NCBI GenBank assembly: GCA_001898255.1
Contig: MKTK01000011.1
Location: 21,009 to 85,008 of the forward strand
DNA length: 64,000 nt
Source of the DNA: Chryseobacterium sp. 39-10
GTDB lineage: Bacteria; Bacteroidota; Bacteroidia; Flavobacteriales; Weeksellaceae
Direction of reading: 5' to 3'
Below are positions 1 to 64,000 of the stretch, in pieces. Position 1 is the first letter of the stretch. Each line of letters starts with the position of its first letter. A program made the position numbers and the translations under genes. Under the pieces are notes generated by a model that had not been told where the DNA came from, did not search any database, and saw only the letters and a program-made list of their open reading frames with translations.

Positions 1-114
1 GCAGAAGAAGCTCCTGCAGTAGAAGAAGCAAAAGCAGAAGAAACACCAGCTGCTGAAGCTGCACCGGAAACTCCGGAAGCAAGCGCAGACGCGGCAGAAA
101 CGCCTGCAGAATAA
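1..114 (+). CDS. rplJ: Probable 50S ribosomal protein L10, C-terminal tail (partial)
   Basis: An open frame runs from the left edge to TAA at 112-114 and encodes 37 residues made almost only of Ala, Glu and Pro. The body of the protein lies outside the window. The name comes from position: L10 precedes rplL in the conserved rplKAJL-rpoBC cluster, and some flavobacterial L10 proteins carry an acidic Ala/Glu-rich tail. L10 is the stalk base that binds L7/L12 dimers. The tail alone has no diagnostic motif, so the call rests on synteny. It is 86 nt upstream of rplL on the same strand. Confidence 0.6.
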   Translation, partial: AEEAPAVEEAKAEETPAAEAAPETPEASADAAETPAE

Positions 115-200
115 ATAATGCCTTTGGCTATATGCCGAAAGCGGACTGAGATTAACTCAAAAAAATAACATAAATCGTTCAACAACAAAAACATTACAAA

Positions 201-569
201 ATGTCAGATTTAAAAAATTTAGCTGAAACGCTAGTAAACTTAACAGTAAAAGACGTAAACGAATTAGCTGCTATCCTTAAGGATGAGTACGGAATTGAGC
301 CAGCTGCTGCTGCAGTAGTAGTTGCTGCAGGTGGTGCAGGTGAAGCTGCTGAAGAAAAAACAGAATTCGACGTGATTCTTAAATCAGCTGGTGCTTCTAA
401 ATTGGCTGTAGTTAAATTGGTAAAAGATTTAACAGGTGCAGGTCTTAAAGAAGCAAAAGATATGGTTGATGGTGCTCCTGCTCCAATCAAACAAGGAATT
501 TCTAAAGACGAAGCTGAAGCTTTGAAAAAACAATTAGAAGAAGCTGGTGCTGAAGTTGAATTGAAATAA
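201..569 (+). CDS. rplL: 50S ribosomal protein L7/L12
   Basis: A 122-residue protein of normal length for the family. It forms the mobile ribosomal stalk that recruits and activates the translational GTPases. The N-terminal dimerisation segment (about 1-35) is followed by an Ala/Gly/Val-rich hinge (about 36-52). The C-terminal domain carries the typical segment [11 protein letters not shown], followed by a lysine-rich helix and the VELK ending. The ATG is in a conserved context. No promoter box is visible in the 86-nt gap after rplJ, so it is probably co-transcribed with rplJ. A hairpin with a U-run follows immediately, which partly separates rplL from rpoB. Confidence 0.98.
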
Positions 570-591
570 TTCTTTACTCAGAAATAATGCG

Positions 592-625
592 AAACCTCAC
601 CGAATGGTGGGGTTTTGTTTTTTTT
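592..625 (+). terminator. Intrinsic terminator after rplL
   Basis: The arms AAACCTCACC (592-601) and GGTGGGGTTT (606-615) pair over 10 bp with one G-U and a 4-nt loop, followed by a T-rich tract. It ends or attenuates the ribosomal protein transcript before the separate rpoB promoter. Confidence 0.85.
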
Positions 626-693
626 GCAATCGGCATTTGCTGTTGATACAACCTGCGTTGCAAAGCTTTAAGAAAAATTTAGCATTTGCACTA

Positions 694-725
694 TTTGTTA
701 TTCCGGGTGTTTATTTGTACCTTTG
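694..725 (+). promoter_or_regulatory. rpoB promoter (Bacteroidota type)
   Basis: TTTG (694-697) is followed after 20 nt by TACCTTTG (718-725), an exact match to the Bacteroidota -33/-7 pattern TTTG/TAnnTTTG. Transcription would begin near 730-733, giving rpoB a leader of about 316 nt. The box lies downstream of the rplL terminator, so rpoB has its own promoter. Confidence 0.75.
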
Positions 726-732
726 CACTTCT

Positions 733-952
733 TTTGGCGCTAATAATTGTTTTTAAACCAGTAAAATATTGAAAATCGACTCTTTCGATTTCGAAAGGGA
801 TTTTGTGTTTATAGCTGGTAAAGTAATTTTTTTCGCCAAAGAATTTAAAAAAATATTTTGCACTACTCCGTGAAAAGATATACCGGCGTTGCTTAGAAAT
901 TAGATTTTAAGTAGAAGAATAAAGTACAAAGACTAATTCTGATAGCGCCAAA
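733..952 (+). ncRNA. Candidate structured 5' leader of rpoB mRNA
   Basis: The 479-base gap between rplL and rpoB holds no gene. From the predicted start site the RNA can close a domain: TTTGGCGCTA (733-742) is perfectly complementary to TAGCGCCAAA (943-952). Inside lie ACCAG (757-761)/CTGGT (815-819), AAAATC (772-777)/GATTTT (799-804) and the near-perfect hairpin CTTTCGA-TT-TCGAAAG (782-797). A pyrimidine-rich tract follows the closing helix (about 960-1005). This is folding by eye only. I cannot assign it to a known RNA family. It could be an autoregulatory or attenuation element for RNA polymerase synthesis. Confidence 0.4.
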
Positions 953-1048
953 CATCAAAGTCTTTTCTCTTTTTTTTCTTTCTTTTTCTCTCTTTTCTGA
1001 TATTTTTTAAACAAAATATTTTTTAACCCATTATTCTTCAACTTTTTT

Positions 1049-4000
1049 ATGAGTAAATCTAAAGCAGTCGCAAAAACTCAGGGGAACGAAAGAATCAATT
1101 TCTCCGCAGCCAAGGGGAAAATTGAAACACCTGATTTTTTGGACATTCAGATCCAGTCATTCAAAGAGTTTTTCCAGTTGGATACCCTTCCGGAGCAGAG
1201 AGTTCACGAGACCCTCTACAAAACCTTTGAAGAAAACTTTCCCATTACAGACTCCAGAAATCAGTTTGTGCTTGAGTTTCTGGACTATTTGGTAGATTCC
1301 CCGCGTTACTCGATCGACGAGTGTGTGGAGAGAGGATTAACCTATTCGGTTCCTTTAAAAGCGCGTCTTAAATTATACTGTACCGATCCTGAACATGAGG
1401 ATTTCCAAACAGTGGTGCAAGATGTATATTTGGGGCCGGTTCCTTATATGACACCTTCGGGATCGTTTATCATTAATGGTGCAGAGCGTGTAATCGTTAC
1501 CCAGCTTCACCGTTCACCAGGGGTTTTCTTTGGTCAAACTTATCACGCCAACGGTACCAAATTGTATTATTCCAGAATTATCCCTTTCAAAGGATCTTGG
1601 ATGGAATTTACAACCGACATCAACAACGTAATGTATGCTTACATCGACCGTAAGAAAAAATTACCGTTAACAACACTTTTAAGAGCCATCGGATACGAAT
1701 CCGATAAAGATATTTTGCAAATTTTCGACCTTGCTGAAGAAGTGAAAGTTTCTAAAGCAGCACTTAAAAAAGTGGAAGGTAGAACTTTGGCAGCGAGAGT
1801 TTTGAACACTTGGTTCGAAGATTTCGTAGATGAAGATACTGGTGAAGTGGTTTCTATTGAAAGAAACGAAATCATCCTGGATCGTGAAACCGTTTTGGAA
1901 AAAGAGCACTTGGATCTTATTCTTGATTCAGGGGTGAAATCAATTTTGATTCACAAAGAAAACTCCAACGAATTCTCGATCATTCAGAATACACTTCAGA
2001 AAGACCCTACCAATTCAGAAAAAGAAGCGGTAGAATATATTTATCGTCAGTTGCGTAACGCAGATCCACCAGATGAGGAAACAGCAAGAGGAATTATCGA
2101 AAAACTATTCTTCTCGGAGCAACGTTACTCTCTGGGAGAAGTAGGTCGTTACCGTTTGAACAAAAAATTGGGATTAAACATTCCGGAAAAAACCGAAGTG
2201 TTAACCAAAGAAGATATCATCTCTATCGTTCGTCACTTAATCGAATTGGTGAACTCTAAAGCAGAGGTTGATGATATTGACCACTTGTCCAACAGAAGAA
2301 TTAAAACAGTTGGCGAGCAATTGGCGGGTCAGTTTGGTGTAGGTCTTTCCAGAATTGCAAGAACAATCCGTGAGAGGATGAACGTTCGTGATAATGAAAT
2401 CTTCACGCCGATTGATTTGGTGAATGCCAAAACATTAACCTCAGTGATCAATTCATTCTTCGGAACCAACCAGCTTTCTCAGTTCATGGACCAAACCAAT
2501 CCGCTGTCAGAAATCACGCACAAGCGTAGACTTTCTGCACTAGGACCTGGTGGTTTATCCAGAGAAAGAGCAGGTTTCGAGGTGCGTGACGTTCACCATA
2601 CCCACTACGGAAGAATCTGTCCGATTGAAACGCCTGAAGGACCAAACATTGGTTTGATCTCCTCACTGGGAATTTATGCTAAAATCAATAATTTAGGATT
2701 CATCGAGACTCCTTATAGAAAAGTAGCCAACGGTAAAGTTGACCTTAAAAATCCTGCAATCTTCCTTAATGCTGAAGATGAAGAAGATAAGGTTATTGCA
2801 CAGGCAAACGTTGAAATGACTGATGACGGAACCATCTCTACTGAAAGAGTTATTGCCCGACTAGATGGTGATTACCCAGTAGTGGAACCTAATGAAGTTA
2901 ATTTGATTGACGTAGCACCTAACCAGATTTCTGGTATTTCGGCGTCATTAATTCCGTTCTTGGAGCATGATGATGCGAACCGTGCCTTGATGGGATCCAA
3001 CATGATGCGTCAAGCGGTGCCGTTATTGAAGCCACAAGCTCCAATTGTGGGTACAGGTTTAGAGAAACAGGTTGCAACCGACTCCAGAGTATTGATTAAC
3101 GCTGAAGGAAATGGAGTTGTAGAGTATGTAGATGCTGACAAAATCACCATTAAATACGAAAGAAGCGAAGACGATGATTTAGTATCATTCGAATCTGCGA
3201 CCAAAAGTTATAAATTAACCAAATTCAGAAAAACCAACCAAAGTACAACCATTACTTTAAGACCAAACGTAAGGGTGGGCGACAAAGTAACCAAAGGACA
3301 AGTGCTTTGCGATGGATATGCAACAGAAAATGGTGAGCTCGCTTTGGGTAGAAACCTTACCGTGGCCTTCATGCCATGGAAAGGATACAACTTTGAGGAT
3401 GCCATCGTAATCAACGAAAAAGCAGTTCGCGAAGACTGGTTTACCTCCATCCATGTTGATGAATATTCTTTGGAAGTTCGGGACACCAAACTGGGTATGG
3501 AAGAACTGACCGCCGATATTCCAAACGTTTCCGAAGAAGCCACCAAAGACTTAGACGAAAACGGTATGATCCGTATCGGTGCAGAGGTGAAACCTGGTGA
3601 CATCATGATTGGTAAAATTACACCAAAAGGAGAATCTGATCCTACACCGGAAGAAAAACTTCTTAGAGCGATCTTCGGTGATAAAGCTGGCGATGTGAAA
3701 GATGCTTCTTTGAAAGCGGATTCATCGTTAAGAGGGGTGGTGATCAACAAAAAATTGTTCTCAAGAAACATTAAGGACAAAAAGAAAAGAACAGAAGAAA
3801 AACTGAAACTTGAAGAAATCGAAAATACCTACAAGGCAAAATTCGATGAGTTAAGAGACATGCTTCTGGAAAAATTAGGAACACTGGTCAACGGTAAAAC
3901 TTCTCAAGGCGTTAATAACGATTTAGACGAAGAAATTATCGGTAAAGGAGTGAAATTTACCACTAAATTACTACAAAGTGTTGAAGATTATGTAAATGTA

Positions 4001-4876
4001 AGTGGTTCGGATTGGACTGTTGATGCTGATAAAAATGAGCTCATCAAGCAATTGATCCATAATTACAAAATAAAATACAACGACATTCAAGGGGTTAAAA
4101 ACCGTGAGAAATTTGCGATTTCCATTGGAGACGAGCTACCTGCAGGTATCATTAAGCTAGCAAAAGTTTACATCGCTAAGAAACGTAAACTAAACGTTGG
4201 AGATAAAATGGCAGGTCGTCACGGTAACAAGGGGATTGTATCACGTATCGTTCGTCAGGAAGATATGCCTTTCTTAGAAGACGGAACACCAGTAGATATC
4301 GTATTGAACCCACTTGGCGTACCTTCTCGTATGAACATCGGGCAGATCTACGAAACTGTTCTTGGATGGGCTGGTAAAAACTTAGGTCTTAAGTTCGCAA
4401 CGCCAATCTTTGATGGAGCTTCTTTGGAGCAGATTACCGAATACACCGAGCAAGCAGGCGTACCTCAATTTGGTAGCACTTACCTTTATGATGGTGGTAC
4501 TGGTGAGCGTTTTGCGCAACCAGCAACCGTTGGGGTCATCTACATGTTGAAGTTAGGACACATGGTTGATGATAAAATGCACGCACGTTCTATTGGACCA
4601 TACTCATTGATCACGCAGCAACCTCTTGGTGGTAAAGCACAATTTGGTGGACAAAGATTTGGTGAGATGGAGGTTTGGGCACTGGAAGCATTCGGTGCAT
4701 CCAATATCCTTAGAGAAATTCTTACCGTAAAATCGGATGATGTAATTGGTAGGGCGAAAACGTACGAAGCAATTGCGAAAGGAGAAGCAATGCCAGAACC
4801 AGGTATTCCGGAATCCTTCAACGTATTGCTGCATGAGTTACAAGGTCTTGGACTTGATGTAAGACTTGAGGAATAA
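1049..4876 (+). CDS. rpoB: DNA-directed RNA polymerase subunit beta
   Basis: A 1275-residue catalytic beta subunit, close to the usual Bacteroidota length. It builds half of the active-site cleft of RNA polymerase. The rifampicin-binding cluster is intact ([14 protein letters not shown], then [14 protein letters not shown]), with Asp, His and Ser at the classic resistance positions, so it looks rifampicin-sensitive. The conserved C-terminal clamp-contact segments ([12 protein letters not shown] and [15 protein letters not shown]) are present. Base composition is balanced (29 of 60 G+C in one sampled line), unlike the DNA that follows. The striking feature is downstream: instead of rpoC, three unrelated AT-rich genes come next, and rpoC begins only at 8999. 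Confidence 0.99.
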
Positions 4877-4892
4877 TTTTTTAGTAATTAAT

Positions 4893-4947
4893 GAATTGAG
4901 AAATCAGAAAGTGAGATCATATGAAATTATTTTCTGACTCTCAATTC
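4893..4947 (+). repeat. Imperfect inverted repeat at the left edge of the rpoBC insertion
   Basis: GAATTGAG (4893-4900) pairs with CTCAATTC (4940-4947), and TCAGAAA (4904-4910) with TTTCTGA (4931-4937), around a 20-nt loop. There is no clean U-run, so it is not a typical terminator. Its layout resembles the long inverted repeat after rpoC. It could be an RNA-processing hairpin or a dispersed intergenic palindrome. Confidence 0.55.
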
Positions 4948-4972
4948 TCGAAAATTATTTTTAATATTAGTA

Positions 4973-6202
4973 ATGAAAGAACTAATTTTTAGAAAGGAAA
5001 ATTTTATCTTACTATTTTTTTTAGCAATCTACATTTTTTCGGTGGGTTCTGATCCTATATTGGGTGATAGCTTGCCATTTACAGTAGGTGCCTCCAAAGG
5101 TTATGAGTTAGAGTCGAACGCAACTAATCACTTTCTGTATATAAATTTTTTGGCATTAGTCCACAAGATTATTCCATTTATAAACCCACATTATCTTTTT
5201 TCGGGAATCAGTGTGATTTGTTCTGTTTTGTCTTTGCTAATACTTCGAAATATCTTATTGCTCTTCAACTTCAGTAACATCGTTTGTAATGTAGTAACTG
5301 TTTTGTTTGGGTTTTCGTTTACCTTTTGGCGGATTTCCATTTTTACAGAAGTGTATAGTTTTTACATCTTGTTTGTGACCATATTTTTGTATAATGTTTT
5401 TTCTTATATTAAAGAGCAAAGAATAGATAATTTATATGGGGCGGCAATATTTTTTGGGATCATGTTTTTAATTCATATTCAGACAATATTATTAATACCT
5501 TTTTATTTGTATTTTTTGTACAAAAATTTACATGAAAAATCAAAAACAGCGATTGCTGTTTTGATACCTATTGTTTTTTTTTCAGTACTGTTAATCCCTG
5601 TAGTTTTGGGGAGGAATAACTTTATTGCAATATTTACGGATAATGCTTGGGGAAGTTCTTTTTTTAGTCTTGAATTAGAATCAATATTGAGAAGCGCAGT
5701 ACGTAATACGGGGTTTTTGCTTTATAATTTTATGTTCTTTATCGCTTTTGCATTCAAAGGTTTCAAAGATTTAGAAAACAAGGAATATTTTTTTATTGGA
5801 ATTATACCCTATATTTTTTTTATATTGAAACATGATGTTTCCGACTCTTATGTATTTCAGTTGGTTCCTTATCTTTTTTTATTAATCATGATAGCAAGTG
5901 GATTATCAAAATTGAATGATTTCAAGTGGATGTATATTGCTGTGTTTTCGTTTCCGCTTGTTTATTTTATAAATTATAAAATAGTAGAATGTACTGATGT
6001 AGGAAAGAGAATAGATCGTGAAACTGGCTTTAAAGGCGGTACAAAATATTTCTTTTTCCCACCGCTTAAAGGAAACCCAAGTATTGAAGAGTTTATTTCA
6101 GCTTATGAAAAGGGACAGTTTAAGAAATTACCTGTCTTGGAACAAGAAAACTATAAAAGAATGTATTTATACGCAAAAGAATGGAGATTAATTAAAACTT
6201 AA
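4973..6202 (+). CDS. Polytopic membrane protein, DUF2723-like (GT-C type)
   Basis: A 409-residue protein with about nine or ten hydrophobic segments. Its N-terminal layout resembles DUF2723 proteins: an acidic residue in a loop after the first membrane helix (GDSLPF), then a His/Tyr segment ([15 protein letters not shown]), a helix pair, and the segment [14 protein letters not shown], which matches the family's FW...EVY pattern. DUF2723 proteins are thought to be GT-C-fold membrane glycosyltransferases, but the substrate is unknown. It is the first gene of the rpoB-rpoC insertion and very AT-rich. The next gene starts 10 nt downstream. The family call is moderate; membrane location is secure. 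Confidence 0.6.
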
Positions 6203-6212
6203 ATATTATTAT

Positions 6213-7380
6213 ATGAAATTTAAATTATGTTTTATGAGTATGATGGTAAGTGTTATACTCCACGCACAAGATTGGGCTTTGTTTGGTAATGCAAACACTA
6301 CGCCTCAACAAAATTTTATTGGTACTACTGATAATCAAGATTTATTGCTTAAAACCAATAATATCGAAAGACTTCGAATCTCTAATACCGGCAGATTTAT
6401 TTTTCAAGGTGTTATAGGAGGGGAAAATGTATGGAACAAAAATTTATTTTTTGGCGGGGGGGGTAGATTATCCCACTCGAGGCAATAACACAGTTTTCGG
6501 TTTCGGTGCTTTAGCACTTAATATTAATGGTGAAGGGAACACAGCATTTGGAACTAATTCTATGTCACAACTTATAAGTGGAAATGAGAATACTTCAATA
6601 GGAGTAAATAGTATGGGTAAAGCTAATAATGCAGGAGGAAATGTGAGTTTTGGGAACAATAGCATGGAGGGCTTGGGGGGGTACAATGAGAATGTAGCAA
6701 TTGGTTTTATGTCCTTTAGAAGAGAGTTTGGACAATCATCAGAGAGTGTTTCGTATAATACTGTTATTGGTAGTAGGGCTCTTGCGTATTTAAGAACTGG
6801 TCAAAATAATATTGCAATTGGTTATAGCTCTATTAAACCTATTGTTTCAGGAGATAATAATGTATCTATTGGTGCAAATACTGGACTTAATCTCATTACA
6901 GGAAATGGAAATATTCTAATAGGAAATAATACGTCAACCTCTTCAAGTAATTCTAATAATGAATTAAATATTGGCAATTGGATATATGGGAAAGGAGGAA
7001 CAATTGGTATTGGAACTTCAAATGTAAATTGTAGTAATTGTACGGGTTACAAGTTGTTTGTAAAAGAAGGGATAAAAACCGAAAAGATAAAAGTTGAGTT
7101 TGCTGATATGAATGGTTGGGCAGATTATGTTTTTGAGAAAGATTACCCACTAATGTCTATAAAAGAAGTTAAGAATTTTATAGAAAAAAATAAGCACTTA
7201 CCCGAAGTTCCTACCGCTGAAGATGTTATGAAAAATGGTTTGGAATTGAAAGAGTTTAATACTTTGTTATTAAAAAAGATCGAAGAACTGACTTTACATA
7301 TTATATACCTACATGAAAAGTTGGAAGAACAAAATGACAAAATGGACAAATTGGAAAAATTGGAACAAAAAAATAAATGA
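6213..7380 (+). pseudogene. Beta-roll fibre-like surface protein, frameshifted at a G8 tract
   Basis: Two overlapping frames form one gene. Frame one (6213-6488) has a signal peptide ([19 protein letters not shown]) and an N-terminal segment. It is closed soon after a run of eight G (6456-6463). The rest lies in the +1 frame to 7380. Removing one G would restore a 388-residue protein. The middle carries about eight 14-residue repeats of the type GxNNxAIGxxS, as in YadA-like heads and phage tail-fibre proteins. The end has the Bacteroidota motif NKHLPEVPTAEDV followed by a coiled coil. A second run of seven G sits at 6675-6681. Either the gene is phase-variable, or it is broken, or the run was miscalled. 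Its stop overlaps the next start. Confidence 0.75.
6456..6463 (+). repeat. G8 homopolymer tract (possible phase-variation switch)
   Basis: Eight consecutive G in a very AT-rich gene, exactly where the two halves of the fibre-like coding sequence change frame. Seven G would give one continuous frame reading [14 protein letters not shown]. Slipped-strand repair at such tracts is a known on/off switch for surface genes. Confidence 0.6.
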
Positions 7381-8981
7381 TGAGAACTGTTCTTTGCTTT
7401 TTATTTTTTTTTAGTGGATTTTATTTTTTCTCCGCACAAGAGAAAGATCCTTTCCACAGAACTTGTGCCCTTAATGCACCTGCTGAAGTTGAGGATTTTT
7501 TGCTATCAGGTCGTAACTGCGGGAATACTTCAGCGTATTATAATCCTAATCAACATGCAAATCCTTTATATATTCCTCAAATTAGTGATGATATTATATA
7601 TATAAAGATTAACTTTATTTTTTTAACAAAACCTGATGGAACGGGTAATTTCGAGGAAAATAATCTCGAACATCAGGAATTTATTAATAATTTAATTGCA
7701 GCTTTTAATGGAAGATTAGCACATATTGATCCATCTGTGAGTGGTTGTGAAGTTTTTCCGCAATCAGTTATTGATACTAGAATAAGGGTAATTGTTAATA
7801 AGATATGGAAAGTGGATCCTGCTTGGGATTATCTAGTAACAGGATTTAATCCCTCGGCAAATAATCCATATGATAATAATAGCGTTTTAATCCCTGGTTC
7901 AACTTATTACTATTCTTATTTGGATTATGATGCTTCCATTCCGAAAGGGTTAAATATCACTTTTGCTAATAATGGAACCATTTATTCGCAGTACCAGACT
8001 GGGGATTTTTCTAAAACGCCATTAGATTGGGCTGTTTCGGAGTTTCCGTTTTTTAATGAGTTAAGTAATAAATCAAGACAATTTTGGCCTGATGTATATA
8101 ATGGTTTTTTACGGAGAAAGCATTTTATTGTAAATAATCCAAATTACGGAAATCCTAGTTGGGAAACAGTTAAAGCGTGGTATTACGGAGATATGGGATA
8201 TAGAGGAATGGTACACGAATTAGGGCATAGTTTGGATTTATATCATCACGATTGTGGAGCTAATATTATGAGTTATTCTGCTGGTAATCATAACTATTTG
8301 AGTATTGAAGATATTTCAAGAATGTACCAAAGTGCATCAGTTTCGAGTGTGAGACAATATTTTACAGAAAATTCTTTTAAAAGCAACAGTATCTATGTGA
8401 ATATGGACGAGCTTTGGGATATTAATTTTAGAAATTATTCTAATGTTAGAGTTGATAACAACTCAAGTTTAAGAACAACATGTAGAATTATAATGGCTCC
8501 TGAAAGTAAAGTTATTGTAAGAAATGGAAGTAATTTCATTATTGAGGGCGCAGATGTTAGTTCTGCAAATAATACATCATGGAATGGTATTAAAGTCGAA
8601 GGGAATGGATATTGCTTGATATTACCGGATACGGCGATTGATAATGGCTATTTTTATGCTTATACTGATAATACAATTTTACCAAATGGCAAATCTACAG
8701 ATGATAATTTCAGCAATATTAAAATGAGTGCCGAAACATTAGAAGGGCTACATTCTCAAAACTTATTCAGTATTTACCCTAATCCAACAGGAGAATTTAT
8801 TTATATTAAATCCAGTGAAAAAATAAGAGTTTTATCTGTTTATGATAGAATGGGGCAAAAAATAATCAGTATTAGAGACGAAGCAAACAAAATTGATGTG
8901 AAGAATGTCCCAAGCGGAGTTTATATTTTGGAGGTTAAGACGGATCAAGGCATCATAACAAAGAAATTTATAAAAAAATAA
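7377..8981 (+). CDS. Secreted metzincin-type zinc metalloprotease with T9SS type A sorting domain
   Basis: A 534-residue exported protein. The signal peptide (about 1-20) ends near FSAQ. The zinc site [11 protein letters not shown] (H280, E281, H284, H290) fits HExxHxxxxxH, and NIMSYS supplies the Met-turn (M298), the signature of metzincins. The last 75 or so residues are a T9SS type A sorting domain: [11 protein letters not shown], then YDRMGQKI, then [10 protein letters not shown] and a basic end. Known family features predict export to the cell surface or medium through the T9SS; the substrate is unknown. The ATG overlaps the previous stop (ATGA), implying coupled translation. It is the last gene of the insertion and ends 17 nt before rpoC. 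Confidence 0.85.
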
Positions 8982-8998
8982 TAGATAAAATATTTTTT

Positions 8999-11900
8999 AT
9001 GTCAAATAAAAATAAATCAAGCAAATTTAGTAAGATCGCGATCGGTCTGGCTTCACCAGAATCCATCCTTCAGGAGTCAAGAGGAGAGGTGCTGAAGCCC
9101 GAAACCATCAACTACAGAACGCACAAACCCGAAAGAGACGGTTTGTTCTGTGAAAAAATATTCGGTCCTGTAAAGGATTACGAATGTGCCTGCGGAAAAT
9201 ACAAACGTATCCGTTATAAAGGTATCGTTTGCGACCGTTGTGGTGTAGAAGTTACCGAGAAAAAAGTACGTCGTGAGCGTATTGGTCACATTAATCTTGT
9301 GGTTCCTATTGCTCACATCTGGTATTTCCGTTCGTTGCCGAATAAAATTGGTTACTTGTTAGGATTGCCTTCCAAGAAATTGGATATGATTATCTACTAT
9401 GAAAGATATGTAGTTATTCAGCCAGGTATCGCTAAAAAGGCAGATGGTTCCGATTTCGATGATATGGAATTTTTAACAGAAGAAGAGTATCTTGATATTT
9501 TGGATACGCTTCCTGTAGAAAACCAATATCTTGACGATTCGGATCCCAATAAATTTGTGGCAAAAATGGGTGCAGAGGCCGTTGAAGGATTGCTGAAAAG
9601 AATCGATCTGGATGCATTGTCTTTCGACCTTCGTCACAAAGCACACAACGAATCATCAAAGCAAAGAAGAACAGAAGCGCTGAAAAGACTGAACGTGGTA
9701 GAAGCACTTCGTGGTGCCAACACCAGAATGATCAATAAACCAGAATGGATGATCATGCGTGTACTTCCAGTTATTCCACCAGAATTAAGACCATTGGTTC
9801 CGTTGGATGGAGGACGTTTTGCAACCTCAGACTTGAATGATCTTTACCGTCGTGTGATCATCAGAAATAACCGTTTGAAAAGATTACTGGAAATTAAAGC
9901 TCCAGAAGTGATCTTGAGAAACGAAAAACGTATGCTTCAAGAATCTGTAGATTCGTTGTTCGATAACACCAGAAAATCTTCTGCTGTAAAATCGGAATCC
10001 AACAGACCATTGAAATCACTTTCTGATTCTTTGAAAGGTAAACAAGGTCGTTTCCGTCAGAACTTATTAGGTAAGCGTGTTGACTATTCAGCTCGTTCGG
10101 TAATTGTTGTTGGTCCAAACCTACAACTTCACGAATGTGGTATTCCTAAAGATATGGCAGCCGAATTGTACAAACCATTCATCATCAGAAAATTGATTGA
10201 GAGAGGAATTGTAAAAACGGTAAAATCAGCAAAAAGAATCATCGATAGAAAAGAACCTGTCGTTTATGATATCCTTGAAAACGTGATGAAAGGTCACCCA
10301 GTTCTTCTGAACCGTGCGCCTACGCTTCACCGTTTGGGTATCCAGGCATTCCAGCCGAAGATGATTGAAGGCAAAGCCATCCAACTTCACCCATTGGTAA
10401 CAACGGCATTCAACGCCGATTTCGATGGTGACCAGATGGCGGTGCACTTACCTTTGGGCCCAGAAGCTATTTTGGAAGCTCAGTTATTGATGTTAGGTTC
10501 TCAAAATATCCTTAACCCAGCGAATGGTTCTCCAATTACCGTACCTTCTCAGGACATGGTATTGGGGCTATACTTCATGACGAAACAGTTGGATTCTACT
10601 GATGAGGTTAAAGTGAAAGGAGAAGGACTTGCTTTCTACTCTCCGGAAGAGGTAGAAATCGCTTATGCAGAAGGACAAGTTTCTCTTAACGCAAAAGTAA
10701 GATGTAAACTTCCTGTAAAAGAAGAAGGAGAATTGGTGATTCGCCTTATCGAAACTACTGTTGGCCGAATTTTATTCAACCAAATCGTGCCAAAAGAAGT
10801 TGGTTTCGTTAACGAATTGCTTACCAAAAAATCTTTGAGAAATGTAATCGGTAGAATTCTTGCAGACACGGACTTCCCAACAACAGTGAAGTTCTTGGAT
10901 GATATGAAAAATCTAGGATACTCTAACGCATTCAAAGGAGGACTTTCGTTCTCATTGGGCGATATTGTAATTCCAGCCGAGAAGAAAAAAATGATCGCTA
11001 CCGCAGTAGAAAATGTGGATGAAATTAAAGCGAACTATAACATGGGTCTTATCACCGATACCGAAAGATACAACCAGGTAATCGACGTTTGGACCAATAC
11101 CAACGCAGGACTAACCGAGATGATTATGAGCAGAATGAAAACCGACCAAGGTGGGTTCAACTCTGTTTATATGATGCTTGATTCCGGGGCGAGGGGTTCT
11201 AAAGAACAGATTCGTCAGTTATCCGGAATGAGAGGTTTGATGGCCAAACCACAAAAAGCCGGTTCTACAGGAGCAGAGATCATCGAAAACCCGATTGTGG
11301 CGAACTTTAAAGAGGGACTTTCCATTTTGGAATACTTCATCTCCACCCACGGTGCTCGTAAAGGTCTTGCGGATACCGCACTTAAAACCGCCGATGCTGG
11401 TTACTTAACCAGAAGATTGGTAGACGTTGCACAAGATGTTATCATTACAGAAGACGATTGTGGCACTTTAAGAGGTACCGAAATTACGCCATTGAAGAAA
11501 AACGACGAAATCGTTGAGAAAATTTCTGAAAGAATCTTGGGTAGAGTTTCTCTGCACAACATTTATCATCCAGAAACCGACGAAATCATCATGGAAGCAG
11601 ATACACTGATTGATGAAGTTTATGCAAAACAAATCGAGGAAGCAGGTATTGAAGTGGTAGAAGTTCGTTCTCCATTAACCTGCGAAGCCAAAAAAGGAAT
11701 TTGTGCAGCATGTTATGGTAGAAACTTAGCGACGGGTAAAACAATTCACATGGGTGAAGCTGTAGGGGTAATTGCCGCTCAGTCCATCGGTGAACCAGGA
11801 ACACAGTTGACGCTTAGAACCTTCCACCAAGGGGGAACTGCAGGTAACGTTTCGGTGAATCCGTTTATTGAAGCAAGAAGAGATGGTATCGTAGAAATGG

Positions 11901-13264
11901 ACGAAGTGCGTACCGTAACTTCTGAAAACGAAGAAGGTAAGAAAGCAGAAATCCTTGTGTCACGTTCTACAGAATTCCGTTTGGTAGCAGATAATTCGAC
12001 AAGAACACCATTGATGGTAGCCAACGTTCCTTATGGTTCCGAAATCTTCGTGAAGCCGGGCGAAAAGGTGAAAAAAGGTGATATGATCGCCAAATGGGAT
12101 CCTTATAACGCGGTAATTATTGCAGAAACTTCTGGTAAAGTAGAATACGAAGATATTATTCAGGGTATTTCATTCCAGTTAGAAATTGACGAGCAAACCG
12201 GTTTCGAAGAAAAAGTAATCTCCGAATCCAGAAATAAAAAAGCAGTACCAACGCTGAAAGTGGTTGATGCCAAAGGCGTTGAGCAGAAAGCATACAATTT
12301 ACCGGTTGGTGCCCACTTAATGGTAAACGATGGTGAGAAAATTAAGGCAGGTAAAGTTTTGATCAAGATCCCTAGAAAATCTGCGAAAGCAGGGGATATT
12401 ACCGGTGGTTTACCAAGGGTAACCGAATTGTTCGAAGCAAGAAACCCATCAAATCCAGCGGTTGTTACAGAAATCGACGGGGTAGTTTCTTACGGTAAAA
12501 TTAAAAGAGGTAACCGCGAATTGATCGTGGAAGCTAAAACCGGGGAAATTTCTAAGTATTTGGTGAAACTATCCAACCAAATTTTGGTGCAGGAGAACGA
12601 CTTCGTGAGAGCAGGTTCGCCACTTTCTGATGGTTCCATTACGCCAGACGATATCCTTAAAATTAAAGGGCCAACTGCAGTACAGGAATATCTTGTGAAC
12701 GAAATCCAAGAGGTTTACCGTTTGCAAGGGGTGAAAATTGATGACAAACATTTCGAAATCATCGTTCGTCAGATGATGACTAAAGTAGAAATTGTTGATG
12801 GTGGAGATACCCAGTTCTTGGAAGGTGCATTGGAGCACAAATACGACTTCTTAGAAGAAAACAACAGAGTTTTCGGTCTAAAAGTAGTTGTAGAAGCTGG
12901 AGATTCTAAAGAATTTAAACCAGGACAAATGATCACCGCAAGAGAGTTAAGAGACGAGAACTCTAAACTGAAACGCGAAGATCTGCAATTGGTTGAAGTT
13001 CGTGAGGCACTTCCTGCAACGGCAACTCCGGTGCTTCAAGGTATTACCAGAGCGGCATTGCAAACCAAATCGTTCATGTCGGCTGCATCATTCCAGGAAA
13101 CTACAAAAGTACTGAACGAAGCTGCGGTTTCCGGTAAAATCGATTACCTTGGTGGTCTTAAAGAAAACGTTATCGTAGGACACAGAATTCCTGCAGGTAC
13201 CGGTCTTAAAGATTACCAAAGCATCATCGTCGGTTCTAAAAAAGAATTCGAAGACATTAACTAA
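8999..13264 (+). CDS. rpoC: DNA-directed RNA polymerase subunit beta'
   Basis: A 1421-residue beta' subunit of normal Bacteroidota length. The first zinc site is formed by C63, C65, C78 and C81 (YECACGKY and IVCDRCGVE). The catalytic magnesium motif NADFDGD spans residues 472-478. The second zinc site is in EDDCGTL and [15 protein letters not shown]. The trigger-loop region follows ([19 protein letters not shown]). It pairs with RpoB to form the active centre. The start lies only 17 nt after the inserted protease gene, with no visible promoter of its own. Expression therefore probably depends on transcripts from rpoB or from inside the insert, which is unusual for an essential gene. Confidence 0.99.
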
Positions 13265-13272
13265 CAAAAGGA

Positions 13273-13350
13273 GTTAGAAGTTAGATTTTAGATATTAGAT
13301 TTGTATATTTGCGATGAAAGTTATCTAATTTCTAACTTCAAATTTCTAAC
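13273..13350 (+). repeat. Long imperfect inverted repeat of TTAGA-like words
   Basis: Two 28-nt arms (13273-13300 and 13323-13350) match at 23 of 28 positions when one is reverse-complemented. Both arms are built from GTTAGA/TTAGAT words. The 22-nt loop contains TATATTTG. Such TTAGA-rich palindromes look like dispersed intergenic repeats of flavobacteria; this cannot be verified from one window. Confidence 0.6.
13304..13311 (+). promoter_or_regulatory. Candidate -7 box for the DUF3467 gene
   Basis: TATATTTG fits the Bacteroidota -7 consensus. It lies 58 nt before the ATG at 13370, in the loop of the inverted repeat. No clear -33 TTG is present. Confidence 0.45.
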
Positions 13351-13369
13351 ATCAAAAAATTATTTTAAA

Positions 13370-13675
13370 ATGGACAACAACCAAAATCAAGATCCAAACA
13401 ACATCAACATTGAACTTAACGAAATGGTAGCTGCAGGCGTTTATGCTAACCTTGCATTGGTAAACCATTCTCCTACAGAATTTGTGGTAGATTTCATCCA
13501 AATGATGCCAGGAGTTCAGCAAGCAAAAGTAAGATCAAGAGTAATCTTGGCTCCGCTTCATGCAAAAAGAGTACTTGCTGCTTTGCAACAAAACATCAAC
13601 AACTACGAGCAACAATTTGGTGAAATTAAAGAAGTTGAACCATTCGTGTTAGGACAAAACAACGTTCAGGCGTAA
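13370..13675 (+). CDS. DUF3467 domain-containing protein
   Basis: A 101-residue protein starting at ATG 13370 (MDNNQNQDPNN). The frame extends further upstream, but that part crosses the inverted repeat and has no ATG. A polar N-terminus is followed by a compact domain (YANLALVNHSPTEFVVDF, then PGVQQAKVRSRVIL and HAKRVLAAL) typical of DUF3467, a small family often found beside rpoC in Bacteroidota. Its function is unknown. It looks cytosolic, with no signal peptide or membrane segment. The location suggests a link to transcription; that is inference only. A strong terminator follows. Confidence 0.85.
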   Translation: MDNNQNQDPNNINIELNEMVAAGVYANLALVNHSPTEFVVDFIQMMPGVQQAKVRSRVILAPLHAKRVLAALQQNINNYEQQFGEIKEVEPFVLGQNNVQA

Positions 13676-13719
13676 TATTCAAATCATCAAAGTCATCATC
13701 TTTGGTGCTTTTATATCAC

Positions 13720-13749
13720 AATCCCGATTCGCAAGAGTCGGGATTTTTT
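13720..13749 (+). terminator. Intrinsic terminator closing the rpo region
   Basis: AATCCCGA (13720-13727) and TCGGGATT (13738-13745) form an 8-bp stem with a 10-nt loop, followed by a T run. Confidence 0.9.
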
Positions 13750-13856
13750 GATCATGATTTTTGAAGGATGGATAAAAGGTTTGAAGGAGGATATAATGTA
13801 AATGTTGCTTAGCATAAGCCAATGAAAATTCGTAACTTGAAAACTTAAAATTCCCC

Positions 13857-14351
13857 ATGAATAAAGGATTATTATTGCTTCTGATGTTGATAAGTAATGC
13901 CGTACTACCCGGAACATTTCAGGCCAACCTCAACGCGCTGACTTTAAAAATGAAAATCATCGGGGTGAAAGATGGCGATACGGTGGAAGGATTATACTAC
14001 CAATTCCCGATCAACATTCGACTTCAGCATATTGATGCCCCGGAAAAAAAGCAGGCCTTTGGCACCAAATCCAAAGAAAAATTATCTGAGCTTTGTTTTG
14101 GAAAAAATGTAACCATCATCAGCAGCGGAAAAAATGGTTCGTATGATTCTCGAGGTCGTCTAATTGCTGAGGTTTTCTTGGAAGATGGCACCAATGTGAA
14201 TAAGGAAATGGTAAAGTCGGGCTTGGCGTGGCATTACAAAAAATATTCGTCGAGCAACGAGTATGAAAGATTGGAGGAATTCGCAAAAACTCGCCGTCTG
14301 GGTTTGTGGAGTGATAGCAATGCCGTATCACCTTGGAGTTTCAGAAGATAA
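13857..14351 (+). CDS. Exported staphylococcal-nuclease-like (thermonuclease) protein
   Basis: A 164-residue protein with a hydrophobic signal-like N-terminus (about 3-22) and one SNase domain. Family features visible: DGDT (D39, D41), the arginine in INIRLQHIDAPE (R55), the glutamate of the same motif (E63), and the second arginine region DSRGRL (R99/R101). The family cleaves DNA and RNA with calcium. The C-terminal pattern RRLGLWSD is also typical. It is probably secreted or periplasmic and used for nucleic-acid scavenging. It stands alone between two terminators, convergent with ribB. No promoter box is obvious in the 107 nt before it. Confidence 0.85.
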   Translation: MNKGLLLLLMLISNAVLPGTFQANLNALTLKMKIIGVKDGDTVEGLYYQFPINIRLQHIDAPEKKQAFGTKSKEKLSELCFGKNVTIISSGKNGSYDSRGRLIAEVFLEDGTNVNKEMVKSGLAWHYKKYSSSNEYERLEEFAKTRRLGLWSDSNAVSPWSFRR

Positions 14352-14366
14352 ATTTTGACACTTAAT

Positions 14367-14404
14367 AAAAAACCCGATTCATTTAGTGAACCGGGAGTAT
14401 TTTG
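14367..14404. terminator. Bidirectional terminator between nuclease and ribB genes
   Basis: CCCG-a-TTCA (14373-14381) pairs with TGAA-c-CGGG (14387-14395), with A runs on the left and T runs on the right, so it can serve both convergent genes. Confidence 0.75.
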
Positions 14405-14418
14405 TGATGGGAAATGCT

Positions 14419-15540
14419 TTACAATGCTACCATTTCCGTTACTTCCACGTCGTAGCCGCCAACCAACGGTTTTTGATTAATGTTTTGGGTAATGACACGG
14501 AAATTATTAATGCCTAAGTTTTTAAGAATCTGCGTTCCGATACCATAATCACGGAAGTTCGAGGCCAAGGTAGGGCGTTTCTGTTGTCCGTCTTGATAAT
14601 CCAAAAACTGTTGCAATTTGCGCATCGTATTCTCGGAGTTCGACACGTTATTGATGAATATTAATGCACCTTTTCCTTCATCGTTAATCATTTTTGTCAC
14701 TTTTTCAAGCAACGGTTTTTCTCCAGAAATCAATCGGCTTAATGCATCAAAATAGGAATTTGAAGATTGTACGCGAACCAGCACGGGTTCATTTTCTTTC
14801 CAGCTGCCTTTCGTCAGTGCAAAATGCATTTGCTCGGTACTGGTCTCTTTAAAGGCGAAAAAATCGAAATCGCCATAGTAGGTTTTCACGGGTCGTTCTT
14901 CAATGCGCTCAATTAAATTTCCTTTTCTAAGTTGATACTCGATTAGATCCTCAATCGACACGATTTTGAGGTCATGTTTCTTTGCCAATTCAACCAATTG
15001 AGGTAAGCGCGCCATCGTGCCATCTTCATTCATGATTTCGCAAATTACACCCCCTTCTTTAAGGCCGGCAAGTTTGGTAAGATCGATTGCAGCTTCAGTG
15101 TGGCCGGCTCTTTTCAGTACGCCACCTTTTTTGGCACGGAGCGGAAAAATATGGCCGGGCCGCATAAAATCAGTGGGTTTGGTTTTTTCGTCCATCAATG
15201 CCAGAATTGTTCTGCTTCGGTCGCTTGCCGAAATTCCGGTGGAAACGCCTTTGCCCAATAAATCCACCGAAACTGTAAAAGCCGTTTCTTTAGGATCGCT
15301 GCTGCGGGTCACCATGATGTCGAGGCCCAATTCGTCGCAACGTTTTTCTGGAAGTGGTGTGCAGATTAATCCTCTCCCATGAATCGTCATGAAGTTGATG
15401 ATTTCTGGTGTCGTCAGTTCAGCTGCCGAAAGGAAATCGCCTTCATTTTCGCGGTCTTCATCATCCACCACGATGATGATTTTGCCATTTTTCAAGTCTT
15501 CAATGGCTTCGGGAATCGTATTCAGTTTTATATCAGACAT
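14419..15540 (-). CDS. ribB: 3,4-dihydroxy-2-butanone 4-phosphate synthase with a decayed GTP cyclohydrolase II-like domain
   Basis: A 373-residue protein in riboflavin synthesis. The N-terminal half (about 1-205) is an intact DHBP synthase: [10 protein letters not shown] (residues 26-35), the HG..C segment ([11 protein letters not shown]) and RAGHTEAA, which convert ribulose 5-phosphate to the four-carbon riboflavin precursor. The C-terminal half aligns with RibA ([15 protein letters not shown]) but contains no cysteine at all, so the three-Cys zinc site of GTP cyclohydrolase II is gone. The second activity is therefore probably lost, and a separate ribA is expected elsewhere. Such degenerate fusions are commonly labelled ribBA. 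It is transcribed leftward from a good TAnnTTTG promoter. Confidence 0.88.
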
Positions 15541-15560
15541 TTTACTTTCTTAAATTTTTG

Positions 15561-15591
15561 CAAAGATACTCACAAATCGACCCAACTGCAA
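15561..15591 (-). promoter_or_regulatory. ribB promoter
   Basis: On the minus strand, TTG (15591-15589), 20 nt, then TATCTTTG (15568-15561). It lies 21 nt upstream of the ATG and matches the Bacteroidota consensus. Confidence 0.7.
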
Positions 15592-15627
15592 TTTTTATTT
15601 GGAATGCGGGTCGCTGTTATTCCTTCC

Positions 15628-16629
15628 TTATTTCAATATTGAATCCACTGCGTTTCTAATGATTTCGTACGATTTTTTTCTTTCTTGATGATCGTAAATA
15701 TGAGAGGTGATCATTATTTCATCAACATTGAAGTGTTGTTGGAAGTTTTCAATTTGCCGGGAAATCGTTTCCTGGCTTCCAATAAAACTGTAGCGAAGTT
15801 TTTGCAGGATGCCCGCTTTCTCCATCGGGTTCCATAAATCATCCATATCATCTGCTGGCGGCGCGTATGGTTTTCGGTCATTACGGATGATGTTCAGAAA
15901 TGCCTGATAAAGTGTGGTGGCTAGCTTTTGTGCTTCCTCATCGTTTTTTGCGGCAATTCCGTTAACGCATGCGATGACGTACGGCTCCGGAAATCTTTCA
16001 CTGGGCTTATAATTTTCGCGATAAATTTCGAAGGCGAAGCTCATCATTTCTGGTGCAAAATGTCCTGCAAAAGCATAAGGTAAACCCATTTTTGCAGCAA
16101 GCCAGGCACTATCGGTGCTGGATCCCAACACGTAAATAGGTACATCGCATCCTTCCCCAGGAATTGCCCGCACAGCACTTTCTGCATTATCTGCCGAGAA
16201 ATACTGTTGAAGTTCCCGAATTTGCTGGGGAAACTGTTCATTAATGATCATTGGATTTCTACCCAATGCTTTGGCCGTTAAACCGTCGGTTCCGGGTGCT
16301 CTTCCCACCCCTAAATCGATTCGGCCGGGGAATAAACTTTCCAGCGTTCCAAATTGTTCAGCGATAACCAGTGAGCTATGGTTCGGCAACATCACACCAC
16401 CGGAACCTACCCTTATTTTTTCGGTGCCATTGGCAATAAAGCCAATCAGTACTGAAGTGGCAGAACTGGCAATGGAGGCCATGTTATGATGTTCGGCAAG
16501 CCAAAACCTTTTGTAATTCAACTTTTCTACGGCTCTGGCCAAATCAAGACTGTCATTAAAGGTTTCGTGGATGGTTTTATCTTGTTTTACAGGAGCAAGA
16601 TCGAGTACTGATATTTCAAATGTTTTCAT
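15628..16629 (-). CDS. LLM-class flavin-dependent oxidoreductase (luciferase-like)
   Basis: A 333-residue bacterial-luciferase-like monooxygenase of the MsnO8/YwcH type. Visible family motifs: the N-terminal strand SVLDLAPV, the helix-strand FWLAEHHNM, the IRVGSGGVMLPNHSS segment that contacts flavin, and FPGRIDLGVGRAPGTD. These proteins use reduced FMN (or F420 in other phyla) and oxygen; the substrate cannot be inferred. It is cytosolic and apparently monocistronic. Its ATG faces the divergent DUF4403 gene across about 144 nt. Confidence 0.85.
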   Translation of the reverse strand: MKTFEISVLDLAPVKQDKTIHETFNDSLDLARAVEKLNYKRFWLAEHHNMASIASSATSVLIGFIANGTEKIRVGSGGVMLPNHSSLVIAEQFGTLESLFPGRIDLGVGRAPGTDGLTAKALGRNPMIINEQFPQQIRELQQYFSADNAESAVRAIPGEGCDVPIYVLGSSTDSAWLAAKMGLPYAFAGHFAPEMMSFAFEIYRENYKPSERFPEPYVIACVNGIAAKNDEEAQKLATTLYQAFLNIIRNDRKPYAPPADDMDDLWNPMEKAGILQKLRYSFIGSQETISRQIENFQQHFNVDEIMITSHIYDHQERKKSYEIIRNAVDSILK

Positions 16630-16773
16630 GACGTGATTTTTATAGTCAATTGCTTGGTAATTTGCTCAAAAGCTGTTCCATGATTCCGCTGATAAAAAAT
16701 ATGGTCGAAAAGTCATCTTTTTTTCTGTTGTATATCATTTTGCTGAAATTTGCGTTTCAAACAAAAAAGAAAA

Positions 16774-18147
16774 ATGAGAAATTTTTTACTGTTGGCATTT
16801 TTTACACTAATGGCTAAAGTGAGTTCGCAGCAGTCTGCCACTGTTGTTGGGAATTATGACTTTCCAAAGATTAAATCTTCCGTGACGATGCCTGTGAAAA
16901 TTCCGCTGGCAGAGATTGCTAATGTCATTAATGCCAATGTTCCGCAGTTAATTTTCAGTGATGATTCTTATACCGATAACAATAATGACCAGTTTAAAGT
17001 AAAAGTATGGAAAACCAGGCCCGTACGCTTAGTGGGCGGTACGAAACAGAATTTACTTATCGAAGTTCCCCTTAAAATTTGGGCAGAAAAGGGAATCGGA
17101 ACCTTGGGTATGTACACTTATCAGGATACTACATTCGAAGCTGTTTTGTATTTTAATTCGCAACTCACGCTCAATAACAATTGGACAGTTACCACCAAAA
17201 CCTCACCTATGGGTTTTAAATGGGTGACCAAACCAGTTTTGGATTTTGGAAAGATTCAGGTGCCTATCAGTGGGTTGATTGAGTCGAGTTTGGCTAAACA
17301 GCAATCGGATTTTTGTAATACCATTGATGCCATGATGCTGAAGCAGCTTAATTTTCAGCCGTATGCGCTGATGGCGTGGAATCAGTTTTCGGAGCCCTTC
17401 AGTATTTCTGATCAATTCTCTACTTGGCTGAAGATTTCGCCCCAGAAAATTAATATTTCTCCTTTGGTTTTTTATGGGAACCAAATTGAAGTCAATATTG
17501 GAGTTGATACCTATTCAGAAACATTTACAGGAGCGAAACCTGCTTCGTCGCCTATCGTTAAAACCGTTCCCGATTTTAGTTCAGTGGCTGTGCTGCCACA
17601 ACGGTTTCTGTTGCAAACCACTGCCAATGTTCCGTACGCTGAAGCAACAAAAATTGCTGAGAATATGTTTTTGAACAAAAGCTTTGATTTCAGGGGCGGC
17701 TCCAAGATTAAAGTCAGCGGTATCAAGGTATATGAAGAGAAAGAACGGTTAACGATTGAGGTGAAGTGCGAAGATGCTGTACAGGGAACGGCGTTCATTT
17801 CGGGTATTCCTGTTTATGATAGTTCAAAAAGAAGTATTGTGCTGACGGATACAAAATTCCGCCTCAAGACTAAAAATATTCTACACAAGACGGCAACTCT
17901 TCTTTTTCAGGGAAAAATTGTGAGGATGATAGAAGAGGAGTATGGAATTCCGATGGCGGCGCTTGAAGATTCTTCGCGAGTAAGTATTGAGCAGAATCTG
18001 AGCAAAACCTACTATAAGGGGCTCAAGATGCAAGGAAAAGTGTTTGATTTAAAACCCTCGAACATCCTGCTCGGTTCCGGTGGTATTACTGCAGTAATCG
18101 ATACAGAAGCGCAGCTGAAGCTTCTGGTACAGGGTCTGCAGTTTTAA
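16774..18147 (+). CDS. DUF4403 family exported protein
   Basis: A 457-residue protein from the ATG at 16774; an upstream in-frame TTG is less likely because MRNFLLLAFFTLMAKVSSQQ is a complete signal peptide. The body matches DUF4403: an N-terminal segment with paired SVTMPVKIPLAEIANVIN-like strands and a C-terminal repeat of the same style. The family resembles lipid-binding tubular (TULIP-like) proteins, but no function is established. It is probably periplasmic or attached to the outer membrane. It is followed 36 nt later by the -7 box of tRNA-Cys, on the same strand. Confidence 0.75.
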   Translation: MRNFLLLAFFTLMAKVSSQQSATVVGNYDFPKIKSSVTMPVKIPLAEIANVINANVPQLIFSDDSYTDNNNDQFKVKVWKTRPVRLVGGTKQNLLIEVPLKIWAEKGIGTLGMYTYQDTTFEAVLYFNSQLTLNNNWTVTTKTSPMGFKWVTKPVLDFGKIQVPISGLIESSLAKQQSDFCNTIDAMMLKQLNFQPYALMAWNQFSEPFSISDQFSTWLKISPQKINISPLVFYGNQIEVNIGVDTYSETFTGAKPASSPIVKTVPDFSSVAVLPQRFLLQTTANVPYAEATKIAENMFLNKSFDFRGGSKIKVSGIKVYEEKERLTIEVKCEDAVQGTAFISGIPVYDSSKRSIVLTDTKFRLKTKNILHKTATLLFQGKIVRMIEEEYGIPMAALEDSSRVSIEQNLSKTYYKGLKMQGKVFDLKPSNILLGSGGITAVIDTEAQLKLLVQGLQF

Positions 18148-18183
18148 TTTTTCAGATGAGGCGTCGAAATCTGGAAAAATTAC

Positions 18184-18191
18184 TATATTTG
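18184..18191 (+). promoter_or_regulatory. -7 box of the tRNA-Cys gene
   Basis: TATATTTG lies 11 nt before the mature tRNA 5' end, the right distance for a short tRNA leader. No clear -33 TTG is present. Confidence 0.6.
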
Positions 18192-18202
18192 CAAACCCAA
18201 AT

Positions 18203-18273
18203 GGTACTTTGGCCGAGTGGTTAGGCAGTGGTCTGCAACACCATCTACAGCGGTTCGAATCCGCTAGGTACCT
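18203..18273 (+). tRNA. tRNA-Cys (GCA)
   Basis: A 71-nt cloverleaf. The acceptor GGTACTT pairs with AGGTACC (one G-U). The anticodon stem GTGGT/ACCAT encloses CTGCAAC with anticodon GCA. The T stem AGCGG/CCGCT encloses TTCGAAT. The discriminator is T73, characteristic of tRNA-Cys. CCA is not encoded and must be added after transcription. A terminator follows within 5 nt. Confidence 0.97.
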
Positions 18274-18277
18274 CATT

Positions 18278-18326
18278 AATCCCTCAATTTATTTGATTTT
18301 CAAATAATTGGGGGATTTCTTTTTTA
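18278..18326 (+). terminator. Terminator of tRNA-Cys
   Basis: A long stem of about 17 bp: AATCCCTCAATTTATTTG pairs with CAAATAATTGGGGGATT (one bulged T, one G-U), followed by CTTTTTT. The 280 bases from here to the lipoprotein gene show no gene or clear signal. Confidence 0.9.
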
Positions 18327-18608
18327 TTATTGCAGTCAGCTTAAAACCATTTCGACACTAGGAATAAGTGTGGTTGGATTTGAGTTAAACCCTCAAGGAA
18401 AAAAGATTGAATTTTTAAAATGGGTTCTTATTGCGTACACAATACTAGCTAGAACTGATGCACTATTCTTTGACTCACTCAATTGATATACGCTATTATT
18501 TTAACATATTTTAGTAATTTTAACTTTTCTTTAAGGCGTAATTGGTTTCGTTTTTGGCTTAGCACATAAAACGATAAAAACCCTAACGACTCATTAAATT
18601 TCAAAATT

Positions 18609-19151
18609 ATGAAAAAGATAGTAGCAGCAGGTTTGTTGTCGGTAATGATGCTGGCGGCCTGCAAAAAAGACAATACAGTTGCGGAAAAAACCCTCGAACA
18701 GCAAAAATTAGAATTCCAACAAAGACAACTGGAGATTGAACAGCAAAAACTTGCCATCGAGAAGGAAAGAATTGCTTATGAAAGCCAGAAAAAAAACGAT
18801 AGTATTGCTGAGGTCAATAAAGCAAAAGCAACAGCAGCGGCTTCAAAACCAAAGGTAATAACCAAAACCAAAACGGTTTATGTCAATAGGGGAAAACGTT
18901 CAGGTGCGGAAAGCTATGCCAGTTCTTCCGGTTCTCAGGGTGCTTCACAAGGAACCACCCAGCATAAAGGAATGAGTAAGGCAGCCAAGGGAACAATTAT
19001 TGGCACCGTGGGTGGTGCAGCAGCCGGAGCAATAATAAGCAAGAATAATCGTGGCGCAGGGGCAGTGATAGGAGGTATTGTGGGTGGTGCAACTGGTTAC
19101 GCCATTGGCCGTTCTCAGGATCGGAAAGACGGAAGAGTGCAAGCCAAGTAA
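18609..19151 (+). CDS. Lipoprotein with coiled coil and glycine-zipper domain
   Basis: A 180-residue predicted lipoprotein. The signal sequence ends in the lipobox LAAC with the acylated Cys at 18. Residues about 26-75 are a Glu/Gln/Lys-rich coiled coil (QQKLEFQQRQLEIEQQKL). A Ser/Gly linker follows, then a glycine-zipper segment (about 125-170: GTIIGTVGGAAAGAII and GAVIGGIVGGATGYAIG) like the YMGG/Gly-zipper families associated with membranes. The C-terminus is charged. It probably sits in the outer or inner membrane facing the periplasm. The role is unknown; some relatives act in envelope stability or osmotic stress. Confidence 0.8.
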   Translation: MKKIVAAGLLSVMMLAACKKDNTVAEKTLEQQKLEFQQRQLEIEQQKLAIEKERIAYESQKKNDSIAEVNKAKATAAASKPKVITKTKTVYVNRGKRSGAESYASSSGSQGASQGTTQHKGMSKAAKGTIIGTVGGAAAGAIISKNNRGAGAVIGGIVGGATGYAIGRSQDRKDGRVQAK

Positions 19152-19175
19152 AAGAACCAAATCAACATATATATT

Positions 19176-19207
19176 AAAAGATTGCTTATTTTTAGGCAAT
19201 CTTTTTT
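19176..19207 (+). terminator. Terminator after the glycine-zipper lipoprotein
   Basis: AAAAGATTGC (19176-19185) pairs with GCAATCTTTT (19196-19205), with a 10-nt loop and a T run. Confidence 0.9.
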
Positions 19208-19223
19208 GTTGCTACTGTAGTAC

Positions 19224-20864
19224 GTGTTTTATATTTTACTTTCATCAATTCTGCTTTTGCCTTCTTTATGGGGATTGGGCACTGTTTTTTCTGGAATTTT
19301 CAACCTGAAAACTCAAGGAATTGCCATGAAAATAATTCTGTCAATTTTTGGCATAACGCTGCTCTTCACTATGGTTGCTTTCTTTATGCCATTGAATGGG
19401 GTAGTCGAGGCGCTTACCGTTAGCATTGGTTTAGGCAGTTTTTTTTGGTACAAAGGATTTCTTCGCTTTTGGACGTTTTTCTCGAGGCAGAATTTGTCTT
19501 TCTATTTTTGCTGCGTATTTGTTTTGTTTTTTGGCTCGTTTTATCCGTTCATCCTCGATCATTTTGGCTATTATGTCCCGACCATCAAATGGATTTCTGA
19601 ATATGGCTTGGTGAAAGGAATTGCCAATCTCGATCTTCTATTGGGACAAATGTCGGGATGGCATGTTTTTCAGGCCGGTTTTTCTCATTTCGCGGATCCG
19701 TTTCTACGAATCAATAGCGTTTTGCTGCTGGTTTACCTCATTTGGATTTATGAAAAAAAATCATGGATTCATCTCGCTTTCCTGCCGTTTTTATTTCTGT
19801 TTTCGCAGTCGCCCAACACAGATTTGCCCGTGATGGTTTTCTCATTAATTCTGCTTCAGGAAATGGTGGAACGTAACCGAAATGTCGGCTTCATTTTTGC
19901 GTTTTCGGTCTTTGTTTTCCTTATCAAACCCACGATGATGTGGTTGCCTTTGCTAAGTTTTTTTTATGCTGTTTTTATCCTCAAAGCACACTTAAAATTC
20001 ATCATACCAGGAATTCTTATCCTGATGCTCTTCTTTTTTAAAAATATATGGACATTTGGATTTCCAATTTTTCCGGTGCAGTTTGCCGACTTTGGAGTTT
20101 CGTGGAAGCCCAATGCTCAATTGCTACAAAATTCAGCTGATATGGCGTTGCTGAAAAGTTATGATTTGCAATACAACATCGAACAAATCAGGAGTTTTTC
20201 CATTATGGAAAGGGTGAAAAATTGGTTGCTTTTGCCTGGAATAAAAGGATGGATCAATTCATTTTTTGTTTTAAGTTTAATGGTATTTTTTGGTTATACC
20301 GTGCAAAAAAGATCAAGATGGGTAACCCTCGTTTTTATCACGCTTATGATCAAAAGCGTTTTGGTACTCATTTTTTCGGCGCAGTACCGGTTTTTTACGG
20401 ATGTGTTTTTTGTTATCTTTTTTATTATTTGTTTTGATAAGATTTCGGCCAATTATTCTCGGTTGGTTTTTATCGGTACATCGGTTCTTTTAGCGATTGC
20501 TTTCTCATTTCCGGTGGTTTTTAAAACAGTTATTCCCGATTTTAGGGCAGGTGGTTTTATGGCTGGTTTTTATGCGGAGCAGTTGGTGTATCCATCTACT
20601 TATCAGTGGAATAAGTACCAGAAGTATCAGATAGGCAACCTTAAATTTAATGTTGTAAATGGATATCAGTACAGTTTCGATACGCCACTTCCATCCATCT
20701 CGCCTGGTTTTTTAAAGGAAGACTTAGATGCCGGTATTTTTCCACAATTAAAAACTCAGTCGCTAAAAGATGGTTTTATATGGAAAAAAATGGATGAATC
20801 CGAAAAAACTCAGCTGCAACAGTTACTTGAAGAATACCGTCAATCTTTTCCACAAAATCCTTGA
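19224..20864 (+). CDS. Large polytopic membrane protein, possibly LIC_10190-like (GT-C-like)
   Basis: A 546-residue integral membrane protein with a dozen or more hydrophobic segments and a soluble C-terminus of about 90 residues. The loop after the fourth or fifth helix reads DHFGYYVPTIKWISEYG, then GQMSGWHVFQAG. This resembles a family of bacterial membrane proteins known only by locus names (LIC_10190 type), probably GT-C-fold glycosyltransferases or polymerases. No substrate can be named. The start is GTG at 19224, just after an in-frame stop; an ATG at 19326 would remove the first membrane helix, so GTG is preferred with moderate confidence. It is 23 nt upstream of aroC, probably co-transcribed. 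Confidence 0.6.
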   Translation: MFYILLSSILLLPSLWGLGTVFSGIFNLKTQGIAMKIILSIFGITLLFTMVAFFMPLNGVVEALTVSIGLGSFFWYKGFLRFWTFFSRQNLSFYFCCVFVLFFGSFYPFILDHFGYYVPTIKWISEYGLVKGIANLDLLLGQMSGWHVFQAGFSHFADPFLRINSVLLLVYLIWIYEKKSWIHLAFLPFLFLFSQSPNTDLPVMVFSLILLQEMVERNRNVGFIFAFSVFVFLIKPTMMWLPLLSFFYAVFILKAHLKFIIPGILILMLFFFKNIWTFGFPIFPVQFADFGVSWKPNAQLLQNSADMALLKSYDLQYNIEQIRSFSIMERVKNWLLLPGIKGWINSFFVLSLMVFFGYTVQKRSRWVTLVFITLMIKSVLVLIFSAQYRFFTDVFFVIFFIICFDKISANYSRLVFIGTSVLLAIAFSFPVVFKTVIPDFRAGGFMAGFYAEQLVYPSTYQWNKYQKYQIGNLKFNVVNGYQYSFDTPLPSISPGFLKEDLDAGIFPQLKTQSLKDGFIWKKMDESEKTQLQQLLEEYRQSFPQNP

Positions 20865-20887
20865 AACCTTTTCACTAACTTTGTCAA

Positions 20888-21949
20888 ATGTTCACTTTAG
20901 GAAATTTTATTTCGCTTTCCACCTTCGGAGAAAGCCACGGCGCTGCTTATGGCGGCATTGTCACTAATTTTCCAGCCGGTTTATCCGTCGATTTTGAAGG
21001 TATTCAGCATCAGCTCGATCGCAGGAAGCCAGGGCAAAGCGCAATCGTCACCCAACGAAAGGAAAGTGACACGGTAAAGTTTCTTTCCGGTATTTTTGAA
21101 GGAAAAACAACTGGGACGCCTATTGGTTTCATCATCGAGAACGAAAATCAGAAATCCAAAGATTACGGTCATCTCGAGCATGCGTACCGGCCTTCTCATG
21201 CAGATTTTACTTACGATCAGAAGTTTGGAATACGCGACCATCGAGGGGGTGGAAAATCATCAGCGCGTGAAACGGTGAATTGGGTGGTTGCAGGTGCATT
21301 GGCCAAACAGATTTTACCTGCCGACATTGCCATTAATGCCTATGTTTCGTCTGTTGGTGAAATTTTCTGCGAAAAACCCTATCAGGATTTAGATTTTTCG
21401 AAGACAGATTCCAATGAAATTAGGTGTCCCGATGAGGAAGCAGCAGCGAAGATGATTTCGAAGATCAAAGCCATTAAAAAGCAAGGCAATACCATTGGAG
21501 GCACTGTTACCTGTGCCATCAAGAATTTGCCCACAGGAATTGGCGAACCGGTTTTCGGAAAGTTGCAGGCAGAACTTGCCAAAGCAATGATGAATATCAA
21601 CGCTGCAAAAGGTTTCGAATATGGCAGCGGATTTTGTGGCGCAAAAATGACAGGGCAGGAGCATAACGATCTGTTCAATGATGATTTCACCACCAAAACA
21701 AATCTTTCAGGCGGAATTCAGGGAGGTATTTCCAACGGTATGGATGTTTATTTTCGGGTTGCATTTAAACCGATTGCTACTATTTTAAGGCCACAGGAAA
21801 GCGTCGATAAAAATGGAAATCGCGTCACGCTGGAAGGCAAAGGTAGACACGATCCTTGTGTTTTGCCAAGAGTGATTCCTGTCGTGGAAAGCTTGGTAGC
21901 ATTTGTTCTGGCAGATCTTTTCCTTATCAACCAAATCAGAAAACTATAA
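20888..21949 (+). CDS. aroC: Chorismate synthase
   Basis: A 353-residue enzyme catalysing the last shikimate-pathway step, EPSP to chorismate, with reduced FMN. Signature stretches present: [13 protein letters not shown] near the N-terminus, [31 protein letters not shown], then [14 protein letters not shown], which contains the conserved catalytic histidine and arginines. The C-terminal signature [17 protein letters not shown] is also present. The length is normal for the bacterial enzyme. It sits downstream of a membrane-protein gene and upstream of thioredoxin-like genes; no other aro gene is nearby. Confidence 0.97.
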
Positions 21950-21953
21950 ATAC

Positions 21954-21971
21954 GTTGCTGAAAATAGCAAC
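21954..21971 (+). terminator. Small hairpin after aroC
   Basis: GTTGCT (21954-21959) and AGCAAC (21966-21971) form a 6-bp stem with a 6-nt loop. No T run follows, so it is a weak candidate terminator or processing site. Confidence 0.35.
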
Positions 21972-21987
21972 ACATTGACATCATAAC

Positions 21988-22554
21988 ATGAAAAATTATT
22001 GGAATCAGGCAATTACTTTTCAGCAATATTTGCAAGTTGCTGAACAAAGACTTCATCACCCTCTTGATGATGAACAAAAGGAATTTCATGGGTATTACGA
22101 ACTGGGTGTGCAGCGAATGGAGCGTGCCCTGAAAACTTTCAAAGTGGATGACGAACTGCTGAAATCTCTAAAAGCAAAAAATTTTGAGGGCAAGTTGCTC
22201 ATTATTTCTGAGCCATGGTGTGGTGATGCAAGCGCCACTGTTCCTGCCGTTACCCAATTTTTTGAAGCAGCGGGTAACGAAGTAAAGATTTTTCTTAGAG
22301 ATTCTGACCCTTCGCTCATTAATCAGTTTTTAGTGAATGGAACCCAATCAATTCCCATTGTCATTGTGCTTGATGCTGATTTTCAGGTATTGGCACATTG
22401 GGGGCCACGGCCGCAATATGGAAACGAATTGCTCCTTAAATTCAAACAAGATCCTGAGAGCTATCCTCGCGAAGATTTTTACAACGACTTACAGGTGTAT
22501 TATGCAAAAAACCGGGGCAATGATGCCATTAGCGAAATCATTAAGCTTATTTAA
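21988..22554 (+). CDS. Thioredoxin-like protein with a single active-site cysteine (WCGDA)
   Basis: A 188-residue cytosolic protein. After a helical N-terminal region (1-65) comes a thioredoxin-fold core: LLIISEPWCGDASATVP places one cysteine (C78) at the usual active-site position, while the second CxxC cysteine is replaced. The cis-proline region (GTQSIPIVIVLD) is present. Single-Cys thioredoxin-fold proteins of this type are widespread in Bacteroidota, with no defined substrate; monothiol chemistry is possible. It is followed 12 nt later by a TlpA-like gene, likely one operon. Confidence 0.75.
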   Translation: MKNYWNQAITFQQYLQVAEQRLHHPLDDEQKEFHGYYELGVQRMERALKTFKVDDELLKSLKAKNFEGKLLIISEPWCGDASATVPAVTQFFEAAGNEVKIFLRDSDPSLINQFLVNGTQSIPIVIVLDADFQVLAHWGPRPQYGNELLLKFKQDPESYPREDFYNDLQVYYAKNRGNDAISEIIKLI

Positions 22555-22566
22555 TTAACATATCCT

Positions 22567-23118
22567 ATGAATTTCCTGCGAAAAAATATTTTATACATTG
22601 TGGCTATCGGTATTTTAACAGTGATAGTACTGGTTCCGTCCGTTCGTGAAAAAATTAGTGCGCAGTTGTTTCCCATTGCTGCAGTGGAACAGGCCATTAC
22701 CCTTACCGATGCCGATTACGATATTCAGCTCAAAGGGATCAATGTTCCTAATACCAATCTCAAAAATTTTAAAGGGAAAAAAATGGTGCTGCTCAACTTT
22801 TGGGGAACTTGGTGTCCACCTTGTAGATTAGAGTGGCCCACGATCCAGAAACTTTACGATAGCAAAAAAGACAAAGTCGATTTTGTGCTTATCGCGATGC
22901 AGGATAAAGAAGAAACAGTGAAAAAATTCCTGGAAGATAATCATTATACAGTGCCGGTGTACATCGCGGAAAGTCCGGTTACTGCCAACGTTTTGCCCAA
23001 GGCATTCCCTACCACTTTTCTGCTCGATAAAAACGGCAGAATTATCCTGAAAGAAGACGCCTCCAAGGACTGGAACGATAAATCGGTGCACGAAATGATC
23101 GATGCCGTTGCACCATAA
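22567..23118 (+). CDS. TlpA-family thiol-disulfide oxidoreductase, membrane-anchored
   Basis: A 183-residue protein with one N-terminal membrane anchor (about 8-24) and a periplasmic thioredoxin-fold domain of the TlpA/ResA type. The active site is WGTWCPPCRLEW with C83 and C86. The cis-proline loop lies in KAFPTTFLLDKNG. Such proteins reduce disulfides outside the cytoplasm, often for cytochrome c maturation or envelope protein repair; no specific partner is encoded here. It is 12 nt downstream of the single-Cys thioredoxin-like gene. Confidence 0.88.
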   Translation: MNFLRKNILYIVAIGILTVIVLVPSVREKISAQLFPIAAVEQAITLTDADYDIQLKGINVPNTNLKNFKGKKMVLLNFWGTWCPPCRLEWPTIQKLYDSKKDKVDFVLIAMQDKEETVKKFLEDNHYTVPVYIAESPVTANVLPKAFPTTFLLDKNGRIILKEDASKDWNDKSVHEMIDAVAP

Positions 23119-23194
23119 AAACTGACCCAGTTTCCCAATATTGGTACAGAATTTGTGAAAAAGGAAGTAGCATTAAAAAATCACAAATAAAGAA

Positions 23195-23533
23195 ATGAAA
23201 GTATCAAAAATTCAATTGGCAAAAGAGGCGTTCAAGCACAAAGGATTCATTCAAAAAATCCCTGTCATCGCTAGAATGATCAAGTCTGTTATGAGCAAAG
23301 GCGGTTACAAACCCGAGTTAAAAAATATTATTTTACCAGGTTTGGTGCTGCTCTACCTCATTTCTCCACTCGATTTTATCCCCGACTGGATCCCTGTTAT
23401 CGGTGTTTTCGACGATCTTGCGCTGCTGGCACTCGCCATTCCAATGCTCACCTCGGAAGCCGAAAGATTCATCGCCTGGGAAACTTCACACCAAACAGAT
23501 TCCAATATTTCCGAAGCCGAAATTATCAGTTAA
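23195..23533 (+). CDS. YkvA-like protein (DUF1232)
   Basis: A 112-residue protein with the DUF1232 core: LPGLVLLYLISPLDFIPDW, then IPVIGVFDDLALLALAIPML. This is the conserved YL-SPiDliPd...lG-lDD pattern. Two hydrophobic helices suggest membrane association. The function of the family is unknown. It is followed by a hairpin terminator at 23542. Confidence 0.85.
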   Translation: MKVSKIQLAKEAFKHKGFIQKIPVIARMIKSVMSKGGYKPELKNIILPGLVLLYLISPLDFIPDWIPVIGVFDDLALLALAIPMLTSEAERFIAWETSHQTDSNISEAEIIS

Positions 23534-23541
23534 ACAACCAG

Positions 23542-23568
23542 CCGTTCAAGAATTTGAGCGGTTTTTTT
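23542..23568 (+). terminator. Terminator after the YkvA-like gene
   Basis: CCGTTCAA (23542-23549) pairs with TTGAGCGG (23554-23561), one G-U, 4-nt loop, then seven T. Confidence 0.85.
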
Positions 23569-23604
23569 ATGGAGCAACACTACAGGTTTACCTTTCCACG
23601 ACAT

Positions 23605-23690
23605 GTCCCGCTTTCCGCTTCTACTCCTCGTTTCGCCGCTCCGCTTCGCTCCGCGGCTCACTGCGGGGTAACCGCTGCAATCGGGGCTAG
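23605..23690. repeat. GC-rich intergenic element, possible dispersed repeat
   Basis: About 86 bases between the terminator and miaA are far richer in G+C than their surroundings. They start with GTCCCGCTTTCCGC and end with GCAATCGGGGCTA, whose outer parts are nearly complementary. The interior is a run of CGCTCCGCTTCGCTCCGCGG-like words. I recall similar 'cccgctttccgc...cggggct' sequences between genes in flavobacteria, but one window cannot show that it is repeated. No credible protein is encoded. Confidence 0.45.
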
Positions 23691-23792
23691 GAATAGAGAG
23701 GTGGTTTTTCTTTTGGCGGCAAAATGCTCAACGCATCACAAAGACCTATCAAAATAATTGCTCTTTCAGAAATATTTCAGGAAATTTATGCC

Positions 23793-24698
23793 GTGAAAAC
23801 CCTTATTTCAATCATTGGCACCACAGGAATCGGTAAAACAAAACTTGCCATCCAATTGGCTAAGCATTTTCGAACCGAAATTATCTCCTGCGATTCGCGG
23901 CAGTTTTTTAGGGAAATGAAAATTGGTACGGCCACGCCTTCGCTTGAGGAACTTGCTGAGGTTCCTCATCATTTTATCGGGCAGCTTTCCGTTCAGGATT
24001 ACTATTCCATTGGGCAGTTTGAGAAAGAAGCAGATCAAAAAATTGCTGAGCTTTTTCAGATGAATGATGTCGTTATCTTGGTCGGCGGAAGTATGATGTA
24101 CGAAAAAGCGGTCATCAGGGGATTAAACGATTTGCCGCAAGCCAATGACGACCATCAGAAGAAGCTTACAGGAATTTGGGAAAACCACGGCATCGAGGCG
24201 CTTCGGAATCTATTGGAGGCATTAGATCCTCAGTATTACGCAATGGTAGACCGCAACAATTCGCGCCGTTTGCTACGTGCTATCGACATTATTTGGCAAA
24301 CCGGAAAAACCTACACCGAGAATATTGCAGCACAAGTAAAGCAAAAAAAATTTCAAGTGGTACGCATTGGTATCGAAGCACCGCGCGAAATTATATACGG
24401 AAAAATCAATCACCGTGTGGATGTGATGATGGATGACGGACTGCTGCAGGAAGCCCAGCAACTGATGAATTTTCGAAATCTTGTTGCCCTGCAAACCGTT
24501 GGCTATACCGAACTTTTTAGATACTTTGATGGCGAATGGACGCTGGATTTTGCCATTGAAGAAATCAAGAAGAATTCCCGACGTTTCGCAAAACGGCAAC
24601 TTACCTGGTATCGGAAAGAAGAGGATATCCATTGGGTAAATTTTCAAAATTCACTTGAAGAATCCTTATCTTTGCTTCAAGGTTTAAATATACAATAA
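23793..24698 (+). CDS. miaA: tRNA dimethylallyltransferase
   Basis: A 301-residue enzyme that adds a dimethylallyl group to A37 of tRNAs reading UNN codons. The P-loop is GTTGIGKT (residues 9-16). SCDSRQFFREMKIGTATPS is the conserved tRNA/substrate segment, and the C-terminal region RFAKRQLTWYRKEE is characteristic. The start is GTG at 23793 (VKTLISIIG): the only nearby ATG is out of frame and hits a stop after two codons, while longer in-frame versions run into the GC-rich element. The length fits the family. Confidence 0.95.
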   Translation: MKTLISIIGTTGIGKTKLAIQLAKHFRTEIISCDSRQFFREMKIGTATPSLEELAEVPHHFIGQLSVQDYYSIGQFEKEADQKIAELFQMNDVVILVGGSMMYEKAVIRGLNDLPQANDDHQKKLTGIWENHGIEALRNLLEALDPQYYAMVDRNNSRRLLRAIDIIWQTGKTYTENIAAQVKQKKFQVVRIGIEAPREIIYGKINHRVDVMMDDGLLQEAQQLMNFRNLVALQTVGYTELFRYFDGEWTLDFAIEEIKKNSRRFAKRQLTWYRKEEDIHWVNFQNSLEESLSLLQGLNIQ

Positions 24699-24731
24699 CC
24701 GATTTTTATAAAATAATAAACCAAAATCATC

Positions 24732-25292
24732 ATGGCCAATACTCCTTCTAATATGCTTGAACTGGGCACTAAAGCTCCGTTTTTTGAATTGCCGAATCCT
24801 TCGCATGCTAACGAACTTCAGTCGCTTGCCGATTTGAAAGGCGAGAAAGGAACCTTGGTGATTTTTATGTGCAACCACTGTCCGTTTGTGTTGCATGTTA
24901 TCGATAAACTCACCGAGCTGCATGAAGATTATCAGCCATTGGGCATCGAATTCATCGGGATCAATGCCAACGATGTAGAGAAATATCCGGCAGATTCTCC
25001 AGAAAAAATGGTGGAGTTTCAGGTGGAACGTAAATTCGATTTTCCATATCTTTATGATGAAAGTCAGGCCGTGGCAAAAGCGTATGATGCTGCCTGCACA
25101 CCGGATTTTTATTTTTTTGATGATAAACTAGACCTTGTTTACCGCGGGCAAATGGATGATTCAAGACCGGGCAACAACAAAGAAATTACTGGCGAAGATC
25201 TCATTATTGCCTTTGAAAACCTTCTGGCAGGCGAACCTCAGGAAGAAACGCAACGGCCAAGTATGGGTTGCGGAATTAAATGGAAAGGGTAA
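24732..25292 (+). CDS. Thioredoxin-fold protein with CNHCPF motif (peroxiredoxin-like)
   Basis: A 186-residue cytosolic protein of the AhpC/TSA-like thioredoxin family. The motif FMCNHCPFVLHV places C47 and C50 in a CxxC arrangement, followed by GIEFIGINANDVEKYPADSPEKM and a cis-proline region ACTPDFYFF. The ending PSMGCGIKWK is typical of this widespread family, sometimes labelled 'thioredoxin family protein' or 'redoxin'. Reductase or peroxidase activity is plausible; the physiological substrate is unknown. It is followed by a convergent MBL-fold gene. Confidence 0.85.
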   Translation: MANTPSNMLELGTKAPFFELPNPSHANELQSLADLKGEKGTLVIFMCNHCPFVLHVIDKLTELHEDYQPLGIEFIGINANDVEKYPADSPEKMVEFQVERKFDFPYLYDESQAVAKAYDAACTPDFYFFDDKLDLVYRGQMDDSRPGNNKEITGEDLIIAFENLLAGEPQEETQRPSMGCGIKWKG

Positions 25293-25317
25293 GTTCCCTC
25301 GAGACACTCAAAAAAAA

Positions 25318-25959
25318 TTAGCGCTTAAGAAAAGGATTATGGCTTTTCTCAAAACCAATGGTTGTGGAGTTTCCGTGTCCGCTGTACACTCGCGTGTTGT
25401 CATCTAACACGAAAAGCTTAGTTTGAATACTGTCGATAAGCTGTTCGTGATTTCCTTTGTAAAGATCGGTTCTGCCGATGCTGCCTTCAAAAAGAACATC
25501 ACCGGAAATCAACAGTTTCTGGGCTTCATTATGGAAAGCGATATGACCCGGCGAATGTCCCGGAACAAAAAGGATTTTGAAAATATCGTTGCCTAAATGA
25601 AGAGTGTCATTTTCAGCAATAAACTGAATTTCACCTTCAAAAGGTTTAAAGAAAAAGCCGAACCGATTTGCATCCATTGGGTTTCGGTCAAGAATTTCTT
25701 TTTCGGTAGCGTGGAGCAGAACTGGAACCCGGAATTGGTCGTATGCCGATTGCAGTCCTAAAACATGGTCGATGTGTGCGTGTGTTAGTAATATATTCTT
25801 GATTATCAATTTATTATCTTCGATAAACTCATGGAGTTTTTTTGTTTCCTCTTCACCGAAATTTCCCGGATCGATTAAGAACGCCTCCCTATCGTCATTA
25901 AAAATAATATAGGTGTTTTCTGAAAAAGGATTGAAGGTAAATGATTTTAGATGAAGCAT
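25318..25959 (-). CDS. MBL-fold hydrolase, glyoxalase II-like
   Basis: A 213-residue metallo-beta-lactamase-fold enzyme. The metal site THAHIDHVLG gives H60, H62, D64 and H65. Further ligands are in VPGHSPGH, SGDVLFEGSIGRTD and YSGHGNST. This set is typical of the YcbL/GloB-like group that hydrolyses S-lactoylglutathione or other thioesters. It is shorter than classic GloB and lacks its C-terminal substrate domain, so the substrate remains open. It is cytosolic and transcribed alone; a TAAATTTG box lies 19 nt upstream. Confidence 0.88.
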   Translation of the reverse strand: MLHLKSFTFNPFSENTYIIFNDDREAFLIDPGNFGEEETKKLHEFIEDNKLIIKNILLTHAHIDHVLGLQSAYDQFRVPVLLHATEKEILDRNPMDANRFGFFFKPFEGEIQFIAENDTLHLGNDIFKILFVPGHSPGHIAFHNEAQKLLISGDVLFEGSIGRTDLYKGNHEQLIDSIQTKLFVLDDNTRVYSGHGNSTTIGFEKSHNPFLKR

Positions 25960-25977
25960 TTTCTGTAAATTTTAGTG

Positions 25978-25985
25978 CAAATTTA
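25978..25985 (-). promoter_or_regulatory. Candidate -7 box of the MBL hydrolase gene
   Basis: TAAATTTG on the minus strand (25985-25978), 19 nt upstream of the ATG. No -33 element could be assigned. Confidence 0.4.
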
Positions 25986-26063
25986 AATTTTTTCTTGGTC
26001 TCTTCATGGTTCGAAAGAAGGATCCTTCAATAAGTTGGGTGTTTTTTCGTTATCTTCGTATCA

Positions 26064-27275
26064 ATGAAAAAATTATCTTGTCTTTTACTACTTTGCTCCA
26101 TTTTAAATTTTGCTCAGCAAATCAGGAGCGTTCAGTTGTTCAATCCCCAAACCAACGATGAAACGCCGGTGATTGGTTTTAATGAACAGTTGATTTTGCG
26201 CTTTGACGATCTTTCAAATGGGAGTAATGTATATCGTTACACATTGCGACATTTCGACCGAAACTGGAATGATGACGGATTGTTTTTTACGGAATTTGCT
26301 ACTGGAAGTTTAAACGGTTTAATCGATCAGTTCCAGTATTCCTTTAATACCATACAGCAATACACCCATTATACGCTGAGTTTCCCGAATGATAAAATCA
26401 GACCAAAAATCTCAGGAAATTTCGAATTGTTGGTGTATCTGGATTCTGCCTCTAATCCCCTTTTTACCAAGCGATTTTGCATCGTGGAAGATGGCGCTAC
26501 TGTTGGTTTAAATGTAAGCAGAACTTTGGACGCAAGAAAACCACAAATGAACCAGCGCGTACAGGTACAAGTAATAGGCAGTTCCGAATCTTTGACTTCT
26601 AATGTAAATACCGTTTCGCTCAACGTCATCCAGAACAATAACTGGAATATCACAGTGAACGACCAAAAGCCGAGTTCTACCTTAGGTAATAAATTGCTTT
26701 TTCAGCAAATGAACTTGGTTTTTCCGGGCAATAACGAATTTTATTATTTTGATAATAAGAATATGAATGGCAGTTTCGATATGATTGCTGGAGGTGAAAC
26801 TATTGATAACGTGAATTATACCTATCTTTTCCCCGTGTTGGCTTACCCACTCAATTATCAGTATATGCCTGATGTAAACGGCGCTTTTTATTTTAGGCGC
26901 AATGATTTGGGAATAGAACGTGATGCAAATCGTGAAGCCGACTATTCGTGGGTTTATTTCGCTTTAGATTCCGAAAAAACGGATAAAGATCTCTATGTTT
27001 TGGGTGCATTCAACGACTTTACGCCCTCCAAAGAAAACCAAATGTTATATGATGAGGCCAAAAAGAAATACATTGCAAAAATATACCTAAAGCAGGGTTT
27101 CTACAACTATATGCTTGCCACAAAAGATGCGGATGGAACGTTAAACTATGGTGAAGTAAACGGAAATTTTTGGCAAACAGAAAACCTCTATCAGGGATTT
27201 CTCTATTACCAGCCATTTGGCAGAAATTATGATGGACTCCTTGGTTATGGTGAATTCAGAACACCAAATCAGTAG
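26064..27275 (+). CDS. Type IX secretion system plug protein (DUF5103)
   Basis: A 403-residue exported protein with a signal peptide (MKKLSCLLLLCSILNFAQ). The body matches DUF5103, identified as the periplasmic Plug that closes the SprA translocon pore of the T9SS. Recognisable stretches are VQLFNPQTNDETPVI at the start, a beta-rich region with YRYTLRHFDRNWN, and the C-terminal module YVLGAFNDFTP...YKYMLATKD-like (here YNYMLATKDADG), which ends in GYGEFRTPNQ. It is the main structural T9SS gene in this window. It is encoded alone, convergent with hemH (9 nt between stop codons). Confidence 0.85.
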   Translation: MKKLSCLLLLCSILNFAQQIRSVQLFNPQTNDETPVIGFNEQLILRFDDLSNGSNVYRYTLRHFDRNWNDDGLFFTEFATGSLNGLIDQFQYSFNTIQQYTHYTLSFPNDKIRPKISGNFELLVYLDSASNPLFTKRFCIVEDGATVGLNVSRTLDARKPQMNQRVQVQVIGSSESLTSNVNTVSLNVIQNNNWNITVNDQKPSSTLGNKLLFQQMNLVFPGNNEFYYFDNKNMNGSFDMIAGGETIDNVNYTYLFPVLAYPLNYQYMPDVNGAFYFRRNDLGIERDANREADYSWVYFALDSEKTDKDLYVLGAFNDFTPSKENQMLYDEAKKKYIAKIYLKQGFYNYMLATKDADGTLNYGEVNGNFWQTENLYQGFLYYQPFGRNYDGLLGYGEFRTPNQ

Positions 27276-27284
27276 TAATTTTCT

Positions 27285-28313
27285 TTATACGAGATAGAAA
27301 TCATTCATCTTTTCTTCGCAAAGTGTTTTTACCACTTCAATCCAATGGTCTTCATCATTAAGACAAGGAATGTAGTGGAAATTCTCGCCACCCGCATGAA
27401 GAAAATGTTCTTTGCCTTCCACAGAAATTTCTTCCAGCGTTTCAAGACAATCCGATACAAATGCCGGGCAAACGATTGCCAGGTTTTTTACTCCATTCTT
27501 GGGGAGATTCGCCAAGGTTGCATCAGTATAGGGTTCTATCCATTTGTCTTTGCCTAAACGAGATTGGAAGGAGATGATTGCTTTATCTCTAGGCAAACCG
27601 AGTTTAGCCAAAACCAACTCGGTGGTCTTAAAACATTGGTGGCGATAGCAAAACTGATGGCTCGGATTGCTTTCCCTGCTACAGCAGTCATTCAGGTTGC
27701 AGGTATGGGTGGGGTCCGTTTTGTATAGATGCCTCTCCGGAACACCATGATACGAGAACTGCAATGCATCGAAGTTTTCAGGCAACTTTTCCCGAATGCT
27801 TTCTGCTAAGCAATTGATGTAGATTTCCCTGTTATAAAACGGCTGCACATAGCTTATTCTGGTTTGCGGAAAAAACGCCTTTCGAACTTCCTCAGCTTTA
27901 TCAATCACCGTTTCTGTAGTACTCATGGCGTATTGCGGATAAAGCGGAAACAGCACAATGTCAGTAACTCCCTGATCCACGAGTTTCTGGATTCCTGCTT
28001 GGATGCTGGGCTCGGCATATCGCATACCTATTTCCACGGGTACATCAACCAGCTTTTGGAGTTTTTTTTGGATTTGTTGAGTAATGACGATCAGGGGCGA
28101 TCCATCCTCCGTCCAAACCGTTTTGTAGGCCTCCGCCGATTTCTGAGGGCGGGTTTTTAAAATAATTCCTCGAACCAGTAAAGTACGAAAAAACCAACGA
28201 TAATCAATGACTTTTTCGTCCATCAAAAATTCATCAAGATATGTTTTTACGTCTTCAACCTCAGTTGATTTTGGCGATCCCAGATTCACCAACAAAATTC
28301 CTTTTTTAGCCAA
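27285..28313 (-). CDS. hemH: Ferrochelatase
   Basis: A 342-residue enzyme that inserts iron into protoporphyrin IX. The catalytic segment FSYHGVPERHLYKTDPTH includes the conserved histidine, and the later segment CPAFVSDCLETLEEI supplies the conserved glutamates. A Cys-rich insert (CNLNDCCSRESNP, then FCYRHQC) may hold an iron-sulfur cluster or be a lineage trait. The start is TTG at 28313 (TTG GCT AAA AAA): the frame is closed by TAA 27 nt upstream and contains no ATG in that interval. It is convergent with the T9SS plug gene. Confidence 0.95.
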   Translation of the reverse strand: MAKKGILLVNLGSPKSTEVEDVKTYLDEFLMDEKVIDYRWFFRTLLVRGIILKTRPQKSAEAYKTVWTEDGSPLIVITQQIQKKLQKLVDVPVEIGMRYAEPSIQAGIQKLVDQGVTDIVLFPLYPQYAMSTTETVIDKAEEVRKAFFPQTRISYVQPFYNREIYINCLAESIREKLPENFDALQFSYHGVPERHLYKTDPTHTCNLNDCCSRESNPSHQFCYRHQCFKTTELVLAKLGLPRDKAIISFQSRLGKDKWIEPYTDATLANLPKNGVKNLAIVCPAFVSDCLETLEEISVEGKEHFLHAGGENFHYIPCLNDEDHWIEVVKTLCEEKMNDFYLV

Positions 28314-28382
28314 AATATTATTTTTTAAACCCCAACGGTCTTATTGTAAAAATAACTGTCAATCTTAAATGATATGATGAAT

Positions 28383-29261
28383 TTACCCATTAACAGCTTC
28401 AACTTTCTCGACTAAGTCGGGAACAAACTGTTTCAGGATATTTTCAATGCCTCCCTTCAATGTAGCGGTAGAGCTTGGGCATCCGGAACACGCCCCTTGA
28501 AGCAGCATTTTTGCGGTTTTGTTTTCTTCATCATATTCAATGAGTGATATTTTTCCGCCATCGCCTTCTACTGCCGGCGCAACGTACTCATTCAGAATAT
28601 CCGATATCTTCTGTTCGTTTTCGTTATAATCACGATTAATGATTTTCTCAACGGGATTTTCGTGTTTTGATGCTTCGATGTTTGAGATCTTGCCGCCTTT
28701 CTGCAAATAATCGGCAACGAAAGCACGAACGGGAACCATCACTTCATGCCACTGATAGGTATCGTCTTTGGTAATGGCCACGAAATTATCCGAAATAAAA
28801 ACCTGCACGGCAAATTCAAATTCATTAAAGATCGCCTTTGCCAAAGGCACATCATCAGCTTCATCTCTTGATTTTACTTCAATGAAACCTTCAAGCAAAA
28901 ATTTATTCGAAACAAACTTCATCACGTTCGGATTTGGTGTCATTTCCGAGTAAACCTGGTAAAGCTCTTTTTTCTTCTGCAGATAAATTCTGGGATTTGC
29001 CAGCAATTCGTCCTCAATTACTCCCTTTAAACTTTCGGCAACATCTTCCCATTGCACTGCGTCTTGCTTTGCTATAGCCACAAAATTAGCAGTGATGAAA
29101 ATTCTTTCCACAAACGGATACTTCAAAAGCTCCTGTGCCATAGGAACTTCGGAAAGGTCGCTGTCACGGTCCAGTTCTAAAGAGCCCGGAATAAGGTTGT
29201 AGTTGGCTACAAATTTCATGACTTTCGGATTCTCCGTAGGTTCTATGATGATGTTTGTCAT
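28383..29261 (-). CDS. NifU-like iron-sulfur scaffold with two Nfu N-terminal domains
   Basis: A 292-residue protein starting at ATG 29261 (MTNIIIEPTENP); an upstream TTG is less likely. Two copies of the Nfu N-terminal domain are seen: PTENPKVMKFVANYNLIPGS and, after about 120 residues, a second PNPNVMKFVSNKFLLEGF. A C-terminal NifU domain follows, with the cluster-binding CSGCPSS (CxxC). The family assembles or carries [4Fe-4S] clusters for target enzymes. The duplicated N-domain is common in Bacteroidota. It is probably its own transcription unit, upstream of hemH on the same strand. Confidence 0.92.
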   Translation of the reverse strand: MTNIIIEPTENPKVMKFVANYNLIPGSLELDRDSDLSEVPMAQELLKYPFVERIFITANFVAIAKQDAVQWEDVAESLKGVIEDELLANPRIYLQKKKELYQVYSEMTPNPNVMKFVSNKFLLEGFIEVKSRDEADDVPLAKAIFNEFEFAVQVFISDNFVAITKDDTYQWHEVMVPVRAFVADYLQKGGKISNIEASKHENPVEKIINRDYNENEQKISDILNEYVAPAVEGDGGKISLIEYDEENKTAKMLLQGACSGCPSSTATLKGGIENILKQFVPDLVEKVEAVNG

Positions 29262-29282
29262 TTTATTTTTAAATTTGAGATG

Positions 29283-29290
29283 CAAAAATA
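29283..29290 (-). promoter_or_regulatory. Candidate -7 box of the NifU-like gene
   Basis: TATTTTTG on the minus strand (29290-29283), 22 nt before the ATG; a -33 element is not clear. Confidence 0.4.
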
Positions 29291-29377
29291 CGGATAAAAT
29301 TACGGATGTAAAATCTCTTTAGTAGATATCATCAATCCCTTAAAAATCAATTATCAATTAATATCAATATAGTTAGT

Positions 29378-29890
29378 ATGGCAATTATACGCGAGCTCTT
29401 AGGCAAAACACCTCAAATTGGTGAAGGAACATTTCTGGCAGAAACCGCTACTGTGATCGGTGATGTAGTGATGGGTAAACAATGTAGTGTTTGGTACAAT
29501 GCGGTCATTCGTGGCGATGTGCATTCCATTAGGATGGGCGATAAGGTGAATGTTCAGGACAACGCGATGTTGCACTGCACTTACGAAAAATTCCCACTCA
29601 ACATCGGCAATAATGTATCGATTGGACATAATGCCATCGTTCACGGATGCACGATTCAGGACAATGTGTTAATCGGCATGGGCGCCATTGTGATGGACGA
29701 TTGCTTGGTAGAGAGCAACTCTATTGTGGGTGCAGGATCGGTGGTGACGCAGGGAACACATATAAAGTCCGGTGAAGTTTGGGGCGGTGTGCCTGCAAGA
29801 AAAATTAAAGATATTTCCGCTGAATTACTGGAAGGCGAGGTGAACCGCATCGCTAATAATTATGTGAAATATTCGTCTTGGTACGAATAA
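29378..29890 (+). CDS. Gamma-type carbonic anhydrase family protein
   Basis: A 170-residue left-handed beta-helix protein of the YrdA/Cam type. Hexapeptide repeats run through most of the chain. Three histidines at H66, H84 and H89 match the zinc or iron ligands of gamma-carbonic anhydrases, including the five-residue spacing of the last two. RGDVHSIRMGDKVNVQDNAM is the conserved family segment. Many homologues bind metal but have weak or no carbonic anhydrase activity, so the reaction is not certain. The ATG follows an AT-rich leader. Confidence 0.9.
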   Translation: MAIIRELLGKTPQIGEGTFLAETATVIGDVVMGKQCSVWYNAVIRGDVHSIRMGDKVNVQDNAMLHCTYEKFPLNIGNNVSIGHNAIVHGCTIQDNVLIGMGAIVMDDCLVESNSIVGAGSVVTQGTHIKSGEVWGGVPARKIKDISAELLEGEVNRIANNYVKYSSWYE

Positions 29891-29957
29891 TGAAGCATAA
29901 CCTACAGCAATGAACTTTAAAAAAGAGTCGATCTTGGTTGTTTTGTAATTTTTAGAA

Positions 29958-30908
29958 ATGAAAAAAATAAAGGAAATCGTTGGGCTGTTGAGGGAAACCT
30001 TTACGCAATGGAATAAATCTTCTGCTGCGGCAGACTCTGCCGGTATTGCCTACAACGCTATTTTTTCCTTGCCAGGTCTTTTGATTATCGTGATATGGAT
30101 TGCCGGATTTTTCTTCGCTGATGAAGCGATTCGTGGTGAGATTAATCGCCAAGTAAGCGAAGTGGCAGGAGAAGAAATTGGCAACAGTATTCAGGACATG
30201 GTTCGCAGCGCCGTTTGGGATCGGGAAAATGTATGGATGAAGATCATTGGTGTTTTTTCACTGGTTTTCGGGGCAACGACTTTGTTTTTTCAAATGCAAA
30301 AAAGTTTAAATGAGTTGTGGGGCGTGGAGGCCGCGCCCAAAAGGGCGCTCCAGAAATATGTGCTCGATCGGGCCAATTCACTGGGGATGATTCTCATCAT
30401 TTCCTTTTTGCTTCTCATCAGCATGATGCTTACTTCTGTGCTGGGCATTGCAAGCAACTGGATTACTACCGAGTTTGGTTTAGAGACATTTATACTGATT
30501 CAGGTGGTTAACTTTTCTGTCAGTTTTGTGGTGGTTACCCTTCTTTTTGGTTTAATGTTTAAAATTTTACCCGATGTGGAAATACGATGGAATTCCGTTT
30601 GGATTGGGGCAATTGTTACTGCATTCTTATTTACCATTGGTAAATTCTTAATCGGTATTTACTTCGAAATTGCCAAGCCTACATCCGTTTTTGGTGCGGC
30701 GGGAACCATTATTTTGCTGATGATGTGGATCAATTATTCCTGTCAGTTGGTTTTCTTTGGTGCAGAGTTCACCAAAGTGTATGCAATTAAGAAAGGATAT
30801 TCCATTCGTCCTTCCAAATTTGCCAAATGGAACGCCGAAAAGTTACAGCAGAACATCTTAGAACAGCGAGAAGGGGAAGCCCATGCCAACGAAAGTAAAA
30901 CCAGCTGA
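29958..30908 (+). CDS. YihY/UPF0761 family inner-membrane protein
   Basis: A 316-residue protein with six hydrophobic segments, matching the YihY ('BrkB') family. Diagnostic points: AADSAGIAYNAIFSLPGLLII in the first membrane helix, NELWGVEAAPKRAL in a loop, LPDVEIRWNSVWIGAIVTA, and YGAAGT-like FGAAGTIILLMMWINYSCQLVFFGAEFTKVYA near the end. The old 'ribonuclease BN' and 'virulence factor' labels are not supported; the function is unknown. It is between the carbonic-anhydrase-like and helicase genes, all on the plus strand. Confidence 0.88.
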   Translation: MKKIKEIVGLLRETFTQWNKSSAAADSAGIAYNAIFSLPGLLIIVIWIAGFFFADEAIRGEINRQVSEVAGEEIGNSIQDMVRSAVWDRENVWMKIIGVFSLVFGATTLFFQMQKSLNELWGVEAAPKRALQKYVLDRANSLGMILIISFLLLISMMLTSVLGIASNWITTEFGLETFILIQVVNFSVSFVVVTLLFGLMFKILPDVEIRWNSVWIGAIVTAFLFTIGKFLIGIYFEIAKPTSVFGAAGTIILLMMWINYSCQLVFFGAEFTKVYAIKKGYSIRPSKFAKWNAEKLQQNILEQREGEAHANESKTS

Positions 30909-31017
30909 TATCCCCTGATCTACCCTTTATTTTTTTCAGCGAAATGTGAGGGTGAAGTACTTTTCTTTAACCAACAGCCAACAGGCAATACTCAAACATT
31001 TTCAGTAATTTTGAGGG

Positions 31018-33150
31018 ATGAATGAATCGCTCTTCAATCTTGCCGAACATACCAACAGAAGTATCTTCCTCACCGGGAAAGCAGGGACAGGGAAAACGAC
31101 TTTTCTGAACGACTTCGTCCGGAAAACACACAAAAAGCATATTGTGGTGGCGCCTACCGGAATTGCAGCCATCAATGCAGGTGGCGTTACGATTCACTCC
31201 ATGTTTGGTTTGCCGCCACGCACCTTTGTGCCCACAACAGACAGAATTGATGGCAATCTTGCAATGAACATTGCCGATTTGATGCATCATTTCAAATACC
31301 GGAAAGATAAACAAAAACTCCTTCGCGAAATCGACATGGTCATCATTGATGAGGTTTCCATGCTGCGCGCCGATGTTCTGGACATGATGGATTTTGCGCT
31401 TCGTTTTGTACGTCGGAATCAGCAAAAGTTTGGAGGAGTACAGATGTTGTTGATAGGCGATTTGTACCAGCTTCCGCCCGTGGTGCGCGACGAAAATTTA
31501 CTGAGTCAATACTATGATTCACCCTTCTTTTTCGATAGTTGGGCGCTGAAGGAAGTGCCGCTAATTACCATAGAACTTACCACTGTTTACCGCCAAAAGG
31601 ACGAGAAGTTTTTGGATATTCTCAACGAAATTCGGGATGGCGAAATTCGTGACATCGACTTCGATACACTCAATGAAAGATACATCCCCGATTTTGAGCC
31701 CACTGATGAACCGTATGTTTATCTCACTTCTCACAACCGAATGGCGGATGAAATTAACAGAAAAAAATTAGTAGAGCTGCCTGGAAAGTCCAGCTTTTTT
31801 AAAGCTGATATTGTCGGCGATTTTAATGAGAACCAATATCCAAACGATGAAACGCTGGAATTGAAAGTGGGTGCGCAAATTATGTTCATCCGAAACGATG
31901 CCAGTGGTGAAAAACGGTATTTTAACGGGAAACTTGCCGAAATAATGGAGCTGGATGATCAGGGAATCACCGTGCTTATTGATGGAGAAGATGAAGTTTA
32001 TACCCTGAAGAAGGAAGTATGGGAGCAAAAGCGCTATGCAATGGATGATCAAAAAAACATTACTGAGAAGGTTTTGGGGAGTTTCAAACAATATCCCATT
32101 CGTTTGGCGTGGGCGGTTACCATTCATAAAAGTCAGGGACTTACTTTTGACCGGCTCATTATCGATGCCGGAAAATCCTTTGCTTCAGGACAAGTCTATG
32201 TCGCGCTTTCTCGTTGCCGTACCCTGGAAGGAATTGTGTTAAAGTCCAGAATTACCGCCGACGTGATTTTTGCCGACCGAAGAGTCGCAAAGTTTCAAGA
32301 TGAAACCCATGCTAACGATCGTGTGGAGGAAATCCTGAATGCCGAAAAGTTTGATTACAGCATCAGGAAAATATTGAATAAACTGGATTGCACTTGGTTT
32401 ACTGCTTCGCTTTTGGGTTGGAATCATGCCGCGTCAAAAAGTAAATCAATCGATAATGACGCAGCAAAAATGCTGTACCAAGCGATGAAAGCGGAGGCGG
32501 ATAATTTTAGTTCTATTTTTAAAAAATTCGAGAGCATCATCCGTCAGAAAACCCGTAGATTTATACTGGGAGATGAGCAGTGGGATGAGATTGAGAACAA
32601 ATGCCGCGGTGCAGTCAATTTCTTTTTTACGCAAGTTAATGAAAAGTTCTTCAGGCCATTGTTCGAATTTTATGCACAGTCTAAAGCAGTAAAAGGACTC
32701 AAACAATACAATGAGGATTTTCGTGTGTTTCTGGATGATCTGGAAGATTACCTGAACGATTTAAAAGGCATTTATCTTTTGGATGTGAAGCTCTTCGATG
32801 CCGAAAACGAAGTGAAAATCTCAACAAAAGTAGCCAAAGTTCCTTCGCATATTCTCAGTTTTCAATTGTTTGAGGAAGGTAAAAGCATACCTGAAATAGC
32901 CCGTGAACGCGGTTTAGTAACAGAAACCATTTTCGGCCATTTGGCTAAATTCGCATCTCTGGGTTTGCTGGATCTTAGCAGGATTCTTCCGAAAGAGAAA
33001 ATTAAAATTTTTGAAAAAGAATTCCAAAATGCAGATTTGCATTCGTCCCTAAACGACTGGAAAAGCGCGCTGCCTAAAGAGTTTGAATTTAATGAAATCC
33101 GTTTGTTGCTCAATCATTACATGAGAGAATCCAACGAAGAGACCGATTAA
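31018..33150 (+). CDS. Pif1/RecD-like SF1 helicase with C-terminal helix-turn-helix
   Basis: A 710-residue DNA helicase. Walker A is GKAGTGKTT (residues 20-28), Walker B is MVIIDEVSML, and motif III GDLYQLPPV follows, as in Pif1. The C-terminal helicase motifs include AWAVTIHKSQGLTFDRLIIDAG and VYVALSRCRTLEGI. The last 110 residues include an HTH_40-like winged helix (FEEGKSIPEIARERGLV, then TIFGHLAKF), as in RQC-type modules. It probably unwinds DNA 5'-3' during replication or repair. A TAATTTTG box ends only 5 nt before the ATG, so if used the mRNA would be almost leaderless. Confidence 0.88.
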   Translation: MNESLFNLAEHTNRSIFLTGKAGTGKTTFLNDFVRKTHKKHIVVAPTGIAAINAGGVTIHSMFGLPPRTFVPTTDRIDGNLAMNIADLMHHFKYRKDKQKLLREIDMVIIDEVSMLRADVLDMMDFALRFVRRNQQKFGGVQMLLIGDLYQLPPVVRDENLLSQYYDSPFFFDSWALKEVPLITIELTTVYRQKDEKFLDILNEIRDGEIRDIDFDTLNERYIPDFEPTDEPYVYLTSHNRMADEINRKKLVELPGKSSFFKADIVGDFNENQYPNDETLELKVGAQIMFIRNDASGEKRYFNGKLAEIMELDDQGITVLIDGEDEVYTLKKEVWEQKRYAMDDQKNITEKVLGSFKQYPIRLAWAVTIHKSQGLTFDRLIIDAGKSFASGQVYVALSRCRTLEGIVLKSRITADVIFADRRVAKFQDETHANDRVEEILNAEKFDYSIRKILNKLDCTWFTASLLGWNHAASKSKSIDNDAAKMLYQAMKAEADNFSSIFKKFESIIRQKTRRFILGDEQWDEIENKCRGAVNFFFTQVNEKFFRPLFEFYAQSKAVKGLKQYNEDFRVFLDDLEDYLNDLKGIYLLDVKLFDAENEVKISTKVAKVPSHILSFQLFEEGKSIPEIARERGLVTETIFGHLAKFASLGLLDLSRILPKEKIKIFEKEFQNADLHSSLNDWKSALPKEFEFNEIRLLLNHYMRESNEETD

Positions 33151-33152
33151 AA

Positions 33153-34787
33153 TCAACTTTTTTTCTTCCGCGCCTGGTACTTCTTAATGATGGTGTAAAA
33201 AACCAAAAAGCCAAGAACAAAGATCGAAATTCGTGAAAGCAAATCACCGGTTCTGCTGTAAAAAGTCTTTGTGTCGTAGAGATTGATTTTTGCAAAAAGT
33301 GCCGTTTGATCGCCATACAGTGTGTCGGCCAACACATCGCCCCTTGCGTTGATGTGGGCAGAAATACCGCTGTTGGCAGACCGCGCAATTTCGCGACGAG
33401 TTTCTATCGCGCGAAGCCGCGCATAAGACATCAGTTGCTCATGTCCCTGCGTAACGCCCCACCAAGAATCGTTGGTCATAATGGCCAGGAAATTTGCTCC
33501 TTTTTTCACGTAATCGGTAGTGAATTCGCCATAAATACTTTCATAGCAAATAATGGGTGCGAGTTGACCAGCATTAAATGGATTAGTGAAAACTTTTCGT
33601 TCAGGATCCGTGGCAAGTGATGAAACGGTGCCTCCCAAGTTGAGCATCGCATCGCCTAAAATTGGCTTCAATACGTTGATATAGGGAAAAATCTCCACAC
33701 CAGGAACGAGCTTTCCTTTGTGATAAACCTCCACTTTTTGATTTGGAATTATTTGTACAGCACTGTTATAACTGTCCACAAAAGAACCGTCCGATACCTC
33801 GTAAGAAGTTGCCGTTTTTTCTGCCGGATTATGGTAAAATTTGTGCGAAGAGATGCCGGTCACAAAAGCAGATTTGGGATGTTGGCTGAGGAAATTTTTG
33901 ATGCTGTTCAGCAGTTGGCTGTTTTCGAAGCCACGTTCTGAAATGGAACCATAGCCGGGAAGTGAGGTTTCCGGGCCAATGTAATAATCAATTTTTCCTT
34001 TTGAATTTTGCGCTGCCAAAGTGAGCAGATCATTGAGGATGGTAATGCTGTCTTTGGAATATTTTTCGGCGTAAGGATCAAGTTCCGGCTGCAGCATTAA
34101 TACATTCACCGAACCTATGGGTTTTTCATTAAACTGATTGTATTTAATAACGGAAACCAGCATGGGCAGAACAACGGCCAATACCAAAACCGAAGTGTTG
34201 ACGATGAGTGATTTGCGTTTTCTGCCGGCTTCCCAAATTCTTAAAGTATAAAATGCATAAACATTTATAAGTAAAATCCAGAAGCTGCCTCCTGTGGCGC
34301 CCAAACTATCGTACCACTGAATGAGTTTTGGGTAATCCGAAAAAACATTTCCCAAGTTGAGCCATGGCCAGGTTAACTCCCAGCTCAGATGAAATTTCTC
34401 GAAACTCATCCATATGGCAACAAAAAAAACAAGTCCCCAATAGGTGCCTTGCGCATTTTTGTACCAATGATACAGTTGAAAAACCAATGAATACAACAAC
34501 GAATTTACAATCACAGGAAACAAAACCGCCATAAGGGAATGGGTGCCGTCCGGATTTTTGGAGCCATAAAGCCATCCGGTTGTTACAATATTCCAGATCA
34601 CAAAACAGAGGTAACTGAGGCCAAAAACAACCCAACCTTTATGTTTGAAATTTGAAAATTTGGAGATGTCGTGTTCCATCATCAGCAACGGAACCAGCGC
34701 CACAAAGATGAAAAACGGCACGCCGTATGTAGGCCACGAAATGCTGAGAAGTACCGCCGATAAAAGCGAGAGAAAGATATATTTCAT
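33153..34787 (-). CDS. lnt: Apolipoprotein N-acyltransferase
   Basis: A 544-residue inner-membrane enzyme that adds the third acyl chain to bacterial lipoproteins. About seven N-terminal membrane helices are followed by a periplasmic nitrilase-like domain. The catalytic triad is visible: E273 (GPETSLPG), K357 (YHKGKLVPG) and C414 (IICYESIYG). A last helix lies near the C-terminus. The gene is downstream of folB on the same strand, about 100 nt away across a hairpin, and is convergent with the helicase (2 nt between ends). Confidence 0.95.
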   Translation of the reverse strand: MKYIFLSLLSAVLLSISWPTYGVPFFIFVALVPLLMMEHDISKFSNFKHKGWVVFGLSYLCFVIWNIVTTGWLYGSKNPDGTHSLMAVLFPVIVNSLLYSLVFQLYHWYKNAQGTYWGLVFFVAIWMSFEKFHLSWELTWPWLNLGNVFSDYPKLIQWYDSLGATGGSFWILLINVYAFYTLRIWEAGRKRKSLIVNTSVLVLAVVLPMLVSVIKYNQFNEKPIGSVNVLMLQPELDPYAEKYSKDSITILNDLLTLAAQNSKGKIDYYIGPETSLPGYGSISERGFENSQLLNSIKNFLSQHPKSAFVTGISSHKFYHNPAEKTATSYEVSDGSFVDSYNSAVQIIPNQKVEVYHKGKLVPGVEIFPYINVLKPILGDAMLNLGGTVSSLATDPERKVFTNPFNAGQLAPIICYESIYGEFTTDYVKKGANFLAIMTNDSWWGVTQGHEQLMSYARLRAIETRREIARSANSGISAHINARGDVLADTLYGDQTALFAKINLYDTKTFYSRTGDLLSRISIFVLGFLVFYTIIKKYQARKKKS

Positions 34788-34806
34788 AACGAATGAGCTT
34801 TACAAA

Positions 34807-34827
34807 GGCAACTGATCGGCTGTTGCC
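34807..34827 (-). terminator. Hairpin between folB and lnt
   Basis: GGCAAC and GTTGCC form a perfect 6-bp stem with a 9-nt loop, followed on the minus strand by TTTG. It may end the thr-folB transcript or lie in the lnt leader. A TAAATTTG box for lnt lies just upstream (minus, 34851-34844). Confidence 0.4.
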
Positions 34828-34843
34828 ATCATTTTATGCCGCA

Positions 34844-34851
34844 CAAATTTA
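34844..34851 (-). promoter_or_regulatory. Candidate -7 box of lnt
   Basis: TAAATTTG on the minus strand, 56 nt upstream of the lnt ATG; no well-placed -33 TTG was found. Confidence 0.4.
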
Positions 34852-34887
34852 ATCAAAAATATCAAGCGCCATTTAATCTGCTATCCT

Positions 34888-35247
34888 TTAAAAGGAGCGC
34901 TCAAATTCCACGCTTGCGCCTTTCAATTCGCCTTTCATAGGAGGTGCGGTCTTGGTGATTTTTATTTTAATGAATGAAATCTTAGGGAACGCTTCGTGCA
35001 CCGCGTTCAGAATTCGTCCAGCTACATGCTCCAAAAGTTTCGACGGAATCGACATTTCTTCATGGATTATATCATTGATTTCTGCATAACTGATGGTGTC
35101 TTCCAAAGCATCAGTATCGGTGGCTTTCCACAAATCGGCATGGAGTTCGAGCGTAATCCAATAGTAGGTGCCAATAAGGTTTTCTTCCGGAAGAACCCCG
35201 TGGTGGGCGTAAATCTTAATCTCTTCTAAGATAATTTTTGAAGTCAT
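34888..35247 (-). CDS. folB: Dihydroneopterin aldolase
   Basis: A 119-residue enzyme of folate synthesis that splits dihydroneopterin into 6-hydroxymethyl-dihydropterin and glycolaldehyde. Family motifs: IYAHHGVLPEEN at the N-terminus, DTISYAEINDII in the middle, LLEHVAGRIL (the catalytic Glu of LxExxA) and KITKTAPPMKG. The start is the ATG at 35247; a TTG three codons earlier is unlikely. It lies 12 nt after thrC, so it looks like the last gene of the thr operon. That is a link not expected from pathway logic. Confidence 0.93.
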   Translation of the reverse strand: MTSKIILEEIKIYAHHGVLPEENLIGTYYWITLELHADLWKATDTDALEDTISYAEINDIIHEEMSIPSKLLEHVAGRILNAVHEAFPKISFIKIKITKTAPPMKGELKGASVEFERSF

Positions 35248-35259
35248 TGTTGTCAATCA

Positions 35260-36561
35260 TTAATGCGTTAACAAAAATCGTTTTAATTCTTCAAAATCCG
35301 GCTGAATTTCCACCGATTTTTTATCTTTTTTCATTAAATCATTTAGAGTTGCTGGGAGGTGAACCTTACATTTTGTTGCCTTTTCTACTGCTTCAGGGAA
35401 TTTCACTGGATGTGCAGTTTCCAGAATCAGCCCTTTGTTACCGGGATTTTCATGCATGAATTTTTTCAAGGCAGCGTAGGCAACTGCACCGTGTGGTTCC
35501 AATATATAATTAAATTTTTGATGAACGTCCGAGATCGTTCTCAATGTTTTCTCGTCATCAATAGCGTAGCCAGAAATGGCATCCTGCATGTCCTTAAACT
35601 GATGCTGAAACAGCTCTAGAATCCTGACGAAATTACTCGGGTTTCCGACATCCATTGCATTGGAAAGTGTTGCCACGGTTTTTTTGATTTCAAATTTTTG
35701 TGTTTTTAAATAATGGGGAACCACATCATTTTCATTGCAGCCCGCAACAAAATGTTCCACGGGAAGACCTCGGAAATAGGATAAAATTCCGGCGCAAATA
35801 TTACCGAAATTTCCACTCGGAACACTGATGACCGGTTTTTCTGAATGGTTCTGCTGCCATTGTTTCAAAGCAAGCAGATAGTAAATTTGCTGAGGAAGCC
35901 AACGCGCTACGTTGATGGAATTCGCAGAGGTAAGCAATCGCTCAGTATTGATATTTTCATCTGCAAATGCCATTTTAACCAAATCCTGACAGTCGTCAAA
36001 ACTTCCACTTACTTCCAGTGATGTAATGTTTTCGCCAAGCGCGGTGAGTTGTTGCTCCTGCACCTTGCTCACTCGGTTTTTGGGATACAGAATCACCACT
36101 TCAACGTTAGGAATTTTGTAAAATCCATTCGCCACGGCACCTCCGGTGTCCCCAGAAGTAGCCACCAAAACGGTTACTTTTCTCTTCTCATTTTTCAAAA
36201 AATAAGATAAACAACGGCTCATGAATCGGGCGCCAATATCTTTAAATGCCAACGTGGGTCCATGGAAAAGTTCTAAAACATCAATGTTTTCATTGATTTT
36301 CTTTAACGGAATTTCAAAATTGATGGTTTCGGAGACAATGGTTCTGAGGTTATATTCTGGGATTTCATCACCTACAAAGTCCTTCATGCAGCGAAAGGCG
36401 ATTTCATCATCAGAAAACTGCCCGAGATTGGCGATAAAGTCTTTGTCAAATAGAGGAATAAACTCAGGGAAAAAAAGACCTTTGTCATTGCCCTGCCCTT
36501 TAATGGTGGCTTCTTTAAAGGAAACTTTTTCGTTCTTATCTTTTAAATTATAGTATTTCAT
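35260..36561 (-). CDS. thrC: Threonine synthase
   Basis: A 433-residue PLP enzyme converting O-phosphohomoserine to threonine. The cofactor lysine is K107 in GPTLAFKDIGARFM; VATSGDTGGAVANGF binds phosphate; VPSGNFGNICAG is a further PLP-phosphate segment. The N-terminal part starts MKYYNLKDKNEKVSF as in the short (type II-like) bacterial enzymes. It is the third gene of the leftward thrA-thrB-thrC set, 30 nt after thrB, and 12 nt before folB. Control is probably by the Thr-rich leader peptide upstream of thrA. Confidence 0.97.
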   Translation of the reverse strand: MKYYNLKDKNEKVSFKEATIKGQGNDKGLFFPEFIPLFDKDFIANLGQFSDDEIAFRCMKDFVGDEIPEYNLRTIVSETINFEIPLKKINENIDVLELFHGPTLAFKDIGARFMSRCLSYFLKNEKRKVTVLVATSGDTGGAVANGFYKIPNVEVVILYPKNRVSKVQEQQLTALGENITSLEVSGSFDDCQDLVKMAFADENINTERLLTSANSINVARWLPQQIYYLLALKQWQQNHSEKPVISVPSGNFGNICAGILSYFRGLPVEHFVAGCNENDVVPHYLKTQKFEIKKTVATLSNAMDVGNPSNFVRILELFQHQFKDMQDAISGYAIDDEKTLRTISDVHQKFNYILEPHGAVAYAALKKFMHENPGNKGLILETAHPVKFPEAVEKATKCKVHLPATLNDLMKKDKKSVEIQPDFEELKRFLLTH

Positions 36562-36591
36562 TGGGACGAAGTAAGCGTTTAAAATTGGGTT

Positions 36592-37509
36592 TTAGATGAG
36601 TTTTATTCCTTCATTGTTGATTTTGGAAACGTACACCAAACTCTCAATGCCGATGGAGGTAAATTCAGCTTTCATCATTTCAACAATGTTTTGTGCAACG
36701 GTTTCGTTTTCGCTCAGCATAAAAATGGAGGGTCCTGAACCCGAAATTCCTCCACCCAAAGCCCCAAGCTCTAAGCTTCTTGTTTTAATCATATCAAATT
36801 TGGGAATAAGAATACTGCGAACAGGTTCTACAATAACGTCGTTCATGCTTCTGCCGATAAGCGCGTGGTCGTTTTTCAAAATACCAGCCACCAATCCTGC
36901 AACATTTCCCCATTGGGTTACCGCATCTTTCAGTTGAATATGTTTTTTGAGAATTTGTCGGGCATCCGATGTTTTTACTTCCACCTGGGGATGCACGGCA
37001 GCAACGTATAAATTGGGCGAACTTAAAGGAATAATATCAATAGGATCCGATGATTTCACCAATGTAATGCCACCATAAATGCAAGGGGCAATGTTGTCGG
37101 CATGGCGAACGCCGGAAGCCAATTCTTCGCCATACATGGCAAAATGGACCAGTTCTTTTTCGGAAAGCGGGTTGCCCAATAATTTGTTCAGACCAAAAGC
37201 GGCACCTGCTGCACTGGCTGCACTGGAACCCAAGCCGCTCCCGGGTTTTATGTTTTTATGAATGCTGACTTCAACACCCAAGTTCAGGTTGAGGTATTCT
37301 AAAATTTTGAGAATCACTACACCGGCTACATTTTTTTCTGGTTCGGTGGGCAAACCAAAAGAATCGGTATGATTGATGATGATTTTTGGTTCTTCTAAAA
37401 GGCGAAATTCCATTTCATCAAATGGTTCATTCATTGCCATCCCAAGAATATCGAATCCGCACACCAAATTGGCAATGGTAGCAGGAACTTTTAATTGTAT
37501 TTTTTCCAT
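36592..37509 (-). CDS. thrB: Homoserine kinase
   Basis: A 305-residue GHMP-family kinase that phosphorylates homoserine. The ATP-binding motif PGSGLGSSAASAAG spans about residues 89-102. The N-terminal segment LKVPATIANLVCGFDILGMA and the C-terminal GALGGGISGSGPSIFML (motif 3) are both intact. It lies 9 nt downstream of thrA and 30 nt upstream of thrC, so the three enzymes from aspartate to threonine share one transcript. Confidence 0.97.
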   Translation of the reverse strand: MEKIQLKVPATIANLVCGFDILGMAMNEPFDEMEFRLLEEPKIIINHTDSFGLPTEPEKNVAGVVILKILEYLNLNLGVEVSIHKNIKPGSGLGSSAASAAGAAFGLNKLLGNPLSEKELVHFAMYGEELASGVRHADNIAPCIYGGITLVKSSDPIDIIPLSSPNLYVAAVHPQVEVKTSDARQILKKHIQLKDAVTQWGNVAGLVAGILKNDHALIGRSMNDVIVEPVRSILIPKFDMIKTRSLELGALGGGISGSGPSIFMLSENETVAQNIVEMMKAEFTSIGIESLVYVSKINNEGIKLI

Positions 37510-37518
37510 TTTTAATTT

Positions 37519-39966
37519 TTAAACTGATCTTACTATGTCTGCAAAAACGCCACTGGCAGTCACTTCAGCACCAGCGCCCGCACCTTTCACCACCAATGGC
37601 TGCTCGGAGTAGCGAAGCGTTTTGAAGATCACAATATTGTCTTTTCCGTAGAGATGAAACAGGTCGCTTTCGGGTGAGATTTGCTGGAGGCCGACTTTCG
37701 CTTTTCCGTTATTAAACTCGGCGACATACTTTAGTATTTTCCCCTGTTTTTTTGCCTCATCCAAAATCGATTTGAAATGTGTTTCATATTTCAGTAAACT
37801 ATCATAAAAATCGACCACGCTTCCGTGCATGCATTCATCTGGCAGGAAGCTGTCATTTTCTATTTCGCTAAATTCCAATGGGAAGCCAGCTTCTCGTGCA
37901 AGAATTAAAATTTTTCTCGCAACATCAGTTCCTGCCAAATCCAGCCGAGGGTCGGGTTCGGTGTATCCTTCTTTCTGTGCCTGTTTCACCACTTCGGAGA
38001 AACTTCGGTTTCCATCATAATGATTAAAAACAAAATTGAGCGTTCCGCTTAATACTGCCTGAACCGACACAATCTGGTCGCCGCTTCTCATGAGATCATT
38101 AATGGTTCCGATGATGGGTAAACCTGCGCCCACATTGGTTTCAAAGTAAAAATTACATTGATGGTTCTTTGCGGAATTTTTGAGTTGAAGATAAAAATCG
38201 TAGTCTGATGCTGCAGCAATTTTATTGCACGCGACGATGTTGATGCTTCTTTTCAGCAGACGTTCGTAAATGTTGATTACTTCGGCATTGGCGGTAACAT
38301 CCACAAAAACCGAATTGCGAAGGTTGCGATCAATGATTTGTTCTGCAAACTTTTCGGGCGAATAATCTAAACCGTTTTCCTTTAAACTAAACATCTCGTT
38401 TTCAGATAATCCGTCTTCTGAGAGCATCATTTTTTTACTGTTAGCAATACCTGCAATTTTCAGGTTAGTCCGCAAGTGGTGTTTTAAATATTCATTTTGT
38501 CTGAAGATTTGATCAATCAGCTTTGAGCCCACGTTTCCAACGCCGCAAATGTAGACGTGTACCTGTTTGGTTTCATTCTCGAAGAAATTTTCGTGAAGAA
38601 CGTTGATGGCCTTTTTTACATCATTTTCAGCAATTACGACGCTGATGTTCTTTTCGGAAGAACCTTGTGCAATAGCGCGGATGTTGATGCCGTTATTGCC
38701 TAATGCACCAAACATTTTTGCACAAACACCGCTTTTGCTTTTCATGTTTTCGCCCACCAAAGCCACGATGGAAAGTTGATTTTCAATTTTCACCGGATGA
38801 ATTCGGCTTAGTTTTACATCGTCTTCAAAAGTTGTATTGATGGCGGTTTCGGCCTTGGAGACCTCGTTTTCACTTATGGCGATTGTGATGGAATGTTCTG
38901 ACGAGCTTTGGGTAATCAGGATGACGTTTATTTTTTCGTTGCTGAGGCACTGAAAAAGTTGTGCAGAAATGCCGGGAATTCCCACCATTCCGCTTCCTTC
39001 TAATGTAAGCAGTGCAATTTTGCTCATATTGGAAATGCCGACCGCCACTTGGTTTTCATTTTTCTTCACATTATTCCGGGAAGAAACAAGTGTTCCGTGA
39101 TTTTCTGGGTGAAAGGTATTTTTAATCCAGAGATCAATGTTTTTGTTCATCACCGGATGAAGCGTCGGTGGATACAATACTTTTGCTCCAAAATGGGATA
39201 ATTCCATCGCTTCCTGATAGGAAATATTGGGGATGCTTTTGGCGTTGGAAACGATGCGTGGGTCGGCAGTCATCATGCCGTTCACATCGGTCCAGATCTG
39301 TAATTCGTCTGCTTGTAGTGCAGCCGCTATAACAGATGCCGTGTAATCGGAACCGCCTCGGCCAAGTGTTGTGGCATTGCCGTTTTCGTCACTTGCTACA
39401 AAACCCGGAACAATAGTGATTTGATGATGATTATCTTTGAAATAGGATCGCAGATTTTGGTTGGTAGTATCGAAATTTATTTTTGCGTGGGTAAAGTGGG
39501 CATCTGTTTTAATCAGATCAGGCGCATTCATCCACACGGCATCCAAACCATCCGATTGTAGTTGGGCAACGATAATATTAGACGATAGAAATTCACCGTA
39601 AGAGGTAATTCTGTCTTTTATCTTGTCGGTAAATTCTCCCAACACAAAAATGCTGTTGCAAAGGTCTTCAATATCGTTAAAGTGTTTTTTCACAAAACTT
39701 AACCATGCACTTTGCCCAGAAATAGGGATTAAATTTTGAACCAGTGTCAGGTGCTTTTCTTCAAGTTTTTTGACGATTTGGGTATAGTTTTCATTCTTCT
39801 GGGCAGCGAAGGTGGAGGCGTTAATCAGCGAGTCGGTAACCCCTGACATTGCGGAGACAACCACTATTACTTTATCTTTTTTGGCCTGTTTTTCAATGAT
39901 GTTTTTAACGAGAAGGATAGGATTGGAATCTGCCACCGAAGTTCCCCCAAATTTCAACACTTTCAT
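37519..39966 (-). CDS. thrA: Bifunctional aspartokinase / homoserine dehydrogenase
   Basis: An 815-residue fusion. The N-terminal aspartokinase has KFGGTS (5-10) and GRGGSDYTASVIAAAL. Two ACT regulatory domains lie in about residues 310-460 (SIVALVGENMKSKSGV among them), the usual site of threonine feedback. The C-terminal homoserine dehydrogenase starts at the NAD(P) motif GVGNVGSKL near residue 475 and includes ETNVGAGLPIIGTINDL and the conserved PDPRLDLAGTDVARK. It catalyses the first and third steps from aspartate. Its ATG is 84 nt after the end of the Thr leader peptide. Confidence 0.97.
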   Translation of the reverse strand: MKVLKFGGTSVADSNPILLVKNIIEKQAKKDKVIVVVSAMSGVTDSLINASTFAAQKNENYTQIVKKLEEKHLTLVQNLIPISGQSAWLSFVKKHFNDIEDLCNSIFVLGEFTDKIKDRITSYGEFLSSNIIVAQLQSDGLDAVWMNAPDLIKTDAHFTHAKINFDTTNQNLRSYFKDNHHQITIVPGFVASDENGNATTLGRGGSDYTASVIAAALQADELQIWTDVNGMMTADPRIVSNAKSIPNISYQEAMELSHFGAKVLYPPTLHPVMNKNIDLWIKNTFHPENHGTLVSSRNNVKKNENQVAVGISNMSKIALLTLEGSGMVGIPGISAQLFQCLSNEKINVILITQSSSEHSITIAISENEVSKAETAINTTFEDDVKLSRIHPVKIENQLSIVALVGENMKSKSGVCAKMFGALGNNGINIRAIAQGSSEKNISVVIAENDVKKAINVLHENFFENETKQVHVYICGVGNVGSKLIDQIFRQNEYLKHHLRTNLKIAGIANSKKMMLSEDGLSENEMFSLKENGLDYSPEKFAEQIIDRNLRNSVFVDVTANAEVINIYERLLKRSINIVACNKIAAASDYDFYLQLKNSAKNHQCNFYFETNVGAGLPIIGTINDLMRSGDQIVSVQAVLSGTLNFVFNHYDGNRSFSEVVKQAQKEGYTEPDPRLDLAGTDVARKILILAREAGFPLEFSEIENDSFLPDECMHGSVVDFYDSLLKYETHFKSILDEAKKQGKILKYVAEFNNGKAKVGLQQISPESDLFHLYGKDNIVIFKTLRYSEQPLVVKGAGAGAEVTASGVFADIVRSV

Positions 39967-39987
39967 ATATTTTGAGTTTAAATTTTT

Positions 39988-40023
39988 AAAAAAAAGTTTT
40001 TGATTTCTTTTCAGCGAAAAGAA
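39988..40023 (-). promoter_or_regulatory. Candidate attenuator hairpin of the thr operon
   Basis: Between the leader peptide and thrA, on the minus strand, TTCTTTTC (40023-40016 pairing arm) and GAAAAGAA form an 8-bp stem with a 3-nt loop at 40005-40023. Eight T follow at 39995-39988 after a 9-nt gap, so it is an imperfect intrinsic terminator. A second hairpin, ACCCC/GGGGT (40053-40068), overlaps the end of the leader. Its CTTTTC loop sequence could compete for GAAAAG. The mechanism is inferred. Confidence 0.45.
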
Positions 40024-40050
40024 TGCAGCGCAGTGATGATATGTGAAATT

Positions 40051-40155
40051 TTACCCCAGAAAAGGGGTTGTGGTAGTTGTTGTTGTGGTTACGGAAAAAT
40101 CAGCAGAATTGAAGTCCTGCTTGGTGAAAAAAGATATGTTGCTTTTGTTTTCCAT
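40051..40155 (-). CDS. Threonine operon leader peptide
   Basis: A 34-residue open frame starting at ATG 40155 (MENKSNISFFTKQD) and ending in TTTTTTTTPFLG. Eight consecutive Thr codons of mixed type (ACC, ACA, ACT) occupy 40089-40066. It lies 84 nt upstream of thrA and directly after a strong promoter. This matches the logic of amino-acid operon attenuation: ribosomes stall at the Thr codons when charged tRNA-Thr is scarce. Unlike the enterobacterial thrL there is no isoleucine mixed into the run. The ATG is only about 6 nt from the predicted transcript start. Confidence 0.85.
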   Translation of the reverse strand: MENKSNISFFTKQDFNSADFSVTTTTTTTTPFLG

Positions 40156-40166
40156 AAAAACTTGAA

Positions 40167-40196
40167 CAAATATAGAAATCTATTTGTAATTCACAA
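40167..40196 (-). promoter_or_regulatory. thr operon promoter
   Basis: Minus strand: TTG (40196-40194), 19 nt, TATATTTG (40174-40167), a strong match to the Bacteroidota consensus. The Thr leader ATG is 11 nt downstream of the box. Confidence 0.8.
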
Positions 40197-40235
40197 GTCA
40201 AATATGAGGTTTTGTTGAAAAAACAGTAAAATCAA

Positions 40236-40275
40236 TAACAAAAAAACCTTTCCATAAAATATGAAAAGGTTTGGT
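40236..40275 (-). terminator. Terminator downstream of nadA
   Basis: On the minus strand AAACCTTT (40272-40265) pairs with AAAGGTTT (40251-40244), 13-nt loop, followed by a T run. It ends the yicC-gmk-nadA transcript before the thr promoter. The rest of 40276-40363 is AT-rich with only a weak 9-bp hairpin (40298-40331). Confidence 0.85.
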
Positions 40276-40363
40276 AAACTTAAAATATCTTCCATCCATT
40301 CTTTTTAGAAAAAACTTTATTAAAAAAGAATGAAATATATGCTGAGGGCAATATTTCTTTGAT

Positions 40364-41383
40364 TTACTTAATGGTTTTAGAAAGTTCCAGCATTGCTTCA
40401 ATGGGTTGCAGTGCTTTCAGCCGAAGTTCTTCATCCATCAGTATTTCCGGTAATTCGTATTTCATGCACAGGTAAAGTTTTTCCAATGTATTTCGTTTCA
40501 TGTAAAAACATTCCGAACAGTTGCAGCTTTCATCAAAAACCAATGCCGGAATCAGCGATTTTTGTGGCGCACGTTTTTTCATTTCGTGCAGGATTCCTTC
40601 TTCTGTTGCCACAATAAATTCCTGGCAGTCGTCTTTCTCCACATAATTAAGCAAAGCAGATGTGCTGCCAACAAAATGAGCCAAATCCAAAACGGCCGAC
40701 TCACTTTCAGGGTGAGCAATGAGTTGAGCATGAGGATGATTTGCCAATTGCTGGGCGATTCGCTCCATCGAGAATGCTTCGTGTACAATGCAGCTGCCGT
40801 CCCAAAGAATCATCTCGCGTCCGGTTTTTTTCATCAAATAACGGCCTAAATTTTTATCTGGTGCAAAAATAATGGGTCGGTCATCGGGCAATGCTTTAAT
40901 GATGGTTTCCGCGTTGGAGCTGGTAACGATGATGTCGGATTCTGCCTTGGTTTCTGCATTGCAGTTGATATAGGTGGCCACTAAAGCATTCGGATACTGT
41001 TCGCGCATTTTCTTCAGCCCTTCGCCGCTGCAGCCGTCTGCCAAAGAGCATCCTGCTTGTGTGTCGGGAAGAACCACTTTCTTGGTCGGGTTCAGTATTT
41101 TTGCCGCTTCTGCCATAAAATGCACGCCACAGAATGCAATCATATCGGCGTCGGTGTCGCGAGCGGCTCTTGCTAATTGCAGGGAATCTCCCAAGTAGTC
41201 GGCAATGTCCTGGATGTCACCAGGTTGATAGTAATGCGCCAAAATCACGGCGTTCTTTTCTTTTTTCAGCTTGAGGATTGCTTTCACCAGTGCTTCACCT
41301 TGCGGAATAATGAGGTCGTCAATTTTCAGAAATCCTTTTACCGGAAGGTTGTTGATGGCTTTATCTAATGTTGTTGTGCTCAT
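40364..41383 (-). CDS. nadA: Quinolinate synthase
   Basis: A 339-residue [4Fe-4S] enzyme that condenses iminoaspartate with DHAP to quinolinate in NAD synthesis. The three cluster cysteines can be placed at C85 (FCGVHFMAE), C198 (DGSCIVHE) and C292 (SECFYMKRNTLEKLY). Other conserved parts are LAHYYQPGDIQDIADYLGDS and PDTQAGCSLADGC. The C-terminal cluster segment has extra cysteines (CNCSEC). It is last in the yicC-gmk-nadA direction. A TAACTTTG box lies 20 nt upstream, so it may also have its own promoter. nadB is not in the window. Confidence 0.96.
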   Translation of the reverse strand: MSTTTLDKAINNLPVKGFLKIDDLIIPQGEALVKAILKLKKEKNAVILAHYYQPGDIQDIADYLGDSLQLARAARDTDADMIAFCGVHFMAEAAKILNPTKKVVLPDTQAGCSLADGCSGEGLKKMREQYPNALVATYINCNAETKAESDIIVTSSNAETIIKALPDDRPIIFAPDKNLGRYLMKKTGREMILWDGSCIVHEAFSMERIAQQLANHPHAQLIAHPESESAVLDLAHFVGSTSALLNYVEKDDCQEFIVATEEGILHEMKKRAPQKSLIPALVFDESCNCSECFYMKRNTLEKLYLCMKYELPEILMDEELRLKALQPIEAMLELSKTIK

Positions 41384-41402
41384 TGAGGAAGAAAATTAAA
41401 TT

Positions 41403-41410
41403 CAAAGTTA
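41403..41410 (-). promoter_or_regulatory. Candidate -7 box of nadA
   Basis: TAACTTTG on the minus strand, 20 nt upstream of the nadA ATG, in the short gap after gmk. No -33 TTG at the right distance. Confidence 0.35.
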
Positions 41411-41413
41411 AAA

Positions 41414-41977
41414 TTAAGCATTTAGAAATTGATGCACCGTTTTTTCTATTTCGGTTTTGGCATCTTCCAAATCGGTGTTCACCACTACCTGATCAAACTG
41501 GTTCTGAAAAGTCATTTCATGCTCGGCTTTTTCCACTCTGGTTTGGATGGTTTCTGCATCATCAGTAGCCCTGGAGATCAATCGTCTCTCTAATTCTTCA
41601 ATAGAGGGCGGCATGATGAAAACCGAAAGTGCCTGATCAGCAAAATAGTTTTTGAGGGCAATTCCACCTTTTACATCAACGTCAAAAATAACGGTTTTGC
41701 CTTTATTCCAGATTCTCTCAACTTCGGATTTCAGGGTACCATAATACTTATCTTCGTACACTTCTTCAAATTCAACAAATGCATTTTCCCAGATTCTTTG
41801 GCGAAAAACTTCTGGGGTCAGAAAGTAGTAATCAACGCCGTCTTTTTCGTTTCCGCGCGGTTGTCGGGTGGTGCATGAAATTGAAAATTCAAGTGCTGGG
41901 AAATTCTCAAGGCAGTGCTTTACCAATGTGGTCTTTCCGCTTCCGCTGGGTGCTGAAAATATAATGACTTTATTCAT
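41414..41977 (-). CDS. gmk: Guanylate kinase
   Basis: A 187-residue enzyme phosphorylating GMP to GDP. The P-loop APSGSGKTT lies at residues 9-17, followed by the GMP-binding stretch SISCTTRQPRGNEKDGVDYYFL and FVEFEEVYEDKYYGTLKSEVE. The lid region RLISRATDDAETIQTRV is normal. The start codon directly abuts the yicC stop codon, so translation is probably coupled. Confidence 0.97.
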   Translation of the reverse strand: MNKVIIFSAPSGSGKTTLVKHCLENFPALEFSISCTTRQPRGNEKDGVDYYFLTPEVFRQRIWENAFVEFEEVYEDKYYGTLKSEVERIWNKGKTVIFDVDVKGGIALKNYFADQALSVFIMPPSIEELERRLISRATDDAETIQTRVEKAEHEMTFQNQFDQVVVNTDLEDAKTEIEKTVHQFLNA

Positions 41978-42835
41978 TTAAAGTACGTTTAAGGTTTGTT
42001 CTTTTATTTTTTCCAGATCATCTTTCATCATCACCACTAATTTCTGAATTTGTGCGTGGTTGGCCTTGGAGCCAAGGGTGTTGATTTCGCGACCAATTTC
42101 CTGCGCAATGAATCCGAGTTTTTTTCCGTTGAAATCTTCGGTTTTCATCACCTCGTCATAATATTTTAAGTGCTGGGAAAGCCGTACCTTTTCTTCGGAA
42201 ACATCCAGTTTCTCAGTAAAATACGCCATTTCCTGATAGAATCGTGTTTCATCAATATGGTCGAACTCACTGAGTGTTTTGCGGTAACGCTCTTTCACGC
42301 CCACCATTCTTTCGTGTTCAAAAGGATCAACTTGCGACAGATAATTTTGAATATTTCCGATACTTTTTGCAAGATCATCCTTCAAAATCTCACCTTCTGT
42401 TTTTCGGAAATTGTCGAATTTCTCAAGCGCATCGTTCAGTAAACCGGTGAGCAAAAGCCACTCACTTTCGTGCAGTTCATCACGTTTTGTGGAAACCGCT
42501 TCCGGAAAACGGATGGCCATTTTCAGGTACTCGAAATCGGGACCGTCGCTTGTTATCTTTTTTAATTCGGAGATGTAAGATTTTACTAAGTCATGATTAA
42601 TGCTTACATCATTGCTGTCGGTCAAAGTTTCCAGATTAATGAAGCAATCTACTTTTCCACGCAGAATCTTGTCGTTCAGCATTTTTCGAATTTCAAATTC
42701 TTTTTCTTTATAACGCAACGGAATTTTAATGTTCAGATCAAAAGATTTGCTGTTGAGCGATTTCACTTCAACGGTAATTTTTTTTCCTTCAAACACGCCT
42801 TCACTTCTGCCGAAGCCAGTCATCGATAAAACCAT
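41978..42835 (-). CDS. yicC: YicC family endoribonuclease-like protein
   Basis: A 285-residue protein of the YicC/YloC family. It opens with the typical SMTGFGRSEG, then VEVKSLNSKSFDLNIKIP, and ends with EIGREINTLGSKANHAQIQKLVVMMKDDLEKIKEQTLNVL, whose core EI.RE.NTL.SK is invariant in the family. Relatives have been shown to cut RNA; the targets here are unknown. It is first in a yicC-gmk-nadA run, an arrangement shared by many bacteria for yicC-gmk. A TATCTTTG box (minus strand) lies 17 nt upstream. Confidence 0.95.
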   Translation of the reverse strand: MVLSMTGFGRSEGVFEGKKITVEVKSLNSKSFDLNIKIPLRYKEKEFEIRKMLNDKILRGKVDCFINLETLTDSNDVSINHDLVKSYISELKKITSDGPDFEYLKMAIRFPEAVSTKRDELHESEWLLLTGLLNDALEKFDNFRKTEGEILKDDLAKSIGNIQNYLSQVDPFEHERMVGVKERYRKTLSEFDHIDETRFYQEMAYFTEKLDVSEEKVRLSQHLKYYDEVMKTEDFNGKKLGFIAQEIGREINTLGSKANHAQIQKLVVMMKDDLEKIKEQTLNVL

Positions 42836-42852
42836 AGGGTAAATTTAGGGCA

Positions 42853-42860
42853 CAAAGATA
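42853..42860 (-). promoter_or_regulatory. Candidate -7 box of yicC
   Basis: TATCTTTG on the minus strand (42860-42853), 17 nt upstream of the ATG; no good -33 TTG. Confidence 0.45.
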
Positions 42861-42926
42861 AGGATTTCATGGTTGTAAGGATGAAAATCGGATGGTTTGA
42901 TGCTGATGGGCGAAAAGATTATTTTA

Positions 42927-42934
42927 TATATTTG
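42927..42934 (+). promoter_or_regulatory. Candidate -7 box of the PASTA protein gene
   Basis: TATATTTG, 28 nt upstream of ATG 42963; the nearest TTTG (42896-42899) is 27 nt away, which is too far for a good -33. Confidence 0.45.
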
Positions 42935-42962
42935 CAAAGATATTTTTAAAACGAAAAGTTCT

Positions 42963-43997
42963 ATGCTTAAATCACTTTTCCACTGGAAAGTCCTGGTGAA
43001 TTTACTTTTGGCCGCCGTAGTTTTCACGGGATTGGTTTGGCTTACTTTCCGTTGGCTGGAGCTGCATACCAATCATGGCAAAGAAATTCCTGTTCCTAAT
43101 GTGATGAACAAATCAGTTCATGAAGCCATCAAGATTCTTGACGATTCTGGGTTGGAGTATGAAGTGGATAGCTTTAAATATGACCCTCGCTACAAACCTT
43201 TTCAGGTATTGCAGGTGTATCCATCGCCGGGTTCAAGGGTAAAAGACGGCAGAACGATTATTTTAAAAGTGAATCCAAGAACCTATGCGCAGGTTTCTGT
43301 GCCTGATGTTTTAGATCGTTACAAAGGATTGGCCTTCCGACAGCTGGAACAAGTAGGTTTAAAAGTGGGCGATACCATTTACGAACCCAGCATTCAGCGA
43401 GATGCGGTACTGCGTATGATTTATAATGGAAATGTACTGAAACCTGGCGCACTGTTGCCAAGATTTTCTACCATCGACTTGGTCATCGGTGCAGGACCAA
43501 AGAGAAATATAACAGTGCCCAATTTGGTAGGATTAACGGTGCAGCAAGCCAAAGCAATTATTAGCCAAAATCTTTTTGAAGTGGGCTTGGTGGAGCATGA
43601 TGATGGCAGCTCGGACGAATCTGATATCGTCTATTATCAGGATCCTGCTGCATTTGATGTACGAGATCAGGGAATGCAGATTGACATTTGGGTAAGCAAG
43701 AAAACACCAGCTGAACTCAGCGGAAAAATAGCGCAACTGAATTCCATTTACAGAATTAAAATAGATACTACCAGTACCTATGTAGAGCCACCGGTTTACC
43801 GCGAGCCCGTGCCCAAACCAATGCCTAAGGTAGAGACCTATGATGAGGTGCCAAAAGTGGAGAAAACCAAAGTGGAAAAACCTAAAGCAGAAACACCGAA
43901 ACCTGCTGCAGAAGCTACCAAGAAAGTAGATCTGCAAACGAAAACAACGGTGAAGAAAGAAGAAAAGCCAAAAGCCAAGAAAGTTATTGTAGAATAA
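42963..43997 (+). CDS. Membrane-anchored PASTA-domain protein
   Basis: A 344-residue protein from ATG 42963 (MLKSLFHWKVLV). An N-terminal membrane helix (about 9-27) is followed by three PASTA domains: IPVPNVMNKSVHEAIKILDD, then VSVPDVLDRYKGLAFRQLEQ and ITVPNLVGLTVQQAKAIIS mark their starts. The last 80 or so residues are a Lys/Glu/Pro/Thr-rich disordered tail. There is no kinase domain, unlike PASTA Ser/Thr kinases. PASTA domains often bind peptidoglycan fragments, so a periplasmic cell-wall role is plausible but unproven. A terminator follows, with an RluA-type pseudouridine synthase gene after it. Confidence 0.88.
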   Translation: MLKSLFHWKVLVNLLLAAVVFTGLVWLTFRWLELHTNHGKEIPVPNVMNKSVHEAIKILDDSGLEYEVDSFKYDPRYKPFQVLQVYPSPGSRVKDGRTIILKVNPRTYAQVSVPDVLDRYKGLAFRQLEQVGLKVGDTIYEPSIQRDAVLRMIYNGNVLKPGALLPRFSTIDLVIGAGPKRNITVPNLVGLTVQQAKAIISQNLFEVGLVEHDDGSSDESDIVYYQDPAAFDVRDQGMQIDIWVSKKTPAELSGKIAQLNSIYRIKIDTTSTYVEPPVYREPVPKPMPKVETYDEVPKVEKTKVEKPKAETPKPAAEATKKVDLQTKTTVKKEEKPKAKKVIVE

Positions 43998-44017
43998 CAT
44001 TCTTTAAAATATAACTG

Positions 44018-44048
44018 AAGCTTCAACGAAAGTTGGAGCTTTATTTTT
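44018..44048 (+). terminator. Terminator between PASTA and pseudouridine synthase genes
   Basis: AAGCTTCAAC (44018-44027) pairs with GTTGGAGCTT (44032-44041) around a GAAA tetraloop, followed by TTATTTTT. Confidence 0.88.
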
Positions 44049-44057
44049 CAGGATACC

Positions 44058-45113
44058 ATGACCAGCGACCACGACGAGATTTTAGACGATGAATTACAGA
44101 ATCAAGGAACTGCAGATGCGGAATCTGAAGGGCTGTACGAACATTTTAGCATTAAGGTGGATCGCGGCCAGGAGCCACTTAGGATAGACAAATTTCTGCA
44201 AAACTTTCGTCAGAACTCATCCCGAAACAAAATCTCACAGACGTGTCGCGCTGGAAATGTGGTGGTGAACGGTCAGCCCGTAAAACAAAATTACCGCGTA
44301 AAACCAGGCGACGAGATTTCCGTACTTCTTACAAGGCCGCCACGAGAAAATGTGATCATTCCGCAAGATATTCCTATTCATATCGTGTATGAAGATGATG
44401 ACGTGGTGGTAGTGGACAAAGCTGCCGGGATGGTGGTGCATCCGGGACACGGGAATTGGGACGGAACACTGGTAAATGCCCTTGCTTTTCATTTCGAAAA
44501 AAATGGTCAGAAATCAGATTTGGATCGTGTAGGTTTGGTGCACCGCATCGATAAAGACACCTCCGGACTTTTGGTGGTGGCCAAAAATGAATTTGCGCTC
44601 AGCTTCCTTGCCAAGCAATTTTTTGAGCGGAAAACTAAACGATTGTATTGGGCATTTGTCTGGGGAAATATGGAAGATGATGAAGGTACCATCCGTGGAA
44701 ACATTGGAAGGAATTTGAAAAACCGAATGCAGATGGCTGTTTTTGAAGATGGAAGCATGGGAAAACACGCCGTAACACATTACAAGGTCATCGAACGTTT
44801 CAAATACATTACCTGGGTGGAATGTAAACTGGAAACCGGCAGAACACATCAGATTCGTGCACATTTTAAACATATCGGCCATACACTTTTTAATGATGAA
44901 AGATATGAAGGGCATCAAATCCTGAAAGGCGTCAATTTGCCAAAGTACAGGCAGTTTGTGAACAATGTTTTTGAGGTGTTGCCACGGCATGCACTTCATG
45001 CACACACGCTGGGCTTTATTCACCCTACAACCCGGGAGGAAATGTATTTCGAAAGCCCGATGCCTGCCGATATGGAAGAAGCCATTATAAGGTGGAGAAA
45101 ATATTTGGAATAG
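44058..45113 (+). CDS. RluA-family rRNA/tRNA pseudouridine synthase (RluD-like)
   Basis: A 351-residue enzyme with an N-terminal S4 RNA-binding domain (about 36-95: RIDKFLQNF and NVVVNGQPVKQNYRVKPGDEI) and an RluA-type catalytic domain. The active-site segment LVHRIDKDTSGLLVVAKN puts the catalytic Asp near residue 165. ETGRTHQIRAHFKHIGHTL is the second family signature. RluD modifies helix 69 of 23S rRNA in other bacteria; the exact site here is not readable from sequence. An acidic N-terminal extension of about 25 residues precedes the S4 domain. Confidence 0.93.
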   Translation: MTSDHDEILDDELQNQGTADAESEGLYEHFSIKVDRGQEPLRIDKFLQNFRQNSSRNKISQTCRAGNVVVNGQPVKQNYRVKPGDEISVLLTRPPRENVIIPQDIPIHIVYEDDDVVVVDKAAGMVVHPGHGNWDGTLVNALAFHFEKNGQKSDLDRVGLVHRIDKDTSGLLVVAKNEFALSFLAKQFFERKTKRLYWAFVWGNMEDDEGTIRGNIGRNLKNRMQMAVFEDGSMGKHAVTHYKVIERFKYITWVECKLETGRTHQIRAHFKHIGHTLFNDERYEGHQILKGVNLPKYRQFVNNVFEVLPRHALHAHTLGFIHPTTREEMYFESPMPADMEEAIIRWRKYLE

Positions 45114-45138
45114 ATTGTTTTAAAAGTTTTTATATTTG
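45105..45138 (+). promoter_or_regulatory. Candidate promoter of the PorP/SprF gene
   Basis: TTTG (45105-45108), 22 nt, TATATTTG (45131-45138); the spacing is slightly long. The ATG is at 45163. Confidence 0.5.
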
Positions 45139-45162
45139 TCGGAAATTCACTTTAAATTGATT

Positions 45163-46113
45163 ATGAAAAAAGTATATGCATTGTTTTTTACCTTAGTTTT
45201 ATTAGGATTTGCAAAAAGCCAGGAAACGTTGCCTTATTATCAACAGTACCTTTTGGAAGGCGACTTTCTTTTTAATCCTGCACTTTATGGTAAAACGGAT
45301 GATGTTGTGGTGAATTTAAATTATCAGAAACAGTTTTCAAACTTTGATCAGTCGCCCAATGTGCAGTCCATTGGCATCCACGCCAATGTTTTCGACAGAG
45401 TGGGAGCGGGCTTGTCTTTTTTTAGAGATCAAAACGGAGCTGTCTCTTCTAACGGAATTTCAGCAGGTGCTTCCTATTTTATTCCTATTGATGATGATGG
45501 CGAAAGAAAGAGCCAGTTTTCCTTCGGTACCAATGTTAATTTTTACAACATGCACATCGATATGGGTATGCTAAATCCCAAAGATCCTGGTGATACAACT
45601 CTTGCTTCGGATGTCAACTCCCTTTTTCTGGTGTATGCCAATTTGGGTTTAGCGGTAACCTACCGTAATTTTTTTACGGGTTTTTCCATTAATGATATTG
45701 CGATTACCAATGACATTCCTATTGTAAACGGCATTGAGCCCGAACCTACCAAGTTTTTGGTGAATGCGGGTTACAACTATTACATTGGTGAACAGTTTTT
45801 TGTGACGCCTTCCGTTTTGGTGAATTTCAATACCAATTCTTCCAAAATGATGGATCTCAACCTCATGGCTACCATCTTGGGCGATGAAAACTCCTTTTCA
45901 GCAGGTGCAAGTTTACGAACATCGAGCAACCAGTTTGGCAACCAGAATTTAGGTATTACGCCAATCATCAAAGCAACCGTTAACCGTTTCTTTTTTGGAG
46001 CAAGTTATAATTTTGGGCTATCCGATATTCAGCAGTATGCCGGAAGCAGTTTTATGCTGAGTGTGGGCTACAACGTAGAAAACTTTATTAACACGAGAGG
46101 TTTCCGCTATTAA
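45163..46113 (+). CDS. PorP/SprF family type IX secretion outer-membrane protein
   Basis: A 316-residue protein starting at ATG 45163 with signal peptide MKKVYALFFTLVLLGFAKSQ. It is a predicted outer-membrane beta-barrel. Typical PorP/SprF openings are present: LPYYQQYLLEGDFLFNPALYG and the aromatic strand pattern through to FINTRGFRY. SprF-like proteins are needed for secretion or anchoring of cargo with type B sorting domains. One such cargo is encoded at 59092-64000, though not adjacent, so the pairing is only a suggestion. The gene stands alone. Confidence 0.88.
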   Translation: MKKVYALFFTLVLLGFAKSQETLPYYQQYLLEGDFLFNPALYGKTDDVVVNLNYQKQFSNFDQSPNVQSIGIHANVFDRVGAGLSFFRDQNGAVSSNGISAGASYFIPIDDDGERKSQFSFGTNVNFYNMHIDMGMLNPKDPGDTTLASDVNSLFLVYANLGLAVTYRNFFTGFSINDIAITNDIPIVNGIEPEPTKFLVNAGYNYYIGEQFFVTPSVLVNFNTNSSKMMDLNLMATILGDENSFSAGASLRTSSNQFGNQNLGITPIIKATVNRFFFGASYNFGLSDIQQYAGSSFMLSVGYNVENFINTRGFRY

Positions 46114-46269
46114 TTGAGCCCGCTGAGAAGTATTCAAAATTCAAGTCCGGAGTTGTGAATCAAAATAGGGTGTTCGCCTCAAAATTCTTGCTTTCTCTCA
46201 TTGCAATTGGCTGTGATAGCACATGTGCGTAAAATTTGTTTCATTTTTTTGGGCTGTATTTAAAACCTT

Positions 46270-47394
46270 ATGATCTACGTTCATATTCCCTTTTGTAAGC
46301 AAAAATGCAGCTATTGCAACTTTCATTTTTCTACTTCTTTCAACTTTAAAGAAGAAATGATTGCGTCCATCAAAAGAGAAATTTTCCTGCGGAAAGACGA
46401 ACTCTCGGTCAATGCCCTGTCTTCCCTTTATTTTGGCGGCGGCACACCTTCTCTCCTTACAGTGGACGAGCTACAATCATTGACGGATGAGGTTTTGAAG
46501 TATTTTTCCTTTAATTCCAATATTGAAATTACCCTTGAAGCCAACCCGGACGATTTGAATGAAAATTTTCTTAAAGCACTTTCAGGAACGAATATTAATC
46601 GGTTGTCGATTGGGACACAAAGTTTTTTTGATGAAGATCTGAAGATGATGAACCGTGCCCATAATGCTTCAGAAGCGGAAAGTTCCATCAAGAGAGCGCA
46701 GGATTTTGGTTTCGAAAACATCAGCATCGATCTCATTTATGGTTCCCCTACTTCCAACTTTGAGGGTTGGAAAAGTAACCTGCGCAAAACTATCGAGCTG
46801 CAGGTGCCTCATGTTTCGTCCTATGCGTTGACGGTGGAACCTAAAACCGCTCTCAACCAATGGATTGCGCAAAAGAAAATTGCAGCACCCGAAGAATCCG
46901 AGCAAAATAGAGAGTTTTATTACCTATCCGGATTTTTGAAAGAGCATGGTTTTGATCATTATGAAATCTCTAACTTTGGGAAACCGGGGTTTTATTCTCA
47001 GCACAATTCCGGCTATTGGAAGTATCAGGAATATTTGGGAGTTGGCCCTTCCGCTCATTCCTATAATGGTAAAAACCAACGCAGCTGGAATCTCGCCAAT
47101 AATAAAAAATACATCGATCTTCTTCAACAAAACAAGCTGGCCAATGAAACAGAAATCCTGTTAGAAAAAGATCAATTCAATGAAATGCTAATGATTGGTT
47201 TAAGGACCTCATGGGGAGTGGATCTGGATGCGCTAAAAAGAAAATTTAGCCCCGAATTTTTTGGTTTTTTGAACGACGAAATTCAGCCCAAATTACAAGA
47301 AGGTATTCTAGTAATTGAAGATGGACATTTGAAAATTCCTGAAAAACATTGGTTTTTGGCCGATGGAATTGCCTCGGATCTGTTTATGGTATAG
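46270..47394 (+). CDS. hemW: Radical SAM heme chaperone HemW
   Basis: A 374-residue radical SAM protein. The cluster motif CKQKCSYC gives C9, C13 and C16 (CX3CX2C), followed by YFGGGTPSLL, EANPDDLNE and RLSIGTQSFFDEDLKMMNRAHNA, all characteristic of HemN/HemW. It lacks the N-terminal extension and extra cysteine of true HemN, and its length fits HemW, which inserts heme into target proteins. It was formerly annotated as coproporphyrinogen III oxidase. It is followed about 100 nt later by murI. Confidence 0.92.
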   Translation: MIYVHIPFCKQKCSYCNFHFSTSFNFKEEMIASIKREIFLRKDELSVNALSSLYFGGGTPSLLTVDELQSLTDEVLKYFSFNSNIEITLEANPDDLNENFLKALSGTNINRLSIGTQSFFDEDLKMMNRAHNASEAESSIKRAQDFGFENISIDLIYGSPTSNFEGWKSNLRKTIELQVPHVSSYALTVEPKTALNQWIAQKKIAAPEESEQNREFYYLSGFLKEHGFDHYEISNFGKPGFYSQHNSGYWKYQEYLGVGPSAHSYNGKNQRSWNLANNKKYIDLLQQNKLANETEILLEKDQFNEMLMIGLRTSWGVDLDALKRKFSPEFFGFLNDEIQPKLQEGILVIEDGHLKIPEKHWFLADGIASDLFMV

Positions 47395-47466
47395 GTTCTT
47401 TTTCTTCTTCGAATAGTTATTGTTACTACAGCTTTCCTTACTGATGACTATTCTTTGCAAAATAGC

Positions 47467-47474
47467 TATTTTTG
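47467..47474 (+). promoter_or_regulatory. Candidate -7 box of murI
   Basis: TATTTTTG, 17 nt before the TTG start codon of murI. Confidence 0.4.
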
Positions 47475-47491
47475 TATAAATATATTTTCAG

Positions 47492-48322
47492 TTGAAAAAT
47501 AAAAAACCCGATTTCAGCCACCTTTCACCCAATCAGCCCATTGGAATTTTCGATTCGGGAGCAGGCGGGCTTACCGTAGCAAAGGAGATAAAGCGGCTGT
47601 TGCCCAATGAAGATTTTATTTATTTTGGTGACACCAAACATCTTCCGTATGGCGAAAAATCGAAGGAAGCTATTGTGGGTTATTCTACCCAAATTGCCGA
47701 TTTTTTACTGTCTAAGAATTGTAAAGCCATCGTCATCGCTTGCAATTCGGCAACGGCTAATGCACTTAAAGAAGTGCAGGATTGGGTTGCAGGTCATGTT
47801 CCGGTGATTGATGTTATCAACCCGGTTGCTGAAAAAGTTGCGTATGAGATTCACAACAATGTGGGTGTTATTGCCACCAAAGCAACGGTAAATTCTGGGC
47901 TTTATAAAAAATCTATACGAAAGCACAATAAGTTCATTAAGGTGGATGAATTGGCTACACCTCTGTTGGTTCCGGCTATTGAAGAGGGCTTTAAAAATCA
48001 TCCCATTACGCATGCAATTGTTTATAACTACCTTAGCAATAGCAAATTAAAAAATATAGAAACGCTTATTCTTGGGTGCACACATTATCCCTTGCTTATC
48101 GACGAGATTAAGCAATACTATGGGAACCGTGTTCGCGTCATCGATTCGCCCAATATTGTGGTAAACCAGCTGCAAATGATTTTAGATAAACACCATTTGC
48201 TTCGCGAAAATAATTCAAAACCCACTTATCGTTTTTATCTTTCGGATAAGACCAAGAATTTTGAGAAAATTTCGAAGAAATTTTTTGGTAAAGCTGTTGA
48301 AGTGGAGATGAAACTTCTCTGA
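47492..48322 (+). CDS. murI: Glutamate racemase
   Basis: A 276-residue enzyme making D-glutamate for peptidoglycan. The catalytic cysteines are C84 (IACNSATANA) and C196 (LGCTHYPLL). The N-terminal IGIFDSGAGGLTV carries the conserved D21 and S22. The start is TTG at 47492: no ATG occurs between the upstream stop and the first conserved strand, and MKNKKPDFSHLSPNQPIG resembles flavobacterial homologues as I recall them. It is transcribed alone, after hemW. Confidence 0.95.
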   Translation: MKNKKPDFSHLSPNQPIGIFDSGAGGLTVAKEIKRLLPNEDFIYFGDTKHLPYGEKSKEAIVGYSTQIADFLLSKNCKAIVIACNSATANALKEVQDWVAGHVPVIDVINPVAEKVAYEIHNNVGVIATKATVNSGLYKKSIRKHNKFIKVDELATPLLVPAIEEGFKNHPITHAIVYNYLSNSKLKNIETLILGCTHYPLLIDEIKQYYGNRVRVIDSPNIVVNQLQMILDKHHLLRENNSKPTYRFYLSDKTKNFEKISKKFFGKAVEVEMKLL

Positions 48323-48408
48323 TGAGCTTTGTTCAGTGTTTTTTTTATCATTTTTTTTCGTTCCGATTTTCAGTTGACCGCCAATCGGCAGTTTCTTATT
48401 TTTTTAGT

Positions 48409-48416
48409 TAAATTTG
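48409..48416 (+). promoter_or_regulatory. Candidate -7 box of the DUF3822-rsmD pair
   Basis: TAAATTTG, 15 nt before the ATG at 48432; no good -33 TTG. Confidence 0.4.
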
Positions 48417-48431
48417 TGCGCACAGATCATC

Positions 48432-49148
48432 ATGCAGAAACTCTTTCTACTTTTTACCCACGATGGGCTTCAGTACCTCCTCACGAAAAACAAAACAGTT
48501 TTGGAGGAACAGGATTTTTTCGTGAGCGATGAAACTCCCCAAGATTTTATTTTTTCGAAACTCACGGAAATACTTTTGCAGAAGCAGTTTTCAGAGATTA
48601 ATGTCATTTCTGCGCTTAATCATTTTACGATGATGCCGGAAGGTTTTTCACAGCATGATGCCGGTTTCGATTTGATTGGCTTTAATGCCGATGCCGACCG
48701 GAATAATGAAGAGTTGATGTTGGCGGTGAACAAAAAATTTGCTGTGCAGTTTTATTATACAATGCCCAATCATTTATACCTAAAGATTAAGGAAGCCAGC
48801 AAAACTACGCGGTTTAATTTTTCTGGGGAAAAATTCCTGAGCAGTATTAATGTGAAAAATCAGAAAGAAATCCATATTAATTTGTACCATCACCAATGTG
48901 AGTTTTTTTGTTTTGATCAGAAAAAAGTGGTGCTCTACAATAATCTCGATGTTAATTCGGAAGTAGATTTCCTTTATTTCATCATGTTTACATTGAGTAA
49001 GATTGGTTTTGGAACCGCCGAAACTCAGTTTTTCGTGTATGGTGAAACCACCCGAAACGAGACATTTATCTCTGAGCTAAGGAAATTTGTGAAGAACCTG
49101 AAAATAGTGTTCGACAATATTCCGAATAAAAATTTTATCCTTAATTAA
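48432..49148 (+). CDS. DUF3822 family protein
   Basis: A 238-residue protein from ATG 48432 (MQKLFLLFTHDGL). It looks like DUF3822, a Bacteroidota family usually encoded beside rsmD and coaD, as here with rsmD 17 nt downstream. The fold is predicted to be actin/ASKHA-like from family knowledge. Visible parts are an N-terminal strand pair, EINVISALNHFTMMPEGF, and a C-terminal FFVYGETTRNETFISELRKFV. The function is unknown. It is cytosolic, with no signal or membrane segment. Confidence 0.8.
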   Translation: MQKLFLLFTHDGLQYLLTKNKTVLEEQDFFVSDETPQDFIFSKLTEILLQKQFSEINVISALNHFTMMPEGFSQHDAGFDLIGFNADADRNNEELMLAVNKKFAVQFYYTMPNHLYLKIKEASKTTRFNFSGEKFLSSINVKNQKEIHINLYHHQCEFFCFDQKKVVLYNNLDVNSEVDFLYFIMFTLSKIGFGTAETQFFVYGETTRNETFISELRKFVKNLKIVFDNIPNKNFILN

Positions 49149-49165
49149 AGCAGCAAACCGCAATT

Positions 49166-49750
49166 ATGTACAGAATCATCAGTGGCCGCTGGAAATCTAA
49201 ACGGATTTCCGCACCCAAAAATTTTGATGTGCGCCCCACAACCGATTTTGCAAAAGAGGCGCTCTTCAGCATTATAGAAAACCGTTTTCACATGGACGCA
49301 GAATTTATTTCCGTACTCGACCTTTTTGCGGGCATCGGTTCTGTAACGCTGGAGTTTGCCTCTCGAGGTTGTCAACATGTGACTTCGGTGGAGATGAATG
49401 CCAAACATGCCGCATTCATTAGCGCTACCGCCGCCCAATTGGAAATGGCATTGCAGGTGAATGTGCAGCGTGCCGACGTCTATGAGTATCTGAAGAAAAA
49501 CCGCAACCATCAGCAATATGATCTGGTAATGGCAGATCCTCCGTTCGATACAGAAGAAAAAAAATATAACGAACTGATTGCTCTGGTTTTGAATAATAAA
49601 TTTCTGAAACCCAACGGTATTTTTATTTTGGAGCATCAGAGCCGCAATAAGTTGACACATTCTAACCTGATGGATACCCGCAAATATGGTAACGTAAGTT
49701 TTTCATTTTTTAAACCCAATGAAGAGCAGTCCGAAATCGTGATCGACTAG
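49166..49750 (+). CDS. rsmD: 16S rRNA (guanine(966)-N(2))-methyltransferase
   Basis: A 194-residue SAM-dependent methyltransferase. It starts with the conserved RIISGRWKSKRI, then RPTTDFAKEALFSII. The SAM site is VLDLFAGIGSVTLEFASRG, and the catalytic motif DPPF lies near residue 124 (LVMADPPFD). It methylates G966 of 16S rRNA during 30S assembly. It is coupled to the DUF3822 gene upstream and converges with the paa cluster. Confidence 0.95.
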   Translation: MYRIISGRWKSKRISAPKNFDVRPTTDFAKEALFSIIENRFHMDAEFISVLDLFAGIGSVTLEFASRGCQHVTSVEMNAKHAAFISATAAQLEMALQVNVQRADVYEYLKKNRNHQQYDLVMADPPFDTEEKKYNELIALVLNNKFLKPNGIFILEHQSRNKLTHSNLMDTRKYGNVSFSFFKPNEEQSEIVID

Positions 49751-49756
49751 AAATAT

Positions 49757-50170
49757 CTACAGATCGGTCACTTTTCTGTCTATTTTATAAACAGTTCCTC
49801 GAAAGGTGGCTACCAAATCCTTGTTCTGGTTGGTGATGGTAATATCGTAGATGCCGGTTTTGCGCGTGTCGGCAATCAATTTGCTTTCGGCGGTCAGTGT
49901 ATCACCTAATTTCACGGCCTTAGTGAAATTAATAATGCAATGAAGTGCGACTGAAGCGTCGTTTGTGTTGTTGCTCGAAAAAGCAAGCGCCGAGTCGGCA
50001 AGAGAAAAGGTAACGCCGCCGTGCACGGTTTTCAGCCCATTGATCATTTCTTTTTTAATGGGCATTTTAATAAGACAATATTTTTCGCGGACTTCGATGA
50101 GTTGAATATTCATCCATTTTGAAAACTCATCCTGATTAAGCATGTATTGTGCAAGTTCGTGTGGCGTCAT
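49757..50170 (-). CDS. paaI: PaaI-type hotdog thioesterase
   Basis: A 137-residue hotdog-fold thioesterase. The catalytic region is TVHGGVTFSLADSALAFSSN, matching PaaI, whose conserved Asp follows HGG at the same distance. PaaI removes CoA from dead-end (hydroxy)phenylacetyl-CoA products and protects the CoA pool during phenylacetate degradation. It is the last gene of the leftward paa run, 18 nt after paaH. Confidence 0.9.
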   Translation of the reverse strand: MTPHELAQYMLNQDEFSKWMNIQLIEVREKYCLIKMPIKKEMINGLKTVHGGVTFSLADSALAFSSNNTNDASVALHCIINFTKAVKLGDTLTAESKLIADTRKTGIYDITITNQNKDLVATFRGTVYKIDRKVTDL

Positions 50171-50188
50171 TTGGAAAATTTAAGTATT

Positions 50189-51322
50189 TTAAAGTTTTCG
50201 GAGTAGGGGGCTTTGTCGGTAACGTTCTTCTTGGTAATCGTTGTAAAGCAGTTGCAATGTTTCACTAATTTGCTGGTAGCCGATTTCCTGTCCCCATGCC
50301 AATAAACCTTTGGGGTAATTTAACGCTTTTTGAACAGCCAATTCTATGGCATTGTCATCGGCGATACCCAAGCGCTTGGCTTCTACTGCTTCATTGATCA
50401 GCATCGAAATAATACGATTAAAAATCATTGTGTACAGCTCATCGTTCTGTTGTGGTTGAGGTTTTGCGGCATTTTCAGAGTAGTTGTAAAATCCTTTTCC
50501 GGTTTTTCTTCCCCACAACCTTGCTTCGCTCATGCGCTGCTGCAAAAGCGATGGTTTGTATTTTGCGTCAAAGAAGTAATCGGTATAAACGGTTTTGGTA
50601 ACGGCAAAATTCACATCAATTCCGATGAGGTCCATCAGTTCAAAGGGGCCCATTCGGAAGTTTCCCAATGTGCGCATGGCATCATCAACTTGTTCGTGTG
50701 TAGCCAGATTTTCTTCAACAATTCGCAATGCTTCACCATAGAAAGGACGCGCGATTCGGTTCACAATAAATCCAGGAACATCTTTTGCGATCACCGGGAT
50801 TTTACCCCAACTTTTCATGATCATTTCAATTTCTGTAGCCAGCTTTTGGCCGGTTAAAAGCCCAGGGATAATTTCTACCAAAGCCATCACTGGCGCGGGA
50901 TTAAAAAAATGAATACCAATAAAACGCTCCGGATTTTTCAGTTCGGCCGAAAGCGAAGTGATGGATATAGAAGATGTGTTGCTGGAAATAATGCACCTGT
51001 CCGACACTACACTTTCGATTTCAACGTAAACCTTCGTTTTAACCTCTTTGTTTTCCACAATGGCTTCAATAACGAGGTCGCAAGGTGTAAACTCAGAAAG
51101 CGTTGTACAGGGATGAATACTGGAAATAATAGCATTGCATTCTTCCACCGAAAGCTTTAGTTTTTCAACGAGACGATCCAAGGTTTGTTTCAAATCAACA
51201 AGTGATTTTTGGATCTGTTCAGGTTTCGTGTCATACAAATAAACCTTGCATCCTGCGGAAGCTGCAACTTGCGCAATTCCAATTCCCATGGTTCCAGCGC
51301 CAATAATTCCTATATTTTTCAT
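50189..51322 (-). CDS. paaH: 3-hydroxyacyl-CoA dehydrogenase (PaaH-like)
   Basis: A 377-residue enzyme with an N-terminal Rossmann domain: GIIGAGTMGIGIAQVAASAG binds NAD. The catalytic His is in GIHFFNPAPVMALVE. The C-terminal 3-HCDH domain contains GNFRMGPFELMDLIG and GRKTGKGFYNYS. In this cluster it probably oxidises 3-hydroxyadipyl-CoA, the late step of phenylacetate breakdown. The length is shorter than E. coli PaaH because the second C-terminal repeat is reduced. It lies between paaG and paaI. Confidence 0.92.
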   Translation of the reverse strand: MKNIGIIGAGTMGIGIAQVAASAGCKVYLYDTKPEQIQKSLVDLKQTLDRLVEKLKLSVEECNAIISSIHPCTTLSEFTPCDLVIEAIVENKEVKTKVYVEIESVVSDRCIISSNTSSISITSLSAELKNPERFIGIHFFNPAPVMALVEIIPGLLTGQKLATEIEMIMKSWGKIPVIAKDVPGFIVNRIARPFYGEALRIVEENLATHEQVDDAMRTLGNFRMGPFELMDLIGIDVNFAVTKTVYTDYFFDAKYKPSLLQQRMSEARLWGRKTGKGFYNYSENAAKPQPQQNDELYTMIFNRIISMLINEAVEAKRLGIADDNAIELAVQKALNYPKGLLAWGQEIGYQQISETLQLLYNDYQEERYRQSPLLRKL

Positions 51323-51370
51323 TGAATGTAATGATAGTTCTACTGCTGTAGATGATGATCTTGGGGAATG

Positions 51371-52171
51371 TTATCTTCCTTTATACGTAGGTTTTCTTTT
51401 CTCAATAAATGCAGAAATTCCCTCCATGAAATCTTCGGTTTCGGCGGCTTGCTGTTGCAAAATCCCTTCCAGATCCAGCTGTTGAGAAAGGTTGTTATCG
51501 TAAGATTCGTTGAAGGCGCGTTTGGTTAATGCAATGGCTTTCGTGGGTTGGTTGGCGATTTGTTCCAGAATTGCCATCGTGTTTACGGCGAAATTCTCAT
51601 CTTCGAAAACATCAGCAATGAGTCCTAATTCTTTGGCTTCGGCAGCCGATATTTTTTTGCCCGTAAAAGCAAGGTAGTTTGCTAGTTGACGGCCTAAAAG
51701 TTTTGGCAACCAGAACGTTCCGCCGGTATCAGGAATCAAACCGATGTTGACAAACGCTTGGGAAAAGTAGGAAGATTCGGTGGCCAGCGCAATATCGCAG
51801 ATCAATGCCAGCATTGATCCGGCTCCTACTGCAGGACCATTTACCAATGAAATCACAGGTTTTTTGCTTCGGTAAATTTCATTTACCAAAGGATTGTAAT
51901 ACTCGATCACCATGCGCTGAATAACAAGATCTTCCTTCGGGTTACCCATCGATAAGGCATCTTTCAAATTTTGGCCCGAACAAAACGCTTTACCTCGGCC
52001 AGAAATACCGATGCACCGAACTTCTGCCATTGCGTTGCATTCGTGCACGAAATTCTTCAGTTCCGAAAGCATTGTTTTGTTGAGACTGTTGAAACTGTCC
52101 GGTTGGTTCAGGAATGCAATGACCAATTTACCATCCAGATGTGTTTCTATTTCGAGTTGGGTATAATTCAT
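51371..52171 (-). CDS. paaG: Enoyl-CoA isomerase/hydratase (PaaG-like)
   Basis: A 266-residue crotonase-fold enzyme. The oxyanion-hole segments are GRGKAFCSGQNLKD and NGPAVGAGSMLALICDIALA. The motif NIGLIPDTGGTFWLPKLLGR matches PaaG, which isomerises the ring-1,2-epoxide to the oxepin form, rather than hydratase PaaF, which usually has a Glu at the equivalent catalytic site. The end EGISAFIEKRKPTYKGR is typical. It is third from the end of the paa run. Confidence 0.88.
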   Translation of the reverse strand: MNYTQLEIETHLDGKLVIAFLNQPDSFNSLNKTMLSELKNFVHECNAMAEVRCIGISGRGKAFCSGQNLKDALSMGNPKEDLVIQRMVIEYYNPLVNEIYRSKKPVISLVNGPAVGAGSMLALICDIALATESSYFSQAFVNIGLIPDTGGTFWLPKLLGRQLANYLAFTGKKISAAEAKELGLIADVFEDENFAVNTMAILEQIANQPTKAIALTKRAFNESYDNNLSQQLDLEGILQQQAAETEDFMEGISAFIEKRKPTYKGR

Positions 52172-52232
52172 TTTTTAAGGATTTTTCGATTCAGTAATTT
52201 AGTATTATTTTTTTTGGTTTTATATTGTTGAT

Positions 52233-52697
52233 TCAGTGGCATTTAAAATAATCAAACGGTTCAAGGCAATCGTTGCACTGATAACTTGCCTTGCAAAGCG
52301 TTGATCCAAAGCGACTGATCTGCTTGGTGTTTTCTGACCCGCATCTCGGGCATTTTTTTGGAACTTCCAGATGCGTTTTATTGGCACCTTTTTCAGGTGG
52401 AGCAATTCCATATGCATGCAATTTTTCGCGCGCTTCATCAGTGATCCAGTCGGTGGTCCAAACTGGTGCTATTTGTGTGGTAACTTTTGCAATAATGCCA
52501 TGTTTATGAAAGATGTTGATGATGTCTTGTTCAATGGTAAACATTGCTGGGCAAGCTGAATAGGTAGGCGTAATGACAATTTCTACCTCGCTGTCGGCAA
52601 TCATTTTGACGTCTCTTACCATGCCGAGTTCCACGATATTGATCACCGGAATTTCAGGATCGGGAATTGTTTTAAGTAAGTCGATGGCATTTAGCAT
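52233..52697 (-). CDS. paaD: Phenylacetyl-CoA epoxidase subunit PaaD
   Basis: A 154-residue protein. The N-terminal part is a MIP18/DUF59-like domain (IPDPEIPVINIVELGMV and VIVTPTYSACPAM-like). The C-terminal part is a zinc-ribbon-like four-Cys module: CPRCGSENTKQIS, then CKASYQCNDC and FKC. It is needed for maturation of the PaaABCE mono-oxygenase, probably in iron delivery. It is downstream of paaC by 76 nt and is the usual fourth gene of paaABCDE. Confidence 0.93.
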   Translation of the reverse strand: MLNAIDLLKTIPDPEIPVINIVELGMVRDVKMIADSEVEIVITPTYSACPAMFTIEQDIINIFHKHGIIAKVTTQIAPVWTTDWITDEAREKLHAYGIAPPEKGANKTHLEVPKKCPRCGSENTKQISRFGSTLCKASYQCNDCLEPFDYFKCH

Positions 52698-52773
52698 TGG
52701 TTTAGATGGGCTGCGATTGTTTTAAAATTTCGGTCATTCAAAGAGCATTGATGATGAATTCATGGTATTTTTA

Positions 52774-53523
52774 TCACCAAACACAGTCGGGGTAGGTGCG
52801 TTGCATATATTGAAGTTCACAAAGTATAAACCCAAAATATTCGGTATGATATCCTGTTCTGGAACGTTTCTGCATAAAACTGTTCTCGGGGATTTCAATT
52901 CCGAACTCGAGGAAATCGTTGGTCACTAAAGTTTTCCACTTCTCATACAATACTTTGGCATCGGGAACGATGTCAAACCTTACCAAATCCTGTTCTCCTT
53001 CGGTTTCTGCAAAAATTCCGGCGGTATATTCCCAAAGATTTTCTACCGCATTTTTCAGCCGTTGGTTGCTTTCCTCAGTTCCTGTTGCAAACATTTTAAT
53101 CCACGTCGAAGCATGGGTATAATGATATCTGACCTCTTTTAGTGATTTTTCTGCAATCGCTGCAAGATGCGTGTCGGTGCTGCTCATTAATCCTTGATAA
53201 AGCAGTTGTAAATACACTGAAAAAAAGTAAACTTTTAGGATGGTTTGCGCATAATCTCCGTTGGGCAATTCGGACAAATGGCAGTTTAGATAATCTTTTT
53301 CCACCCTTAGAAAAGCCAGGTCATCTTCAGTTTTTCCCAGCTGCTGCACCTGCGCTGCATATTTGAATAAATAACTGGACTGCCCCAGATAATCCAGCGC
53401 AATATTGGTAAGCGCAATATCTTCTTCCAGGTACGGACCTTTGCCGCAAAGCTCTCCAAGACGTTGCCCAAAAATCAGGGCATCGTCGGCAAGTTTCAGG
53501 AGGTAGTTGAATAGTGGATTCAT
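52774..53523 (-). CDS. paaC: Phenylacetyl-CoA epoxidase structural subunit PaaC
   Basis: A 249-residue all-helical ferritin-like protein, the non-catalytic partner of PaaA in the epoxidase. It opens NYLLKLADDALIFGQRLGELCGKGP, typical of the family, then LEEDIALTNIALDYLGQS. EVRYHYTHASTWIKMFATGTEES is the second conserved helix. PaaC alone cannot carry out the reaction: it needs the di-iron subunit PaaA, which is not encoded anywhere in this window. Confidence 0.93.
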   Translation of the reverse strand: MNPLFNYLLKLADDALIFGQRLGELCGKGPYLEEDIALTNIALDYLGQSSYLFKYAAQVQQLGKTEDDLAFLRVEKDYLNCHLSELPNGDYAQTILKVYFFSVYLQLLYQGLMSSTDTHLAAIAEKSLKEVRYHYTHASTWIKMFATGTEESNQRLKNAVENLWEYTAGIFAETEGEQDLVRFDIVPDAKVLYEKWKTLVTNDFLEFGIEIPENSFMQKRSRTGYHTEYFGFILCELQYMQRTYPDCVW

Positions 53524-53568
53524 TGCTTGTTTTAATAAAAGATCATAATTAAACAGTTATTCAGTCCG

Positions 53569-53850
53569 TTACATGTTTTTCACGTCGTTCGGAATTTCAT
53601 AAAAAGTGGGATGACGGTAAAGTTTGTCATCGGCAGGATCAAAAAAAGCCGCCTGATCTACTCCTTCCGAACTTACCAAATAGCGACTGGGAACCACCCA
53701 AATTGAGGTGCCTTCCTTTCTTCTGGTGTACACATCTCTTGCGTTTTGCAATGCCATTTCAGCAGTCGCCGCCTGCACTGTTCCGGCGTGTTTATGAGAT
53801 AATCCGGGTTTGGTTTGTATGAAAACTTCCCACATTTCTAAGTTGCTCAT
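53569..53850 (-). CDS. paaB: Phenylacetyl-CoA epoxidase subunit PaaB
   Basis: A 93-residue small subunit. MSNLEMWEVFIQTKPGLSHKHAGTVQA is the family opening, here seen with ARDVYTRRKEGTSIWVVPS and a C-terminal FFDPADDKLYRHPTFY. It bridges PaaAC heterodimers. In known operons paaA lies just upstream; here the upstream gene is hutI, 36 nt away, so paaA has been lost from this position or moved. Confidence 0.93.
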   Translation of the reverse strand: MSNLEMWEVFIQTKPGLSHKHAGTVQAATAEMALQNARDVYTRRKEGTSIWVVPSRYLVSSEGVDQAAFFDPADDKLYRHPTFYEIPNDVKNM

Positions 53851-53886
53851 TCGTACAAAATTTATCGTTTAAATATAAGAATATTT

Positions 53887-55122
53887 TTATATTTTTTGGC
53901 CGTTAATGAAGGTGTGTGACGCTTTAAGACTTCCCTGATGATACAAGATATTTTGGAAATCATCGGTGGCAAAGGTCACAAAGTCCGCCTTCATTCCTTT
54001 CTCCAGCTTTCCCCTGTCTTCTAATCCTAAAGCGAAAGCCGCCCGAAAAGTAATCCCTGCAAGCACTTCTGCAGTAGATAATTTTTGGTAAGTCGCCAAA
54101 ACCGCACATTGGGTAATGAGATTTCCCATGGGTGCAGAACCTGGATTCCAGTCGCTAGCAATGGCAAGAATTCCTCCTGCATCCAATATTTTTCGTGCTG
54201 GTGTAAACTTCTCGCCTAAGCCCAAACTGGCGCCGGGAAGTGCAGTGGCCACAGTATCTGAATGCGCTATAAAGGCAATATCTTCATCAATTGTTGCTTC
54301 GAGGTGGTCTGCAGATTTCGCTCCAACTTCAACGGCAATTCTGGAACTTCCCGGTGTAAACTGATCGGCATGAACCGTGATTTCAAACCCTAAATCTTTC
54401 GCTTTTAGCAGAAATTCTTTGCTTTCTTCTGGCTGAAATGCAGACTTTTCGATAAAGATATCAACACGATTGGCGAGGTTTTCTTCTTTTACTTTCGGAA
54501 GAATTTCATTGACGATAAAATCTAAATATTCTCTATTCGTTCCGTAGAAATCTTTCGGTTTCAAATGCGCAGAAAGACAAGTGGGTACCAGTGTAGCCGG
54601 GGTTTTTGTTTGCGCTTTTTTAATGGCACGAAGCATTTTAAGTTCATTCTCTACATCCAAGCCGTAGCCGGATTTTATTTCAATGGTTGTAATGCCCAAA
54701 TTGAGCAAAAATTGAATACGTTCTAAAAGTGTTGCTAAGAGTTCATCTTCGGAGGCGTTTCTCGTATGTTGCACCGAACTCCAGATGCCGCCGCCGCTTT
54801 CTGCAATTTCGAGGTAGGTTTTTCCGGCATTACGCATTGCAAAATCTTTCGCCCGATTTCCGCCGAAACAAATATGCGTGTGCGAATCGGTAAATGCAGG
54901 AAGACAGATTTGTTCATCCTCGATAAATTCAATGGCACATGGTGTAGCGTTTTTTTCAATTGCTGAAAGTAATGTTTCGAAAGTGCCAATATCGACGATT
55001 TTTCCATTGTCGGTGATAATTCCTCCGTTTTCTACAATTTCGAGTTGATCGTCGGAAATTTTACCACGCAATGGAAGATGGGCTAAGGTAACGATTTGTT
55101 TAAAAGGACCGGTTAATTTCAT
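53887..55122 (-). CDS. hutI: Imidazolonepropionase
   Basis: A 411-residue amidohydrolase of histidine breakdown, opening the imidazolone ring to formiminoglutamate. Metal and substrate residues are seen in FTDSHTHICFGGNRAKDF, EIKSGYGLD, ITVHADQF and AIASDWNPGS. The length is standard. It lies immediately upstream of paaB on the same strand. No other hut gene is present, so two catabolic pathways meet at this junction. That suggests a rearrangement. Confidence 0.96.
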   Translation of the reverse strand: MKLTGPFKQIVTLAHLPLRGKISDDQLEIVENGGIITDNGKIVDIGTFETLLSAIEKNATPCAIEFIEDEQICLPAFTDSHTHICFGGNRAKDFAMRNAGKTYLEIAESGGGIWSSVQHTRNASEDELLATLLERIQFLLNLGITTIEIKSGYGLDVENELKMLRAIKKAQTKTPATLVPTCLSAHLKPKDFYGTNREYLDFIVNEILPKVKEENLANRVDIFIEKSAFQPEESKEFLLKAKDLGFEITVHADQFTPGSSRIAVEVGAKSADHLEATIDEDIAFIAHSDTVATALPGASLGLGEKFTPARKILDAGGILAIASDWNPGSAPMGNLITQCAVLATYQKLSTAEVLAGITFRAAFALGLEDRGKLEKGMKADFVTFATDDFQNILYHQGSLKASHTFINGQKI

Positions 55123-55260
55123 ACTTGTAAAAATAGCGATTTATTGCAAGTGGTGAAATTTGTTTTCATAAGACTGTATAATAATGATGGCGGCTTTCTA
55201 TCTGGGTATTTTAAATCTGTTTACCACTTTTCTTCAGCCAGAATTTCGTGCGAAAATCAT

Positions 55261-55268
55261 TATCTTTG
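55261..55268 (+). promoter_or_regulatory. Candidate -7 box of ruvB
   Basis: TATCTTTG, 19 nt before the ATG; no clear -33 TTG. The gap 55123-55287 to the divergent hutI holds nothing else recognisable. Confidence 0.45.
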
Positions 55269-55287
55269 AACGAAATTGATACATAAA

Positions 55288-56310
55288 ATGCCCGATTTTT
55301 TACATCCCGATAAGGAGAATTTTTCCGATGATGAGCTGGTGCAGGAAGAGAAAATTCGGCCGCAGAGTTTTCAGGATTTTGCCGGCCAGCGAAAGACGCT
55401 GGACAACTTGGAAGTTTTTGTTGCCGCTGCCAAAAAGCGTGGCGGGGCTTTAGATCATGTCCTTTTACATGGTCCACCAGGATTGGGTAAAACAACATTG
55501 TCTCATATTATTGCAAACGAATTGGGGGTGAATTGCAAAATTACCTCGGGACCGGTGCTTGATAAACCAGGAAGTTTAGCAGGACTCTTGACCAATCTTG
55601 AAGAAAACGATGTGCTTTTCATCGATGAAATTCATCGGCTTTCACCAGTGGTAGAGGAATATCTCTATTCAGCGATGGAAGATTACAAAATTGATATTAT
55701 GCTGGAAACTGGCCCGAATGCAAGGAGCGTTCAGATTGGTTTGAATCCCTTCACTTTAGTAGGTGCCACCACGCGAAGCGGAATGCTGACCAAACCGATG
55801 CTTGCCAGATTTGGCATTCAGGCGCGGCTGGAATATTATACCGTCGAGCTTTTAGGGATGATTATCGAACGGAGTGCAAGGGTTTTAGGGGTTAAGATTC
55901 ATGAAGATGCAGCATTAGAAATTGCCAGAAGAAGCCGTGGAACTCCCAGAATTGCCAACGCGTTGCTGAGGCGAGTGCGCGATTTTGCAGAGATTAAAGG
56001 CAATGGTGACGTCGAAATCGGTATTACCCAATTTGCACTCAATTCGCTAAATGTTGACGAATTCGGGCTGGATGACATGGACAATAAAATTATGCGGGTC
56101 ATGATTGAAAACTTTCGTGGAAAACCGGTAGGTATTTCGGCATTGGCAACCTCCATTGGGGAAAATCCGGAAACACTGGAAGAGGTGTATGAGCCGTTTC
56201 TGATTCAGGAAGGATTCATCATCCGAACACCACGTGGAAGAGAAGTGACGGAGAAAGCATACCAGCATCTGAAAATTTCGAAACCAAAAAATCTGGGTGA
56301 ATTGTTTTAA
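55288..56310 (+). CDS. ruvB: Holliday junction branch migration helicase RuvB
   Basis: A 340-residue AAA+ motor from ATG 55288 ([11 protein letters not shown]); an in-frame start four codons upstream is less likely. It begins with the RuvB opening [12 protein letters not shown]. Walker A is GPPGLGKTT (from G62), Walker B FIDEIHR (near 111), sensor/arginine finger region [18 protein letters not shown]. The C-terminal winged helix contains [20 protein letters not shown]. RuvA and RuvC are not in the window. It is 2 nt upstream of a PaiB-like gene. Confidence 0.97.
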
Positions 56311-56312
56311 AA

Positions 56313-56924
56313 ATGTACATCCCTAAAATCTATAAAAGTGAAGATAGTGAACTGATGAAGAAAATCATCAGCGAGAATGGTTTTGCTCTTTTAATTACTG
56401 GAAAAGAGAAGCTATCTGCAACCCATTCGATGTTTTTGCTGAACGAAAATGAAAACGGTTTTTATCTGGAAACCCATATTTCGAAAGGGAATTTTCAAGC
56501 CAAAGTATTACAGAATGGCGATGAAGTTTTGTGCGATTTTCTGGGTGCACATGCCTATATTTCTTCGTCATGGTATGATCATGAAAATGTATCTACATGG
56601 AATTATGAAGCCGTTCAGATTCGCGGAACGGTAGAATTGATGACTGATGAAGAACTTTACGAGCATCTTCGGAAACTGACTTTCAAATATGAAAAAATTC
56701 AGAAATGCCCGGTGTTTATGGAGAATATGGGCGATGAGTTTGTGAGAGAGGAAATGAAAGGTGCTTTTGGTTTAATGATTATTCCGACTGAGATGTTCAT
56801 TGTCCAAAAACTTTCGCAAAACAGAAAAGAAGAAGATTTTAAAAACATCATTTCCCAACTCGAAAACGGTGATGAAAACGAAAGGGAGATTGCGAAAAAA
56901 ATGAAGAGGATTAATAAATTTTAA
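56313..56924 (+). CDS. FMN-binding PaiB-like protein
   Basis: A 203-residue protein of the PaiB/pyridoxamine-oxidase-like split-barrel family. Typical points are the opening MYIPKIYK, THISKGNFQ in place of the usual HlarANPQ-type segment, FLGAHAYISSSWYDHENVSTWNYEAVQIRG, and GAFGLMIIPTEM. In Bacillus PaiB affects sporulation and protease genes, but a general regulator role here is not supported; FMN binding is the safer inference. It starts 2 nt after ruvB, so it is co-transcribed. Confidence 0.85.
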   Translation: MYIPKIYKSEDSELMKKIISENGFALLITGKEKLSATHSMFLLNENENGFYLETHISKGNFQAKVLQNGDEVLCDFLGAHAYISSSWYDHENVSTWNYEAVQIRGTVELMTDEELYEHLRKLTFKYEKIQKCPVFMENMGDEFVREEMKGAFGLMIIPTEMFIVQKLSQNRKEEDFKNIISQLENGDENEREIAKKMKRINKF

Positions 56925-56954
56925 AATTTGTATTTTTACATAAAATCATCAATT

Positions 56955-57206
56955 ATGGATATAGCAACCAGAAAATACAGGTTCATCGAAAAATTCATCA
57001 ACAGCATTAATGATGATCGTATTGAGTTGTTCGAATCGCTTTTGGCAACTCAATCCGAAGAAAATGATATTGTGGCTTTCAGTGTTTCCGGCGAACCGGT
57101 GACCAAAGCGCAGTACATTCAGCAAATAAAAGAAGCGGAGAAAGATATTGAAGAGGGACGTTTCAAAACAGTTTCCGATTTGGAAAAAGAAGTAAAAAAC
57201 TGGTAA
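56955..57206 (+). CDS. Probable antitoxin of a RelE/ParE system
   Basis: An 83-residue acidic, mostly helical protein from ATG 56955 (MDIATRKYRFIEKF). The end EAEKDIEEGRFKTVSDLEKEV is typical of Bacteroidota antitoxins that neutralise RelE/ParE toxins. No clear DNA-binding fold is recognisable. It ends 1 nt before the toxin start, the usual antitoxin-first order with translational coupling. The pair sits between PaiB-like and MBL-fold genes. Confidence 0.75.
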   Translation: MDIATRKYRFIEKFINSINDDRIELFESLLATQSEENDIVAFSVSGEPVTKAQYIQQIKEAEKDIEEGRFKTVSDLEKEVKNW

Positions 57207-57207
57207 A

Positions 57208-57516
57208 ATGATCCTTAAACCGCTTCAGATAATCTGGTCTGAAAGTGCGATTTCGGACTTAAAAATAATTTGCGACTGGATATTGGAAATGTCCGACTCA
57301 GAAGAAACATCCGAAAGAATCAGAACAAAGATTATAAAAAAATCGAAACGGATTATCTTCCCCGAACAATATCAAACAGATGAGACTTTAGGAACTCCTT
57401 ATCGCAGAATGTTTGTGAGCCATTATAAAATCGTTTATAAACAGGATAATGAAAATATTATTCATATTCTTAAAATCTTCGACACCTTACAAGATCCTCA
57501 AAAAATAAAGAAATAA
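57208..57516 (+). CDS. RelE/ParE family toxin
   Basis: A 102-residue basic protein with the RelE/ParE core: IIWSESAISDLKIICDWI near the N-terminus, then PEQYQTDETLGTPYRRMFVSHYKIVYKQDNENIIHILKIFDT-like strands (quoted in parts: YRRMFVSHYKIVY and IIHILKIFDT). The conserved Arg and the C-terminal aromatic/basic residues could support mRNA cleavage or gyrase inhibition; sequence alone does not decide. It is coupled to the upstream antitoxin and followed 5 nt later by an unrelated hydrolase gene. Confidence 0.82.
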   Translation: MILKPLQIIWSESAISDLKIICDWILEMSDSEETSERIRTKIIKKSKRIIFPEQYQTDETLGTPYRRMFVSHYKIVYKQDNENIIHILKIFDTLQDPQKIKK

Positions 57517-57521
57517 ATACT

Positions 57522-58388
57522 ATGAAGCTATACCCAATTCAATGCGGAAAATTTAAATTGGACGGTGGTGCCATGTTTGGCGTGGTGCCCAAAACATTAT
57601 GGCAGAAGACCAATCCTGCAGATGAAAATAACCTCATCGAACTCGGAACCCGTTCTCTATTGGTAGAGGATGGTAAAAAATTAATCCTGATCGATTGCGG
57701 ACTTGGCCATAAACAAGACGAAAAATTCTTTGGTCACTACTCGCTGTGGGGTGATGATTCGTTGGACAATAACCTGAAAAAATATGGATTTGTAAGGGAT
57801 GATATTACGGATGTATTTCTTACCCATTTGCATTTCGACCATTGTGGTGGAGCGATAGAGTGGAACGATGATAAAACGGGTTACCGACCGGCGTTCAAAA
57901 ACGCACATTTCTGGAGCAATGAAAATCATTGGAAATGGGCTACAGAGCCCAATCCGCGAGAGAAAGCCAGTTTCCTAAAAGAAAATATTTTGCCCTTGCA
58001 GGAAAGTGGCCAGCTTAATTTTCTCCCGATACCACAGAATGGAAACTATGGTTTTGCACCCGATTTGAAAATGGACGTAATTTTTGTGGATGGACATACC
58101 GAGAAGCAAATGCTTCCCGTGATTCAGTATCAGGAAAAAACAATCGTTTTTGCTGCTGATCTTATTCCTACGGTAGGCCATATTCCTCAGGTTTATGTGA
58201 TGGGATACGACACGCGACCGCTGCTGACAATGGAAGAAAAAGGAAAATTCCTAAAACAGTGCGTGGATAATGAATACCTGCTTTTCTTCGAGCATGATGC
58301 ACACCATGAACTGGCGAGCTTGAAAATGACCGAGCGCGGCGTACGGCTCGATGAAACATTTTCAATGAATGATGTTTTTGGATATTAA
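57522..58388 (+). CDS. MBL-fold metallo-hydrolase (lactonase-like)
   Basis: A 288-residue metallo-beta-lactamase-fold enzyme with the metal motif THLHFDHCGG and further ligand regions DGHTEKQMLP, AADLIPT and FFEHDAHHE. The N-terminal domain (IQCGKFKLDGGAMFGVVP) resembles enzymes labelled quorum-quenching lactonases, but the substrate is not identifiable. It is cytosolic, 5 nt after the toxin gene and 15 nt before coaE, so these genes may share a transcript. Confidence 0.88.
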   Translation: MKLYPIQCGKFKLDGGAMFGVVPKTLWQKTNPADENNLIELGTRSLLVEDGKKLILIDCGLGHKQDEKFFGHYSLWGDDSLDNNLKKYGFVRDDITDVFLTHLHFDHCGGAIEWNDDKTGYRPAFKNAHFWSNENHWKWATEPNPREKASFLKENILPLQESGQLNFLPIPQNGNYGFAPDLKMDVIFVDGHTEKQMLPVIQYQEKTIVFAADLIPTVGHIPQVYVMGYDTRPLLTMEEKGKFLKQCVDNEYLLFFEHDAHHELASLKMTERGVRLDETFSMNDVFGY

Positions 58389-58403
58389 TACCCGAAAAGC
58401 AGG

Positions 58404-59024
58404 ATGGAAATAGAACAGGAGTATTTTGGTAAAAAAATTATAGGATTAACCGGCGGTATTGGTTCGGGTAAAACTACCGTGGCAAAGTTTATTGAGGAAC
58501 TGGGTTTTCCCGTGTATTATTCTGATGAGCGTGCCAAAGATATTGTGAATGATGATGATCTTCTCAAGGAAAGAATTATCCAGTTGCTTGGTGAAAATGC
58601 ATATGATGAAAACGGTATTTACAACCGGAAGTATGTTGCCGAACTGGTATTTAATAACAATGATTTGTTGCAAGAGCTGAACGGGATGATTCATCCGGCG
58701 GTGAAATATGATTTCGAAAAGTGGATTCAGCACCAACAAGGTAAATTGCTTTTCAAAGAAACTGCATTGTTGTTTGAGCTTCGGCTGAATCAGCACTGCT
58801 ACAAATCCATTCTCATCACCGCAGATGATAATTTGCGGCTGAAAAGGGTGATGCAACGCGATGGCAAAACGTACCGTGAAGTAGAAAAGATCATGGACAA
58901 GCAAATGCCCGAAAAGGAGAAAGTGAGGAAGGCCGACTTTGTTATTTTTAATAATGACGGCATGCAAGAACTGATGCTGCAAACAGAAACCATTATCCAA
59001 AAGCTGCTTTCCGAAATAGAATAA
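58404..59024 (+). CDS. coaE: Dephospho-CoA kinase
   Basis: A 206-residue kinase for the last step of coenzyme A synthesis. The P-loop GGIGSGKTT lies at residues 17-25, followed by FPVYYSDERAKDIV, the substrate-binding HPAVKYDFEKWI and the lid segment RDGKTYREVEKIM. The length is normal. A short N-terminal extension (MEIEQEYFG) precedes the first strand. It ends before a strong bidirectional terminator. Confidence 0.96.
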   Translation: MEIEQEYFGKKIIGLTGGIGSGKTTVAKFIEELGFPVYYSDERAKDIVNDDDLLKERIIQLLGENAYDENGIYNRKYVAELVFNNNDLLQELNGMIHPAVKYDFEKWIQHQQGKLLFKETALLFELRLNQHCYKSILITADDNLRLKRVMQRDGKTYREVEKIMDKQMPEKEKVRKADFVIFNNDGMQELMLQTETIIQKLLSEIE

Positions 59025-59046
59025 ACCATATTTAGCGATTAATAAA

Positions 59047-59080
59047 AAACCTGAACTTCAGACGAGTTCAGGTTTTCTTT
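59047..59080. terminator. Bidirectional terminator between coaE and the large surface protein
   Basis: AAACCTGAACT (59047-59057) and AGTTCAGGTTT (59065-59075) form a perfect 11-bp stem with a 7-nt loop, A-run on the left and T-run on the right. Confidence 0.92.
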
Positions 59081-59091
59081 ATGATTTCATT

Positions 59092-62000
59092 TTATTCTCG
59101 GTTTTTCACCAGGATCCAGCCACTGTATTGATTGACAGTTGGTGTACCCGGCTCTCGCCATTTCATAACATACCAGTAACTTCCTGTTGAAAGTTCTTTT
59201 CCAAAAGCTCTTCCGTCCCAGATGTAATTATTGCTCTTGTTACCAGTAAAGAGGAGCTTGCCATAGCGATCGAAAATCTGCATGAATGAATCCTCTTTCT
59301 TCAGTAATCCTGAATAATCCAGTATATCGTTTACGCCGTCACCATTCGGGGTAATCACATTGTAAAGTTCAATGACGTTAATGTTGGTAGAAACCGGTGC
59401 GCAATTGTCGGCCGAAATTACATAGATCGTATGATCGCCACCACGAACGTTGGTGAACACATTCGATGATTGATAATTATTGTTGTCCATCGCGTATTGG
59501 TATGGTGGGTTTCCACCGCTTACCTGCACCGTAACGGTTGTTCCCTGTATTTCTACAGAAGTAATTACAGGTAAATCAAAAGCGGTTACCGATACATGCT
59601 GCTTGTACACACAGGTTCCTGTTTTCAGCTCTACCCAATAATCACCCACCGGAACAGTCACTGTTTGTGAGGTTGCGCCCGTACTCCATAGGTATCCGTC
59701 GAATCCTCCACCTGCATCCAAGGTTGTCGTAGTTCCGGGGCATATTGGTTTATCTATCAAAAGGTCAGATTTTCTCGGTACCTGGAAAGAAACATTCAGC
59801 TTGCCGATAACATCGCAGAATCCTGTTTTAGAGAACCTGATGTAAAAGACCTGATCACCCGTGACCGTTTGTGCCGAAGATACCGGGCCAATATTGTTTT
59901 CTGCATCATGTTGGCTCATGTAATATTTTAAGGACACCGCGTTATCATTGGTAAATCGTGATTTGTAAGTGTTAAGCGTGATGTTTTCGGTTCCGTTGCG
60001 GTCATTGTCACATACCGTTACGGTTTCATTGTTTGAAAGCAGCGGAATATTATTACCGAACTTAAACTCGATTTGTTTCACATCCGCCGGACAATACTGC
60101 GAAACTGCATACACATAAACCTTGGTATTGGCAGTATAAGACCATGTTGCCGGATTTTGAATATAGTTGTTGTTTCCTACTGCTGCATCTCCAGGATTGA
60201 GGTAATAACGAACCGTGAACAGCGATGCATTACCGATGATGGAATTGGTAATGTTATCCAGATTCACCGGAATGGAACCATCAAAATCATCATCACAAAG
60301 GGTTCCTGCATAATTGGTGAGTTTCCATATCGGTTTTGGAGATTCTACAATGGTAATCGTTTTGGTGAAAACACATGTTGAAGCGTTGGTGAAGGAAACC
60401 GTATAAACACCAACCCCTAATGTTGCGGTATTGGTCGTGGAAACCACCGTGCTTCCTTTTTTCCATAGCCACGCGGTATAGGTCGTTTCCGCGTTTAGCG
60501 TGATAGTACTTCCTTGACAAATCGTGTAAGTATCGAGCAGTGCAGTAGGAGTAGATTGTTTGAACAATACTTTCAACTCACCAATGGCATCACAGAAACC
60601 TGCTTTTTTGAAACGGTAGTAGAACGTTGTATTTGCAGTAATCGGTTGATTAGCACCAATTGTAGGAGTACCGTTTTGTGCATTTGCCAAAGTAGTATAA
60701 TATTTTGCTGAAGCAATTACAGCAGGATCTGTACTAAACAGATTTCTATAATTGGCAAGGTTAATGTTTTCCGTTCCGTTCAAATCATTATCACAAACGG
60801 TAGTAGTTTCGGAGTTTGAGATTAAAGATAAATCGGTTCCGAATTTAAACTCAATCGGGAAGACTTCACCCGGGCAATACTGCGATTCTGCTCTTACCCA
60901 AATCTTAATATTGCCAGAATATGACCAACCTGCAGGATTTTGAATAAAGTTTCCGTTACCTAAATTCGCATCAGTTGGATTCAGATAATAGTGAACCGTA
61001 AACAGCGTGTGATTGGTAATGATAATCGGTGTAACGTTATTGAGATTCACGGGAATGATACCGTCGAAATTCTCATCACAAAGCGTAGAGTTGTACGCGG
61101 TGAGATTCCAGATTGGTTTTGGAGAATCAACGATGGTAATCGTTTTGGTAAATATACATCCCGATGAATTGGTGAAGGAAACGGTATAAACTCCGGCACT
61201 TAAGGTTGCGGTATTGGTCGTGGAAACCACCGTACTTCCTTTTTTCCATAACCATGCGGTATAGGTCGTTTCCGCATTCAGTGTAGTGGTGCTTCCTGCA
61301 CAAACGGTATAGGAATCGCGTAATGCTGTGGGTGTAGCAGCTTTAAATACAAGGTTCAGTGTGCCAATCACGTCGCAGAAACCGGCTTTGGTAAAGCGAT
61401 AGTAGAAGGTCTTGTCTGCTGTAATGGTTTGTGCTGCGGTAATCGCTCCGGTGTTGTTTTGTGCATTTTGGAGCGTTGCGAAATAGCGAACTGTTACCGA
61501 AGTATCGGCGGTAAACAATGATCGGTAATTACCGAGGTTGATATTTTCGGTGCCGTCAATATTATTGTCACAAACGGTCGGATTTACGGTGTGGTCGATC
61601 AAAGGCAGGTCGGTTCCGAACTTAAACTCGATCTGTTTCACTTCTGCAGGGCAATACTGCGAAACTGCATACACATAAACCTTGGTATTGGCAGTATAAG
61701 ACCATGTTGCCGGATTTTGAATATAGTTGTTGTTTCCTACTGCTGCATCTCCAGGATTGAGGTAATAACGAACGGTAAACAGCGTTGGATTGCCGAGAAT
61801 CACCGGTGTCACCTGATTCAGGTTTACATTAATAATGCCATCAAAATTACTATCACACAGTGCGCCATTGAATGCTGCCAAATTCCAGATCGGTTTCGGC
61901 GATTCCACAATGGTGATATTCTTGGTGAAAATACATCCGTCTCCATCTGTAAACGAAACCTTGTAAACACCTAACCCTAAGGTCGCAGTATTGCTTGTAG

Positions 62001-64000
62001 AAACAGTAGTACTTCCACTTTGCCATAACCATGAAGTATAGGTCGTCTCCGCATTGAGTGTAATCGTGCTTCCCTGACAAACGGTGTATGAGTCATGTAG
62101 AGCCGTTGGTGTTCCTTGCTTGAACTGAAGATTCAATACCCCAATCTCGTCGCAGAAACCGGCTTTGGTGAAACGGTAATAGAAGGTTTTATCTCCGGTA
62201 ATGGTTTGGGTTGGTGCAATGCTGGGTGTATTATTCTGCGCGGCCTGCAACGTCGCGAAATATTTAACCGTTGCGGCAGCATCTGTTGTAAACAAAGAGG
62301 TCATGGTGGACAGGTCAACATTTTCAGTATTATTGTGGTCATTGTCGCACACTATTTTGGATTGTGGAGTTGCGACAGTGAATTTGGTTCCTGTTTTTAG
62401 CTGAATTTCTTTGATGGTGGTGGGGCAGCCATTGGGTGCATCCACACGAATCCATACCGAAGTGTCGGCTGTAAAGCTGAAAATTCCAGTTAAATTATTG
62501 GTTCCGTTCGCTGTTGCAAAAGCCGAAGTGGCATAATATTTCACCACAAAATTGGAGGGCTGCACCAAAACAATAGGCGTTATGGTACTGAGATCTACTT
62601 TGTAAACGCCGTCAATTTTTCCGTCGATATCCTCATCGCAATGAAGCTTGGTGTAAAGGGTTTCCTTCACTTCCGGTGCTAATTTCGATTTGAGTTCCAC
62701 TTTTGCAACGGAAACACAATTCATTGAATTGACTAATCGTACATAGATGAAACCATCCGCCGAAGTATAATTGGTGAAATTAAGAATCTGATTGGCAGCA
62801 ATGTTATTTTGTGCACCGTTTTGAGTGGTGAAGTAAGTTTTGGTGAGTGTTCCATCGGGTGATACATTCGCAGTGGAAAGGTCGTAGGTGGCAACTCCAT
62901 TGGTAGAACATTGCTGCAATACAGCATCGTCACGCTTTTCAATCATGTGAACGGTAGTTTGTACTGTTTCGCAATCCGGAATAGCACCCATTCCACAGAA
63001 AGAAAATTTGAATTGATCGGTACCCGACGCACCAGGATTAGCATTGTAGGTAATGGTTCCGTTTGGATTCACCACCACAGTACCTTTTGAAGGAGCAGTT
63101 ACAATGGTTACTGTGGCAGGATTGACGGCCTGTGAACTAAGTGCAAATGCAGGCGTAATAATTTCGTTAATTCCACAACTGTTAATATTGTTATTGGTAT
63201 AGGTGGTACAGTTATAGAATTTATAATCCTGTGTTTGAATCTGCGAACAAGAGCCCTGCTGAATTCTAACAGCATAAATTCCTGCTTGTGGTGGTTCGTA
63301 GGTATTAGTTCCTGTTGCGCCTGGAGCAGTACTATAAGTGCCGTCTGGATTTTTTATAAGCCATTGATAGCTGTCGAATCCTTCAGTTACCGCCAATTTA
63401 ACACCCGGTAAACAATCGCCGCTCACTTTTAGGATTAACGGAATAGCTGAAAAACCAGCGAAGTAGCCGCCGTAACCGAATGCCGCATTGCCACTTGCAA
63501 TACCGGCTGTTACAGCTTTTGTGGATTGTACGGTAATATTTCCGGTTACATTAGGAATGGAATATGTTACCCATTTTTGTTCTGCCGGAATGGTCGAAAT
63601 ATCATAAGGACCATAAGTTAAAGCAGGTGTATTACCATTAACAGTTACGGCTGCTCCTTTTTCGGTAATAATGTTGAGCTTGGTTGTAAATGTCGGACTG
63701 TGAGGTACATTTGATAGATAGTTAATATAGCTTATCTCGTCAATCTTCCTCGGTAGGTAGCAGTTCAGCGGCGGTATATAATTCATACCTCCTGTTGCAA
63801 GAGGTGCTGATCCGAATTCCACCCCTCCCAAAAGCTGAAATACATATACTTTTTTTCCGCTTGCCGTGCGGATATGCAAATTGTAATGATTATTGCCTCG
63901 GAGTACAAAACTACTTTCTGGCACGCGGTAGTAGTCACCCGGGTTAGCGAGTGTAGTGACAGCGGTAGGCGAGTCATTCAAATAAATTGGCGTATTGGCT
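59092..64000 (-). CDS. Giant repetitive surface protein with T9SS type B sorting domain (N-terminus outside window)
   Basis: The open frame continues past the right edge, where it reads ANTPIYLNDSPTAV, so start and signal peptide are missing; over 1,630 residues are present. The first 230 or so resemble an IgGFc-binding-like domain (GDYYRVPESSF and GGYFAGFSAIPLIL). A cadherin/Ig-like segment (SKGTVVVNPNGTITYN) follows, then about 850 residues of repeats with CDND, FYYRFTKAGFCD, TLNAETTYT and SPKPIW motifs. The C-terminus is a gliding-motility-type domain: VITPNGDGVNDILDYSG, FDRYGKLLFTG and GSYWYVMKW. T9SS type B export and surface adhesion are inferred. Confidence 0.9.
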   Translation of the reverse strand, partial: ANTPIYLNDSPTAVTTLANPGDYYRVPESSFVLRGNNHYNLHIRTASGKKVYVFQLLGGVEFGSAPLATGGMNYIPPLNCYLPRKIDEISYINYLSNVPHSPTFTTKLNIITEKGAAVTVNGNTPALTYGPYDISTIPAEQKWVTYSIPNVTGNITVQSTKAVTAGIASGNAAFGYGGYFAGFSAIPLILKVSGDCLPGVKLAVTEGFDSYQWLIKNPDGTYSTAPGATGTNTYEPPQAGIYAVRIQQGSCSQIQTQDYKFYNCTTYTNNNINSCGINEIITPAFALSSQAVNPATVTIVTAPSKGTVVVNPNGTITYNANPGASGTDQFKFSFCGMGAIPDCETVQTTVHMIEKRDDAVLQQCSTNGVATYDLSTANVSPDGTLTKTYFTTQNGAQNNIAANQILNFTNYTSADGFIYVRLVNSMNCVSVAKVELKSKLAPEVKETLYTKLHCDEDIDGKIDGVYKVDLSTITPIVLVQPSNFVVKYYATSAFATANGTNNLTGIFSFTADTSVWIRVDAPNGCPTTIKEIQLKTGTKFTVATPQSKIVCDNDHNNTENVDLSTMTSLFTTDAAATVKYFATLQAAQNNTPSIAPTQTITGDKTFYYRFTKAGFCDEIGVLNLQFKQGTPTALHDSYTVCQGSTITLNAETTYTSWLWQSGSTTVSTSNTATLGLGVYKVSFTDGDGCIFTKNITIVESPKPIWNLAAFNGALCDSNFDGIINVNLNQVTPVILGNPTLFTVRYYLNPGDAAVGNNNYIQNPATWSYTANTKVYVYAVSQYCPAEVKQIEFKFGTDLPLIDHTVNPTVCDNNIDGTENINLGNYRSLFTADTSVTVRYFATLQNAQNNTGAITAAQTITADKTFYYRFTKAGFCDVIGTLNLVFKAATPTALRDSYTVCAGSTTTLNAETTYTAWLWKKGSTVVSTTNTATLSAGVYTVSFTNSSGCIFTKTITIVDSPKPIWNLTAYNSTLCDENFDGIIPVNLNNVTPIIITNHTLFTVHYYLNPTDANLGNGNFIQNPAGWSYSGNIKIWVRAESQYCPGEVFPIEFKFGTDLSLISNSETTTVCDNDLNGTENINLANYRNLFSTDPAVIASAKYYTTLANAQNGTPTIGANQPITANTTFYYRFKKAGFCDAIGELKVLFKQSTPTALLDTYTICQGSTITLNAETTYTAWLWKKGSTVVSTTNTATLGVGVYTVSFTNASTCVFTKTITIVESPKPIWKLTNYAGTLCDDDFDGSIPVNLDNITNSIIGNASLFTVRYYLNPGDAAVGNNNYIQNPATWSYTANTKVYVYAVSQYCPADVKQIEFKFGNNIPLLSNNETVTVCDNDRNGTENITLNTYKSRFTNDNAVSLKYYMSQHDAENNIGPVSSAQTVTGDQVFYIRFSKTGFCDVIGKLNVSFQVPRKSDLLIDKPICPGTTTTLDAGGGFDGYLWSTGATSQTVTVPVGDYWVELKTGTCVYKQHVSVTAFDLPVITSVEIQGTTVTVQVSGGNPPYQYAMDNNNYQSSNVFTNVRGGDHTIYVISADNCAPVSTNINVIELYNVITPNGDGVNDILDYSGLLKKEDSFMQIFDRYGKLLFTGNKSNNYIWDGRAFGKELSTGSYWYVMKWREPGTPTVNQYSGWILVKNRE
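59770..62400 (-). repeat. Tandem ~780-bp modules in the surface protein gene
   Basis: The SPKPIW codons recur at about 61885, 61108 and 60325, spacings of 777 and 783 bp (about 260 residues), with partial units at both ends. Each module has a CDND...FCD part, an Ig-like TLNAETTYT part and an LCD..FDG part. A 122-bp block is identical at 60092-60213 and 61652-61773, two modules apart. Confidence 0.9.

Follow-up and report, generated by a model that had tools for sequence, protein, structure and literature searches.

In Neisseria, Campylobacter, and Helicobacter, phase variation at G tracts is well established. Like the poly-G surface genes of these genera, a fibre-like gene of the Chryseobacterium genome analysed here has a G tract in its coding frame near the 5' end, is intact in the rest of its length, and encodes a putative surface or secreted product. 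It differs from them in its short tract (eight G), in its location between rpoB and rpoC, and in its host, an AT-rich member of the Bacteroidota with few G tracts and with intact mutS and mutL; moreover, the gene is known here from one sequence and a single tract length. Our literature search for G-tract phase variation in the Flavobacteriales family Weeksellaceae (Bacteroidota) found no description. The mechanism considered below is a known one, while its place is unusual.

NgoAV, a type I restriction–modification system of Neisseria gonorrhoeae, has a tract at hsdS1/hsdS2 that is mostly G7 and ranges from G6 to G9 among strains, and the two hsdS halves become fused when one G is lost (PMC9577141). 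The HsdS of our genome is likewise cut at a poly-G tract into halves of about 200 aa, beside hsdM and hsdR, but the tract is G8 and the locus also contains an ATPase gene and a RhuM-like gene. The third comparison is with the Chryseobacterium-type pairs of a fibre gene and type IX secretion (T9SS) cargo (L017-L034, L172, L173, and L179-L192), which share the N- and C-terminal ends of our fibre protein and usually have a T9SS-sorted partner as well. Unlike our gene, they are located at other loci (near obgE or after nusG), have G runs of at most 6, and are in frame except in C. soli.

The frame break of the fibre gene and its protein family

In the 64-kb window, which is the whole stretch of DNA analysed, the upstream frame of the fibre gene enters the G8 tract and meets a stop 25 bases past it, and a second frame, which starts before the tract, is open to the end of the gene (Table 1). 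The sequence-only reading had placed the frame change exactly at these eight G and had stated that seven G would give one protein of 388 residues; the coordinates and both frames agree with the former, and the latter is borne out by modelling of the tract length. Seven G give 388 aa and 10 G give 389 aa, whereas lengths of 5, 6, 8, 9, and 11 give only 83–92 aa. The product of the G8 state consists of a signal-peptide-like start, the N-terminal domain, and 9 altered residues, and the whole protein of the N-terminal domain, beta-roll repeats, a conserved C-terminal region, and a coiled coil. The second G tract, to which the same reading had drawn attention, is present but lies in frame and is itself no break. 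An internal ATG at 6427 was rejected as the true start, as the homologues are continuous through this region.

Table 1. Positions of the features discussed (window positions unless a contig is given)
Feature	Position	Strand	Remark
rpoB	1049..4876	+	
rpoB–rpoC insert	4877..8998	+	4.1 kb, three genes
Membrane protein	4973..6202	+	weakly similar to TMEM260-like/PMT_2 mannosyltransferases (under curated cut-off)
Whole fibre gene	6213..7380	+	388 aa with seven G
Upstream frame of fibre gene	6213..6488	+	91-aa product in G8 state
G8 tract at frame break	6456..6463	+	on invariant Gly-Gly-Gly of the protein family
Second tract, G7	6675..6681	+	in frame; possible second slippage site
HExxH metalloprotease-like protein with T9SS type A sorting domain	7377..8981	+	ATG overlaps fibre stop (ATGA)
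rpoC	8999..13264	+	17 bp past protease stop
G8 splitting hsdS	G000:C7:116620-116627 (L171:11620-11627)	minus	type I restriction–modification locus
G7 breaking gene of secreted RCC1-like (beta-propeller) protein	G000:C8:201088-201094 (L170:6088-6094)		

The protein read through the tract can be aligned over its whole length with 22 intact Chryseobacterium homologues (41–49% identity), and the Gly-Gly-Gly at the tract is invariant in all 23 aligned sequences. The homologues encode these glycines by mixed GGN codons, and the tract itself is not conserved; the longest G run in the 22 intact homologues is 3 to 6. An invariant Gly-Gly-Gly in mixed codons indicates that the seven-G frame is ancestral and that G8 represents a gain of one base. 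The fibre gene has no second lesion in its 388 codons, keeps every family-invariant residue, and is intact at another tract length. All homologues are in frame but one, that of Chryseobacterium soli, where the frame breaks around an A7 run (L033:5407-5413).

"Fibre" is used here as a description and not as a family assignment. Searches of the read-through protein found no family match in Pfam and nothing useful in NCBIfam or among PDB sequences. An AlphaFold model made with the 23 sequences has low confidence (mean pLDDT 61) and is built of short beta-strand repeats, with a long helix at the C-terminal end; a fold search of the PDB with this model gave no match. In PHROGs, the repeat part matches phage structural and tail-spike proteins, which we do not take as a sign of phage origin. 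Neither the C-terminal membrane-anchor domain nor a curated head domain of the trimeric autotransporters (YadA-like) was found, as the read-through protein has no Pfam match and its C-terminal end is predicted to be a long helix. Domain searches for a type IX secretion substrate found no C-terminal sorting domain in the fibre protein, whereas the downstream protease has one. The signal-peptide-like start, the beta-roll repeats, the C-terminal coiled coil, and the T9SS-sorted partner together make the surface fibre proposed by the sequence-only reading plausible.

Frame breaks at G runs in the genome

The count of G7 words in the window is by itself unremarkable under a dinucleotide null (3 found versus 3.15 predicted by a dinucleotide shuffle of the window). 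Across the 3.07-Mb genome, runs of at least seven G are strongly depleted, with 14 G7 words in 10 tracts, about one tenth of the prediction from the dinucleotide null. The G8 and G7 of the fibre gene are the sole G or C runs of at least 6 in the window. Two G tracts inside one gene are unusual, as by our own arithmetic the number of pairs within 220 bp expected for 10 random tracts is about 0.006, although the fibre gene is Gly-rich and G runs therefore arise more easily there than in most genes.

We examined all 10 tracts of at least seven G in the genome and found 6 of them on the sense strand of genes. The frame is kept at half of these six, namely at the G7 of the fibre gene, in a SusC-type receptor, and where a porin-like gene ends. 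The other three are exact frame breaks, in the fibre gene, in HsdS, and in the gene for an RCC1-like secreted protein. The two parts of HsdS (200 and 203 aa) each have Methylase_S and belong to a complete hsdM-hsdS-hsdR locus. By frame arithmetic, the split would be closed by one more or two fewer G, unlike the correction of the fibre gene. The RCC1-like orthologue in another genome (G007, L200) has a continuous frame.

As a control, we took the A or T runs of at least 7 inside open genes in stretches of this assembly totalling 458 kb (n = 234). No true break was found at any of the 234 runs, and the candidate breaks among them resemble ordinary gene boundaries; there were also no breaks at three G6 runs. 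The difference between G and A/T runs gave p = 8.8e-6 in Fisher's test, and p = 3.5e-4 when the index gene was left out. This makes a general sequencing fault unlikely, and we discarded general homopolymer error as a cause on the basis of this control. A G8 run alone proves nothing, since hemE, murA, and dnaK, which are housekeeping genes, also have such runs in the genus.

Two related observations were made in other genomes of the genus. In one of them, an ATPase gene has its frame broken by nine consecutive C (L198:2233-2241, G035:C59), and in the other a G13 run is located in an intergenic stretch beside a type I hsdR-like gene (L197:2097-2109, G016:C3).

Phase variation and other explanations of the break

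It is fairly probable, judging from these sequence patterns, that the fibre gene is a phase-variable (contingency) gene that switches through slippage at G8. The homopolymer is located exactly at the break and within the coding frame, the gene would be whole at another tract length and carries no other lesion, and several genes of this genome break at G repeats (three of six, versus none of the A/T runs). A fibre, HsdS, and an RCC1-like protein belong to gene classes typical of phase variation, and the HsdS split parallels that of NgoAV. We infer that G8 may slip during replication in living cells and gain or lose a G, which would give a reversible switch, possibly of some benefit, between off, with the 91-aa stub at G8, and on, with a fibre of 388 or 389 aa at G7 or G10. 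The genome has mutS and mutL, so slippage at G7–G8 should stay modest and may be slow. An on/off switch by slippage had also been proposed by the sequence-only reading; the two further genes broken at G7 and G8, the lack of A/T breaks, and the otherwise conserved fibre gene add to this proposal, in which the switching itself is presumed.

The break could also mark a young pseudogene, in which G8 arose by a single slippage and then became fixed in its lineage, with no functional switching. Only the broken state has been seen, and the C. soli homologue, which is broken elsewhere, indicates that the family occasionally decays. We nevertheless consider a pseudogene unlikely, because decay has left neither a second lesion in the reading frame nor a change at any family-invariant residue, and because three such genes occur in one genome, all at G runs. 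Homopolymers are a classic source of sequencing errors, and this is a draft genome of 41 contigs; if the true tract were G7, the gene would be intact and its error-free version would equal the family frame. The A/T runs of the control are of equal or greater length and show no break, nor do the G6 runs, and the HsdS frame would have to be mended differently, by a gain of one G or a loss of two, all of which makes an error of sequencing or assembly quite improbable for the fibre gene. A fault that affects G runs alone is conceivable but unlikely.

A different kind of explanation is recoding, in which +1 ribosomal frameshifting, or slippage of RNA polymerase on G8, yields both the stub and the fibre from one DNA sequence, with a fixed fraction of full-length product. 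Reading the tract with a +1 step does give the 388-aa protein, and the frame beyond it has been maintained, but the frame is continuous in all homologues but one, and slippage of bacterial RNA polymerase is best known on A/T runs. The chance that recoding accounts for the break is therefore very slight, and phase variation is the explanation we retain.

The fibre–protease pair within the rpoB–rpoC unit

The fibre gene had been described as lying inside the rpo operon, which is correct by the gene coordinates and by the rpoB–rpoC spacing. In the genus this spacing is usually 69–200 bp, mostly 81–111, and a gap of more than 900 bp is found in 5 of 126 family genomes (about 4%, by coordinates), including this one. 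The gap of G028 holds a membrane protein of the type encoded by the first gene of our insert, those of G025 and G047 hold a PhyH-like dioxygenase, and that of G067 holds two small secreted-type proteins. The junction accepts accessory genes in these genomes (window 4877-8998; L041, L058, L195, and L196).

No intrinsic terminator was found on the + strand of the insert, and scans of the insert for sigma-70 and flavobacterial promoters were at or below chance. With neither a + strand terminator nor a flavobacterial promoter motif in the insert, rpoC is probably transcribed through it. The sorting domain of the protease is Por_Secre_tail, and the overlap of its start with the fibre stop suggests that the two genes are probably translated in coupling. 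We infer from this overlap that an off state of the fibre gene should also cut the translation of the protease.

In relatives, a T9SS-sorted protein is usually encoded only a few bases after the fibre-type gene; these partners are metalloproteases (in G032 and in genera g9 and g21), a subtilase, and other cargo. The pair looks like a mobile two-gene module, in which the first gene encodes a signal-peptide protein whose ends are conserved and whose middle varies, and the second a T9SS-sorted protease or other cargo, with examples in genus g21 (L179, L181, and L185), in G032 (L172 and L173), and at L017-L034. It is located after a nusG-like gene in three genomes of genus g21 and near obgE in Chryseobacterium, sometimes in tandem copies.

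As for rpoC, into which read-through could fall in the off state according to the sequence-only reading, the overlapping protease gene would be a closer target. A strong effect on rpoC seems unlikely to be tolerated, since the gene is essential. A contingency locus inside the essential rpoB–rpoC unit, in which random slippage would switch the fibre and the coupled protease and, by polarity, shift rpoC expression between sister cells, is a speculative and very improbable extension of the phase-variation reading. If phase variation of the fibre gene is true, this genome would have a small, definable set of switches, comprising the fibre, the restriction specificity subunit, and the RCC1-like secreted protein. 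One of these switches would ride on the RNA polymerase operon, where both the switching rate and any polar effect on rpoC would be directly measurable.
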